From Ardenticatenales bacterium (GTDB lineage: Bacteria > Chloroflexota > Anaerolineae > Epilineales > Epilineaceae), in NCBI GenBank assembly GCA_020853525.1, contig JADYYS010000051.1, positions 1 to 43,427 on the forward strand: a DNA stretch of 43,427 nt, given 5' to 3'. Below are positions 1-43,427 of the stretch, piece by piece. How positions within the stretch are numbered: the stretch's first letter is position 1; each line of letters opens with the position of its first letter. The position numbers and the translations under genes were made by a program. The notes under the pieces are model-generated. The model ran no database searches and was not told the origin of the DNA. It saw only the letters and a list, made by a program, of their open reading frames with translations.

Positions 1-10
1 ACGGAAAAGA

Positions 11-152
11 CCGGCGGCTGAAGCCGGCCGGCTGATGGCCTTCGGCCATTGCGCCCGCCTTCGCGGGCGCTTCAAACCTCGGGGTGCCCGCGAAGGCGGG
101 CACCATGGCGACCCGATAGGGGCGCCTTTAGCCGGCCAGCTTTAGCTGCCGG
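11..152. repeat. 142-bp inverted-repeat element, copy A
   Basis: Intergenic palindromic element just beyond the 3' end of the RND permease gene. Its ends, 11-33 and 130-152, are inverted repeats matching at 20 of 23 positions. Inside are two perfect hairpins: 51-70 (8-bp stem, CTTC loop) and 83-104 (9-bp stem, GAAG loop), which share a CCCGCCTTCGCGGG-type core in opposite orientation. A second copy of exactly the same length lies at 39974-40115 in the reverse orientation. The element has no transposase gene and no T-tract after its hairpins, so it resembles a MITE- or REP-like repeat more than a classical terminator. The stretch 1-173 holds nothing else that I can support. Confidence 0.8.
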
Positions 153-173
153 AACTGGGTTTGCATACACGCC

Positions 174-3100
174 CTAACTGGGCGGCACCCCCGGCTCCGA
201 CCCCGCACCCACATCCGCATCCGTCGCCCCGCCCCGGCTGGACCACGTCACTTCCGGTCCCTCGTACGGCTGCCGGGACGGCGGCGTCGGCGGCGTCAAT
301 CCTTCCGGAGACGCCGGGACGCTGGTGGGCGGCGTCGGATCGGGCACCGCGCCGCCCGTCGGCTGCGGGCCGGCGGGCGACGTCGGCAAGCCCGACGCTG
401 TCTGGGGCGCGGACGGGAACGGCGAGGCCGGCGGGATCGTGGCATCCGGCCGCGGGCCGGGCGACGGGATCGCCGGCACCGGCCCTGCCGGCATCGGCGG
501 CGAGCCCTGTGGCCGCGCGCCGCCGGACGGGCCGTCGCCCGAGCCGTTCGGCGGCGGCATCATCGCCGCCGAATCGCCGGCGACGCCGGCGAACAGGCTG
601 TAGAGTACGGGCACGACGACAAGCGTGAGGAGCGTGCTCGTCGTCAGGCCGCCGATCACGGTGGTCGCAAGCTCGCTGGCCAACAGCGCACCCTCGGTGA
701 AGCCGAGCGCCTGCGGGATGAGCGCGATCACGGTGGCGACGGCCGTCATCATGATCGGCCGGACGCGCGTCCGCCCGCCCTCGATGAGCGCATCGTGGAC
801 GTTGTAGCCGCGCTTGCGCAACTGCTGGACGAAGTCGAGCAGCACGATCGCGTTCGTCACGACGATGCCGATGAGCATCAGCATCCCGATCAGGCTGGAG
901 AGCGACAGCGCGCGCCCGGTTACGGCGAGCGCAATGAACGCGCCGGTCGCCGCAAACGGCAGGCTGAACAGGATCGCGAACGGCACGGACAGCGAGCCGA
1001 ACTCCAGAACCATGATCAGATAGACGATCAGGATCGAGATCGGCAGCGCCAACAGGAGGTCGTTGAAGCTGTCCTGCTGTTCGCTCGAGCTGACGCCGCT
1101 GCCCACGCTGACGGGCGGCTCCTCGTCCTCGTTGTCGGGGTCGCCGAACAGGTCGTCGTGATCATCGATCACACGGTCGATGATCGCCATCGCGCTGGCC
1201 TGCACGCCGAACGTGTCCGTGTCCGTGATCTCACCGGAGATGAGCGCAGCGCGCTCACCGTTCACGCGGGTGATCTCGACCGCGCCGGCTCGGAGCGTGA
1301 CCTCGGCGATATCGCCGAGCCGTACCTTGCCGCCGCCGGGGGCATCGAGCACGTGGTTCTCGAGGGCCGCCTTGTCCGTGATCAAGTCGTCCGGGTAGAC
1401 GGCCAGCACGTCGAGCTTCGACACGTCGTCCCCGTCCGCCACCTCGATCGCACCGACGTCCTGGCCCTCGAAGATGCTCCGCAGCGCCAGCGCCACCTGA
1501 ACCGTCGAGAGGCTCTCGGCTTGCGCCTTCGCCGGGTCGACCGCAACGGTCAGCGTCTGACGCGCCTCAGACAGATTGTTCTTGAGGTTGATGATCGGCA
1601 GGCCGTCGACGTTCGTGCTGTCCTCGTCATCGTCGTCCGTGTCGACGTCGTAGCCCTCCTCGTCCCACTCGTCGGGGTCCGTCAGGGCGGTCATGATCAG
1701 CGCCGTCGCGCGACGGACCTTGCGCTCGTCGTCGCCGCGCACCTGCAGGTCGTACACCCCGGCCGGCGGACCGCCGCCGGAACCGACGCTGACCGCGTAG
1801 TCGAAGACCCGGTTCGCCTTGCCGTCCTCGATGTTCGCCGCGGCCAGGACGGTCCGCAGCCGCGCCATCTCGGCGTCGGCGGTGTCCTCGTCCGCGGCCT
1901 CAAGGCGCGCCTTGACCTCATCGATGTCGTTCAGGTCGTCCAGTTCCGTGCGCAGCCGGTCCGCGACGTCCGCCGGATCCTCGCGGTCGCTCGACTCGAA
2001 CCACGACAACATGGACGACGACTCCTCGTCCTCGTCCTTATCCTCGTCGTCGCTGTTGCCCGTCCCGTCCTCACTCAGCGTGGCCAGGATGGACGCCTTG
2101 GCCGGGTCGCCGCCGCTGAACAGACCGAAACCGGACGAGCCGGACCCGATCGTCGTCTCGATGTCGTCGATCGCGTCGTCGTCCTCCAGGATGTCCTCGA
2201 CGAGCCGCACGATCGAGTCCGTCGTCTCGAGCGACGCGCCGGTCGGCAGCGACACCGTCACGCCGATCGTCGGCTCGCCGAAGCCCCCGAGGAAGGTCTG
2301 CGGGATGTAGCGGATCAGGCCGAGGCTCAGGGCGAAGATCGCCGTCGCGATCAGCAGGGTCACGAGGCGATGGCCGAGCGCCCAGCGCAGGATCGGCGTG
2401 TACACCCGCTGGAGCGTCGTCTCGTGCTCGGCGGGCAGCTTGTCGGCCGAGAGCCACCAGCTGGCAAGGAGCGGGATGACGGTCAGCGCCGTGATCAGGC
2501 TGGCGAGCAGGGCGTACGTCACGGTCTGCCCGAAGGGCAGGAAGAACTCGCGCGTCAGACCGCCCACGAAGCCGAGCGGCAGGAAGACCGCCACGGTGAC
2601 GAGCGTGGCGGCCGTGATCGCCGTGGCCACCTCACCCGCGCCCTGCAGGATCGCCTGCCGGCGCGGGACGCCGTGCTGTAGGTTGCGGTACGTGTTCTCG
2701 ATGACGACGATCGCGTCGTCGACGACGCGCCCGATGGCGATCGTCAGCCCGGACAGGGTGAGCAGATTCAGCGACAGGCCCTGCACGCGCATGAGCACGA
2801 GAGCCGCCAGCACGGACAGCGGGATGCTGACCGCGATGATCAACGTCGAGCGGATGCTGCGCAGGAACCACAGGATCACGAGGACGGCGAACAGGCCGCC
2901 CAGGATGCCCTCGTTCCGAACGCCGTTCAGCGACTCCGTGATGAACGATGCCTGCTCGAACACGAGGTTGACGTCCAGATCGCCGAGATCCTCGTTGTCA
3001 TCCTGCAGCTCGTCGATCCGCGCCTTGACGTCGTTGACGACCTTGACGGTATTCGTGCCCCGCTCCTTGAACACGAGCAGCCCGAGGCTGCCCTGGCCGT

Positions 3101-4613
3101 TCGAGCGGCTGATGCTGCTGGCGGCCTCGGGCTCCCGGACGACCTCGGCGATATCGCCGAGCCGCACCTGGTCGCTCGCCCCGCCGTCCCGAACTGCGTC
3201 GTCCGACCCGCCGTCCCCGGCCGCGTCGTCGTCGCCGCCCGACGCAGGGGCGGCCGTCGCGGCGGTCATCGTGACGTAGACCAGGTCGCCCGGCTCGATG
3301 CTCGTTGCCGGCTCGCCGTCATCGCCCCGCACGGCCGCGGCGTCGACGCCCAGCCGGTCGGCGATGCGCTCCACGGTGTCACCGGGCTTGACGACGACGA
3401 CTTGCACCACACCGCCTGAAGCAGCGCCATCGTCGGCGCCGGCGGCCGAAGCTTCGCTCACCCCGCCTTGTCGCAGCGCCTCGGCTCGGATGTCGGCCGG
3501 CAGCGCGGCCAGGACGTCCGCCGGCAGCGCAGCGGCCCCGCCGGGCGGCAGGCTTTCGAAGATCTGGCTCGCCGCGTCGCGGAGCACGTCCGGCGCCAGG
3601 AGCTCGAGCTGATCGATCAGCTCAGCCGTCAGATCGTCCGTCGTCTCGAGCGTCAGGTCGAACGGCAGGGACTCGGCGAGCTGTTGGACGGCTTCGGGGA
3701 TCGGGAACGGGCCCGTCGGGAGGATGGACGCCGCATCGGCCCGGTCGCCGTCATCGGTGCTGTCCCCGGCGGCGGCCGAACCGTCGCGCGACGACCCGGC
3801 ATCGCCGGACGCCGTGCCCACGCCGCCGCTCGGCGGCCCTGATGGCGGCCCGCCGTTGCCGCCCGAGCCGCCCCCGCCGATCACGAGGTCCTCGAGCGCA
3901 GCGGTCGTCGTGATGCGATGGCTGACCTGGAGCGGCGTGAGCAACCCGTCCGTTTCCAGACTGCCGGCCGGGAACGAGAGGTCGTTCGCCGCCAGTGCCC
4001 CCTTCACGGCATCGATCGAAACGCCCTTTTCCGACATCGCGTCGGGATCGAGCTTGAGGTAGACCTTGTCCTCGCGCACCCCGGCCAGCTCGACCCGGCT
4101 GACGCCCGCGATGCCTTCGATCTCGGGCACGAGGTCGTTCTGGACGAGCTGCTGCAGGTCGGCTTCGTCGATGTCGCCGGAAATGCTGCCCTGGATCGCC
4201 GGGATGTCGGCGAAGCTGAAGAGGATGATCTCGGGATCGTTCGCATCGGCCGGCAGATCGACGGTGGCCAGCTGATCCTCGATCTCGGCCCGGATGTCGT
4301 CCTGCTTCGTGCCGTACTCGGCCTGCAGCGTGATCGCCGCGAAGCTCTCGGACGCCGTCGCGGTCACGTCGAGGACTTCGATGTCCGTGATCGCGTCCAG
4401 CGCCGTCTCGATCGGCTTGATGACGGAGTTCGTCACCTCGTCGGCCGACGCGCCGGGATAGATGACGACGATGGTGGCCGTCGGCGGCTCGATGTCCGGG
4501 ATCAGCTCGCGGCCAAGTCCGCGCGCCGCCCAGAGGCCGCCGCCGACGAGCGCCAGCATGAGCAGGATGGTGATGGACGGCCGGTCGAGGGCCCAGCGGG
4601 TCAAACGTGTCAT
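174..4613 (-). CDS. RND-family efflux permease with LysM-like insert
   Basis: Inner-membrane proton-driven exporter of the AcrB/HAE-type RND family, 1479 residues against about 1050 usual. The N-terminal membrane helix (about 12-30) and the porter segment starting RELIPDIEPP are canonical. The proton-relay Asp pair is kept near residues 631-632 in RVVDDAIVVIEN, and the second half has GIVVTNAIVLLDF. Extra material explains the length. Residues about 242-480 are a Gly/Asp-rich insert containing a LysM-like segment (about 401-446, with KPGDTVERIADRLGV). A strongly acidic insert sits in the second porter domain, and a Pro/Gly-rich tail of about 140 residues follows the last helix. The start has a GGGAG ribosome site and a good promoter upstream. 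No adaptor or outer-membrane partner is adjacent. The family is certain; the substrate is unknown. Confidence 0.93.
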   Translation of the reverse strand: MTRLTRWALDRPSITILLMLALVGGGLWAARGLGRELIPDIEPPTATIVVIYPGASADEVTNSVIKPIETALDAITDIEVLDVTATASESFAAITLQAEYGTKQDDIRAEIEDQLATVDLPADANDPEIILFSFADIPAIQGSISGDIDEADLQQLVQNDLVPEIEGIAGVSRVELAGVREDKVYLKLDPDAMSEKGVSIDAVKGALAANDLSFPAGSLETDGLLTPLQVSHRITTTAALEDLVIGGGGSGGNGGPPSGPPSGGVGTASGDAGSSRDGSAAAGDSTDDGDRADAASILPTGPFPIPEAVQQLAESLPFDLTLETTDDLTAELIDQLELLAPDVLRDAASQIFESLPPGGAAALPADVLAALPADIRAEALRQGGVSEASAAGADDGAASGGVVQVVVVKPGDTVERIADRLGVDAAAVRGDDGEPATSIEPGDLVYVTMTAATAAPASGGDDDAAGDGGSDDAVRDGGASDQVRLGDIAEVVREPEAASSISRSNGQGSLGLLVFKERGTNTVKVVNDVKARIDELQDDNEDLGDLDVNLVFEQASFITESLNGVRNEGILGGLFAVLVILWFLRSIRSTLIIAVSIPLSVLAALVLMRVQGLSLNLLTLSGLTIAIGRVVDDAIVVIENTYRNLQHGVPRRQAILQGAGEVATAITAATLVTVAVFLPLGFVGGLTREFFLPFGQTVTYALLASLITALTVIPLLASWWLSADKLPAEHETTLQRVYTPILRWALGHRLVTLLIATAIFALSLGLIRYIPQTFLGGFGEPTIGVTVSLPTGASLETTDSIVRLVEDILEDDDAIDDIETTIGSGSSGFGLFSGGDPAKASILATLSEDGTGNSDDEDKDEDEESSSMLSWFESSDREDPADVADRLRTELDDLNDIDEVKARLEAADEDTADAEMARLRTVLAAANIEDGKANRVFDYAVSVGSGGGPPAGVYDLQVRGDDERKVRRATALIMTALTDPDEWDEEGYDVDTDDDDEDSTNVDGLPIINLKNNLSEARQTLTVAVDPAKAQAESLSTVQVALALRSIFEGQDVGAIEVADGDDVSKLDVLAVYPDDLITDKAALENHVLDAPGGGKVRLGDIAEVTLRAGAVEITRVNGERAALISGEITDTDTFGVQASAMAIIDRVIDDHDDLFGDPDNEDEEPPVSVGSGVSSSEQQDSFNDLLLALPISILIVYLIMVLEFGSLSVPFAILFSLPFAATGAFIALAVTGRALSLSSLIGMLMLIGIVVTNAIVLLDFVQQLRKRGYNVHDALIEGGRTRVRPIMMTAVATVIALIPQALGFTEGALLASELATTVIGGLTTSTLLTLVVVPVLYSLFAGVAGDSAAMMPPPNGSGDGPSGGARPQGSPPMPAGPVPAIPSPGPRPDATIPPASPFPSAPQTASGLPTSPAGPQPTGGAVPDPTPPTSVPASPEGLTPPTPPSRQPYEGPEVTWSSRGGATDADVGAGSEPGVPPS

Positions 4614-4727
4614 CGGTCGATCTCCCGGTGCTTCTTGGCAGGGATCGCCCGAGCGGGGAGAGGGTGGGGTTCTCCGCCGCAGCTCGGTCGGTCGAGCGCG
4701 GTCTTAACTGAATTGTAACCGCCCGTC

Positions 4728-4755
4728 ATTGTACGGGCGATCCGTCCGACGTCAA
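4728..4755 (-). promoter_or_regulatory. Sigma70-type promoter for the RND permease gene
   Basis: Read on the minus strand, TTGACG (4750-4755) and TACAAT (4728-4733) are separated by 16 bases. Transcription would start near 4721, leaving a leader of about 108 bases before the permease start. A second TACAAT-like box lies a little downstream. The gap 4614-4848 holds no other feature I can support. Confidence 0.65.
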
Positions 4756-4848
4756 CCCCCGGCGCGAAATCGGACCGCCGGTGGTTTCGCAACGACCGGT
4801 CGAGGGGGTATCCGGGTCGGGAAGGCGGGGTGGAGCCCCGCTCTCACG

Positions 4849-5865
4849 TCATCGCGGATCGCGTGACCGGCGTCGGGTCGCACCGATGCCGCCGAGCAGG
4901 CCGAGCACGCTCGCGAGTGCGGCCAACGCGCCCGGTCCGAAGAGGTCGGCCAGGCCGCCGTCGGGCATCGTCGCCGGCCCGCCGGACGTCGCCGCCGCAT
5001 CCCCCGCGACGCCGCCCAACGCATCGCCGCCCGCCGAAGACGTCGTCGTCGCCGTATCGACCGCCGTCGTCGTCGTGACGGTTTCGGCGCCGGTCGCGGT
5101 CGTGGACGTCGTCGCCGTCGTCGCGCCGCCGGTCTGGCGACCACCCTTGCTCGACGGGCGAACGGCCTCCGTCGTGGCGAACGTCGTCGTCGCCGCTGCG
5201 GTCGATGTCGTGGACTCCGTTGCGGTGAGCGCCTCCGTGTCGTCGGCCGATGTCGGTGCCGTCACGGCGTCCGTTGCGGCAACCACGGCGTCGGCGGCAC
5301 CGGGCAGTGCGTTCGGCATTGCGTTCGGCAACGCGTTCGGCAGGGCCGCCTGCACGGCCGAGACGGCCTTGGCCAGCGCCTCGGCCAGCAGGCCGACCTC
5401 GGACGCGTCGAGACCGAAGCTCACACCTGAGAGTGTCTCACCCGCCACCGGCAGCGCGTCGTAGCCCGGGACGTCGAGCCCATCGGCGGTGCCGAGGAGG
5501 ACGGCCAGCGCCGACGTGTCGATCGCCACGTCGTAGCTGCCGGCGCCGAGCGCCGTGAACTGGTAGAGGCCGCGGCTGTCCGTGGCTGTCGTGTCGACGC
5601 CTTCCGGACCGAGGAGGCGGATCGGCACGCCGGCCACCGCCGACTCGCTCGGGCTGAACGCGCCGTCGCCGTCGGCATCGAAGTAGACGTAGCCCTGGAT
5701 CGCGCCGCCGGCGCCGGCCGTCGACGTGTCGGTGGCGGCCGACTGTCCCTTCTGGGCGTGGACCGCCGCCGGCGTGGCGACGGCGGCAAGGGCGAGGGCC
5801 GCGACGAGCGCGGCACGGGTGGCGCTGCGGGTGCGCGGGTCAATGTGGGCCGCAAGCGGATGCAT
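4849..5865 (-). CDS. Surface protein with SdrD-B-like domain and C-terminal anchor
   Basis: Exported 338-residue protein of unknown role. The start at 5865 is preferred over an in-frame ATG seven codons upstream because GAGGAG lies six bases before it. Residues 1-38 form a signal peptide ending around AVHAQ. Residues about 55-125 resemble an SdrD-B/Cna-B fold: GYVYFDADGDGAFSPSE has a calcium-loop look, followed by GVPIRLLG and DSRGLYQFTALGAGSYDV. Next come a short NALPNAMPNALP repeat and a long Thr/Ala-rich low-complexity stretch. The C terminus has a MPDGG-like motif, a hydrophobic helix and an RRRSR tail. That layout resembles a sortase-type or related sorting signal, although the motif is not a canonical LPxTG. 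No sortase is in the window. Confidence 0.75.
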   Translation of the reverse strand: MHPLAAHIDPRTRSATRAALVAALALAAVATPAAVHAQKGQSAATDTSTAGAGGAIQGYVYFDADGDGAFSPSESAVAGVPIRLLGPEGVDTTATDSRGLYQFTALGAGSYDVAIDTSALAVLLGTADGLDVPGYDALPVAGETLSGVSFGLDASEVGLLAEALAKAVSAVQAALPNALPNAMPNALPGAADAVVAATDAVTAPTSADDTEALTATESTTSTAAATTTFATTEAVRPSSKGGRQTGGATTATTSTTATGAETVTTTTAVDTATTTSSAGGDALGGVAGDAAATSGGPATMPDGGLADLFGPGALAALASVLGLLGGIGATRRRSRDPR

Positions 5866-5889
5866 CAGACGCTCCTCGTCGTACACGGT

Positions 5890-5915
5890 GCCGCCGACAA
5901 CACGATGTCGGCGGC
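5890..5915 (-). terminator. Perfect GC-rich hairpin between aspS and the surface-protein gene
   Basis: A perfect 10-bp stem (5890-5899 with 5906-5915) closes a six-base loop. It lies about 58 bases past the aspS stop and about 25 bases upstream of the next gene. There is no T-tract after it, so it could end the aspS transcript, protect an mRNA end, or be a leader structure of the downstream gene. Confidence 0.35.
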
Positions 5916-5972
5916 GAGACGGAACGCCAGCGGCTGGGGTGGGGTCCCCGGGTGAGCGGCGACGGACTGGCT

Positions 5973-7736
5973 TCAGGTGCGCGGTGCGACCTTGAGGCCG
6001 AGAAGGTCCAGGTTGGCCGAGGGAACCGGTGCGGGCGCGCCCGTCAGCGGGTCCGTGCCGGCCACGGTCTTCGGGAATGCAATGACCTCGCGGATCGACG
6101 ACTCGCCGGCCAGGATCATGACCGTCCGATCGAAACCCCAGGCGATCCCGCCGTGCGGCGGCGCGCCGTACTGAAAGGCGTCCAGCAGGTGACCGAACTC
6201 GGTCCTTGCCTGCGCCTCGTCGATGCCGAGGAGTGCGAACACGTGTTGCTGCACCGCCGAATCATGGATCCGAATCGATCCGCCGGCCACTTCGACACCG
6301 TTGAGCACCGCGTCATAGGCCATCGCGCGGACCGCGCCAGGGTCGCCGGCCAGGAGCGAGACGTCGTCGGGATGGGGGGCGGTGAAGGGATGGTGGACGG
6401 AATCCCATCGCTGCTCGTCGTCGTTCCACTCGAACAGCGGCGGGGCGATGAGCCAGAGGAAAGCCAGTTCGTGGGGATCGATCAGGCCGAGCGCCTCGCC
6501 CAAGTGGAGCCGCAGCCGCCCGAGGCTGTCCTCGGCCACCTTGCGCGCGGCGGCGACGATGAACACGGTGTGGCCGTCGGCGGCGCCGAGTCGCTCGCGC
6601 AGCGCCGGCTCGACGTCGGCCACCCACTTGGCCACCGAGCCGCGCGTCTCGCCGTTCTCGAACGCCACCCACGCCAGTCCGCCCGCGCCGAACGCCTTGA
6701 CGATCTCCTCGAGCTCACCGACTTCCTTGCGGCTGAAGAGACGTGGAACGCAAATCGCCTTGATCGCGCCGCCGGAATCGACGGTGGAACGGAAGACGGC
6801 GAAATCGCTCGTGGCGAACAGATCGCCCAAGTCCTCCATCGTCATCCCGAAACGGAGGTCCGGCTTGTCGTTGCCGTACCGGCGCATCGCCTCGGCGTAC
6901 GTCATGCGCGGGAAGGGCACCTGGCGGATCGGGCGATCGGGCACGACCGCCCGGCAGAGGTCGATGAACATCTGCTCGTTCAGCGCCATGACGTCGTCTT
7001 CGTCCACGAAGCTCATCTCGATGTCGACCTGCGTGAACTCGAACTGACGGTCGGCCCGCAGGTCCTCGTCGCGGAAGCAGCGGGCGACCTGGTAGTAGCG
7101 ATCCATGCCGGCCACCATGAGGAGCTGCTTCATCTGCTGCGGGCTCTGCGGCAGCGCGTAGAACGTGCCCGGGTTCAGCCGGCTGGGCACGAGGAAGTCG
7201 CGCGCGCCCTCGGGCGTGCTGCGGGTCAGGATCGGGGTTTCGATCTCGATGAAGCCATGCTCGTTCAGCGCCTGGCGCACGAACGCCGTGACGCGGTGAC
7301 GAAGGTCCATGTTCCGCGCCATGCGCTCGCGCCGCAGGTCGAGGTAGCGATAGCGCAGGCGCTGCGCCTCGTCCAGGTTCAGGTCGCGGGCGACCTCGAA
7401 CGGCGGCACCTTGGAAGCGTTCACGACGCGCACGACGGCCGCACGCACCTCGATCTCGCCCGTCGCCAGGTCCGGGTTGCCCTCGAATCGCGCCGCGACG
7501 GCACCTTCGACCTGGACGACCCACTCGCTCCCGATCTCGGCCGCGCGGGCGTACGCCTCCGGCGCTGCCGCCTGATCGCACACCACCTGGGTCAGCCCGT
7601 GGCGATCGCGCACGTCCACGAAGATCAGCCCGCCGTGCTCGCGCCGCCGATGGACCCAGCCGGCCAACGTCACCGTCTGGCCGACGTGCTCGCGGCGCAG
7701 CTGGCCGCAGGTGTGGGTGCGATAGGCGGTTTGCAT
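5973..7736 (-). CDS. aspS: Aspartyl-tRNA synthetase
   Basis: Class IIb synthetase charging tRNA with aspartate, 587 residues, normal for the bacterial type. It begins YRTHTCGQLRREHVGQTV, the usual N-terminal OB-fold that binds the anticodon, so I place the start at 7736; the open frame continues upstream without family similarity. Motif 2 is seen in RCFRDEDLRADRQFEFTQVD and motif 3 in GIAWGFDRTVMILAG, followed by the typical bacterial ending FPKT and NLDLLGL. The GAD-type insertion lies between them. Residue His34 in HRRREHGG matches the position associated with relaxed tRNA discrimination in Pseudomonas AspRS (inference). The ribosome site is weak. Expression may be controlled by the long leader at about 7737-8001. 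Confidence 0.97.
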   Translation of the reverse strand: MQTAYRTHTCGQLRREHVGQTVTLAGWVHRRREHGGLIFVDVRDRHGLTQVVCDQAAAPEAYARAAEIGSEWVVQVEGAVAARFEGNPDLATGEIEVRAAVVRVVNASKVPPFEVARDLNLDEAQRLRYRYLDLRRERMARNMDLRHRVTAFVRQALNEHGFIEIETPILTRSTPEGARDFLVPSRLNPGTFYALPQSPQQMKQLLMVAGMDRYYQVARCFRDEDLRADRQFEFTQVDIEMSFVDEDDVMALNEQMFIDLCRAVVPDRPIRQVPFPRMTYAEAMRRYGNDKPDLRFGMTMEDLGDLFATSDFAVFRSTVDSGGAIKAICVPRLFSRKEVGELEEIVKAFGAGGLAWVAFENGETRGSVAKWVADVEPALRERLGAADGHTVFIVAAARKVAEDSLGRLRLHLGEALGLIDPHELAFLWLIAPPLFEWNDDEQRWDSVHHPFTAPHPDDVSLLAGDPGAVRAMAYDAVLNGVEVAGGSIRIHDSAVQQHVFALLGIDEAQARTEFGHLLDAFQYGAPPHGGIAWGFDRTVMILAGESSIREVIAFPKTVAGTDPLTGAPAPVPSANLDLLGLKVAPRT

Positions 7737-7807
7737 CGGAGGGGCGCCCCTGCATGGGAACATCGACGCTGTCACGAGGCCAAACGTTGGTGATCGGCCC
7801 GGGAAAG

Positions 7808-7884
7808 CACCGCGGGGGCCCACAAGGAGCCCCCACGGTTCGGTGGCATCCACCGAAGGATCGCTAGGCGATCGCCTCGGTGGT
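7808..7884 (-). promoter_or_regulatory. aspS leader with mutually exclusive hairpins
   Basis: On the minus strand the arm CCACCGAG (7876-7883) can pair with TTCGGTGG (7850-7857). The latter can instead pair with the downstream CCACCGAA (7839-7846). A strong GC hairpin follows, pairing 7829-7838 with 7810-7819 over a nine-base loop. The first arm lies inside the 15-codon leader ORF, so ribosome position could choose between structures, as in attenuators. There is no clear U-tract after the last hairpin, so an effect on translation or processing is as likely as one on termination. Confidence 0.45.
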
Positions 7885-7911
7885 GCCGTTCTGACGCGCA
7901 CTACTATCCAT
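7864..7911 (-). CDS. Putative 15-codon leader peptide upstream of aspS
   Basis: A short ORF encoding MDSSARQNGTTEAIA and ending in TAG, with a very strong ribosome site (GGGAGGTGG) seven bases before its ATG. It lies in the long leader between the predicted aspS promoter and the aspS start, in a different frame from aspS. Its 3' part overlaps the first arm of the competing hairpins. It has only one Asp codon, so a classic run-of-codons attenuation mechanism is not obvious. That it is translated is inferred from the ribosome site. Confidence 0.45.
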   Translation of the reverse strand: MDSSARQNGTTEAIA

Positions 7912-8008
7912 TCGACACCACCTCCCTTCCTTATAGGATTGCGGATGAATCCGGATGAAGGGGACCAGAAACCGAAACCTGCGCGCGTCCAGGAGGTGGG
8001 TGCCGGCA

Positions 8009-8038
8009 AGTATGGCAGACGCGCGGTGGGGGGGTCAA
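8009..8038 (-). promoter_or_regulatory. Promoter for aspS leader
   Basis: On the minus strand, TTGACC (8033-8038) and CATACT (8009-8014) are separated by 18 bases. The predicted start near 8001 gives a leader of about 265 bases before aspS. Confidence 0.5.
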
Positions 8039-8076
8039 GCTTGGCCTTGTCGTTTTCGTCGCGCTGTGCCCGGCGG

Positions 8077-8082
8077 TATACT
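8077..8082 (+). promoter_or_regulatory. Minus-10 box upstream of the lipoprotein gene
   Basis: TATACT on the plus strand, about 90 bases before the lipoprotein start and divergent from the aspS promoter. The matching -35 region is poor (TTTTCG with an 18-base spacer), so the call rests on the -10 box and its position. Confidence 0.35.
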
Positions 8083-8173
8083 CGTCCTCCCTGAGCGCGC
8101 CCCGACCCCGTCGTCGGTCCGCCCGACGCGTCTGAGGCCCGATTCAACAGCCTGTCAGTGGAGGACGTGAGAG

Positions 8174-8581
8174 ATGCGCAGCCCTTGCACCCACCGCACG
8201 CGCGCCGCCGGCCTGCTCGTCTTGGCCCTCGGCCTGGCCGCGTGCTCGAGCCCGACGCCCAACCGCCCCCTGGACGCCGCCCCGGGCGGCGAGAGCGGCG
8301 GCGGATCCGCCGGAACGCCGGCCGCACCGTCATCGAGCGGCAGCTTCCGCACCGACCCGATCAGCGGCGGCCCCGAGGTCTGGGACGAGCTGTACGGCAC
8401 CGCACCGGCCGATGAGGGCTACCCGCCGAAGCGCTTCGAGTCGCCGACCCTGGAGTCGCCCTATCCGGGGCCGGACGGCGATTCGGACGACACCGCCGAC
8501 GACGGCTCCGGCGCCGGGAACGACGCCGGGGACGCTGCCGCACCCGCTGTGACGGCCGAACCGACGAAGTCGGGGGGGTGA
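8174..8581 (+). CDS. Small lipoprotein of unknown function
   Basis: A 135-residue exported protein. Residues 1-24 are a lipoprotein signal peptide with the lipobox LAAC (Cys24), so it should be lipidated and membrane-attached. The rest is low-complexity Pro/Gly/Asp-rich sequence with a short ordered-looking core (SFRTDPISGGPEVWDELYG). GGAGG lies about eight bases before the ATG. Its stop overlaps the start of the next gene in a GTGA arrangement, so the two are translationally coupled. I recognise no family; a role next to the DUF1444-like protein is inferred from the coupling only. Confidence 0.75.
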   Translation: MRSPCTHRTRAAGLLVLALGLAACSSPTPNRPLDAAPGGESGGGSAGTPAAPSSSGSFRTDPISGGPEVWDELYGTAPADEGYPPKRFESPTLESPYPGPDGDSDDTADDGSGAGNDAGDAAAPAVTAEPTKSGG

Positions 8582-9387
8582 GCACGGGTCCGGCGACCGG
8601 TGACGATTGCGACGACCGGCTCCGCACGGACGGCTTCGACGCGCCCGGCTTCCAGCGCGCCGTCCTGGACGGCCTGCGCGGCATCGAGGGACTGACGGTC
8701 GCCGACGTCAAGCCGTTCGTCGTCCGCTTGCGCTACAACGACCAGCCGTACGTCATCCAGCTCGATGCCGTGTTCAAACGCTATCGGCACGGCGAGCTCG
8801 ATGTCGGCGATGCGGTCGAGGAGCTGAAGGCCGCCCTCGGCGTGCCGGGCGCCGCGATCGACGCCGCCGGTCCGTACCCGCGCCTGGCGCGGTTCGGTAC
8901 GGTCCCGGCCGGCGCGTACCACGTGCCTTGCCCGTTCGACCCCGACCTGGCCGTCTTCTTCGTCCGCGTGCTGCCGAACGGTCACATCCCCCTCACGCCG
9001 AGCGATGTCGCGCGCGACTGGCACGGCGACGGCGGGGCGCTCATGGCCGCCGCGCTCGGCCACCTGGCGGAGCGCACGCAGGGCATCCCGGCCGACGGCT
9101 TCGGCGAAGGCGACGAGCTCGTCCTCGCATGGCACACCGGCGACGGCCTCGATGCCGCGGCGGTGCTCCTGGACGACCTCCTCGACGCGCTGTCCGGGTG
9201 GGTGCCGGGCACGCTGCACATCGGTGTGCCGTCGCGCGACGTGCTCCTGGCGTGCGGCGATGCCGATGCGACGCACCTGGCGACCGTGGCCGACGACGTG
9301 CGGGCGACGTTCGAGCAGGCGGGGGACGAGGCGATCAGCGGGCGGATGTATCGGTGGGCGGGGGGACGACTCGTCGTTTCGGTGTGA
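8578..9387 (+). CDS. DUF1444-like hypothetical protein
   Basis: A 269-residue, probably cytoplasmic protein; the GTG start overlaps the lipoprotein stop. The pattern of the sequence recalls the DUF1444/YtpQ family: an N-terminal segment with VKPFVVRLRYNDQPYVIQLD, a central FFVRVLPNGHIPLTPSDVARDW, and a C-terminal LHIGVPSRDVLLACGD. The molecular function of that family is not known to me. No signal peptide or membrane segment is seen. It ends 30 bases from the convergent propeller gene, with no visible terminator between them. Confidence 0.6.
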   Translation: MSTGPATGDDCDDRLRTDGFDAPGFQRAVLDGLRGIEGLTVADVKPFVVRLRYNDQPYVIQLDAVFKRYRHGELDVGDAVEELKAALGVPGAAIDAAGPYPRLARFGTVPAGAYHVPCPFDPDLAVFFVRVLPNGHIPLTPSDVARDWHGDGGALMAAALGHLAERTQGIPADGFGEGDELVLAWHTGDGLDAAAVLLDDLLDALSGWVPGTLHIGVPSRDVLLACGDADATHLATVADDVRATFEQAGDEAISGRMYRWAGGRLVVSV

Positions 9388-9417
9388 TCGGCCGAGCGCC
9401 GCAGGCCGGGCGGACGA

Positions 9418-12400
9418 TCAGCGCCGGGACATGCGGCTCAGCCCGTGAAACAGGTGGCCGAACCACACCGCGTCGTCGCCGACGCCGATCGAGACGATAT
9501 TCACGTCGCCCAGGCCGTCCGCCAGGCCCCAGACTTCGAGCGCGCCGTCGGAACGGCGGCGCGCGGCGCCGTCCGATGTCCCGATCCAGAGATCCCCGCC
9601 GGGTCCGATCTCGAGCGTCTCGATTCCGCTGTCCGGCAGCCCGTCCTCGGCCCCGAGCGTCGACCACTCGCCACCGGGACTGCGCCGGCTGATCCCACCC
9701 TGACCCCCGACGAAGACTTCGCCATCGGCCGCCGCCACGATGCTCGATGTCCAGTCGTCCAACAGGCCGTCGCCCGCCGTGAACGTCGTCCAGGTGCCGT
9801 CGCCGGCGCGCCGACTGACGCCGCCGCCGAGCGTATCGCCGAACTCGTCGGTTTCGGGCTCGGTCGCCGCCCACAGCGCCCCGCCCGGCCCGAGCGCGAT
9901 GTCGCGGACGCGGTTGGACGCGAGGCCGTCCCGGCGCGTCCAGTGCTCCCAGGCACCGTCCGATCCGAGCCGGGCCACACCGCCGCCGGAAGGCGCCGAT
10001 CCATCGGCCGGCTCGGTCTGCGTGAGGCCAAGCCAGACGCTGCCCTCAACATCGACGTGCAGCGCGTCGATGACGCCGTCCGGCAGCCCTTCCGTCACGG
10101 TCCACATGCGCCACCCGCCGTTTCGCGCGCGCCGCGCCAGACCGATCGGGCTGCCGAACCAGACGTTGCCGAGGGCGTCGGTCGCCGCAGCGCCGACGTC
10201 GAGCAGGTGCAGTCCGGCGAACGCGCTCCGGCGCGCCCCGTCCGCGGCCTGCCAGATGATGTGCCGGGGCGAACCGAGGACGATCCCGCCCGCCGGGTTG
10301 CGGGCGATCCCGCCGACCTGGATCGGCGTCGCCGCGGCACCGAGCGTCGTGGATACGGTCCGCCACGCCCCACCCGGCGGCCGGTGCGCGACGAGCCGCG
10401 GCCGCTCGTTCGGGTCACCGTCGCTCGGTGCAACCATGCTCGCCCATACCCCACCGTCCGCCGCGACGGCCACGTCGATGGCTTGGCCGGCCGGCAACCC
10501 GTCGGCCGCGACGGCGCTCGACCAGCGGCCGGCGGCGTCCATGTGGCTGAGGCCGGCCTCGGTGGCGAACCACGTGCCCCCGTCACGGTCGAAGTCGATG
10601 CCCGTGATCCACTTGTTCGTCAGGAGACCGTCGTCGGCGGTGTACTGCGTCCAGATGTCGTGATCGAGCATCGCGACGCCGCCACCGTCGTACCGGCCGG
10701 TCATCTCGTTGAACAGCCCGGTCGTCCCGACCCATACGCGGCCCTTGGCATCGGCGGCGATGCTCGTCACGAGGTTGGAGGGCAGGTCGTCGAACGCGCC
10801 GTAATGGCCCGTTGTGCGGCCGTTGCGGTCGAGGCGAAAGAGGCCGCCGGTGGAGCCGAGCCAGACCGTACCGGCGGCATCGACTTCGATGGCCATGAAA
10901 TCCCAGATCGGTGTGCCGGTGAGCGGATGGGTGACGAGGCGGGACCGCCACACCCCGTCGGCGCCCAGCCAGGCGATGTTCGCGTCCGTTACCGGCCCCG
11001 GTCCCGAGGCAATCCACGGTCGGTCGTCGGGGTCGAGAGCCACGCTTGCGACGTAGGAGAACGGCAGCCGTGCTTCGATGTGGTGCAGCCTCTGCTCACC
11101 GGATGGGGCGATCTCGATCAACCCGAAGCCCGTCGCCAGCCAGACGCGGCCGTCGGACGCCACGTCCATGTCGTAGAAGAACGTCTGGGCGTCATCCGCC
11201 GTCGCCGTGAGACCGCGCCACGCGCCGTCGCCGTCGCGATGCGCCACGCCGCCGGCCGTGCCGAACCAGGCGCCGTCTTCGCCGAGTGCGATGGCCTTCA
11301 CTCGGGCGTCGGGTACGACATCAGGCGTCAGCCGCTCGCTCCACGTGCCGTCGGCTGCACGATGTGCGAGCGTGGTCTCGGCGCCGACCCATACCTCACC
11401 GTCCGCCGTCGCGGCCACCGCAGTGGCGCCGAACACGTCGTCGTCGCTGCGATATACAGCCTCGCTCTGGCCGCGCGGCAAACGCAGGAGGTTGTTTTCG
11501 GCAGCAATCCATACATCGCCCCCCGGCGCCGCCGCGACCGCGACGACCCGCCCGATCGGCCCGCGGCCTTCCTCGCTGTGCGCCTGGCGGACAACGCTCC
11601 ATCCACCGGCCGCGTCCCGACGCCCGAGTCCGTTCTCCGTCCCGACCCAGATTCCGCCCGAGTCGGCAGCCAAGCTGAGGACATGGGCGTCCGGCAGACC
11701 GTCGGCGAGGCTGAACACGCGCCAACCGCCGTCCGGTGCGCGCCGGACGAGCCCGGCACCGTCGGCACCGAACCATAGGTTGCCGGCCGCGTCGCGCAGC
11801 GCGCTGGTGATCGGCTGATCGATGAGCACCGCCGGCGTGTGCACGACGTCGAACGTGCCGTCGGCCGCCCGCTCAACCAGCCCGCTCCGCGTGCCGAACC
11901 ACGTCCCCCCTGCCCCATCGGCGACGATCGCGCTCACCTCGAGGCCGTACAGCATCTCCGCGTCGCGCAGCGCCTGCCAGCGGCGTCCCCCGTCCTCGGA
12001 CAGGCTGACACCAAGGTCGTGTCCCACCCAGACGCGGCCAAGCGGATCGACGTGGACGGCCGTGATCTCGTTGGTCAGCAGACCCTCGGCCACGGTGAAC
12101 TTCTGCGGGGTGGCGGAGCGCATGTCCCACGTCACCAGCCCCGACGTCGTCCCGACCCACATGCGCTGTCCGGCCGCATCCATGTACAGCGACGTGACAT
12201 GTCGGCTCAAGGTGAAGTTGGACCACTCCCAAGCGCCGGGCACCGGTGGCGGAGGCGTTGCGGTCGGGCGCGGCGTCCGGGCCGTCGGCGCGCCGGCTTC
12301 CACGGGAGGAACGAGGTCGTTGCGGGCATAGTGGCCGACGAGCGGGAGGTAGACCCGCCCGTCGTCCGCCGCCGACCGCAACGAACCTTCGACGGCAGCC

Positions 12401-12489
12401 TGCGATTCGCGCACGGCTGGGCCGAGCAGCAAGAGCACGGCGAAAAGAAACAGGACGGTGATGCGTCGTAACCGCGATACCGTGCGCAT
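9418..12489 (-). CDS. Secreted two-component-regulator-type propeller protein
   Basis: A 1023-residue exported protein made almost entirely of Reg_prop repeats. I count about 21 motifs of the kind G-x-VWVGT-x-x-GL, spaced as beta-propeller blades, enough for two or three propellers. The start at 12489 has GGGAGG five bases upstream and is preferred over one ten codons earlier. A signal peptide (about 1-31) is followed by VYLPLVGHYARND, a Chloroflexota-style hydrophobic motif, and a Pro/Thr linker. In hybrid two-component systems such propellers sense extracellular polysaccharide and are joined to a Y_Y_Y domain and a histidine kinase. Here the protein stops after the last blade, with no membrane helix or kinase. 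It lies 55 bases after secA on the same strand and may be cotranscribed with it. Confidence 0.88.
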   Translation of the reverse strand: MRTVSRLRRITVLFLFAVLLLLGPAVRESQAAVEGSLRSAADDGRVYLPLVGHYARNDLVPPVEAGAPTARTPRPTATPPPPVPGAWEWSNFTLSRHVTSLYMDAAGQRMWVGTTSGLVTWDMRSATPQKFTVAEGLLTNEITAVHVDPLGRVWVGHDLGVSLSEDGGRRWQALRDAEMLYGLEVSAIVADGAGGTWFGTRSGLVERAADGTFDVVHTPAVLIDQPITSALRDAAGNLWFGADGAGLVRRAPDGGWRVFSLADGLPDAHVLSLAADSGGIWVGTENGLGRRDAAGGWSVVRQAHSEEGRGPIGRVVAVAAAPGGDVWIAAENNLLRLPRGQSEAVYRSDDDVFGATAVAATADGEVWVGAETTLAHRAADGTWSERLTPDVVPDARVKAIALGEDGAWFGTAGGVAHRDGDGAWRGLTATADDAQTFFYDMDVASDGRVWLATGFGLIEIAPSGEQRLHHIEARLPFSYVASVALDPDDRPWIASGPGPVTDANIAWLGADGVWRSRLVTHPLTGTPIWDFMAIEVDAAGTVWLGSTGGLFRLDRNGRTTGHYGAFDDLPSNLVTSIAADAKGRVWVGTTGLFNEMTGRYDGGGVAMLDHDIWTQYTADDGLLTNKWITGIDFDRDGGTWFATEAGLSHMDAAGRWSSAVAADGLPAGQAIDVAVAADGGVWASMVAPSDGDPNERPRLVAHRPPGGAWRTVSTTLGAAATPIQVGGIARNPAGGIVLGSPRHIIWQAADGARRSAFAGLHLLDVGAAATDALGNVWFGSPIGLARRARNGGWRMWTVTEGLPDGVIDALHVDVEGSVWLGLTQTEPADGSAPSGGGVARLGSDGAWEHWTRRDGLASNRVRDIALGPGGALWAATEPETDEFGDTLGGGVSRRAGDGTWTTFTAGDGLLDDWTSSIVAAADGEVFVGGQGGISRRSPGGEWSTLGAEDGLPDSGIETLEIGPGGDLWIGTSDGAARRRSDGALEVWGLADGLGDVNIVSIGVGDDAVWFGHLFHGLSRMSRR

Positions 12490-12544
12490 GGTGGCCTCCC
12501 TGGCGATGATGCAATGCATGGATGAAGAGAAGCGTGCAGGCGGG

Positions 12545-15439
12545 TTACCGCACCCCGACCCCCGTCAGATCCTCCCGCATGTGGCAGCTCTTGTACTTCC
12601 GCCCACTGCCGCACCAGCACGGGTCGTTGCGGCCGACCTTGGGCTGCGCGCGGACCGGACCGCCGGGGGCGCCTGCCGCTGCGGCGGCTTGGGCGCGCGC
12701 GAAGAGCGAGTCACGCGGCGCGGCCGCCTGCCCGCCGACGCGGCCGCGCTGGGCCGCCGACGACCCGTTCGCACCGTCCGTCGCGCGGCCGTCGCCGTCG
12801 GGCGCGGCGCGGCGCGGGGCGGGGCGGGGCGCCTCGGCCGGCTCGGCCAGGAAGACGCCGCGGACGATGTTCTCGCGGATGATCGTGAGCAACGACTGGA
12901 ACATCGCGAAGCCGTCGCGCTTGAAGGCCACCAGCGGCTTTTCCTGGCCGACCCCGCGCAGGCCGATGCCGGTGCGCAGCTCGTCGAGCGCCGTCAGATG
13001 GTGGATCCAGGCGTTGTCGATCGTCCGGAGCAAGACGTGGCGCTCGAGCTGGTGCATGAGGTCGGGGCCGAGGCGGGCGGTCTTGGCGTCGTACAGCTCC
13101 TCGGCCAGCGCGAGCAGGTGGTTGCGGATGGCGTCGGGCGACCAGGCACGCCAGTCCTCGTGGTGCTCGTCGTCCGGGATCGGGAAGATCGAGCGGACGA
13201 CGGTGTGCAGGCCGGCCAAGTCCCATTCGTCCCGCTCGCCGGCAGTGTAGAGCTCGACGAGCGCGGCGACCTCCTCCTCGAGCATCGTCCAGAAGATCGG
13301 ACGGTATTCTTCCCGCCTGAGGATCTCGGCGCGCTGGCCGTAGATGAGCTTGCGCTGCTCGTTGATCACCTCGTCGTACTCGAGGAGGTGCTTGCGGACG
13401 TCGAAGTTGTAGCCCTCCACCTTCACCTGCGCGCCCTCGATCTGGCGGCTGACGAGCGTGCTCTCGATCTCCTGGCTCTCGTCGACCCCGAAGCGCTCCA
13501 TCAGCCGCTTCACCCGGTCGCCGCCGAAGCGGAGCATCAGGTCGTCTTCCATGGCCACGAAGAAGCGGCTTTCACCCGGATCGCCCTGCCGGCCCGCCCG
13601 CCCGCGCAGCTGGTTGTCGATCCGCCGCGCCTCATGCCGCTCGGTGCCGAGGACGAAAAGACCGCCGAGCGCGATCACCTCCTCGCGCTCGCGCGCGCAT
13701 CGGTGCCAGGCGTCGGCGAGCGTCTTGGACCACTCCGTCGGGAAGCGCTCGGTGGGGTCACCGCCGGAGCGGAGGATGCTGACGGCCTCGTCCCAGTCCA
13801 GCGCCGAGAGCGTCGTGAGATCGGCGCCGCGCTTGCGGAGGTCGGCGCGGGCGGTGCCTTCGGCGTTGCCGCCGAGCAGGATGTCGACGCCGCGGCCGGC
13901 CATGTTCGTGGCGATCGTGACGGCGTTCTTGTGCCCCGCCTGGGCGATGATCTCGGCCTCGCGCTCATGGTTCTTGGCGTTCAAAACCTCGTGCGGGACC
14001 TTGCGCTTCTCGAGCAGCTGGGAGAGGCGCTCGCTGGTCTCGACGGCCACTGTGCCGACCAGGATCGGCTGCCCGGTGGCGTGGCGCTCCACGATCTCCT
14101 CGACGACGGCCTTCCACTTGGCGCCGACCGCGGTGTAGACGAGGTCCGGACGGTCGATGCGCTTGATGTCGCGGTGGGTCGGGATGATCGTGACGTCCAG
14201 GTCGTAGATCCGCTGGAGTTCCTCGCGCTCCGTCCAGGCCGTACCGGTCATGCCCGAGAGCTTGTCGTACATCCGGAAGTAGTTCTGGAACGTGATCGTC
14301 GCCAACGTGACGCTCTCGCGCTGGACGCGCACGCCCTCCTTGGCCTCGATCGCCTGATGCAGCCCTTCCGAAAAACGCCGGCCGTGCATGAGCCGCCCGG
14401 TGAACTCGTCGACGATGACGACCTCGCCGTCCTCCGTGACGATGTACTCCTTGTCCCGCTCGTACATGACCCGCGCCTTCAGCGCGTTCTCGAAGTAGGG
14501 CGTGAGCTGGTAGTGCTCCGGGCTGTAGAGGTTGTCGATCCCCAGGGCGCGCTCGAGCTTCTCGATGCCGTCGTCCGTCGGGGTGACGACCTTCAGCTTG
14601 ATGTCGACGGTGAAGTCCTCTTCGGGCTTCATCCGGCTGACGTGGTCGGCGAAGCGGACGTACCAGTCCGTGGCCTCCTCGGCCGGACCCGAGATGATGA
14701 GCGGGGTGCGCGCCTCGTCGATGAGGATGTTGTCGACCTCGTCGACGATCGCGAAGTAGAGGTCGCGCTGGACACGCTGGCTGAGGTCCCAGACCATGTT
14801 GTCGCGCAGGTAGTCGAACCCGAATTCGTTGTTCGTGCCGTACATGATGTCGGCGGCGTACGCGTCGCGGCGGTGGACGGGTCGGAGGTGCTGGTAGCGG
14901 TCGTCGGCGGCCTGGAAGTCCGGGTCGTAGAGGAACGACGACATCTCCGGGTTGTGGCCCATGTTCTGGATGACGCCGGCCGACAGGCCCAGGGCGTGGT
15001 AGATCGGGCCCATCCACTGCACGCCGTGCTTGGAGAGGTAGTCGTTCGGGGTGATCAGGTGGACGCCGCGTCCGGTGAGCGCGTTCAGATACAGCGGCAG
15101 CGTGCCGACGAGCGTCTTGCCTTCGCCGGTGCGCATCTCCGCCACACCGCCCTGGTGCAGCACCGTGCCGCCGATGATCTGGACGTCGAAGTGCCGCATG
15201 CCGAGCGTCCGCTTCGAGGCCTCGCGCACCGCAGCAAACGCCTCGGGCAGCAGATCGTCCAAGTCCTCGCCGTCCGCCAGTCGCGCCTTGAACTCGGCCG
15301 TCTTCATCCGCAGCCCGTCATCCGACAGCTGCGCGTACTCGGGCTCGAGCGCGTTCACGGCGCGAACGATGGGCTGGATGCGCTTGACCGTCTTGGCGTT
15401 CGGATCGCCGACGATCTTGGTCACGAGGGATTGGATCAT
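12545..15439 (-). CDS. secA: Preprotein translocase ATPase SecA
   Basis: Motor ATPase that drives secretory proteins through SecYEG, 964 residues. It starts MIQSLVTKIVGDPN. Walker A is in MRTGEGKTLVG near residues 102-110, and the DEAD-like Walker B region is DEVDNILIDEAR near residue 232. Conserved nucleotide-binding-domain-2 motifs are present (TNMAGRGVDILLGGNAEG and LRGRAGRQGDPGESRFF). The C terminus has the SEC-C zinc motif CWCGSGRKYKSCH after an Ala/Gly/Arg-rich linker. The start is set by the family; the open frame continues upstream without similarity. The ribosome site is weak. A TATAAT box lies about 34 bases upstream. Confidence 0.98.
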   Translation of the reverse strand: MIQSLVTKIVGDPNAKTVKRIQPIVRAVNALEPEYAQLSDDGLRMKTAEFKARLADGEDLDDLLPEAFAAVREASKRTLGMRHFDVQIIGGTVLHQGGVAEMRTGEGKTLVGTLPLYLNALTGRGVHLITPNDYLSKHGVQWMGPIYHALGLSAGVIQNMGHNPEMSSFLYDPDFQAADDRYQHLRPVHRRDAYAADIMYGTNNEFGFDYLRDNMVWDLSQRVQRDLYFAIVDEVDNILIDEARTPLIISGPAEEATDWYVRFADHVSRMKPEEDFTVDIKLKVVTPTDDGIEKLERALGIDNLYSPEHYQLTPYFENALKARVMYERDKEYIVTEDGEVVIVDEFTGRLMHGRRFSEGLHQAIEAKEGVRVQRESVTLATITFQNYFRMYDKLSGMTGTAWTEREELQRIYDLDVTIIPTHRDIKRIDRPDLVYTAVGAKWKAVVEEIVERHATGQPILVGTVAVETSERLSQLLEKRKVPHEVLNAKNHEREAEIIAQAGHKNAVTIATNMAGRGVDILLGGNAEGTARADLRKRGADLTTLSALDWDEAVSILRSGGDPTERFPTEWSKTLADAWHRCAREREEVIALGGLFVLGTERHEARRIDNQLRGRAGRQGDPGESRFFVAMEDDLMLRFGGDRVKRLMERFGVDESQEIESTLVSRQIEGAQVKVEGYNFDVRKHLLEYDEVINEQRKLIYGQRAEILRREEYRPIFWTMLEEEVAALVELYTAGERDEWDLAGLHTVVRSIFPIPDDEHHEDWRAWSPDAIRNHLLALAEELYDAKTARLGPDLMHQLERHVLLRTIDNAWIHHLTALDELRTGIGLRGVGQEKPLVAFKRDGFAMFQSLLTIIRENIVRGVFLAEPAEAPRPAPRRAAPDGDGRATDGANGSSAAQRGRVGGQAAAPRDSLFARAQAAAAAGAPGGPVRAQPKVGRNDPCWCGSGRKYKSCHMREDLTGVGVR

Positions 15440-15472
15440 GTGGGGGTCTCGCAGGGTGGGGTTGACCGGTCG

Positions 15473-15478
15473 ATTATA
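15473..15478 (-). promoter_or_regulatory. Minus-10 box upstream of secA
   Basis: A perfect TATAAT on the minus strand, about 34 bases before the secA ATG. No convincing -35 hexamer or extended -10 is visible, so an unusual sigma factor or an activator may be involved. Confidence 0.45.
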
Positions 15479-15562
15479 GCGCCCCCCGAGAGGCCCGCGC
15501 GTTAGCGTTGCATTGGAGGCGTATGATCCGGCGGCCGGCTCCCTGCGATACGGAGTGGATCG

Positions 15563-15709
15563 ATGCGCATCCTGCTCGCCTGCCGCACCCTGTCCGTCGC
15601 CCCCGCCGCCATCGAGGAAACCGAGCGTGAGCTGTTCTCCGCGCGCGGCCGGCGCGATGCGCGCAAGGTGGTCATCTACGGCGGAGGCGTATTGGGGTCG
15701 GCGGTAGGC
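15563..15709 (+). pseudogene. Possible truncated gene fragment
   Basis: An ATG preceded by GGAGTG opens a plus-strand frame beginning MRILLACRTLSVAPAAIEE. For about 45 codons the third positions are almost all G or C, as in the real genes here. After about 15700 the codon pattern degrades, and the frame runs on only as antisense of the neighbouring gene. That suggests the 5' end of a gene whose rest is lost. I recognise no family, and it could be chance. Confidence 0.25.
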
Positions 15710-15783
15710 GGATCGTCGGCCCACGCGATGGATCGGAATGGATCGGACCGTCGGCCCGCACGATGTCCTGATGGGGCAGCTGT

Positions 15784-18132
15784 CTACCGCCCCGCCAACC
15801 GCACGACATACGGCACATACGCCTTCCCCGGGTCCACATGTACCGCTTCGCCCGTCACCGTCACCGTGACGCGTTGCGGGCTGCCGGTGATCGTCGCGTC
15901 GGCGCTGGCGATCGTCAGGACGCCGGTGGCCTCGCTTGCCGGCAGCCGCCGGGCATCGACGGTCAGGGTGACGACGGCGGGGAACGCGCCGCCGGCGGGC
16001 GTGACGGTCAGCCACGGCACGTCGGCCGTGGCGGTGAAGGCGGCGCAGCGCGCGGCGTCGGGCATGTGGCCGACGAGGACACGCAGCGGCGTGAGGGCGG
16101 CGCGGTCGACGGTGAGGGCGGTGGGGGTGACGGCCAGGCGGGCAGCCAGCGGCTCGGGCTGCGGGCCGGCGTCCGCGGCGTCGATCGGCGTGCCGAGGTA
16201 GGCCGAGGCGATGTCGGGCGGCGCGTCGGCCAGATCGAGCCAAGCCGGGCGGCGGAGTTCGACCATCGCCGCCACCGCGCCCTCCAGGACGCGCACGACG
16301 GCCGCGTCGGCGCCGTGGGCCACGCCGGGCAGGTCGCGGACATCGACGAGGATCCGCTGGCGGGCGTCGATCGTCCGCAGCAGCGTGCCGGCGTAGCCGC
16401 AAGCGGGCGCGTACGTATCGATCGCGATGCGCGCGGTTTGCGTCAACGGGTTCTGGACGGCGATTCGGCCGCCGAACGTGTCCGTCATCGTGCCCGTCAG
16501 GGCGATTGGGGCGGCCGCCGGGTCGTCGGGCGAGGCGACGGCCGGGCCGCCGAGGTCGGGCAGGCCGATGAAGCGCGGCGCGGTCGAGGTCCAGTCGGCC
16601 CAGTCGAACGACCACGTGCGCACGCCCCAGCCCTCGATCGGCACGGGCACGTCGCGCGCCTCGCGCCAGCTGTGGACGGCGATGGACAGCGGCAGCGCCA
16701 GGGGCACCGCCGCGAACATCTCGCCCCATCCGTCGCCGCCGGGCTTGCCGAGTCCGAAGCCGGGCTGGAGGACGGTCTGCACCCGCGGCACCAGCGGGTA
16801 GCCGAACTCGCGCCGCGGCTCACCCTCGGCCTGCATCCGGTTCGCCAGCTCCAGGCGCTCGGCGTACGGGTTGAAGACCGGGATATTCGTCTCCCAACCC
16901 TGCGCGCGATCGGTCGGGTCCTGCGCGAGCGACAGCACGCCGTCGGCCATGAAGTTCACCTTCTCCTGATAGCCGAGCGGCATGAGCTGGCGCAGCCCGG
17001 GCGACGGGAGCGGGGCGGTGGGCATGCGGATGGCGGGGACGGTGTAGCTGAGGTTGCGACCCCCGTTGGGGCCGAAGACGGTGAGGGCGGCGGCGAGCGG
17101 GCGATCGCTCACGAGACGAACAGTGGCCGAGCCGTTCACGTCGGCAAAGGCCTCGACGCTGTCGAGATCGAAGCCGTCGAGCGCGCCCGCTTTGAGGGTA
17201 TGGGTGTACACGCCGCGCAGGCCGTTGCTCGTCCGATAGGCCGAGACGACGACCGTCGCACAGGCGCCCGCCGGGTTGAACAGGCGGACGGCACTCGACA
17301 GCCCATCCGGGCTCCGGATCCAGGCGCCCGGAAGGTCGTAGACGAAGCGCGCGCGCGGTCCGCCGTCTTCCGACGGCGGTGCCCAGCCCGTGTCCGCGAG
17401 GCCGAGCGCTTCGAAATGATCCACCGATCCTCCGCCCGCGGAGCGCGCCGCGCCCAGCTGCTCGATCACGCCGCCGATCGGCTCGCCGCGCGCCATGGCC
17501 GCGTCGAGGCCGTTCGGTAGGGCGTCGGTGGCACCGCCGCGCACGAACGCGTCCATGAACGCCGTACCCGGACATGCCGGCGCACCGGCCGATGGTCGCC
17601 AGCGTGCCAAGTGCGCGCAGACGACGTCGGCGACGGTCGCATCGGTCCCCAAGCCTTCCGCGACGGCCGCATCGACCCATGCCGCGTCGACGTCCGCCGC
17701 GCGCCGCTCGCTGAGGCTAAGGACGGCAACGGTTGCCGAAACGCGCCACGTGGCGCCGGGCGCCAGCGTGCCGCTGCACAGCGTCCGCGTCAGAAAACAG
17801 CGCTCGCATGACCCCGCATCGGAAGCGAACGGCCACGCGTCGAGCGAGAGCAACCGCGTCGGCTCATCGCCGAGGTTCTGTGCGACGAGACCGCCCTGTC
17901 CGCGCTTCACGATCTGTGTAATGGTGATCCCGTCACGAACCTTGGCGACCCAAATGTCCGGCGGGCCGGGATCGAACAAGACGCGCCCGGTCGCAGCGGG
18001 TGCCGGCTGCGCCAGAGGCGCTGCGACCACGGCGTCCCCGCCCCATCGCGCACCGAGGGTGGCCAACGCGCTGCCGGCCACGGTGAGGACGGCGAGGGCG
18101 ACGGTGGTCGCCACGACCCTGGATGCGTTCAT
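15784..18132 (-). CDS. Secreted protein with C-terminal BACON-like domain
   Basis: A 782-residue exported protein. The start at 18132 is chosen for AAGGAG six bases upstream and the signal peptide that follows (MNASRVVATTVALAVLTVAG). The long middle part (about 50-620) has no motif I can name, though it reads as beta-rich extracellular sequence. Near the C terminus LAVTPTALTV, then VPWLTVTPAGGAFPAVVTLTVD and a following VTVTVTG, match the pattern of BACON or related Ig-like domains, often linked to carbohydrate or mucin binding. The last residues, AYVPYVVRLAGR, are the Chloroflexota-type hydrophobic terminal motif. It follows the bactofilin gene on the same strand after 218 bases. The substrate or partner is unknown. 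Confidence 0.75.
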   Translation of the reverse strand: MNASRVVATTVALAVLTVAGSALATLGARWGGDAVVAAPLAQPAPAATGRVLFDPGPPDIWVAKVRDGITITQIVKRGQGGLVAQNLGDEPTRLLSLDAWPFASDAGSCERCFLTRTLCSGTLAPGATWRVSATVAVLSLSERRAADVDAAWVDAAVAEGLGTDATVADVVCAHLARWRPSAGAPACPGTAFMDAFVRGGATDALPNGLDAAMARGEPIGGVIEQLGAARSAGGGSVDHFEALGLADTGWAPPSEDGGPRARFVYDLPGAWIRSPDGLSSAVRLFNPAGACATVVVSAYRTSNGLRGVYTHTLKAGALDGFDLDSVEAFADVNGSATVRLVSDRPLAAALTVFGPNGGRNLSYTVPAIRMPTAPLPSPGLRQLMPLGYQEKVNFMADGVLSLAQDPTDRAQGWETNIPVFNPYAERLELANRMQAEGEPRREFGYPLVPRVQTVLQPGFGLGKPGGDGWGEMFAAVPLALPLSIAVHSWREARDVPVPIEGWGVRTWSFDWADWTSTAPRFIGLPDLGGPAVASPDDPAAAPIALTGTMTDTFGGRIAVQNPLTQTARIAIDTYAPACGYAGTLLRTIDARQRILVDVRDLPGVAHGADAAVVRVLEGAVAAMVELRRPAWLDLADAPPDIASAYLGTPIDAADAGPQPEPLAARLAVTPTALTVDRAALTPLRVLVGHMPDAARCAAFTATADVPWLTVTPAGGAFPAVVTLTVDARRLPASEATGVLTIASADATITGSPQRVTVTVTGEAVHVDPGKAYVPYVVRLAGR

Positions 18133-18215
18133 CACGTTCTCCTTGATGCGCCATGAAACAGCAGCGGTGCGGCGGTGCGGTGGAGCCGAAACGCCCGGTG
18201 ATGGACGGGCGATCG

Positions 18216-18246
18216 CCGGGACGGAGCCGGGGCTCCGCGGTCCCGG
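18216..18246 (-). terminator. GC-rich hairpin downstream of the bactofilin gene
   Basis: CCGGGAC (18216-18222) pairs with GTCCCGG (18240-18246), with an inner GGAGCC/GGCTCC stem. It lies about 105 bases past the bactofilin stop and about 85 before the next gene. There is no T-tract, so termination is uncertain. Confidence 0.3.
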
Positions 18247-18350
18247 GGAGGGGCGGGATGTCGCAGTGGCGTCCTGTCGACATGGGAACGATGACGCGGG
18301 GCGGCACGAATCGGATATGGCGCCCGGATGTCGCGCGCAGCCGGGTGGCG

Positions 18351-19196
18351 TCAGCGCCGTCGGTTCCCGCCCGCGCGCCGGGTGCGGCGCGCGCCGTCCG
18401 CACCGGCCGCGGCGGCCTGCGGCTGATGGGCGGCACCGGAGGCCGAGCCGGCAGCGGTGTCGGGGATGATGGGTTCGATGTCGAGGGCGAAGCCCAGGAC
18501 CGACTCGACGCGCGGCGCGGATGGGGCCGATGAAGTCGCGGGTGGGGCCGACGTCGACGCGGAGCGCGGCGGGCCGTCGGCCTGCACGTCGGCCTGCACG
18601 TCGGCGCGGGGCGGGCGCTCGGGGGCGGGCGAGGCAACGCGGCGCACCGGCGGCGGGGCGGGCGGCGCGGTCTCCGGAGGCGCCGAAGCCGGAGGGTCGT
18701 CCACCCGATCGACGGTGGGCGCCGGGCCGAGGTCGATGATCACGTCGTCGACCCCCGACGAGGCGTCCGCCCCACCCGCTGCGCCGGACGCAAGGTGCGG
18801 CGGCTGGGCGACGGGTGGCGGAAGCACGGGCATGGCAGAGCGCATCCGGCTGGCGCCTTGGAACACACCGCCCTGGTCGATCATGATCGCGTCCGCCACG
18901 ATGTCGCCGACGACCTGACCGGTCGCCAGGATCTCGAGCCGCCCGCCGCACTCGACGTTTCCGGTGACGGTGCCGCCGACGGTGATGTTGCGGGCACGAA
19001 GGACGTCGACCTGGACGACGCCCGACTCGCCGACGACGACGTTGCCGGCGACGTCGATGTGGCCCTCGAAGTGGCCGTCGATGCGGACCCCGCCGTCGCT
19101 CCGGATCACGCCCGACAGGGATGTGCTGACTCCGACCGCGCTCTCGAGCAGTTCGCCGCGCCGGGTGGTTCGGTCACCGCGTGTGAACCACGCCAT
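18351..19196 (-). CDS. Bactofilin
   Basis: A 281-residue cytoskeletal polymer-forming protein of the bactofilin (DUF583) family. Residues about 25-120 have the regular beta-helix pattern (SGVIRSDGGVRIDGHFEGHIDVAG, then VVVGESGVVQVDV, ITVGGTVTGNV, LEILATGQVVGDIVADAI). Bactofilins assemble into filaments at the inner membrane and commonly scaffold murein hydrolases. The M23 peptidase gene immediately upstream fits that. The remaining 150 residues are a Pro/Ala-rich disordered tail with a small 12-base tandem repeat (from about 18577) encoding a repeated DVQA. GGGAG lies seven bases before the start. The 73-bp palindromic element ends 26 bases upstream of the start codon and may act on this gene. 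Confidence 0.92.
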   Translation of the reverse strand: MAWFTRGDRTTRRGELLESAVGVSTSLSGVIRSDGGVRIDGHFEGHIDVAGNVVVGESGVVQVDVLRARNITVGGTVTGNVECGGRLEILATGQVVGDIVADAIMIDQGGVFQGASRMRSAMPVLPPPVAQPPHLASGAAGGADASSGVDDVIIDLGPAPTVDRVDDPPASAPPETAPPAPPPVRRVASPAPERPPRADVQADVQADGPPRSASTSAPPATSSAPSAPRVESVLGFALDIEPIIPDTAAGSASGAAHQPQAAAAGADGARRTRRAGGNRRR

Positions 19197-19222
19197 ATCG
19201 TTCTCCCTCAGTTGGCCACGGC

Positions 19223-19297
19223 TAGTACTCTGTCACTGGACACGCTTCGGATATCCGACAGAGGTAGTTATCCGCAGACTCTGCAGTGACAGTGTAC
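19223..19297. repeat. 73-bp covarying palindromic element, copy 1
   Basis: Outer arms 19225-19238 and 19284-19297 pair at 13 of 14 positions. An inner stem pairs 19248-19253 with 19269-19274 perfectly. The flank CTA precedes the left GTAC, as in copy 2. Conserved single-stranded-looking blocks are CACTGGACA after the left arm and TCTGCAGTG at the right arm. Copy 2 at 21015-21087 has exactly the same length. The element lies between the M23 gene's 3' end and the bactofilin gene's 5' end, in the latter's probable leader. Confidence 0.8.
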
Positions 19298-19332
19298 TCG
19301 TGCGCCGTACTCGTGCGCCGTACTAGTGCGCC
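19294..19332. repeat. Three 13-bp tandem repeats at the M23 gene stop
   Basis: GTACTCGTGCGCC occurs at 19294-19306 and 19307-19319, then as GTACTAGTGCGCC at 19320-19332. The first unit shares GTAC with the right end of the 73-bp element. The third unit contains the stop codon of the M23 gene (19323-19325). Confidence 0.85.
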
Positions 19333-20354
19333 GCTTCCGGCGCACCGTGGTCCATGAACGGTCGGGGGTCGAGCGCGGTCCCGTTGTGCCAGACTTCGTA
19401 GTGCAGGTGCGGTCCGGTCGAGTTGCCGCTGCTCCCGGACAGGCCAACCGCCGCGCCCGGCGTAACGGCATCGCCCAGCTGGACAAGCGTGCTCGAGAGG
19501 TGGGCGTACAGCGTGGCGTAGCCTTGGCCGTGTTGGACGAGCACGCACCAGCCGTAGCCCGGCTGCCAACCGCTCCCGACGACCGTCCCGTCGCCGGTGG
19601 CGGCCACCGGCGAGCCGTACGGCATGCCGATGTCGATACCCGAATGGTGGTTCGGCTTGCCGCGGAACTCCCGCCAGCCGAACGGGCTCGTCACTTCGCC
19701 GCGGACCGGCCAGTTGGCGGGCAGGCGACCGCCGTCCGGCGGGGGCGGCATGCCGCGCGTCACCGCCTGACGCCACGCGCCCCCTTTGGACTGGCCCCAG
19801 AGTGCGTACACATCGGACAGCGCCCAGCCGAGGCGCTCTCGGGCCAGCGCCAGCCGGTCCTCCAACGTCACGGATGCATCGAACGGACCGCCTTCGCCGC
19901 CGGCGGACGGGGACGAGAAGCCGGGCAGCGAAGGCGCGCCGGCCGACGGGGGCGTCGGCGTCGGCGTCGGGAGGCCGAGCTCGGTGCGCAGCTGGTCGTG
20001 CAGAAAGGCGATGCCGTCGAGCTGCATCTCCACGGCATCGACCTGCTGGCGCAGCGTGTTCGTCTCGCCCTCGGCCTCGTACAGCTCTTTGTTCTTGCGC
20101 GCCGCGGCGCCGGTCAAGAGCTGCACGCGCGCCTCCGTCGTGTCCCGCTCCAGCGTGAGGTTGGCCACCTCCTGCCTGAGCGCACGATTGGCCTGCGAGA
20201 CGTTGACCAAGCCCGCCACCAGCGCGAAGGCCGCCAAGCCGAGCACGGGGACGAGGACACGCGGGACGGCCACCATGACCGCCGCGCGGGCGGTGGGGCC
20301 GTTCGGATTCGCCACGTTCAAACACCCATTTCCGGGGCAGCCACGCGGCGACAC
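19323..20354 (-). CDS. M23-family murein endopeptidase, membrane anchored
   Basis: A 343-residue zinc metallopeptidase expected to cut peptidoglycan cross-bridges. A hydrophobic helix (about 27-48) anchors it, followed by a coiled coil (about 50-115) and a Pro-rich linker. The LytM domain occupies roughly 210-335. Metal ligands are visible: His237 and Asp241 in HHSGIDIG, and the HxH pair His316/His318 in HLHYEVW. The start is uncertain. A GTG at 20354 has no good ribosome site, and later GTG/ATG codons (for example 20276) are possible; a promoter lies just upstream. With the bactofilin gene downstream it forms the common bactofilin-peptidase pair. Its stop lies in a tandem repeat adjoining the palindromic element. 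Confidence 0.9.
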   Translation of the reverse strand: MSPRGCPGNGCLNVANPNGPTARAAVMVAVPRVLVPVLGLAAFALVAGLVNVSQANRALRQEVANLTLERDTTEARVQLLTGAAARKNKELYEAEGETNTLRQQVDAVEMQLDGIAFLHDQLRTELGLPTPTPTPPSAGAPSLPGFSSPSAGGEGGPFDASVTLEDRLALARERLGWALSDVYALWGQSKGGAWRQAVTRGMPPPPDGGRLPANWPVRGEVTSPFGWREFRGKPNHHSGIDIGMPYGSPVAATGDGTVVGSGWQPGYGWCVLVQHGQGYATLYAHLSSTLVQLGDAVTPGAAVGLSGSSGNSTGPHLHYEVWHNGTALDPRPFMDHGAPEAAH

Positions 20355-20387
20355 GAGGGCGGTCGCCGCAATCGGGATAGCCGCGAC

Positions 20388-20416
20388 AGTATACGGGTCG
20401 CGGCGCGGGGTGCCAA
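20388..20416 (-). promoter_or_regulatory. Sigma70-type promoter for the M23 peptidase gene
   Basis: On the minus strand, TTGGCA (20411-20416) and TATACT (20388-20393) are separated by exactly 17 bases. Transcription would start near 20381, only about 27 bases before the GTG at 20354. Confidence 0.65.
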
Positions 20417-20435
20417 GAGGGTCAGCCCCGAGGCG

Positions 20436-20972
20436 TCAATCGTCCTCTCCTCGACCGATCGCCCGCTGCTCCTCCGCCGACAGCGCATACGGCGACCCGC
20501 CGCCCTGCACCGGCTTGGCGTATACGCGCAGCCCGCTGCGCGTGTAGAGCGCCGTGAGCACGATCCCGTTGTCGGCCGCGTCGAGCAGCGCCAGCGAGAA
20601 GCTCTGCTGGTTGTCGCTGGCATCCACGGCACTGTAGCGCTCGAGGCGAACGTGTTGAACGGCCTGGTTAAGCCGGGTCGACGTTGCCCGCCCTTGGTCG
20701 CCGACCTGTGAGCTGCGCCGCTCCACGGCGTTCAACCGTTCGACGTACGACTCGACGGCCCGCGTCAGGCTCTGCCCCTCGACGCCGCGCATGAGCGTGC
20801 CGTAGTGCCGGGCCATCCGTCGCGCGCGCACCCACGTCATCGTCGCGAAGACGAACGTGAGCACCGCCAGCACGAGCGCCGTGAGGGCGACGGCGGCCAA
20901 GGCGGCAGGGTCGAGGCGGCCGAGGGGTGCGAGCCAGTCAGGGATCGTCCATTGCGGGGCGGTGGGCGGCAT
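20436..20972 (-). CDS. DUF4446 family membrane protein
   Basis: A 178-residue protein with one N-terminal membrane helix (about 25-45), a helical middle part (HYGTLMRGVEGQSLTRAVESYVERL) and the typical DUF4446 C-terminal half: VRLERYSAVDASDNQQSFSL, ALLDAADNGIVLT, YAKPVQGGGSPYALSAEEQRAI. The family is widespread in Gram-positive and Chloroflexota genomes and often lies near chromosome-partition or envelope genes; its function is not established. Its ribosome site is weak. The second 73-bp palindromic element ends 40 bases upstream of its start, in the divergent region shared with the glutaminyl cyclase genes. Confidence 0.88.
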   Translation of the reverse strand: MPPTAPQWTIPDWLAPLGRLDPAALAAVALTALVLAVLTFVFATMTWVRARRMARHYGTLMRGVEGQSLTRAVESYVERLNAVERRSSQVGDQGRATSTRLNQAVQHVRLERYSAVDASDNQQSFSLALLDAADNGIVLTALYTRSGLRVYAKPVQGGGSPYALSAEEQRAIGRGEDD

Positions 20973-21012
20973 GTGGGCATCCGGCGGTTGGGGCGGGAGC
21001 GGGCGCGCATTC

Positions 21013-21087
21013 TAGTACACCACCACTGGACATGCTCGGGGTTGCGGCCAGCGTACGGAACCCGGAGAGTCTGCAGTGGTGGTGTAC
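21013..21087. repeat. 73-bp covarying palindromic element, copy 2
   Basis: Outer arms 21015-21028 and 21074-21087 are a perfect 14-bp inverted repeat. An inner stem pairs 21039-21043 with 21059-21063. It matches copy 1 at about 49 of 73 positions with no length difference, and the stems differ by paired changes. It sits between the divergent DUF4446 and glutaminyl cyclase genes, 40 bases upstream of the former's start. Confidence 0.8.
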
Positions 21088-21142
21088 GAGCCCGTATTCC
21101 TTCGGACCGCCGCCCGACAGCCCGACAGCCCGGCGCACGGCC

Positions 21143-21148
21143 TATAAT
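21143..21148 (+). promoter_or_regulatory. Minus-10 box for the glutaminyl cyclase pair
   Basis: A perfect TATAAT on the plus strand, about 38 bases before the first cyclase start, which itself has GTGGAGG as ribosome site. The -35 region at the expected distance is GCCCGA, a poor match. Confidence 0.45.
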
Positions 21149-21185
21149 CCCCTCCACCCCATCCAACGACATCGTGGAGGCCTCC

Positions 21186-22115
21186 ATGGCGATCCCGTTC
21201 GCACGATGCGCAGCGCCGGCGGCCGCGGCGGGCTTGGCGCTTGCGCTCGCCGGTTGTCTGTCCACGCGTTCATCGACGCTGCCGCCGGGTGCCGCTTCGC
21301 CCGATCCCGCGGCCGGCGCCACGACACCGGCCGACGTGGCCGATACCGGGCCGGCATCGGCCGCCCCGCCCGCCAACCGTCTCGTCCCGATCGTCCTCGC
21401 CGCCTACCCGCACGACCCCGCCGCGTTCACGCAGGGGTTCCTGCTGGACGGCGGCACGCTCTTCGAGAGCACGGGCCTCGAGGGCCGGTCGACGTTGCGC
21501 GAGGTCGACCTCGCGAGCGGCAACGTCGTGCGGCGCCACGACGTCCCGCCCGACGTGTTTGCCGAGGGTCTGGCGTTGGTCGACGACACGCTCTACCAGC
21601 TGTCGTGGCAGGAAGAGCGCGCGTTTGTCTACGATCGGTCGACGCTCGCGCTGAAGGAGGAGCTCAGCTACGACGGCGAAGGCTGGGGGCTGTGCCACGA
21701 CGGGCAGCGGTTGGTCATGTCGAACGGCTCCGACCGGCTGACGTTTCGGGATCCGGCATCGTTTGCACCGACCGGCAACGTGGCCGTCACGCTCGACGGC
21801 ACGTCGCTGCCGATGCTCAACGAGCTGGAGTGCGTCGGGGACCGCGTGTATGCCAACATCTGGCAGACGAACCTCATCGTGGCGATCGACCCGTCCGACG
21901 GCCGCGTCACGGACGTGATCGACGCGTCGTCGCTGCAGCACGAACTGACGGACCGCGATGTGACGCTGCCGATCGATGTCCTGAACGGCATCGCGTTCGA
22001 CCCGGCGGACGAGACGTTCCTTCTCACCGGCAAGCTCTGGCCGAAGGTGTTCCGCGTGCGCTTCGCTCCGGCGGTGGCCCCGACGGTTCCGACGCCGGGC
22101 GCGCCGGCGCCATGA
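21186..22115 (+). CDS. Glutaminyl-peptide cyclotransferase-like lipoprotein (first of pair)
   Basis: A 309-residue exported protein of the plant/bacterial-type glutaminyl cyclase family (Glu_cyclase_2 beta-propeller). These enzymes convert N-terminal glutamine to pyroglutamate. The start follows GTGGAGG. Cys24 in the lipobox LAGC makes it a probable lipoprotein. Family signatures run through the chain: YPHDPAAFTQGFLLDGGTLFESTGLEG, FAEGLALVDDTLYQLSW, YDGEGWGLCHDGQRLVMSNGSD-like sequence, and LNELECVGDRVYANIWQTN. The next gene overlaps it by ATGA and encodes a paralogue, so the two are cotranslated. Which exported proteins it modifies is unknown. Confidence 0.9.
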   Translation: MAIPFARCAAPAAAAGLALALAGCLSTRSSTLPPGAASPDPAAGATTPADVADTGPASAAPPANRLVPIVLAAYPHDPAAFTQGFLLDGGTLFESTGLEGRSTLREVDLASGNVVRRHDVPPDVFAEGLALVDDTLYQLSWQEERAFVYDRSTLALKEELSYDGEGWGLCHDGQRLVMSNGSDRLTFRDPASFAPTGNVAVTLDGTSLPMLNELECVGDRVYANIWQTNLIVAIDPSDGRVTDVIDASSLQHELTDRDVTLPIDVLNGIAFDPADETFLLTGKLWPKVFRVRFAPAVAPTVPTPGAPAP

Positions 22116-23122
22116 GCCGCCCGGTCGTTGGCGCCGGCCGCACCGCCGCCGTTCACACGGCCGCCGCACGCATCGCCGCCATCGGCGCGCTCCTCGTCAC
22201 CGCGCACTTCGCCGCAGCGCCGACGCCCACGGCCGCCGCACCGACCCGGCCGAACCGCGCCGCCCAGTTCCCGACCCCCCGGGCCATGACGGTCGAGGTG
22301 CTGGCGACGCATCCACACGACCGGACGGCCTACACGCAAGGGTTGGTGTGGGAGGACGGCACGCTGTGGGAGAGCACCGGGCTGAACGGTCAGTCGACCC
22401 TGCGGCGCGTCGAGCCGGCGACGGGCGCCGTGCTGCAGCAGCGCGACATCGGCGCGGCGCACTTCGCCGAAGGGCTGGCGCGCGTCGGCGACCGGCTGAT
22501 TCAGCTGACGTGGCGGACGGGCAAGGCGTTCATCTGGGACAAACGTTCGTTCGAGCTGCTCGGCGAGATCGCCTACGGGGGCGAGGGCTGGGGGCTGTGC
22601 CACAACGGCACGGACCTCATCATGAGCGACGGCTCCGACACGCTTTTCGTCCGCGACGCGACGACGTTCGCGATCAAGGATCGCGTGCCGGTGCAGATCG
22701 CCGGCGAGCCGCTGGCCAACCTGAACGAGCTCGAGTGCGTCGGCGACACGGTCTACGCGAACGTCTGGCGCGAGACGTTCATCGTCAGGATCGATCCGGC
22801 AACCGGCGACGTGACCGAACGGATCGACGGCGCGGTTCTCGACAGCGCGATCCGCGCCAAATACGGGTTCCACGACCCGTACGACTGCCTGAACGGGATC
22901 GCCCACGTCCCCGAGGACGATCGCTTCCTCGTCACGGGCAAGCACTGGCCCGAGCTGTACGAGGTGCGGTTTCGGGCAATAGAAGGCGAGCCGACGGGCA
23001 CAGCATCGCCGAGCGGAACATCGAGCGCGACGTCGCTGCCGACCGTAACGGCAACCGCGACGAAGACACCGCCGCGGCGTTGGGTGATCCACCTGCCGTG
23101 GTCCGCACGATCCCGCCGGTAG
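22112..23122 (+). CDS. Glutaminyl-peptide cyclotransferase-like protein (second of pair)
   Basis: A 336-residue paralogue of the preceding gene; the ATG overlaps its TGA. The N terminus is a normal-looking signal sequence (hydrophobic stretch at about 20-42) without a lipobox, so this copy should be soluble or differently anchored. The same family blocks recur: THPHDRTAYTQGLVWEDGTL, FAEGLARVGDRLIQLTW, GGEGWGLCHNGTDLIMSDGS and LNELECVGDTVYANVW. A Ser/Thr/Pro linker leads to a C-terminal RRWVIHLPWSARSRR, a variant of the hydrophobic motif of Chloroflexota exported proteins. The pair probably arose by tandem duplication and then diverged in cell location. Confidence 0.9.
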   Translation: MSRPVVGAGRTAAVHTAAARIAAIGALLVTAHFAAAPTPTAAAPTRPNRAAQFPTPRAMTVEVLATHPHDRTAYTQGLVWEDGTLWESTGLNGQSTLRRVEPATGAVLQQRDIGAAHFAEGLARVGDRLIQLTWRTGKAFIWDKRSFELLGEIAYGGEGWGLCHNGTDLIMSDGSDTLFVRDATTFAIKDRVPVQIAGEPLANLNELECVGDTVYANVWRETFIVRIDPATGDVTERIDGAVLDSAIRAKYGFHDPYDCLNGIAHVPEDDRFLVTGKHWPELYEVRFRAIEGEPTGTASPSGTSSATSLPTVTATATKTPPRRWVIHLPWSARSRR

Positions 23123-23143
23123 CGGCACGGATGGGCGGCCGGA

Positions 23144-24349
23144 CTACAGCCCTGCAGCCCGCCGCAACGCGTCCGCCCGGTCCGTGTTCTCCCACGGCAG
23201 ATCGATGTCCGGGCGGCCGAAGTGGCCGTAGGCGGCCGTCTGGCGGTAGATCGGGCGGCGCAGGTTCAGATCGCGCAGGATCGCGCCGGGACGGAGGTCG
23301 AAGTGCTCGGCCACGAGGGCGTCGATCCGCTCGGGGGCGATGCGGGCCGTGCCGTACGTGTCGACGTTCAGGCTGACGGGCTCGGCGACGCCGATCGCAT
23401 AGGCCACCTGGATCATCACGCGCTCGGCGATCCCGGCCGCGACGAGGTTCTTGGCCACCCAACGCGCCGCGTACGCGCCCGAGCGGTCCACTTTGGTGGG
23501 ATCCTTGCCCGAGAACGCCCCGCCGCCGTGGCTGGCCATGCCGCCGTACGTGTCGACGATGATCTTGCGCCCCGTCAGCCCGGCATCCCCTACCGGCCCG
23601 CCGATGACGAAGCGGCCGCTCGGATTCACGAGGAAGCGTGTGCCGTCGAGATACTCCGGCGGCACGACCACCTTGATGACGTCCTCGATGACGTCCTCGG
23701 TGATCTGCTCGAGCGTGGCATCGGCGCTGTGCTGCGTGCTGACAAGGACGGTCCCGACGCGCGCGGGCTTGCCGCGGTTGTACTCCACCGTGACCTGGCT
23801 CTTCCCATCGGGCCGGAGATACGGCACGCGCCCGCTCTTGCGGACCTCGGCCAGCTTGCGCGTGATGCCGTGCGCCAGGGCGATCGGAAGCGGCATGAGC
23901 TCGGCCGTCTCCGTACAGGCGTAGCCGAACATCATCCCCTGGTCGCCCGCACCGAGCGACGCGACCTCGTCGTCCGACACGCCGCCGCGCGTCTCGAGCG
24001 CGTGATCGACGCCACCGGCGATGTCGACGGACTGGGCCTTGATGAGCGTAAGGATGCCGCAGGCACGGTAGTCCAGCCCGGCGGCCTCGTCGTCGTAGCC
24101 GATGTCGCGAATCACGTCGCGCGCCGTCTTCACGTAGTCGATCTCGCCGTTCGCCGTGATCTCGCCGGTCACGAAGACGATGCCGCCCGAGGCCGCCGTC
24201 TCACACGCCACGCGGGCGCGGGGGTCCTGCGCCAGGAACCCGTCGAGGACGGCGTCGCTGATCTGATCGCAGACCTTGTCGGGATGCCCCTCGGTCACGG
24301 ACTCGCTGGTGAAGAGGTAGTTCGGATGGTCGGAGAAGGCGGTGGACAT
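23144..24349 (-). CDS. metK: S-adenosylmethionine synthetase
   Basis: Makes S-adenosylmethionine from methionine and ATP; 401 residues, close to the usual length. The start at 24349 has AAGGAG seven bases upstream and gives the family N terminus ([20 protein letters not shown]). The signatures [12 protein letters not shown] and [16 protein letters not shown] are intact. It is the last gene of mtnA, PfkB kinase and metK on the same strand; the spacing to the kinase is 103 bases. It converges with the cyclase pair, with about 20 bases between the stops. Confidence 0.98.
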
Positions 24350-24452
24350 CGTGGACTCCTTGAATCCGGATCGGCGGCTGCCGGGGATGGGGGTGGACGG
24401 GCCTCGGGTACGAACGGCGGGTACGAACGGCGGGTGTCGGAGCGCAGCCCGA

Positions 24453-25442
24453 TCAGTCAGGCGACCGCTGCGCGAGCAGCGTCGCGAGCCCGTCCGGCAC
24501 CGCGCCGAAGTGGGCGGCATAGCGGTCGGCGAACGCTGCGCGGGTGAACGTGTGGCGCTGCGTGCCGAGCGCCTCGAGCGCGTACGTGGCGCACAGCGCA
24601 CCCACGCGGCCGGCGACCGGCCACGGCAGGTCGTGGAGTAAGCCGAGGACGACGCCGGCGCGGTAGGCGTCCCCGACGCCCGTCGGGTCGACCTCGGCGG
24701 CGGGCGGGACGATGCCGATATCGAACCGTTCGCCGTTCGACCAGATCTGCGAGCCCTTCTCGCCGTGGGTGATGACGAGCGTGCCGGTCATCCGGCGGAC
24801 GTCGTCGGCCTCGAGGCCCGTCTTGTCGCGGATCAGCTCGAACTCGTACTCGTTGGCGATCATCACCAAGCTGCCGGCGATGCCGGCGCGCAGGTCGTCG
24901 CCGGACAGGCGGACGATCTGCTGGCTCGGGTCGTAAACGTACGGCACGCCGAGCGCCTTGCACTCCGCCACGAGGCTGACCATCGCCTCGGGCGCGTTCG
25001 GGGCGATGACGACGGCCGCGACGCCGCCCGGCCGGTCGTCGACGGCGTCCGCCAGACGCAGCTCGCCGGCATGGCCCATCGCACCGACGTAGAAGCTGGC
25101 GATCTGGCGGTTGTGCCGATCCGTGCTGACGAAGAACGACGCGGTGTGCACGCCGTCGACGGCCTTCACGTGCGCCGTGTCCACGCCGACGGCCTCGAGA
25201 CGCGCGCGGTCCTCGGTCCAGTCCTGGCCGACGGTGGCCATGACGGCCGGCCGCTCGCCGAGGAGCGCCAGGTTGTAGGCGATGTTCACCGCGCAGCCGC
25301 CCGGCTCGCGCCGCAGACTGTCGACGAGGAAGCTGACGGAGAGGACATCGAGCTTGTCCGGGATGATGTGCTCGGTGAAGTCGCCCGGGAAGGCCATGAT
25401 GTAGTCGTTGGCGATCGAGCCGGTGACGAGGACGCGCTTCAT
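24453..25442 (-). CDS. PfkB-family kinase, probably adenosine-kinase-like
   Basis: A 329-residue ribokinase-fold sugar/nucleoside kinase. Features seen are a start [16 protein letters not shown], the substrate-binding [15 protein letters not shown], and the ATP/anion-hole motif [12 protein letters not shown] with catalytic base Asp258. The ATG overlaps the mtnA stop (ATGA), so the two are coupled, and metK follows. That setting suggests adenosine salvage from the S-adenosylmethionine cycle, which fits the resemblance to PfkB-type adenosine kinases. The substrate cannot be fixed from sequence by eye; another sugar kinase is possible. Confidence 0.85.
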
Positions 25443-26734
25443 GCGGCGGTGGCCTCTCGGGGCGGCGCGGACATCGCACCGGTGGAAGCGCCGCTCGGCG
25501 TGGCGGCTCGGGCGAGCGACGCGGCCGATCCGTGGTCGCGTGCGCCGGCGTTCGCGACGGCGTCGCGCAGGCCGGCGGCGAACGGCGGCCGCACGACCCC
25601 CTCCTCGGTCACGATGGCCGAGATGAGGGACTGCGGTGTGACGTCGAACGCCGGGTTGAAGGCCGGCGTTCCCTCCGGCGCGACGGCGTGCCCTTCGACG
25701 TGGGTCACCTCGTCGCCGTCCCGCTCCTCGATGACGATCGCCTCGCCGCCGGGCGTCTGCAGGTCGACGGTGCTCGTGGGCGCGACGACGTAGAACGGCA
25801 CGCCGTGGTGCCTCGCCAGGATCGCCAGGCCGTACGTGCCGATCTTGTTCGCCGCATCACCGTTCGCCGCGATCCGGTCGGCGCCGACGAGCACGGCGTC
25901 GATCCCGCCCTGCGCCATCCGCCACGCCGCCGCACCGTCCACGATGAGCGTGTGCGGGATGCCGAGCCGATCCAACTCCCAGCACGTCAGCTTGGCGCCC
26001 TGCAGCCGCGGCCGGGTCTCGTCGACGATCACGTGAACGCGCTTGCCGCCCTCGTGCGCCGCGCGGACGACGCCGAGCGCCGTGCCGTAGTCGACCGTCG
26101 CCAGCGCGCCGGTGTTGCAGTGGTGGAGGACGGTCGCGACGTCCGGCAGCAGGGCCGCGCCGTACGCGCCCATGCGGCGATTCGTCGCGATGTCGGCATC
26201 GGCGATCACCTCGGCCTCGGCCAGCAACGCGGCCGCCACAGCGTAGGCGTCGCCCCCGCCGCTGCGCTCGAACGCGGCGAGCAGCCGATGGACGGCCCAC
26301 GCCAGGTTCGAGGCGGTCGGGCGGGCGGCGATGAGCGTCGCGGCCGCGCGGTCGAGGTCGGTTCGGAGGCGGGCGATGTCGTCGCCCGCGGCGGATTGCG
26401 ATGGGTGCGCCGTCGAAGCACGCGTCGATGCTCGCTCACTCGAATCGTGCCCCGCCGACGCGCGCCCGGCCGACGCGCGCGCCGCCAGCGCCATTCCGTA
26501 CGCCGCCGCCGCGCCGATCGCCGGCGCGCCGCGGACGGCCATCGTGCGGATCGCGTCGGCGACGGCGTCGACGGAGCGGAGCGCGATGACCTCGCAGCGG
26601 GCGGGCAGGAGGCGCTGATCGATCATCTGAACGGCGTCGTCCGCCCAGAAGACGGTGCGGGTGCTGTCGATGGTGGGGATCCCTCGCGGCTGGGGTCGGG
26701 GCAGAGCGGCCAGGATGGTGCGGCCACTGCGCAT
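25439..26734 (-). CDS. mtnA: Methylthioribose-1-phosphate isomerase
   Basis: Converts 5-methylthioribose-1-phosphate to methylthioribulose-1-phosphate in methionine salvage. It is 431 residues, longer than the usual 350 or so. The eIF2B-like fold is clear: [28 protein letters not shown], the active-site Cys206 in HHCNTGALA, and Asp286 in [19 protein letters not shown]. The extra length comes from a Ser/Ala-rich insert (about 95-125) and an Ala-rich tail after [10 protein letters not shown]. The start is set by family similarity; its ribosome site is poor. A promoter lies 40 bases upstream. The kinase and metK genes follow. Confidence 0.93.
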
Positions 26735-26773
26735 GGGCGGCGGTGCGCGCCGGACCGGCGCAAACGGCGGGCG

Positions 26774-26803
26774 ATTGTAGCATGCGGGCAGAAGGGGCCA
26801 CAA
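26774..26803 (-). promoter_or_regulatory. Promoter of the mtnA-kinase-metK operon
   Basis: On the minus strand, TTGTGG (26798-26803) and TACAAT (26774-26779) are separated by 18 bases, with an extended -10 TGC before TACAAT. The start would be near 26767, 33 bases before the mtnA ATG. Confidence 0.6.
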
Positions 26804-26920
26804 GGCGATCGGATCCTCGCCGGACTGTCCCGCGAACGCTGCGGAGCGCCGAGTCCGCAACCGTCGACCGAGCGCGCGCGTACGCCGTGGCCGGCAGCGC
26901 ATTCGCGAGGAGATGACGAA

Positions 26921-27379
26921 TTGGCCGAACTGCAAGCTTGGCCCAAGCACTTCGCGTCGTGGTGCTTCCACGTCGCGGCGGACGACGAGAGGATCACGAC
27001 GCTGGACGTGCCGTGGGCGCTGTCCGGCGGCTCGTTCGAGCTCGACGGAAAGCGCTTCGAGCTCGTCCGCGCCCCCAACTTCGGCGACTTCCAACTCGTC
27101 GGCCCGATGGGCGTCGAGGCTTCGGCCGCCAAGCCGAGCGCCTTCGTGCGGCGCTACGCCGTGGAGTTCGGCCGACGCCGCTGGACGCTGGAGGCCGCCC
27201 AACCGATCGCGCGCCGCTTCCGCCTCGTGGAGGACGGCGCGGTGATCGGCGACGTCGCACCGAACGCACCGATCAGCCGACGCTGCCGGATGAGCTGGCC
27301 GGACGATGTGCCGCGTCAGGTGCAGGTGTTTCTGTTCTGGCTCGTCGTGCTGCAGTGGCGGAGGGCGTCGCAGCATTGA
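26921..27379 (+). CDS. Hypothetical protein with TTG start
   Basis: A 152-residue protein of unknown function. No ATG opens this frame; I choose the TTG at 26921 because GAGGAG lies eight bases upstream. The sequence looks like real protein, with alternating strands ([42 protein letters not shown]) and a C-terminal hydrophobic stretch ([15 protein letters not shown]) that could be a membrane anchor. The repeated strand pattern faintly recalls tubby/LURP-like folds, but I would not assign it. It is divergent from mtnA and overlaps the 3' end of the opposing DinB gene by 107 bases. Confidence 0.6.
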
Positions 27380-27959
27380 TCCGACCAACGCGGGACGGCG
27401 ACGGCAGCCGTGCCGACACCGTCCGCACGTCCCGTTCGACCCCCGCCACCACCCCCCGCACATCCGCCAGATGCCCGTCCGCATGCACCCACGCCCACGC
27501 CACGAACCGCTCCAGCGTCCCCTCGCCCAGGAACGGGTGGACGCCGATGTGCTCAAGGTCGTCCTCGCCCAGCGCGGCGACGCGGTCGATCGAGGCGGCG
27601 CGCACGTCGTCGAAGCGGGCGAGCAGCTCGTCGATCGTCAGCGGGTCGAGCTTGGCGGGCTGGGCGCGGTTGAAGCGCTCGAGGTCGAACTCGGCCGATG
27701 AGGCGGCGGACGTGCCGGCCAGGAGGGCCTTCCACAGGAGCGGCATCGTCCGCTCGATCGTGATGAGGTGGGCCAGGACCTGCTTGGCGGTCCACTGCGC
27801 GCCGTCGTCGTACACGCGCACGTCGAGCGCATCTGGCGGGAGCGTGCGATAGAGGTCGGCGACGCGGTCGCGGGAGGCGCGCAGTTCGGCGATGAGGGCG
27901 TCGCGGTTGGGGGTGAGCGATTGAGTGGGCGATGGCGAGGGTCTCGCTGTCGGCGTCAT
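27273..27959 (-). CDS. DinB-family protein
   Basis: A 228-residue four-helix-bundle protein of the DinB/YfiT-like superfamily, which holds thiol transferases and metal-dependent enzymes of poorly known substrate. Visible family features are [15 protein letters not shown] with its His, [15 protein letters not shown], and [13 protein letters not shown] near residue 180, giving the usual metal-binding histidines. The last 45 residues are Ala/Ser/Pro-rich and lie antisense to the opposing hypothetical gene. It starts nine bases after the Uma2 gene, so the two are likely cotranscribed. Confidence 0.82.
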
Positions 27960-27968
27960 CGTGGCCGC

Positions 27969-28664
27969 TCAGGCGTCCGTCGGCGCCGCGTCGTCGACCG
28001 GGCCGAGGACGTCGTCGACGGCCACGACGATGTCGGGGAACGCCGCCGGGCGCAGTTCGTCGCCGCGGCCGAAGCGCTGCTGGAGGCGGTAGCCGGCGGC
28101 GTCCGGGTCGCGGTGGACCTCGACGGTCGCAGCGTTCAAGTCGACGAGCCAGACCTCCGCGATGCCGGCGGCGGCGTAAAGGGGCAGCTTGATGTAGCGA
28201 TCGAGTCTGAGCGTCGTATCGGCGACCTCGATAAGCCACAGCACGTCGGCGGGCAAGGGATGCGCCCGGCTGTAGAAGTCGTCGCGCAGCTTGAGGATCG
28301 ACAGGTCCGGTTCGGGCTCGGACCAATCATCGAGGCGCACGGGGTCTTGTACGCCGATGATCACCCGTCCCTGCAGCAGGCGGAGGAGCAAGCCATTCAG
28401 CCGCTTGACGCACCCGGCATGAGGGCTGTTGATCGTCATCTTGAACACCACCTCCCCGTCCAGGAGCTCCGTGCGCGCCCCCGGCTCGATCAAGCCGACC
28501 TCCGCCATCCGGTGGTAGTCGTCCACCGTGAAGCGGCGCCTCACGGTGAGCAGAACGGGGTCGTGCGTGATCGGTCCGCGGTCGGCGCCCGGGACGCGGG
28601 CGTCATGCGGTGTAGCTGGCCTCGACGTTTCTACATCGGGGGCCGGTAGTGTGGGCGCGATCAT
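27969..28664 (-). CDS. Uma2-family (DUF820) putative nuclease
   Basis: A 231-residue protein with the PD-(D/E)XK-like Uma2 fold. The motifs in order are ELLDGEVVFKMTINSPH, EPDLSILKLRDDFY with the catalytic-type Asp, and WLIEVADTTLRLDRYIKLPLYAAAGIAEVWLVDL with the Glu and Lys of the active site. Uma2 genes are abundant in Cyanobacteria and Chloroflexota and are suspected nucleases of unknown biological role. A strong AGGAGG precedes the start by six bases. The first 40 residues are a variable extension. DinB follows closely. Confidence 0.9.
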   Translation of the reverse strand: MIAPTLPAPDVETSRPATPHDARVPGADRGPITHDPVLLTVRRRFTVDDYHRMAEVGLIEPGARTELLDGEVVFKMTINSPHAGCVKRLNGLLLRLLQGRVIIGVQDPVRLDDWSEPEPDLSILKLRDDFYSRAHPLPADVLWLIEVADTTLRLDRYIKLPLYAAAGIAEVWLVDLNAATVEVHRDPDAAGYRLQQRFGRGDELRPAAFPDIVVAVDDVLGPVDDAAPTDA

Positions 28665-28695
28665 CGTCGCCTCCTGTCGCGAAGGGGTGGCCGGG

Positions 28696-29847
28696 TCAGT
28701 GTAGCAGCGCCGGTGCGACGATGGCGTGGACGTGGCGGTAGAGGCGCCAGAGCTCGGGGACGGTGTGGCCGGGGTCCTGGAACGGGTCGAGGTTCACATG
28801 GCTGAAGACATCGAACGTGCGGGCGCGCGCCAGGTGGCCGAGCGGTTGGGCGGCGGCGTTCAGCGCGTCCGTTTCGGTCGACGGGATGAGCGAGTCGCCG
28901 ATGTCGTTCATCGTGAACAGCGGCGCGCGCAGGCGGTCGAGGTGGGTCGCAGGGGAAAGCGCGGCCAGGCGGGCGCGCACGACGGGCGGCAGGCGGTCGA
29001 TCGCCCGCAGCGCGCCGTCGTACGTCACATCGTCGCCGAGCAGGTCGGCGATCGCGAGCGGCCCGTCCGCATCGTCGATCTGCTCCAGGAGGTGCAGCCG
29101 GATCACGCGCTCGCTGAGCGGGTCGACTGCCCACGATATGGGCGTGCCGTCCGGCACGCAATCGACGTTCGGCGGGCAGACGACGTCGCCGCGCGGCTTG
29201 TGTCCGCTCACGACGGCCGCGACGAGCGTCTCGAGCCGGTAGTACCCGCCGAACCACGCCACCCAGGCCACGTCGTCGGCGATCGCCGGCTCCTCGGCGG
29301 CCAGCAGCGCGAGCGACGCCCCGACGCACACCCCGAACAAGCCGATGCGGTCAGGGTCGACGTCCGCGCGGGCCGCCAGCTGACGGAACGCGGCGACGAG
29401 CATCGCCACGGCGTCGGGCGTCAGGCGCTCGGCGCGCAATTCGTCGTTGGCCGGGATGAGGACGAGGAAGCCGAGCCGCGACAGGCCGTCGCCCAGCTTG
29501 CGGACGCGCGGGTCGTCGCGGGCGGCCTGGTTGATCCCGAGCGAGACGACGATGGCCGGGAACGGGCCCGATCCACGAGGCACGTAGACGTCGGACGGCC
29601 ATCCCGGCGCGGTCGGGACGGTCGGCGACGACGGGTCGACGACGCGGATGTCCTCGCGCACCGGGGCACGCGTCACCCACGTGAGCGGCCGGATGGTCAC
29701 CGGCGGCATGAGGTCGGGCATGAACAGGAGGGTACGGAACGCGACCCGTCCCGCCGGGACGAGCGTCGCCAGGGCGACGGCGGCCCCGGCGACGGCGGCG
29801 AACACGACGGCCGCACGGCGAAACGTGCGGCGTCGCCGGGCGATCAC
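28696..29847 (-). CDS. Alpha/beta hydrolase with cysteine nucleophile
   Basis: A 383-residue hydrolase with an N-terminal membrane helix or signal anchor (about 10-35). The GTG start overlaps the tag stop (GTGA). The nucleophile elbow is GVCVGAS with Cys174, not Ser; Asp318 in NDIGDSLIP and His350 in FSHVNLDP would complete a Cys-Asp-His triad, as in dienelactone hydrolases. The core strands IVVSLGINQAARDDPRVRKLGDGL and FLVLIPAND fit that fold. It is probably membrane-tethered and faces outward. The substrate is unknown. It is translationally coupled to a DNA repair gene with no evident functional link. Confidence 0.85.
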   Translation of the reverse strand: MIARRRRTFRRAAVVFAAVAGAAVALATLVPAGRVAFRTLLFMPDLMPPVTIRPLTWVTRAPVREDIRVVDPSSPTVPTAPGWPSDVYVPRGSGPFPAIVVSLGINQAARDDPRVRKLGDGLSRLGFLVLIPANDELRAERLTPDAVAMLVAAFRQLAARADVDPDRIGLFGVCVGASLALLAAEEPAIADDVAWVAWFGGYYRLETLVAAVVSGHKPRGDVVCPPNVDCVPDGTPISWAVDPLSERVIRLHLLEQIDDADGPLAIADLLGDDVTYDGALRAIDRLPPVVRARLAALSPATHLDRLRAPLFTMNDIGDSLIPSTETDALNAAAQPLGHLARARTFDVFSHVNLDPFQDPGHTVPELWRLYRHVHAIVAPALLH

Positions 29848-30437
29848 CGGCCCAAGCCGCCGAGCACCCGGTAGCGGAAGCAGTCCACCGTATGGTCGTT
29901 CACCATCCCGACGGCCTGCATGTGGGCATACATGATCGTCGGGCCGACGAACTTGAAGCCGCGCGCCTTGAGGTCCTTGGAGAGCGCGTGCGAGGCGGGC
30001 GTCTCCGCGGGCAGCTCGGCCATCGACCGCCACGCGTTCTGGACCGGGCGGCCGTCGACGAAGCGCCAGAGATAGGCGTCGAACGAGCCGAACGCGGCCT
30101 GCACGTCGAGGAACGAGCGCGCGTTGCCGATGGCGGCCGCGATCTTGGCGCGGTTGCGGATGATCCCGCTGTCGCCGAGGAGGCGCGCTGCGTCGGCGTC
30201 GCCGTAGCGGGCGACGGCGTTCGCGTCCCCGTCGGCGAAGGCGCGGCGATAGCCTTCGCGGCGGCGGAGGATCGTCAGCCAGCTCAGGCCGGCCTGCGCG
30301 CCCTCGAGAATGAGGAACTCGAAGTGTTTCCGGTCGTCGTGGACGGGCACGCCCCACTCGGTGTCGTGGTAGCGGACGTAGTCCGCGTCCGTCCCGCTCC
30401 ACTGGCAGCGAACGATCCCGTCGCCATCATCGGCCAT
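29844..30437 (-). CDS. tag: DNA-3-methyladenine glycosylase I
   Basis: Base-excision-repair enzyme removing 3-methyladenine from alkylated DNA; 197 residues, normal length. The zinc ligands of the family are present: Cys11 (RCQW), His24 (YHDTEWGVP), His182 and Cys186 (HTVDC). The conserved FEFLILEGAQAGLSWLTIL and the Glu in that helix are intact. GGAGGG lies six bases before the start at 30437. It is divergent from the DUF1992 gene and heads a short operon with the hydrolase. Confidence 0.95.
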   Translation of the reverse strand: MADDGDGIVRCQWSGTDADYVRYHDTEWGVPVHDDRKHFEFLILEGAQAGLSWLTILRRREGYRRAFADGDANAVARYGDADAARLLGDSGIIRNRAKIAAAIGNARSFLDVQAAFGSFDAYLWRFVDGRPVQNAWRSMAELPAETPASHALSKDLKARGFKFVGPTIMYAHMQAVGMVNDHTVDCFRYRVLGGLGR

Positions 30438-30494
30438 CGAGCGCCCTCCCTGGTGCGACTTGCCTGCCGCGCGTCCCGCCGCTTGAATGATGCC

Positions 30495-31064
30495 ATGGCA
30501 AACGACACGAATGGGGACGTCGATGACGCCGCAGTCGACGGCACCTCCGCCGAAGAGCGCGCGGCCCGCGCGAGGCGCCTTGCCGAGATCGCCCGCCCCA
30601 CGGCGCGCGACCGGGCCAAGGCGTGGCAGTCGCACATCGACCGGGCGATCACCGAGGCGGCGGAGCGCGGGGCGTTCGACGACCTGCCGGGCAAGGGCAA
30701 GCCGCTGGCCTTCGACACCGAGGTCGACGACGACATGTGGCTGGCGAACCACATGCTCAAGGGCCAAGGCTTCCGGCCGGCCTGGATCGATCGCGCCCAG
30801 GAGATCGCCGCCGAGGTGAAGGCGATCTCCGCGCGCGTCGACCGCTTCGTCGCGGACTGGACCGGCGCCGGCGCCGCCGCGAACGCCACGGCCGCGCGCG
30901 ACGCCGCCGTGGCGCGCGTCTCGGCCGAGATCACCGACCGCATCACGGCGCTGAACCGGAAGATCGATACGCACAACATCGACGTGCCGAACGGGCATTT
31001 GCAGCGGCGGCGGGTGGCGGCGGCGGATGTGATCGCCGAGCTGCGGCGGCGGGTGGGGGTGTAG
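30495..31064 (+). CDS. DUF1992 (DNAJC28-type) domain protein
   Basis: A 189-residue cytoplasmic protein. The DUF1992 signature is clear: HIDRAITEAAERGAFDDLPGKGKPL, then LANHMLKGQGFRPAWID, followed by charged helices ending LNRKIDTHNIDVPNGHLQRRRVAAADVI. The same domain occurs in DnaJ homologue C28; its function is not known. The start at 30495 is uncertain because no strong ribosome site is seen. The divergent gap to tag is 57 bases. Confidence 0.88.
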   Translation: MANDTNGDVDDAAVDGTSAEERAARARRLAEIARPTARDRAKAWQSHIDRAITEAAERGAFDDLPGKGKPLAFDTEVDDDMWLANHMLKGQGFRPAWIDRAQEIAAEVKAISARVDRFVADWTGAGAAANATAARDAAVARVSAEITDRITALNRKIDTHNIDVPNGHLQRRRVAAADVIAELRRRVGV

Positions 31065-31103
31065 GATCGCGTTGCAGGCGACGATCACGCGCGCCGTGCG
31101 TCC

Positions 31104-33374
31104 ATGACGTCGCCGCCGCGCTGGCGCACACCGGCCGCCCTTGTGGCCGCGTCGCTGCTCGCCGCCGTGGCCGCGTGGTGGCGGGCGCCGCTCGGTGTGC
31201 CGGCACCCGACGCAGCAGGCAGGGCGGCACGGCCGGCGCCGGCGATGTCGTCCCCCACCCCGGCGCTCGGCACGGGCGCCGACAACGCTCGCGCGCCCCG
31301 CAGTTCACCGGCCGCGCCGGGCACGCCCGCCACCGACGCAGCAGCCTTGGCCTTCGTCCCCGACACCCGTCCGCCGGTCGACGTCGCCGCCTCGCACGTC
31401 GGCCCGACGGTGGCGGCCGCGGTCGTGCACTGGCACGCCGCGCGGACCGCTGCGGCGCGGATCGGGGCTGACGGAATCGCCGGGACGCCGGAGGCGATGA
31501 CGGCGGCGGCGGCGGACGCGGCGGACGCCTACGCTCGCTTTGCCGCGGCGGTGCCGGTGCTGGCCGACCAGGCCGCCCTCGGTGCGGGCGGCGCGCTGAG
31601 CCGGGCGGGCGACGATGCGAGCGCGGCAGCCGCGTTCGCGACCGCGGCGGCAGGTGCGGGGGACGGGGCGACGGCCGTGCTCGCGCGGATCCAGCTGGGC
31701 AACGCGCGCCTGTCGCAGGGCCGCGCCGACCTCGCGCGCGCCGCATACGCCGACGCGCTCGATCACGTCGAGGACGACGGCAGCCGGGCGCAGGCGATGG
31801 CCGGGCTCGTGGCGGCGGAGCTGGCGGCTGGGGACGGGAAGGCCGCGGTGGCGCTGCGGCTGCGGCTCGTGCGCGAGCTGCCGGGCTCCGCACCCGCAGC
31901 GGTGGCGCTCGAACGACTGCGCGACGCCGGCGTCGCCGTAACGGCGCAGGAAGAGGCGGCGGTCTACCGGGCACAGGGCGACACGGCGCGCGCGGACGCG
32001 CTGCTCGACGGGGCGGTCGTCGGTACGTCGGCGGGCACATCGGCCGTCGCCGCGGACGAGGCGGCCTGGCTGGACGCGCGGGCCAGGGAGGCCGAGGGGC
32101 GGTACGTCGAGGCCGCGGCGGCGTTCGCGTCCCTGGCAACCGACCACCCGGCGTCGAAGCGCGTGGCCGAGGCGCTGTGGCGGCGGGCGTGGCTGGCGCT
32201 GGTCGGCGAGGCCGGCGGCGACGCGGAGGCGGTCGCCAGCCTGGACGCACTGGCGGCCCGGCGACCCGACGACGCACGCGCCGGCGAGGCGGGCGTGCTG
32301 GCGGGCATCGTGCTGTGGCAGGCGGGCCGGGGCGGCGAAGCGGCGGCCCGCTGGCGGGAAGCGGCAGCGCGGGCGGAGGCCGCCGGCCGGTTGGTCGACG
32401 CGGCGCGCGCGCACTTCTGGCTGGGCAAGGCGGCGGGCGGTGTCGACGAGGCGCAAGCCCATTGGCAGCGGACGATCGAACTCGACCCGCTGGGCGACGG
32501 GGCGGCGCGGATCGTCGAGCTCGGACGGCGCGCGGACGACGGCGGCAGCCACGACGCGTCGTTGGCCGGCGGCGCAGCCGGCCGATCGCTTGGCAGCGCC
32601 GAAACCCAATGGCTGTCCACGTGGATGACGGGCGTCGACGCGCCCGGCTGGCAAGCGGCGCAGCAAGCGGCGGCGACCCGGTTCGACGTCGTGCGCGGCG
32701 CGGCGTGGCTGGCGCTGGGCGAGCGGCCGCGGGCGCTGGCGGCGTGGCGGGCGGCGATCCGGTCGGCGGCGCCGGGCGACCGACTGGCCATCGCCCGCAT
32801 CGCGCTCGGCTTGGGGGTGCCGTCCATCGCCAGTTCGGCCGCCGAGCAGGTGCTCACCGCAGCCCCGGCGGGGGCGCGGGCCGCAGCTCCCGTCGCCGTT
32901 CTGGAGCTGGCGTATCCGCTGCCCTGGCGCGACGAGCTGGCCGCCGCCGCAGCCGAGCACGCAGTGCCCGCCGACCTTCTGGCTGCGCTCGTCCGTCAGG
33001 AGAGCCGCTGGGAACCGACGGCCCGGTCGGGGGCCGGCGCGCGCGGGCTGACGCAGGTCATGCCGGCGACGGGCCACGGGATCGCCGGCTCGCTCGGCGT
33101 GGCCGGGTTCAGCGAGGAGCAGCTGGACGATCCGGCCCTCGCGCTGCGCTTCGGCGCCCAGTACCTCGGCGTCCAACTGCGACGGTTCGACGGTCAGGAA
33201 GCCGTGGCGCTGGCCGCATACAACGCCGGGCCGGGCAACGCGGCGGGGTGGTGGGCGGCGGCGGGAGGGGACGTCGACGTGTTCATGGCCCGCATCCCGT
33301 TTCCCGAGACGCGGCGGTACGTGCGAGGGGTGATCGCGGCGGAGGGGGTGATTCGGCGGCTGGGCGGGCGGTAG
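31104..33374 (+). CDS. Soluble lytic murein transglycosylase-like protein
   Basis: A 756-residue exported murein hydrolase. An N-terminal helix (about 10-27) is a signal peptide or anchor. A long Ala-rich helical region (about 130-580) with TPR-like periodicity resembles the superhelical U-domain of Slt70. The C-terminal SLT domain (about 600-750) has catalytic Glu633 in RQESRWEPTARSGAGARGLTQVMPATG, then AYNAGPGN and FPETRRYV. It should cleave the MurNAc-GlcNAc bond to give anhydromuropeptides. It begins 40 bases after the DUF1992 gene. The ribosome site is weak. Confidence 0.9.
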   Translation: MTSPPRWRTPAALVAASLLAAVAAWWRAPLGVPAPDAAGRAARPAPAMSSPTPALGTGADNARAPRSSPAAPGTPATDAAALAFVPDTRPPVDVAASHVGPTVAAAVVHWHAARTAAARIGADGIAGTPEAMTAAAADAADAYARFAAAVPVLADQAALGAGGALSRAGDDASAAAAFATAAAGAGDGATAVLARIQLGNARLSQGRADLARAAYADALDHVEDDGSRAQAMAGLVAAELAAGDGKAAVALRLRLVRELPGSAPAAVALERLRDAGVAVTAQEEAAVYRAQGDTARADALLDGAVVGTSAGTSAVAADEAAWLDARAREAEGRYVEAAAAFASLATDHPASKRVAEALWRRAWLALVGEAGGDAEAVASLDALAARRPDDARAGEAGVLAGIVLWQAGRGGEAAARWREAAARAEAAGRLVDAARAHFWLGKAAGGVDEAQAHWQRTIELDPLGDGAARIVELGRRADDGGSHDASLAGGAAGRSLGSAETQWLSTWMTGVDAPGWQAAQQAAATRFDVVRGAAWLALGERPRALAAWRAAIRSAAPGDRLAIARIALGLGVPSIASSAAEQVLTAAPAGARAAAPVAVLELAYPLPWRDELAAAAAEHAVPADLLAALVRQESRWEPTARSGAGARGLTQVMPATGHGIAGSLGVAGFSEEQLDDPALALRFGAQYLGVQLRRFDGQEAVALAAYNAGPGNAAGWWAAAGGDVDVFMARIPFPETRRYVRGVIAAEGVIRRLGGR

Positions 33375-33495
33375 CGAGGTGCGCGGGTCGCGGCCGGGCC
33401 ACGCACCCGTGACGATCCGGCGGCGGGTTGGCGGGGCGGGGGCGGGCCGGTAAGCTTCAGGCCCAGCACGGACGAGGATCAGGAAGGCTTCGGCC

Positions 33496-35328
33496 ATGCC
33501 ATTCCGAGAGACCGCTCGCGCTCCGGGCGATCGCAGAACCGCCGTCCGTTTGGCGCTGGCCGCCCTCCAGACCGGGCGGCCCGGTGCGCTGGCGCCGTTG
33601 CGCGAGCTCCACATCGTGTCGCGGCGCGTGCGCGCCACCGGGCTGGCAGCGACGGACGAGAGCCTGGCATGGGCCGTGGGTGTCATCCTGGCCGACGTCG
33701 TCGCCGACGGCTTGCGCGCGGCACGCGCATCGGGGGGTGATGCGGGACCATTGCCCACCGACACTTCGGACCGACTGCTGTCGGAGGACTTCACGTCGAA
33801 TGCGCCGGAGCGGGAGGCGTGGAGCGCGCTTCACCACCGCTACTTCGCCCGACCGCCGTTGGGCATCGGCGATCTGGTCCGCATCACCGGGACGCCCCGC
33901 CGAACGGTCGGCCGACGACTCGCGCTCGGCTACGGTCTCGTCGCGGATCGCCTGCTCGAACGGGAAGCGCTGGCCCGCGCCGGCACCGACGGCGCCGTAG
34001 CGCGCCTGGCGCTGCCGCAGGCGCTCGCCGATCTCGCCCCGAGCGAGGCGCTGCCGCCCCTCCGGCCGGCGCAGTGGGCGCAGGCCACGACGCTGGCGAC
34101 GTGGATGGTCGAGCAGCCCGAGGCATTCGTGGCGCAGCTCGGCACGCTCGACATCGCGTTCGCCGGCCGCTGCGCCGCCGATCCTGCCCTGCGCATGCGT
34201 CTGACCCCCGGCGTACGGGACGCGCTGCTGGCGGCGCTCGTCGGCGCGTCGCGCGACCCGAACCGCGACCTGCGCGAGCGGATCGCCGCCGCCGAGGCGC
34301 TCGCCCCCCTCGGCGACCCCCGCTTTGCGACGCACCGCGGCCCGGATGGGGACGCGCTGGTTGCACCGATGGTTGCGCGTTCAGGTGGCAGCTACCCGGT
34401 CGGCAGCGACGACGGCGCCGAACCCAACACCGCGCCCCGCCATCGCGTGCGGCTGGCGCCATACGGGATCGGACGGTTCCCCGTGACGCGCCGCGAATGG
34501 GCTGCGTTCATCGCCGCAGGCGGCTACGACGATTCCCGTTGGTGGGACGGTCCGAGTGCCTCCGCCTGGCAGCGCGGCGTGGGTACGTCGCACGGGCTGC
34601 GCGCATTCGTGGACGAGTGGACCGCGAAGTTCAGGTCCGACCCTGCCGCCATCGACGCCCACCTGGCAGCCGGCGGCCTGACGCCGGAGCAGGCGGCGCG
34701 CTGGCGCGGGCGGGTGGCCATGTCACCCGACGAGCTGGCGGGCTACCTGGCCGAACTCTATCCCGATGAGCGCCATGTGGCGCCTCGCGACTGGCGGGAC
34801 GAGCCCGCCGACGGGCTCCGACCGGTCGACGGCATCACGTGGTTCGAGGCCCGCGCCTACTGCCGTTGGCTGGCCGCCCAGACCGGCCGGCCGTTTCGGC
34901 TGCCCACCGAGGCCGAGTGGGAAGCGGCGGCAGCCGGTCGGGCCGGCCGCACGTACCCGCCCGGCGAGGTCGTGGGGTCCGAGTGCGGCAACACCGTCGA
35001 GCTCCACGTGCGCAGCGCGACGCCGATCGGGCTGTTCCCGGCCGGCGATACGCCCGACGGCATCGCCGATCTGGTCGGCAACGTCAGGACGTGGACGTCG
35101 ACCGTCTGGGGACCGTCGCCCACGGGGCCGCCGGCGTACGCCTACCCCTACCGGGCAACCGACGGGCGCGAGGCCGACGAGGCCGGCCAGGCCTGTCGGG
35201 TCGCCCGCGGCAGCAGCTACCTCGAACCGCTGACCACCGCGCGGTGCGTCCTGCGCGCGGTGGCGGAGCGGCCGAGCATCCGCCTGAACGCGATCGGGCT
35301 CCGCTTGGCCGAGGGGTCGACGGGGTAG
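33496..35328 (+). CDS. Formylglycine-generating-enzyme-like protein with HTH-like N-terminal region
   Basis: A 610-residue protein. Residues about 290-606 form an FGE/SUMF1-EgtB-type domain: SGGSYPVGSDDGAEPNTAPRH, YGIGRFPVTRREWAAFIAAGGY, PVDGITWFEARAYCRWLAAQTGRPFRLPTEAEWEAAA, and a C-terminal RVARGSSYLEPLTTARCVLR with GLRLA. True FGEs oxidise a cysteine of sulfatases to formylglycine; other members act on small molecules. The N-terminal 250 residues are helical, with an HTH-like stretch (about 135-165, IGDLVRITGTPRRTVGRRLAL). I have seen similar regions in Chloroflexota ATPase and FGE-like proteins. No signal peptide is seen. AGGAAGG precedes the start. A sulfatase gene lies at 40138-43173. 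Confidence 0.82.
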   Translation: MPFRETARAPGDRRTAVRLALAALQTGRPGALAPLRELHIVSRRVRATGLAATDESLAWAVGVILADVVADGLRAARASGGDAGPLPTDTSDRLLSEDFTSNAPEREAWSALHHRYFARPPLGIGDLVRITGTPRRTVGRRLALGYGLVADRLLEREALARAGTDGAVARLALPQALADLAPSEALPPLRPAQWAQATTLATWMVEQPEAFVAQLGTLDIAFAGRCAADPALRMRLTPGVRDALLAALVGASRDPNRDLRERIAAAEALAPLGDPRFATHRGPDGDALVAPMVARSGGSYPVGSDDGAEPNTAPRHRVRLAPYGIGRFPVTRREWAAFIAAGGYDDSRWWDGPSASAWQRGVGTSHGLRAFVDEWTAKFRSDPAAIDAHLAAGGLTPEQAARWRGRVAMSPDELAGYLAELYPDERHVAPRDWRDEPADGLRPVDGITWFEARAYCRWLAAQTGRPFRLPTEAEWEAAAAGRAGRTYPPGEVVGSECGNTVELHVRSATPIGLFPAGDTPDGIADLVGNVRTWTSTVWGPSPTGPPAYAYPYRATDGREADEAGQACRVARGSSYLEPLTTARCVLRAVAERPSIRLNAIGLRLAEGSTG

Positions 35329-35364
35329 GCGTCCGCTGCGCATCGACGATTTCGCGGATCCGGC

Positions 35365-37197
35365 TTACGGCGCGTCCCAGGCGTTGTCGTACGCGTCCCG
35401 CAGCAACGTGCAGGCATGTCCGCCCGGATTGTCACCCCGCGAGTTGATCAGCACGGTGGCCTCGACGGCGACGGGATACTTCATCATGCAGCCGCTCATG
35501 CCGGGGGTCGTTTGGAGCACCGCCGAATCGCCGCCGTGCGCGCGATACGGGCCGAACACACCATCGACGTACCCCGCCATCGTGACCGGGTTGAGCCAGC
35601 CGAGGGATTGGCTGTCCATCAGCGCCCGCGTCGGCGCGTCGATGATGTCGTCCGTGTGCCGCAGGTGCGCCATGAAGCTGCCGAGTTCGATCGCCGAGAG
35701 GTACCAGCCCGTCGCCCCGCAGCCGAGGCTCCAGTCGCCGAAGTCGGTGCCGGGGCCGTCGGGGATCGAGAGCGCGTAGCCGAGGGTCCGTTCGGATGCG
35801 CCCTGGTCGGGCGAGCAGTCCTGCGCGTCCACGCCGGCCGGATCGAGCACCTCGGCGCGAATGAAGTCGGCGTACATCGCGGCGTACACCACGTCCTCGG
35901 GCCAGATGTTCGTGTAGTTCGTGATCACGCCCGCGTCCGCCGTAATCCGCGGGATCAGGATCCGCATCAGGCTGAAGTTGGCGTTCGTGTACTCGGCGGT
36001 GTTGAACGTGAGCGTGCCCGGCGTGCCGTCGGCGATGTAGTCGGCGAGCGCCGCGAATTCCTGGCCTTCCAGCGAGGTACCGCTCAGTCCCATCGGATCC
36101 AGGCCGCTGCGGTGGGTGAGCAGGTGCTTGAACGTGAGGTCGTCCACGTTCGGCCCCTGGACCCAGGACTCGGGCAGATAGGGTGCGATGTCGTCGTCCA
36201 CCGACAGCCCCGCCCCGTTCAACGCTTTGAGCAGCCCGACCGCCGAGAGTGTCTTGGCCATGCTGGCGACGTACATCTCCTTGCCGACGGACTGCGCGGA
36301 CGGCGGCGGATCCTCCGCCGTCCGCGCGTCGCCGTCGTCGTTGTCGGCGTCCTGGCCGTACGGCGCGCCGTTCAGGCCGATCGTGTACGCATGCCCGATC
36401 GTCCACCCGTCCAGCGCACCCTGGAGGTTCTGCTCGAAGCGATCGATGTCGAACGTGAGGTTGCTCAAGATGTCGTCCGCCGCCCCGCCGAAGTGCCCGA
36501 TCGCGACGGAGTACTGTGCCTTGAAACTCGCGACCTGGCCGAGCGCGATCCGCCGCTGCACCTCCGCGATCACGTGCGGACGCATGCCCACCGATGTCGC
36601 ATGCCGGACGAGCGCGACCGCGACGTCGCGCGCCGCGCCGGCGATGTCGTTCGACAATCGCACGAGCGTCGCGTGCGGCGGGCCGCGCCGCGCCGCGTCG
36701 GCCGCCTGCAGGCTCCGGGCGGCCTCGGCGAGGGAGCGGAGGGCGTCGGCTGGGTTGGGCGACGTGCCGTAGCGGTCGAGCGCGACCTGTACGGCATCCC
36801 TTGCTCGCGCCACGTGGCGCCGATCCGCCGGGGTGAGCGCCGGCAAGCCTCGCGCATCGCGACGCGCGGCGAGGGCGTCGAGATCGTCGAGCACGCGGTA
36901 GAGAACGGTCGACGGGGCGGTCGGATCGGGCGCTTCCGGCGGCGCTGCTACCGCGCCGCCCGCCGGATTGGCCGCCGACGATGCCTGGATGGCGGCGATC
37001 AGGCGCGCGATGTGGGCGGTGGACGGCGGGGGAGCGCTCTGGGCATGCGCCGGCAGTGACGGTCCGGCGGCGAGAGCGAGCAGCACGAGCACGGTCGCCG
37101 CCTTGGCGGCGGTGAACAGGGTCGAAGCGACGGAATCCGATGCGCGCTTGGCGGACATCGGATCATGACCAACCGGAGCGGGCGTAGAGCGAGCCAT
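35365..37197 (-). CDS. Exported serine hydrolase (class C beta-lactamase fold)
   Basis: A 610-residue exported hydrolase of the beta-lactamase/penicillin-binding/esterase superfamily. AGGAGG lies five bases before the start. A signal peptide (about 25-53) ends in PAHAQS. Residues about 55-250 are a helical N-terminal region without a named family. The catalytic Ser312 and Lys315 form SMAK; a YxN-like motif is in YTNANFSLM, and HGGD is near the C terminus. Three or more cysteine pairs (for example DCSPDQ, LGCGATG, SGCMM, GGHACTLL) suggest an oxidised extracellular domain. The substrate, peptide or ester, cannot be inferred. Confidence 0.87.
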   Translation of the reverse strand: MARSTPAPVGHDPMSAKRASDSVASTLFTAAKAATVLVLLALAAGPSLPAHAQSAPPPSTAHIARLIAAIQASSAANPAGGAVAAPPEAPDPTAPSTVLYRVLDDLDALAARRDARGLPALTPADRRHVARARDAVQVALDRYGTSPNPADALRSLAEAARSLQAADAARRGPPHATLVRLSNDIAGAARDVAVALVRHATSVGMRPHVIAEVQRRIALGQVASFKAQYSVAIGHFGGAADDILSNLTFDIDRFEQNLQGALDGWTIGHAYTIGLNGAPYGQDADNDDGDARTAEDPPPSAQSVGKEMYVASMAKTLSAVGLLKALNGAGLSVDDDIAPYLPESWVQGPNVDDLTFKHLLTHRSGLDPMGLSGTSLEGQEFAALADYIADGTPGTLTFNTAEYTNANFSLMRILIPRITADAGVITNYTNIWPEDVVYAAMYADFIRAEVLDPAGVDAQDCSPDQGASERTLGYALSIPDGPGTDFGDWSLGCGATGWYLSAIELGSFMAHLRHTDDIIDAPTRALMDSQSLGWLNPVTMAGYVDGVFGPYRAHGGDSAVLQTTPGMSGCMMKYPVAVEATVLINSRGDNPGGHACTLLRDAYDNAWDAP

Positions 37198-37368
37198 GCG
37201 GACCTCCTGCCCGCGGCCGGGACGGGGGCGGCCGGCGCGTACGGGTGTGGGTCAAGTATCGCGTGCCCGCGTGCCATCCGATAGATGCGCTGGGCCATCG
37301 TTGGGCCAACTTCGGCCCGAGGCCGGCCGTGGCGTCCCGGTTCTCGCCGCACGATCTCGGCGCGTGGC

Positions 37369-38166
37369 TTACGCCCGACTCGGCCGAAGGTACGCCAGCC
37401 AGTACACCGCCGCCACGAGCAGCGTGCCGCCGACGATGTTGCCGGCCGTGACGACAGCCAGATTCAGCCCGATCTCCGTCGCGCGCACCTGTTCGGGCGC
37501 GAGCAGCCAGGCGTACGGCAGGAAGAACAGGTTGGCGATCGAGTGCTCGAAGCCCATCGCGACGAAGGCGGCCACCGGGAAGACGATCGCCACGATCTTG
37601 TCGACGACGCTTCGGCCGGCCATCGCCAGCCAGACGGCCAGGCAGACCAGCCCGTTGCACAGGATCGCGAGCGCAAACATCGACAGCGGGCTGAGTTCGG
37701 TCTTGTAGATGCCGATGGCGACGAGCGTTTGGCCGACGGCGCCCTGACCGTGCGTGTGGACGCCGCCCACATATGCCAGCGCGACCGTGCCGAGCGCGCC
37801 GACGGTATTGCCGGCATACACCAGTGCCCAGTTGCGCAGTACGGCGCGGAACGGCAGCAGTCGCGAGGCCCATGCCATGGCGATCAGGTTGTTGCCGGTG
37901 AAAAGCTCGGCGCCGGCCACGACGACGAGGATGAGCCCGAGGCTGAACGCGCCGCCGCCCAGCAGGCGCGTCGGCCCGAACCCGAGCGTCGAGTCGCTCA
38001 TCACGACGCTCGAGAGGAGTGCGCCGAGGGCGATGAACGCGCCGGCGAGGACGGCGAGGACGCCGGTGCTGACGGCATCGCGGCGCGCCTTGGCAACGCC
38101 GACGTCGCGCACGCGGCGGGCGATCTCTTCCGGCGTGTAGGCGTCGTGGGTCGGGTCGGCAGACAT
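37369..38166 (-). CDS. Formate/nitrite transporter family channel
   Basis: A 265-residue integral membrane protein of the FNT family, with six predicted helices. Family motifs are GAELFTGNNLIAMA, WALVYAGNTVGAL, and GFEHSIANLFFLPYAW with the conserved pore histidine. It could pass formate, nitrite or hydrosulfide; the choice cannot be made from these motifs. The start at 38166 has GGGAG four to five bases upstream. The gap 37198-37368 to the serine hydrolase shows no terminator or promoter I would support. Confidence 0.93.
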   Translation of the reverse strand: MSADPTHDAYTPEEIARRVRDVGVAKARRDAVSTGVLAVLAGAFIALGALLSSVVMSDSTLGFGPTRLLGGGAFSLGLILVVVAGAELFTGNNLIAMAWASRLLPFRAVLRNWALVYAGNTVGALGTVALAYVGGVHTHGQGAVGQTLVAIGIYKTELSPLSMFALAILCNGLVCLAVWLAMAGRSVVDKIVAIVFPVAAFVAMGFEHSIANLFFLPYAWLLAPEQVRATEIGLNLAVVTAGNIVGGTLLVAAVYWLAYLRPSRA

Positions 38167-38268
38167 GGGGCTCCCGATGTGCGCGACGGTCCATGTGAAC
38201 GGCGGCGCCCAACCAGCCACAGGCCGCTGCATCGCGACCGGGTGCGCCGGACCCAAGTCCGGCACGCT

Positions 38269-38298
38269 ACCTTACCTCCCTCGAACGATCGGCGTCAA
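38269..38298 (-). promoter_or_regulatory. Possible promoter for the FNT channel gene
   Basis: On the minus strand, TTGACG (38293-38298) and TAAGGT (38269-38274) are separated by 18 bases. The -10 is weak. Just downstream, a perfect 7-bp hairpin (38246-38252 with 38257-38263) lies in the predicted leader. The rest of the divergent gap up to 38413 shows no clear promoter for the MFS gene. Confidence 0.35.
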
Positions 38299-38413
38299 TC
38301 CCTTGCCTGGCGCGACGGCGTGGCATCCGTTGACCGCGGCGCGGCCATGGGTCAGACTTCCGCCCCACCCCCACAAGCCTGTCGATGACCTGAACCCAGA
38401 GTAGGGGCAAGCC

Positions 38414-39964
38414 ATGGACGGCACCAGAGCCGGAATCGCGATCGAGCCGATCTTCGATTACCTTGACGTCCTGCCGATCGCGCTGGCCGTCGCGGCCGTC
38501 GCGCTCACTGTGACCGTCGGTCGCGCCGTCGTTCGACCGCAAGTCGGAGGGGGGGGCGCCCTCCGCTCGCTGCGCGCCCTGGGCAACCGCCGCTTCACCC
38601 TCCTGTGGATCGGCCAGACGGTCTCGCGGATCGGCGACTACGTGTACGAGATCGTCCTGGCGTGGTGGATCCTCGAGCTCACCGGCTCGGGCGCGGTGAT
38701 GGGTTCGGTGCTGATCGTCTCGTTCCTGCCCGTCGCGCTGTTCACGATCATCGGCGGTGCGGTCGTCGACCGGGTGTCGCGGTTGGGGGTCATGCTCGTC
38801 AGCGACATCGTGCGGGCGGTGGCGGTGCTCGGGGTGGCGGCGTGGGCTTACGCCGGGCACCTCGAACTTTGGCCGATCTACGCCCTCGGCCTGCTGTTCG
38901 GTGTGGGCAACGCGTTCTTCGGCCCGGCCTACTTCGCCCTCGTGCCCGAGCTCGTCGACGAAAAGGACCTGCCGAGCGCGAACGCGCTGACGAGCATGAG
39001 CTTCCAGCTGGGCCGCATCGTCGGACCGGTGATCGGCGGGCTGATCGTGGCGGCCGGCGGGACCGAGCTCGGGCTGCTGCTGAACGGCCTGTCGTTCGTC
39101 GTCGCGGCGGCGTTCCTGGTGCCGCTGATCGGGCGGATGCGGCGGGCGTCGACGGCGGACGCGACGGCGGAGCCGGAAACGGATGTCGTCGTTCAGCCCG
39201 GCAGCGACGCTTCGGCGATGATCCGCGACGCCCTCGAGCCGGCGATGGCCGAGGTGGGCAGCGCCGACGGCGACGGCGTCCTCGTCGGCGGCAGCAGTGG
39301 CGAAGGCAGCGAGGGCGGCGACGGCGGCATCACCGACGCTAGTAGCGACGGCACGCGACGTCCGCATTGGCTGGATGACGTGCGCGACGGGTACGCCGTC
39401 GTCGCGAGCTCGCCGATCGTGCGGACCGGGATCCTCGTGAACGCGGTGGCGGCGGCCTGCCTGGTCGGGCCTTTCGTCGTGGCGATGCCGTTCCTGATCG
39501 ACGAACGGTTCGACGGCGACCCGCGCGTGTTCGGCTTCCTCCTGGCGTTCTTCCCGATCGGCTTCGTGCTCGGCAGCCTCTGGGGCGGGCGGCACGACAA
39601 GCTGCCCCACCGCGGGCGGATCATGTACGGCGGCATTGCGTTGGCGGCGGCGATGCTGGCGCTGTACGGCCTGCCGGTGCCGCTGTACGTGCTGGCCGCG
39701 GCGGCCCTCGTCAACGGATTCAGCCTCGAGCTGACGGGCCTGGCGTGGGTCGGCCTGCTCCAGGACCACATCCCGGGTGACAAGCTCGGCCGCGCGGCGA
39801 GCTTCGATCAGCTGGCCGGCTTCATCACCGTCCCGATCGCGTTCGCCGCGGCCGGCTGGGCGACGGACCTGTACGGCGCGGCGCCGACGTTTCTCGTGGG
39901 CGGGCTGCTGGCGGCTGTGCTGGCGGTCGGGGCGCTGGCGATTCCGGCGGTTTGGCGGGCGTAA
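38414..39964 (+). CDS. MFS exporter (MFS_3 / enterobactin-exporter type)
   Basis: A 516-residue inner-membrane transporter of the major facilitator superfamily. An extra N-terminal helix (about 20-40) precedes the canonical first helix region (LGNRRFTLLWIGQTVSRIGDYVYEIVLAWW). Loop 2-3 has GGAVVDRVSRLGVMLVSDIVRA. PAYFALVPELVDEKDLPSANAL and the helix after it are typical of MFS_3 drug or siderophore exporters. A Gly/Asp/Ser-rich loop of about 70 residues (about 245-315) links helices 6 and 7. The C-terminal half repeats the fold. The substrate is unknown. The 142-bp element begins ten bases after the stop. Confidence 0.9.
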   Translation: MDGTRAGIAIEPIFDYLDVLPIALAVAAVALTVTVGRAVVRPQVGGGGALRSLRALGNRRFTLLWIGQTVSRIGDYVYEIVLAWWILELTGSGAVMGSVLIVSFLPVALFTIIGGAVVDRVSRLGVMLVSDIVRAVAVLGVAAWAYAGHLELWPIYALGLLFGVGNAFFGPAYFALVPELVDEKDLPSANALTSMSFQLGRIVGPVIGGLIVAAGGTELGLLLNGLSFVVAAAFLVPLIGRMRRASTADATAEPETDVVVQPGSDASAMIRDALEPAMAEVGSADGDGVLVGGSSGEGSEGGDGGITDASSDGTRRPHWLDDVRDGYAVVASSPIVRTGILVNAVAAACLVGPFVVAMPFLIDERFDGDPRVFGFLLAFFPIGFVLGSLWGGRHDKLPHRGRIMYGGIALAAAMLALYGLPVPLYVLAAAALVNGFSLELTGLAWVGLLQDHIPGDKLGRAASFDQLAGFITVPIAFAAAGWATDLYGAAPTFLVGGLLAAVLAVGALAIPAVWRA

Positions 39965-39973
39965 TGGACGGGA

Positions 39974-40115
39974 CGGGCGGCTGAAGCCGGCCCGCTGAAG
40001 GCATCCCTGACGGGCTGCCATGGTGCCCGCCTTCGCGGGCACCCAGAGGTTGGAGGCGCCCGCGAAGGCGGGCGCAATGGCCGAAGGCCTCCAACCGGCC
40101 AGCTTCAGCTGCCGG
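39974..40115. repeat. 142-bp inverted-repeat element, copy B
   Basis: This copy lies between the convergent MFS and sulfatase genes, in reverse orientation to copy A. Its ends are 39974-39996 and 40093-40115. Perfect inner hairpins are at 40022-40043 (9-bp stem) and 40056-40075 (8-bp stem). Its length is exactly that of copy A, and the two align without gaps over the core. The hairpins could act as a two-way transcript end, but no T-tract is present. Confidence 0.8.
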
Positions 40116-40137
40116 AAGGTTGCGCCGGCAACACGAT

Positions 40138-43100
40138 CTACGGCGTGATCCCCATATCCGCCAACAACCGCCCCAGGAACGCGGCGTCTCCGAACCGCGC
40201 CTCGCCCGCCGACGTGTCGACTTGCGAGCCCGTCTGTCGGACGGCGACGATCCCATATTCGTCCAGCACGTACAGCCGCTGAATGCCCGCGCCCTTGGCG
40301 GCCACGACGCGGGCGGCCCGGCCGGGGGCCGGGCGGTCGAGGTCCGTCAGCAGCCACCACGTCAGGCCGTACGTCGGGCGGACGTCGCTGCCGATGAAGC
40401 ATTCGGCCAGGAGGTCCTCGCGCACGAGCTGGCGGCCGTCCCAGCGCCCGTGCTGGCGGATCAGGTCGCCGAACGTGCTCCACTCGGCGGCCGTGAACTG
40501 GGCACCGGAGGGCAGGCGCGGCATGCCGTCCGTGCCGCGCCGCCAGATATCGTAGCGGGCGCCGATGGGCTCGAGGATGCGGGCGTCGAGGTAGGCGAGG
40601 GGGTCGGCATATCGCCCCTGGAGCTTGCGGCGCATGAATTCGCCGAAGGCCTGGTACGGGACGGGGCCGTACGCGAACGTCGTGCCGGGATCGGATGTCG
40701 CCGGTGCCGCGATCGCCTCGGCGTACGTCGGGACGTTGCCGACGGCGCCGGCGTCGAGGCCGCTGGTGAGGCTGAGAAGGTGGCGAACGGTGATCTTGGA
40801 CTTCCGGGGATCGCCCTGCCACTCGGTGATCGTGTCGGCGACGACCTCGTCCCAACCGGTGAGGATGCCGTCCTCGATCGCGGCCGCGGCCATCACGCCG
40901 CTGAAGCTCTTCGTGCCGCTGGCGAGGGCGTGCGAGGCGGCCGGCGACCCGCCGTTCGGGTAGTCGGCGCATACGGGGATTCCGTCGCGTGTCACGTAGA
41001 GGGAGACGCCGTCGGCGGCGGCGTTGTAGGCGGCGGTCTGGGGGCAGGCGGCGGAGGTGAGGGGGAGCGATGTCTGGGTGGCTGGGGGTGGCGTGGCGGT
41101 GCGGGGGACAACTGTGGCGGTGGGCCAGCGAGTTGCGGTCGGCGACGGGCGGGTGGTGTCGGGCGTGCGCGTAGGCAGTGGCGGCACAGGCACAAGCGCG
41201 GTTTCGCGCGCACCCGCGAACGGGCTCGTGGGTTCGGCGCCGGCGTGGGCGATGGGGAGCCAGAGGAGACGACGCGTGGGGGTGGAGGCGGTCGGCTGGG
41301 TCGGTGGTGTCGCAGTCGGTGGCGCGTTCGTCACGATGCCGGCATAGGCTTCGATCGCGCGACACGTGGCGCCGGCGCACGTGTGCAACTGGCGCAAGTG
41401 CATGGACAGCGCTGGCTGCCAAGCCCCTTCGTCGCTGTCGGGCAGGTTGTCGAGCTGGTTCGGGTCGGCGACGTTGTCGTACAGCTCGCGCTCGCCCGTG
41501 CTGTGTTCGATGTAGGTGTGCCGGGCGGTGCGGAGGGCGATGTAGGTGGCGGTGGGTGGGTCGGCGGAGGTGGTCGAGGGGGCGAGGAGACCGGCGGGGG
41601 GCGCCGGCCCAAGGCCCTCTCCGTCCGGCCCAAGGCCCTCTCCCCCCGACCCCCTCCCCCAAGTCTGGGGGAGGGGGAGGATGCTTGGCCGGTGGGAAGG
41701 GACGCCGTTGCGGCCGTCGGGCGATTCGTCGCCGTCCGGCGGCTCGAGCAGGCCGCCGCGGTCGTGCCGGGCGTCGCCGTCGCGGTCGGCGACGGCCGTC
41801 GCTTCGACGCCCCGCTCGTTCTCGAACGGGTACTGCTCGACGAGGAACGCCTGGCGCCATGGGCCGGCCGCAGCGATATCGCCGGGGGTGCCGTTGAGGT
41901 ACGGGGCCAAAGAGCGCCCGTCGACGAAGTCCGGCACGGCCGCGCCGCCCAGCTCGGCCAGCGTCGGCGCGATGTCGACGTTGCCGGCAAGGACGTTTTC
42001 GACGACGGTGCCGGGCGTGATTCCGGGACCGCGGATGTAGAAGGGGACGTGGATGTCCTCTTCGTAGGCGGTCTGCTTGCCCTGCGGCAGGCGGTGCTGG
42101 CCGATGTGGAAGCCGTTGTCGGAGGTGAAGATGACGTACGTGTTCGCCAGTTGGCCGCTGGCCTCGAGGGTGGCGATCAGGCGGGCGACCATCTCGTCGA
42201 CGGCCATCATCGACAGGACGCGCTTGCGGTAGATCTCGTCGCCGGCGGTCATCTGGCGCGACGTGAGGGGCGGGCGGGCGGCGAGGGCGGCCGGCTTGTC
42301 GGAGACGTCGGCTTCGTCGTAGGAGCCGCCGCGGGGCGCCTGGAGGTCGGGCAGGAGGGCGGCGTGGCGCGGGGCGGGGTCGGCGGGGGCGTGCGGGGCG
42401 TAGGGGGTGATGAAGGCGAAGAACGGCGCTTCGGCGGGGGCGGGGGCGGCGGCGAGGAAGGCGTCGGCCTTGTCGGCGAGGACGTCGGTGATGTGGTCGG
42501 CGGGCGTGCGGCCGTAGCGGACGAGCGTGCCGTTCTCGTTGAGGGTGTAGTTGTAGGAGCCGTACGGGTTGCCGGCGGAAGGGCTGAACCACTCGGACCA
42601 GCCGGCCGGGACGTGCGTGTCATCGCCCTCCAGCGGGTAGCCGTTGATGTACTTGCCGATGAGGGCCGTCCGGTAGCCCGCCGCCTGCAGCCACGTCGCC
42701 AGCGTGGACGATTCGAGGCCGAGCGGCACCATCCGCTCGTAGCCGCCGGTCGCGCCGCCGTTCGTGTAGACGCCGTGGTTGTGGGTGTACTGGCCGCGGA
42801 GGTAGGTGGTGCGGGACGGGCAGCAGAGGGAGTCCGTGACGTAGTAGTCGGCGAGGGTGGCGCCCTGGTCGGCGATGAGGCGGTGGATGTTCGGCGTGTA
42901 GTCGCGGGCCATCGTGCCGAGGTCGGTGTCGAGGTCGTCGGCCAGGATGAGGACGATGTTCGGGGGAGCGTCCGTTGGCGCGGCCGACGACGATGTCGTG
43001 GTCGAAGTCATCGTCGTCGATGTCGTCGCCCATCGCGTGGTCTCCCGCGATGCCAGCGCGGCCGTGCGCCCGCCGTGCGCATGGGCAACTGGCAACGCGG

Positions 43101-43173
43101 CAGCACCCGACACGGCCAGGGCGAGCACGACGGTGCCGAATCCAAAGCCAACCAAACGCCGCGTGGCGATCAT
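40138..43173 (-). CDS. Sulfatase fused to a beta-lactamase-fold serine hydrolase
   Basis: A 1011-residue exported fusion. GAGGGA precedes the start; a signal peptide (about 1-32) is followed by a Thr/Ser-rich stretch. Residues about 70-590 are a type I sulfatase. The metal site is NIVLILADDLDTD. The nucleophile motif is CCPSRTTYLRGQYTH with Cys117 to be turned into formylglycine, as in N-acetylglucosamine-6-sulfatases. TSDNGFHIGQHRLPQGKQTAYEEDIHVPF lies near the middle. A palindromic repeat is read in frame at about 499-508. A Thr/Pro-rich linker carries RRLLWLPIAHAG near 636. Residues about 715-1011 are a beta-lactamase-fold hydrolase with Ser752/Lys755 in SGTK. The natural substrate is unknown, probably a sulfated glycan. 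Confidence 0.9.
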   Translation of the reverse strand: MIATRRLVGFGFGTVVLALAVSGAAALPVAHAHGGRTAALASRETTRWATTSTTMTSTTTSSSAAPTDAPPNIVLILADDLDTDLGTMARDYTPNIHRLIADQGATLADYYVTDSLCCPSRTTYLRGQYTHNHGVYTNGGATGGYERMVPLGLESSTLATWLQAAGYRTALIGKYINGYPLEGDDTHVPAGWSEWFSPSAGNPYGSYNYTLNENGTLVRYGRTPADHITDVLADKADAFLAAAPAPAEAPFFAFITPYAPHAPADPAPRHAALLPDLQAPRGGSYDEADVSDKPAALAARPPLTSRQMTAGDEIYRKRVLSMMAVDEMVARLIATLEASGQLANTYVIFTSDNGFHIGQHRLPQGKQTAYEEDIHVPFYIRGPGITPGTVVENVLAGNVDIAPTLAELGGAAVPDFVDGRSLAPYLNGTPGDIAAAGPWRQAFLVEQYPFENERGVEATAVADRDGDARHDRGGLLEPPDGDESPDGRNGVPSHRPSILPLPQTWGRGSGGEGLGPDGEGLGPAPPAGLLAPSTTSADPPTATYIALRTARHTYIEHSTGERELYDNVADPNQLDNLPDSDEGAWQPALSMHLRQLHTCAGATCRAIEAYAGIVTNAPPTATPPTQPTASTPTRRLLWLPIAHAGAEPTSPFAGARETALVPVPPLPTRTPDTTRPSPTATRWPTATVVPRTATPPPATQTSLPLTSAACPQTAAYNAAADGVSLYVTRDGIPVCADYPNGGSPAASHALASGTKSFSGVMAAAAIEDGILTGWDEVVADTITEWQGDPRKSKITVRHLLSLTSGLDAGAVGNVPTYAEAIAAPATSDPGTTFAYGPVPYQAFGEFMRRKLQGRYADPLAYLDARILEPIGARYDIWRRGTDGMPRLPSGAQFTAAEWSTFGDLIRQHGRWDGRQLVREDLLAECFIGSDVRPTYGLTWWLLTDLDRPAPGRAARVVAAKGAGIQRLYVLDEYGIVAVRQTGSQVDTSAGEARFGDAAFLGRLLADMGITP
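41650..41677. repeat. Perfect 12-bp-arm palindrome inside the sulfatase gene
   Basis: CCCCCTCCCCCA (41650-41661) and its exact complement (41666-41677) flank a four-base loop. Beside it, GGCCCAAGGCCCTCTCC occurs twice (from about 41608 and 41632). The whole stretch is read in frame as a Gly/Pro-rich insert in the sulfatase, next to the region that normally leads to the ELYDN block. Confidence 0.85.
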
Positions 43174-43298
43174 GTCCGTTCCCTCGATCGGTGGGCGCGG
43201 GGGGCGCTGTGCGGTTGAGGGAAAGAACGTACGGCCGGAGCGGCGGTTAGATGGGGGTCGGCCGCCCTCGGACTACAGGCCCCAGGCGCTCAAGACGT

Positions 43299-43328
43299 CC
43301 AGCGGGTGCGTTGGGAATCTTGTGTAAC
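43299..43328 (-). mobile_element. Possible terminal end of an IS256-type element
   Basis: Just after the transposase stop, the minus strand reads GGTTACACAAGATTCCCAACG. This resembles the TTACACAA-type terminal repeats common in IS256/mutator elements. The other end is outside the window, so the inverted repeat cannot be confirmed. Confidence 0.4.
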
Positions 43329-43342
43329 CAGCCGGCCGCAGG

Positions 43343-43427
43343 TCAGAGGGGGAGGCGGTCATCGAAGCGGATGGCGAGCTGATTGAGGACGAGGGGCCAG
43401 CCTTGGATGGCTCCGGTCCAGCGTTTG
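43343..43427 (-). CDS. C-terminal end of an IS256/mutator-family transposase (partial)
   Basis: The last 27 codons of a minus-strand gene that enters from beyond the window edge. They read KRWTGAIQGWPLVLNQLAIRF and end DDRLPL before TGA. This fits the typical end of IS256-family transposases (WT-x-x-I-x-x-W-x-x-x-LNQ-x-AI-x-F-x-D-R). The gene lies about 170 bases upstream of the sulfatase start, on the same strand. Whether the element is intact cannot be told. Confidence 0.6.
   Translation of the reverse strand, partial: KRWTGAIQGWPLVLNQLAIRFDDRLPL

Follow-up and report, generated by a model that had tools for sequence, protein, structure and literature searches.

A dispersed 79-bp palindromic element with CTAG ends, probably mobile, in the genome of an Ardenticatenales bacterium

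The palindromic MITEs of the NEMIS/Correia and RUP types are folded and non-coding, lie next to genes, are transcribed with them, and use a TA target and IS630-type enzymes. MITEPsy1 is 100 nt long and has 18-nt inverted repeats (PMC3189936). With regard to REP sequences, the bulge of the E. coli REP hairpin matters for recognition, the cleavage site of TnpA-REP is at CT (or CA), and in one system a changed GTAG foot changes the site of cutting (PMC8266576). REPs and comparable hairpins are believed to serve as terminators or as mRNA stabilisers (PMC3733652).

The window analysed here is the whole stretch of 43,427 nucleotides of contig JADYYS010000051.1 of an Ardenticatenales bacterium (assembly GCA_020853525.1). 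An earlier note, made from the letters alone, had described in it two folded 73-bp copies of one element. Both were present as described, with 73 nt between GTAC termini (19225-19297 and 21015-21087) and an identity of 49/73, and both folded on the plus strand well above dinucleotide shuffles (z values below). The homologous unit is longer, 79 nt with the CTAG ends included, and its consensus ends are CTAGTAC...GTACTAG; the right ends of the two window copies are CTCG and CGAG, not CTAG. The pattern CACTGGACA..TCTGCAGTG had two matches in the window versus 0.00 expected. The distances given earlier to the bactofilin gene (26 bp) and to the DUF4446 gene (40 bp) were correct, and both genes were confirmed by Pfam. 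The features are as follows.

19222..19300, plus strand: copy 1 of the 79-bp palindromic element, subfamily A (CTAGTACTCTGTCACTGGACA...TCTGCAGTGACAGTGTACTCG); covariance-model match 91.5 bits, E 1.1e-23 over 97 kb; fold z -2.9.
21012..21090, plus strand: copy 2, subfamily B (CTAGTACACCACCACTGGACA...TCTGCAGTGGTGGTGTACGAG); covariance-model match 94.1 bits, E 2.1e-24; fold z -4.2.
18351..19196, minus strand: bactofilin gene, downstream of copy 1 (PF04519, E 6.7e-22).
19323..20354, minus strand: M23 peptidase gene, between the two copies (PF01551, E 5e-34).
20436..20972, minus strand: DUF4446 gene, downstream of copy 2 (PF14584, E 1.7e-37).
19323..19326, minus strand: CTAG holding the TAG stop of the M23 peptidase gene, putative insertion target of copy 1; in a same-family genome the orthologous stop lies in one single CTAG and the element is absent.
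19294..19333, no strand: 13-bp tandem duplication GTACTmGTGCGCC, 3.1 copies, across the right junction of copy 1 (Tandem Repeats Finder, 96% matches).

Short tandem duplications (13-17 bp) across element-host junctions were also observed at loci L017, L048 and L011.

The element is very probably transposable but non-autonomous: a 79-bp palindrome of the MITE/REPIN-like kind, specific to this lineage, which folds into a long hairpin and depends on an enzyme acting in trans to bring it to CTAG sites. This degree of confidence covers its mobility and leaves the enzyme aside. Mobility is based on about 69 dispersed copies, on subfamilies including a very young one, on CTAG ends, on CTAGs common to neighbouring elements, on the coincidence with TAG stops and on one element-free site. 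A degenerate pattern detected 29 copies in the genome (none with the reversed-pattern control), 28 of which were used to build a covariance model. This model gave 107 strand-specific matches, corresponding to 69 places in the 4.27-Mb genome, a lower bound with 150 of the 1906 first-look candidates scored. Sequence outside the window was taken from loci and from the surroundings of the elements. Copies were dispersed and in both orientations, and they show the features of MITEs: short, non-coding, with terminal inverted repeats (17 bp) and many dispersed copies. The covariance model found zero copies in 40 relatives, two of them from the same family and none from the same genus. A pattern scan of about 85,000 GTDB species returned two matches only, both in Photobacterium and at about the estimated chance level, and a scan of viral contigs returned none. 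The family thus appears to be lineage-specific as far as genome collections reach.

At least three sequence subfamilies were distinguished: A (CTCTGTCACTGG...), B (CNCCACCACTGG...) and C. Subfamily C comprises four identical and two near-identical copies, and has therefore spread recently. The blocks CACTG(G/A)ACA and TCTGCAGTG are conserved across the family, and stem mismatches recur at fixed places (18/62, 20/60 and 23/57).

The statistics of covariation were computed on 28 copies, in which 87% of cells were paired versus 83% in shuffles. Cells changed on both sides numbered 51 versus 22 in shuffles, a value reached by 0 of 500 shuffles, and covariation was above slid controls as well. Within the 79-nt unit it was concentrated in the outer-stem pairs 8/72, 10/70, 11/69 and 12/68. 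Of these, 10/70, 11/69 and 12/68 correspond to the paired changes reported earlier at 7/67, 8/66 and 9/65. The covariation also reported for the inner stem was unsupported across the family: pair 30/50 (formerly 27/47) varies mostly on one side, and pair 32/48 (formerly 29/45) is paired in just 27% of copies. On a tree made without the columns of the four covarying pairs, for which few columns remained and counts are rough, 14 double compensatory changes fell on these four outer pairs and about four on all other pairs, and pair-breaking single changes were frequent everywhere. The idea that the folded form is selected holds for the paired ends in the source lineages that spread and fails for resident copies, which lose pairs singly. 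This is the pattern to be expected if paired ends are needed for spreading and not after insertion. The paired outer-stem changes would be no less expected from a transposase that has to recognise both ends.

CTAG is depleted in this DNA, with 5 occurrences in the window versus 32 expected. It was found at both ends in 21 of the 69 copies, with no longer direct repeat outside. One CTAG is common to adjacent copies at C50:19987/20063 and at C26:65306/65381, and one is likewise common to the element and to a second repeat family at their junctions. In 28 of the 69 copies a neighbouring gene takes its in-frame TAG stop from the terminal CTAG. Counted over CTAG ends, 29 of 70 lay at the TAG stop of a coding-like frame (frame counts 3/29/0), versus 22 of 119 for other CTAGs in the same loci (Fisher p 0.001). 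Since other CTAGs already coincide with stops at this rate, much of the overlap is due to CTAG targeting itself. Among the ends at stop codons, 21 were right ends and 8 were left ends (p about 0.02), despite the balanced orientation of genes overall.

An element-free site was found in related genomes. Two of them, G001 and G002, have the same gene order, DUF4446 - M23 - bactofilin, and lack the element. In G001, of the same family, the M23 gene ends in GGGCGC-TAG, with a single CTAG located 29 nt before the bactofilin start; the flanking proteins of this site are only about 43-54% identical. In the genome studied here the end of the M23 gene reads GCGGCGCAC-TAG; after it come, in this order, the 13-bp duplications, the element, a CTAG and a further 25 nt.

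The reading put forward in the earlier note, a cis-acting leader RNA or operator of envelope genes, is very improbable. Both window copies do fold strongly, an envelope-related gene begins 26-40 bp downstream of each, and copy 1, between two co-oriented genes, is probably transcribed. Against a regulator, the copies lie beside unrelated genes in mixed context, the gene ends facing a copy being 62 3' ends versus 50 5' ends, so that 5' ends are not favoured; orientation relative to flanking genes is balanced overall (54 versus 58). The covariance-model search, which the earlier note had proposed as a check, returned many dispersed copies with intact termini and in both orientations, a result that on the earlier note's own terms speaks for a mobile repeat. 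Pairing decays in resident copies, the element is missing from the orthologous M23-bactofilin junctions of both related genomes, and no Rfam family matched positions 17000-23000 at E<=1. Of the three roles once proposed, the small mobile palindrome alone is supported, and the leader RNA and the operator are set aside by the dispersed copies, both orientations and mixed context. Some copies could have been co-opted locally after insertion as terminators or mRNA stabilisers, in line with the position of many copies directly behind stop codons; the loss of pairing in old copies makes this unlikely. A structure seemingly selected as RNA is in this case very probably the footprint of a mobile element.

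The second palindromic repeat family of the genome is about 230 bp long and occupies about 40 places, many of its copies being near-identical. Its ends are CTNG-TA(G/C)nCCGTCAC and a REPIN-like core lies in its middle. Examples are C14:9043-9279 and C24:27959-28184; positions 1-160 and 40007-40115 of the window hold the core only.

40007..40115, minus strand: REPIN-like core of the second repeat family, without CTAG-type ends; 92% match to the long repeat; inverted repeat I3.

Both sides of an IS200-like Y1 transposase gene (C9) are flanked by this core (L076:4600-4735 and 5770-5915). In 10 of 11 complete near-identical copies the terminal tetranucleotides of the long repeat are unfit for exact duplication, which is difficult to square with ordinary target duplication. 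The long repeat was used as support for a Y1 enzyme, although a different enzyme may move it. Many contigs of the assembly end in this repeat. Contig-end copies were considered as ends of a larger insertion sequence and this was ruled out, the contigs breaking in the second near-identical palindromic repeat. CTAGTAC-type ends were, all but a few, in hairpin copies or at contig ends, and a search of the 76-contig draft assembly for an autonomous element with such ends recognised none.

With the element taken as mobile, its enzyme would recognise the folded or paired ends, would cut at CTAG and would insert the element leaving CTAG on each side, so that a target in a stop codon would keep its TAG and the next gene its ribosome-binding region. 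The candidate is a REP-associated tyrosine transposase (RAYT) of the HUH/Y1 type, whose substrate would be the hairpin in single-stranded DNA. That a Y1 enzyme moves the element is about an even call, slightly favoured over a DDE transposase. The genome has at least five Y1-type genes. One of them, intact and RAYT-like (C59:59073-59570), matches NF047646 at E 5e-18, below the cut-off of that model, and a young copy of the element lies 280 bp downstream of it, on one side only; this is the one case of adjacency for the RAYT association, and the chance that some Y1 gene of the five adjoins a copy that closely is estimated at about 9%. The loci of the remaining four Y1 genes contained no copy; the genes on contigs C6 and C47 carry GTAG or related palindromes, and that on C8 none as strong. 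Palindromes beside 29 RAYT relatives were mostly of the GTAGGGGC type and none was like this element. By analogy, the fixed stem mismatches resemble those of E. coli REPs and may be counted for Y1, and a CTAG foot cut at CT could, speculatively, fit the behaviour of TnpA-REP. It is doubtful that a RAYT-like single-strand transposase uses here a CTAG foot in place of GTAG, aiming hairpin elements at CTAG; if true, such a foot in a G+C-rich, CTAG-depleted genome would provide safe homing onto TAG stops, which are restored on insertion. The opposing explanation of this step, which leaves mobility untouched, is that the MITE owes its movement to a DDE transposase, with duplication of CTAG or of the central TA, as in IS630-type or CTAG-targeting MITEs, covariation then being the matching of two terminal inverted repeats. 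It is tentative and rather less probable than not: CTAG on both sides of 21 copies and common CTAGs at junctions look like ordinary target duplication, MITEPsy1 is reported to duplicate CTAG or YTAA (PMC3189936), and paired changes lie in the terminal 12 positions; against it, the domains of IS630 (DDE_3, PF13358) and IS701-type (DDE_5, PF13546) transposases, the two DDE domains searched for, were absent from the genome (0 matches), the search for an autonomous element with such ends was negative, and the long-repeat ends fail to match exact duplication in 10 of 11 copies.

Palindromes of the GTAGGGGC type were also observed inside RAYT-like coding regions, in the linker separating the HUH and tyrosine motifs, at L187:1175-1984 (C6 of this genome), L162, L163, L167, L168, L174 and L177. 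In the C6 gene two REPINs of 71-75 bp lie in frame.

Finding paired changes between two copies of the same genome is not enough to infer a functional RNA. The element is a palindromic repeat of the ordinary MITE/REPIN-like kind whose choice of target is unusually neat, and it exemplifies harm avoidance, since in a genome poor in CTAG such targets are often stop codons, restored by the insertion.

Compared with the REPIN/BIME-RAYT systems (REPtrons), the element shares small, palindromic, high-copy, species-specific intergenic repeats in subfamilies with an irregular hairpin, and RAYT-like genes in the genome, one adjoining a young copy and others with GTAG or REPIN-type palindromes. It differs in its CTAGTAC ends, known REPs having a GTAG/GTGG foot 5' of the hairpin, in halves that form no separate hairpins, and in strong CTAG targeting. 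With TIRtrons and their TIRYT genes (Di Nocera et al. 2013, PMC3733652) it shares tyrosine transposase genes and moderately abundant families of long inverted repeats unrelated to GTAG, but those repeats flank the gene and here a copy lies on one side only. CTAG-targeting MITEs such as MITEPsy1 are similar in length (about 80-100 bp), in terminal inverted repeats of 17-18 bp and in CTAG at both ends, whereas here no related DDE transposase was found, the whole element is one hairpin and the sequence is unrelated. Like NEMIS/Correia and RUP, the element is folded, non-coding and gene-adjacent, but its target is CTAG and DDE_3 is lacking in its genome. It belongs, as a new case, with well-known repeats and not with gene-control RNAs.
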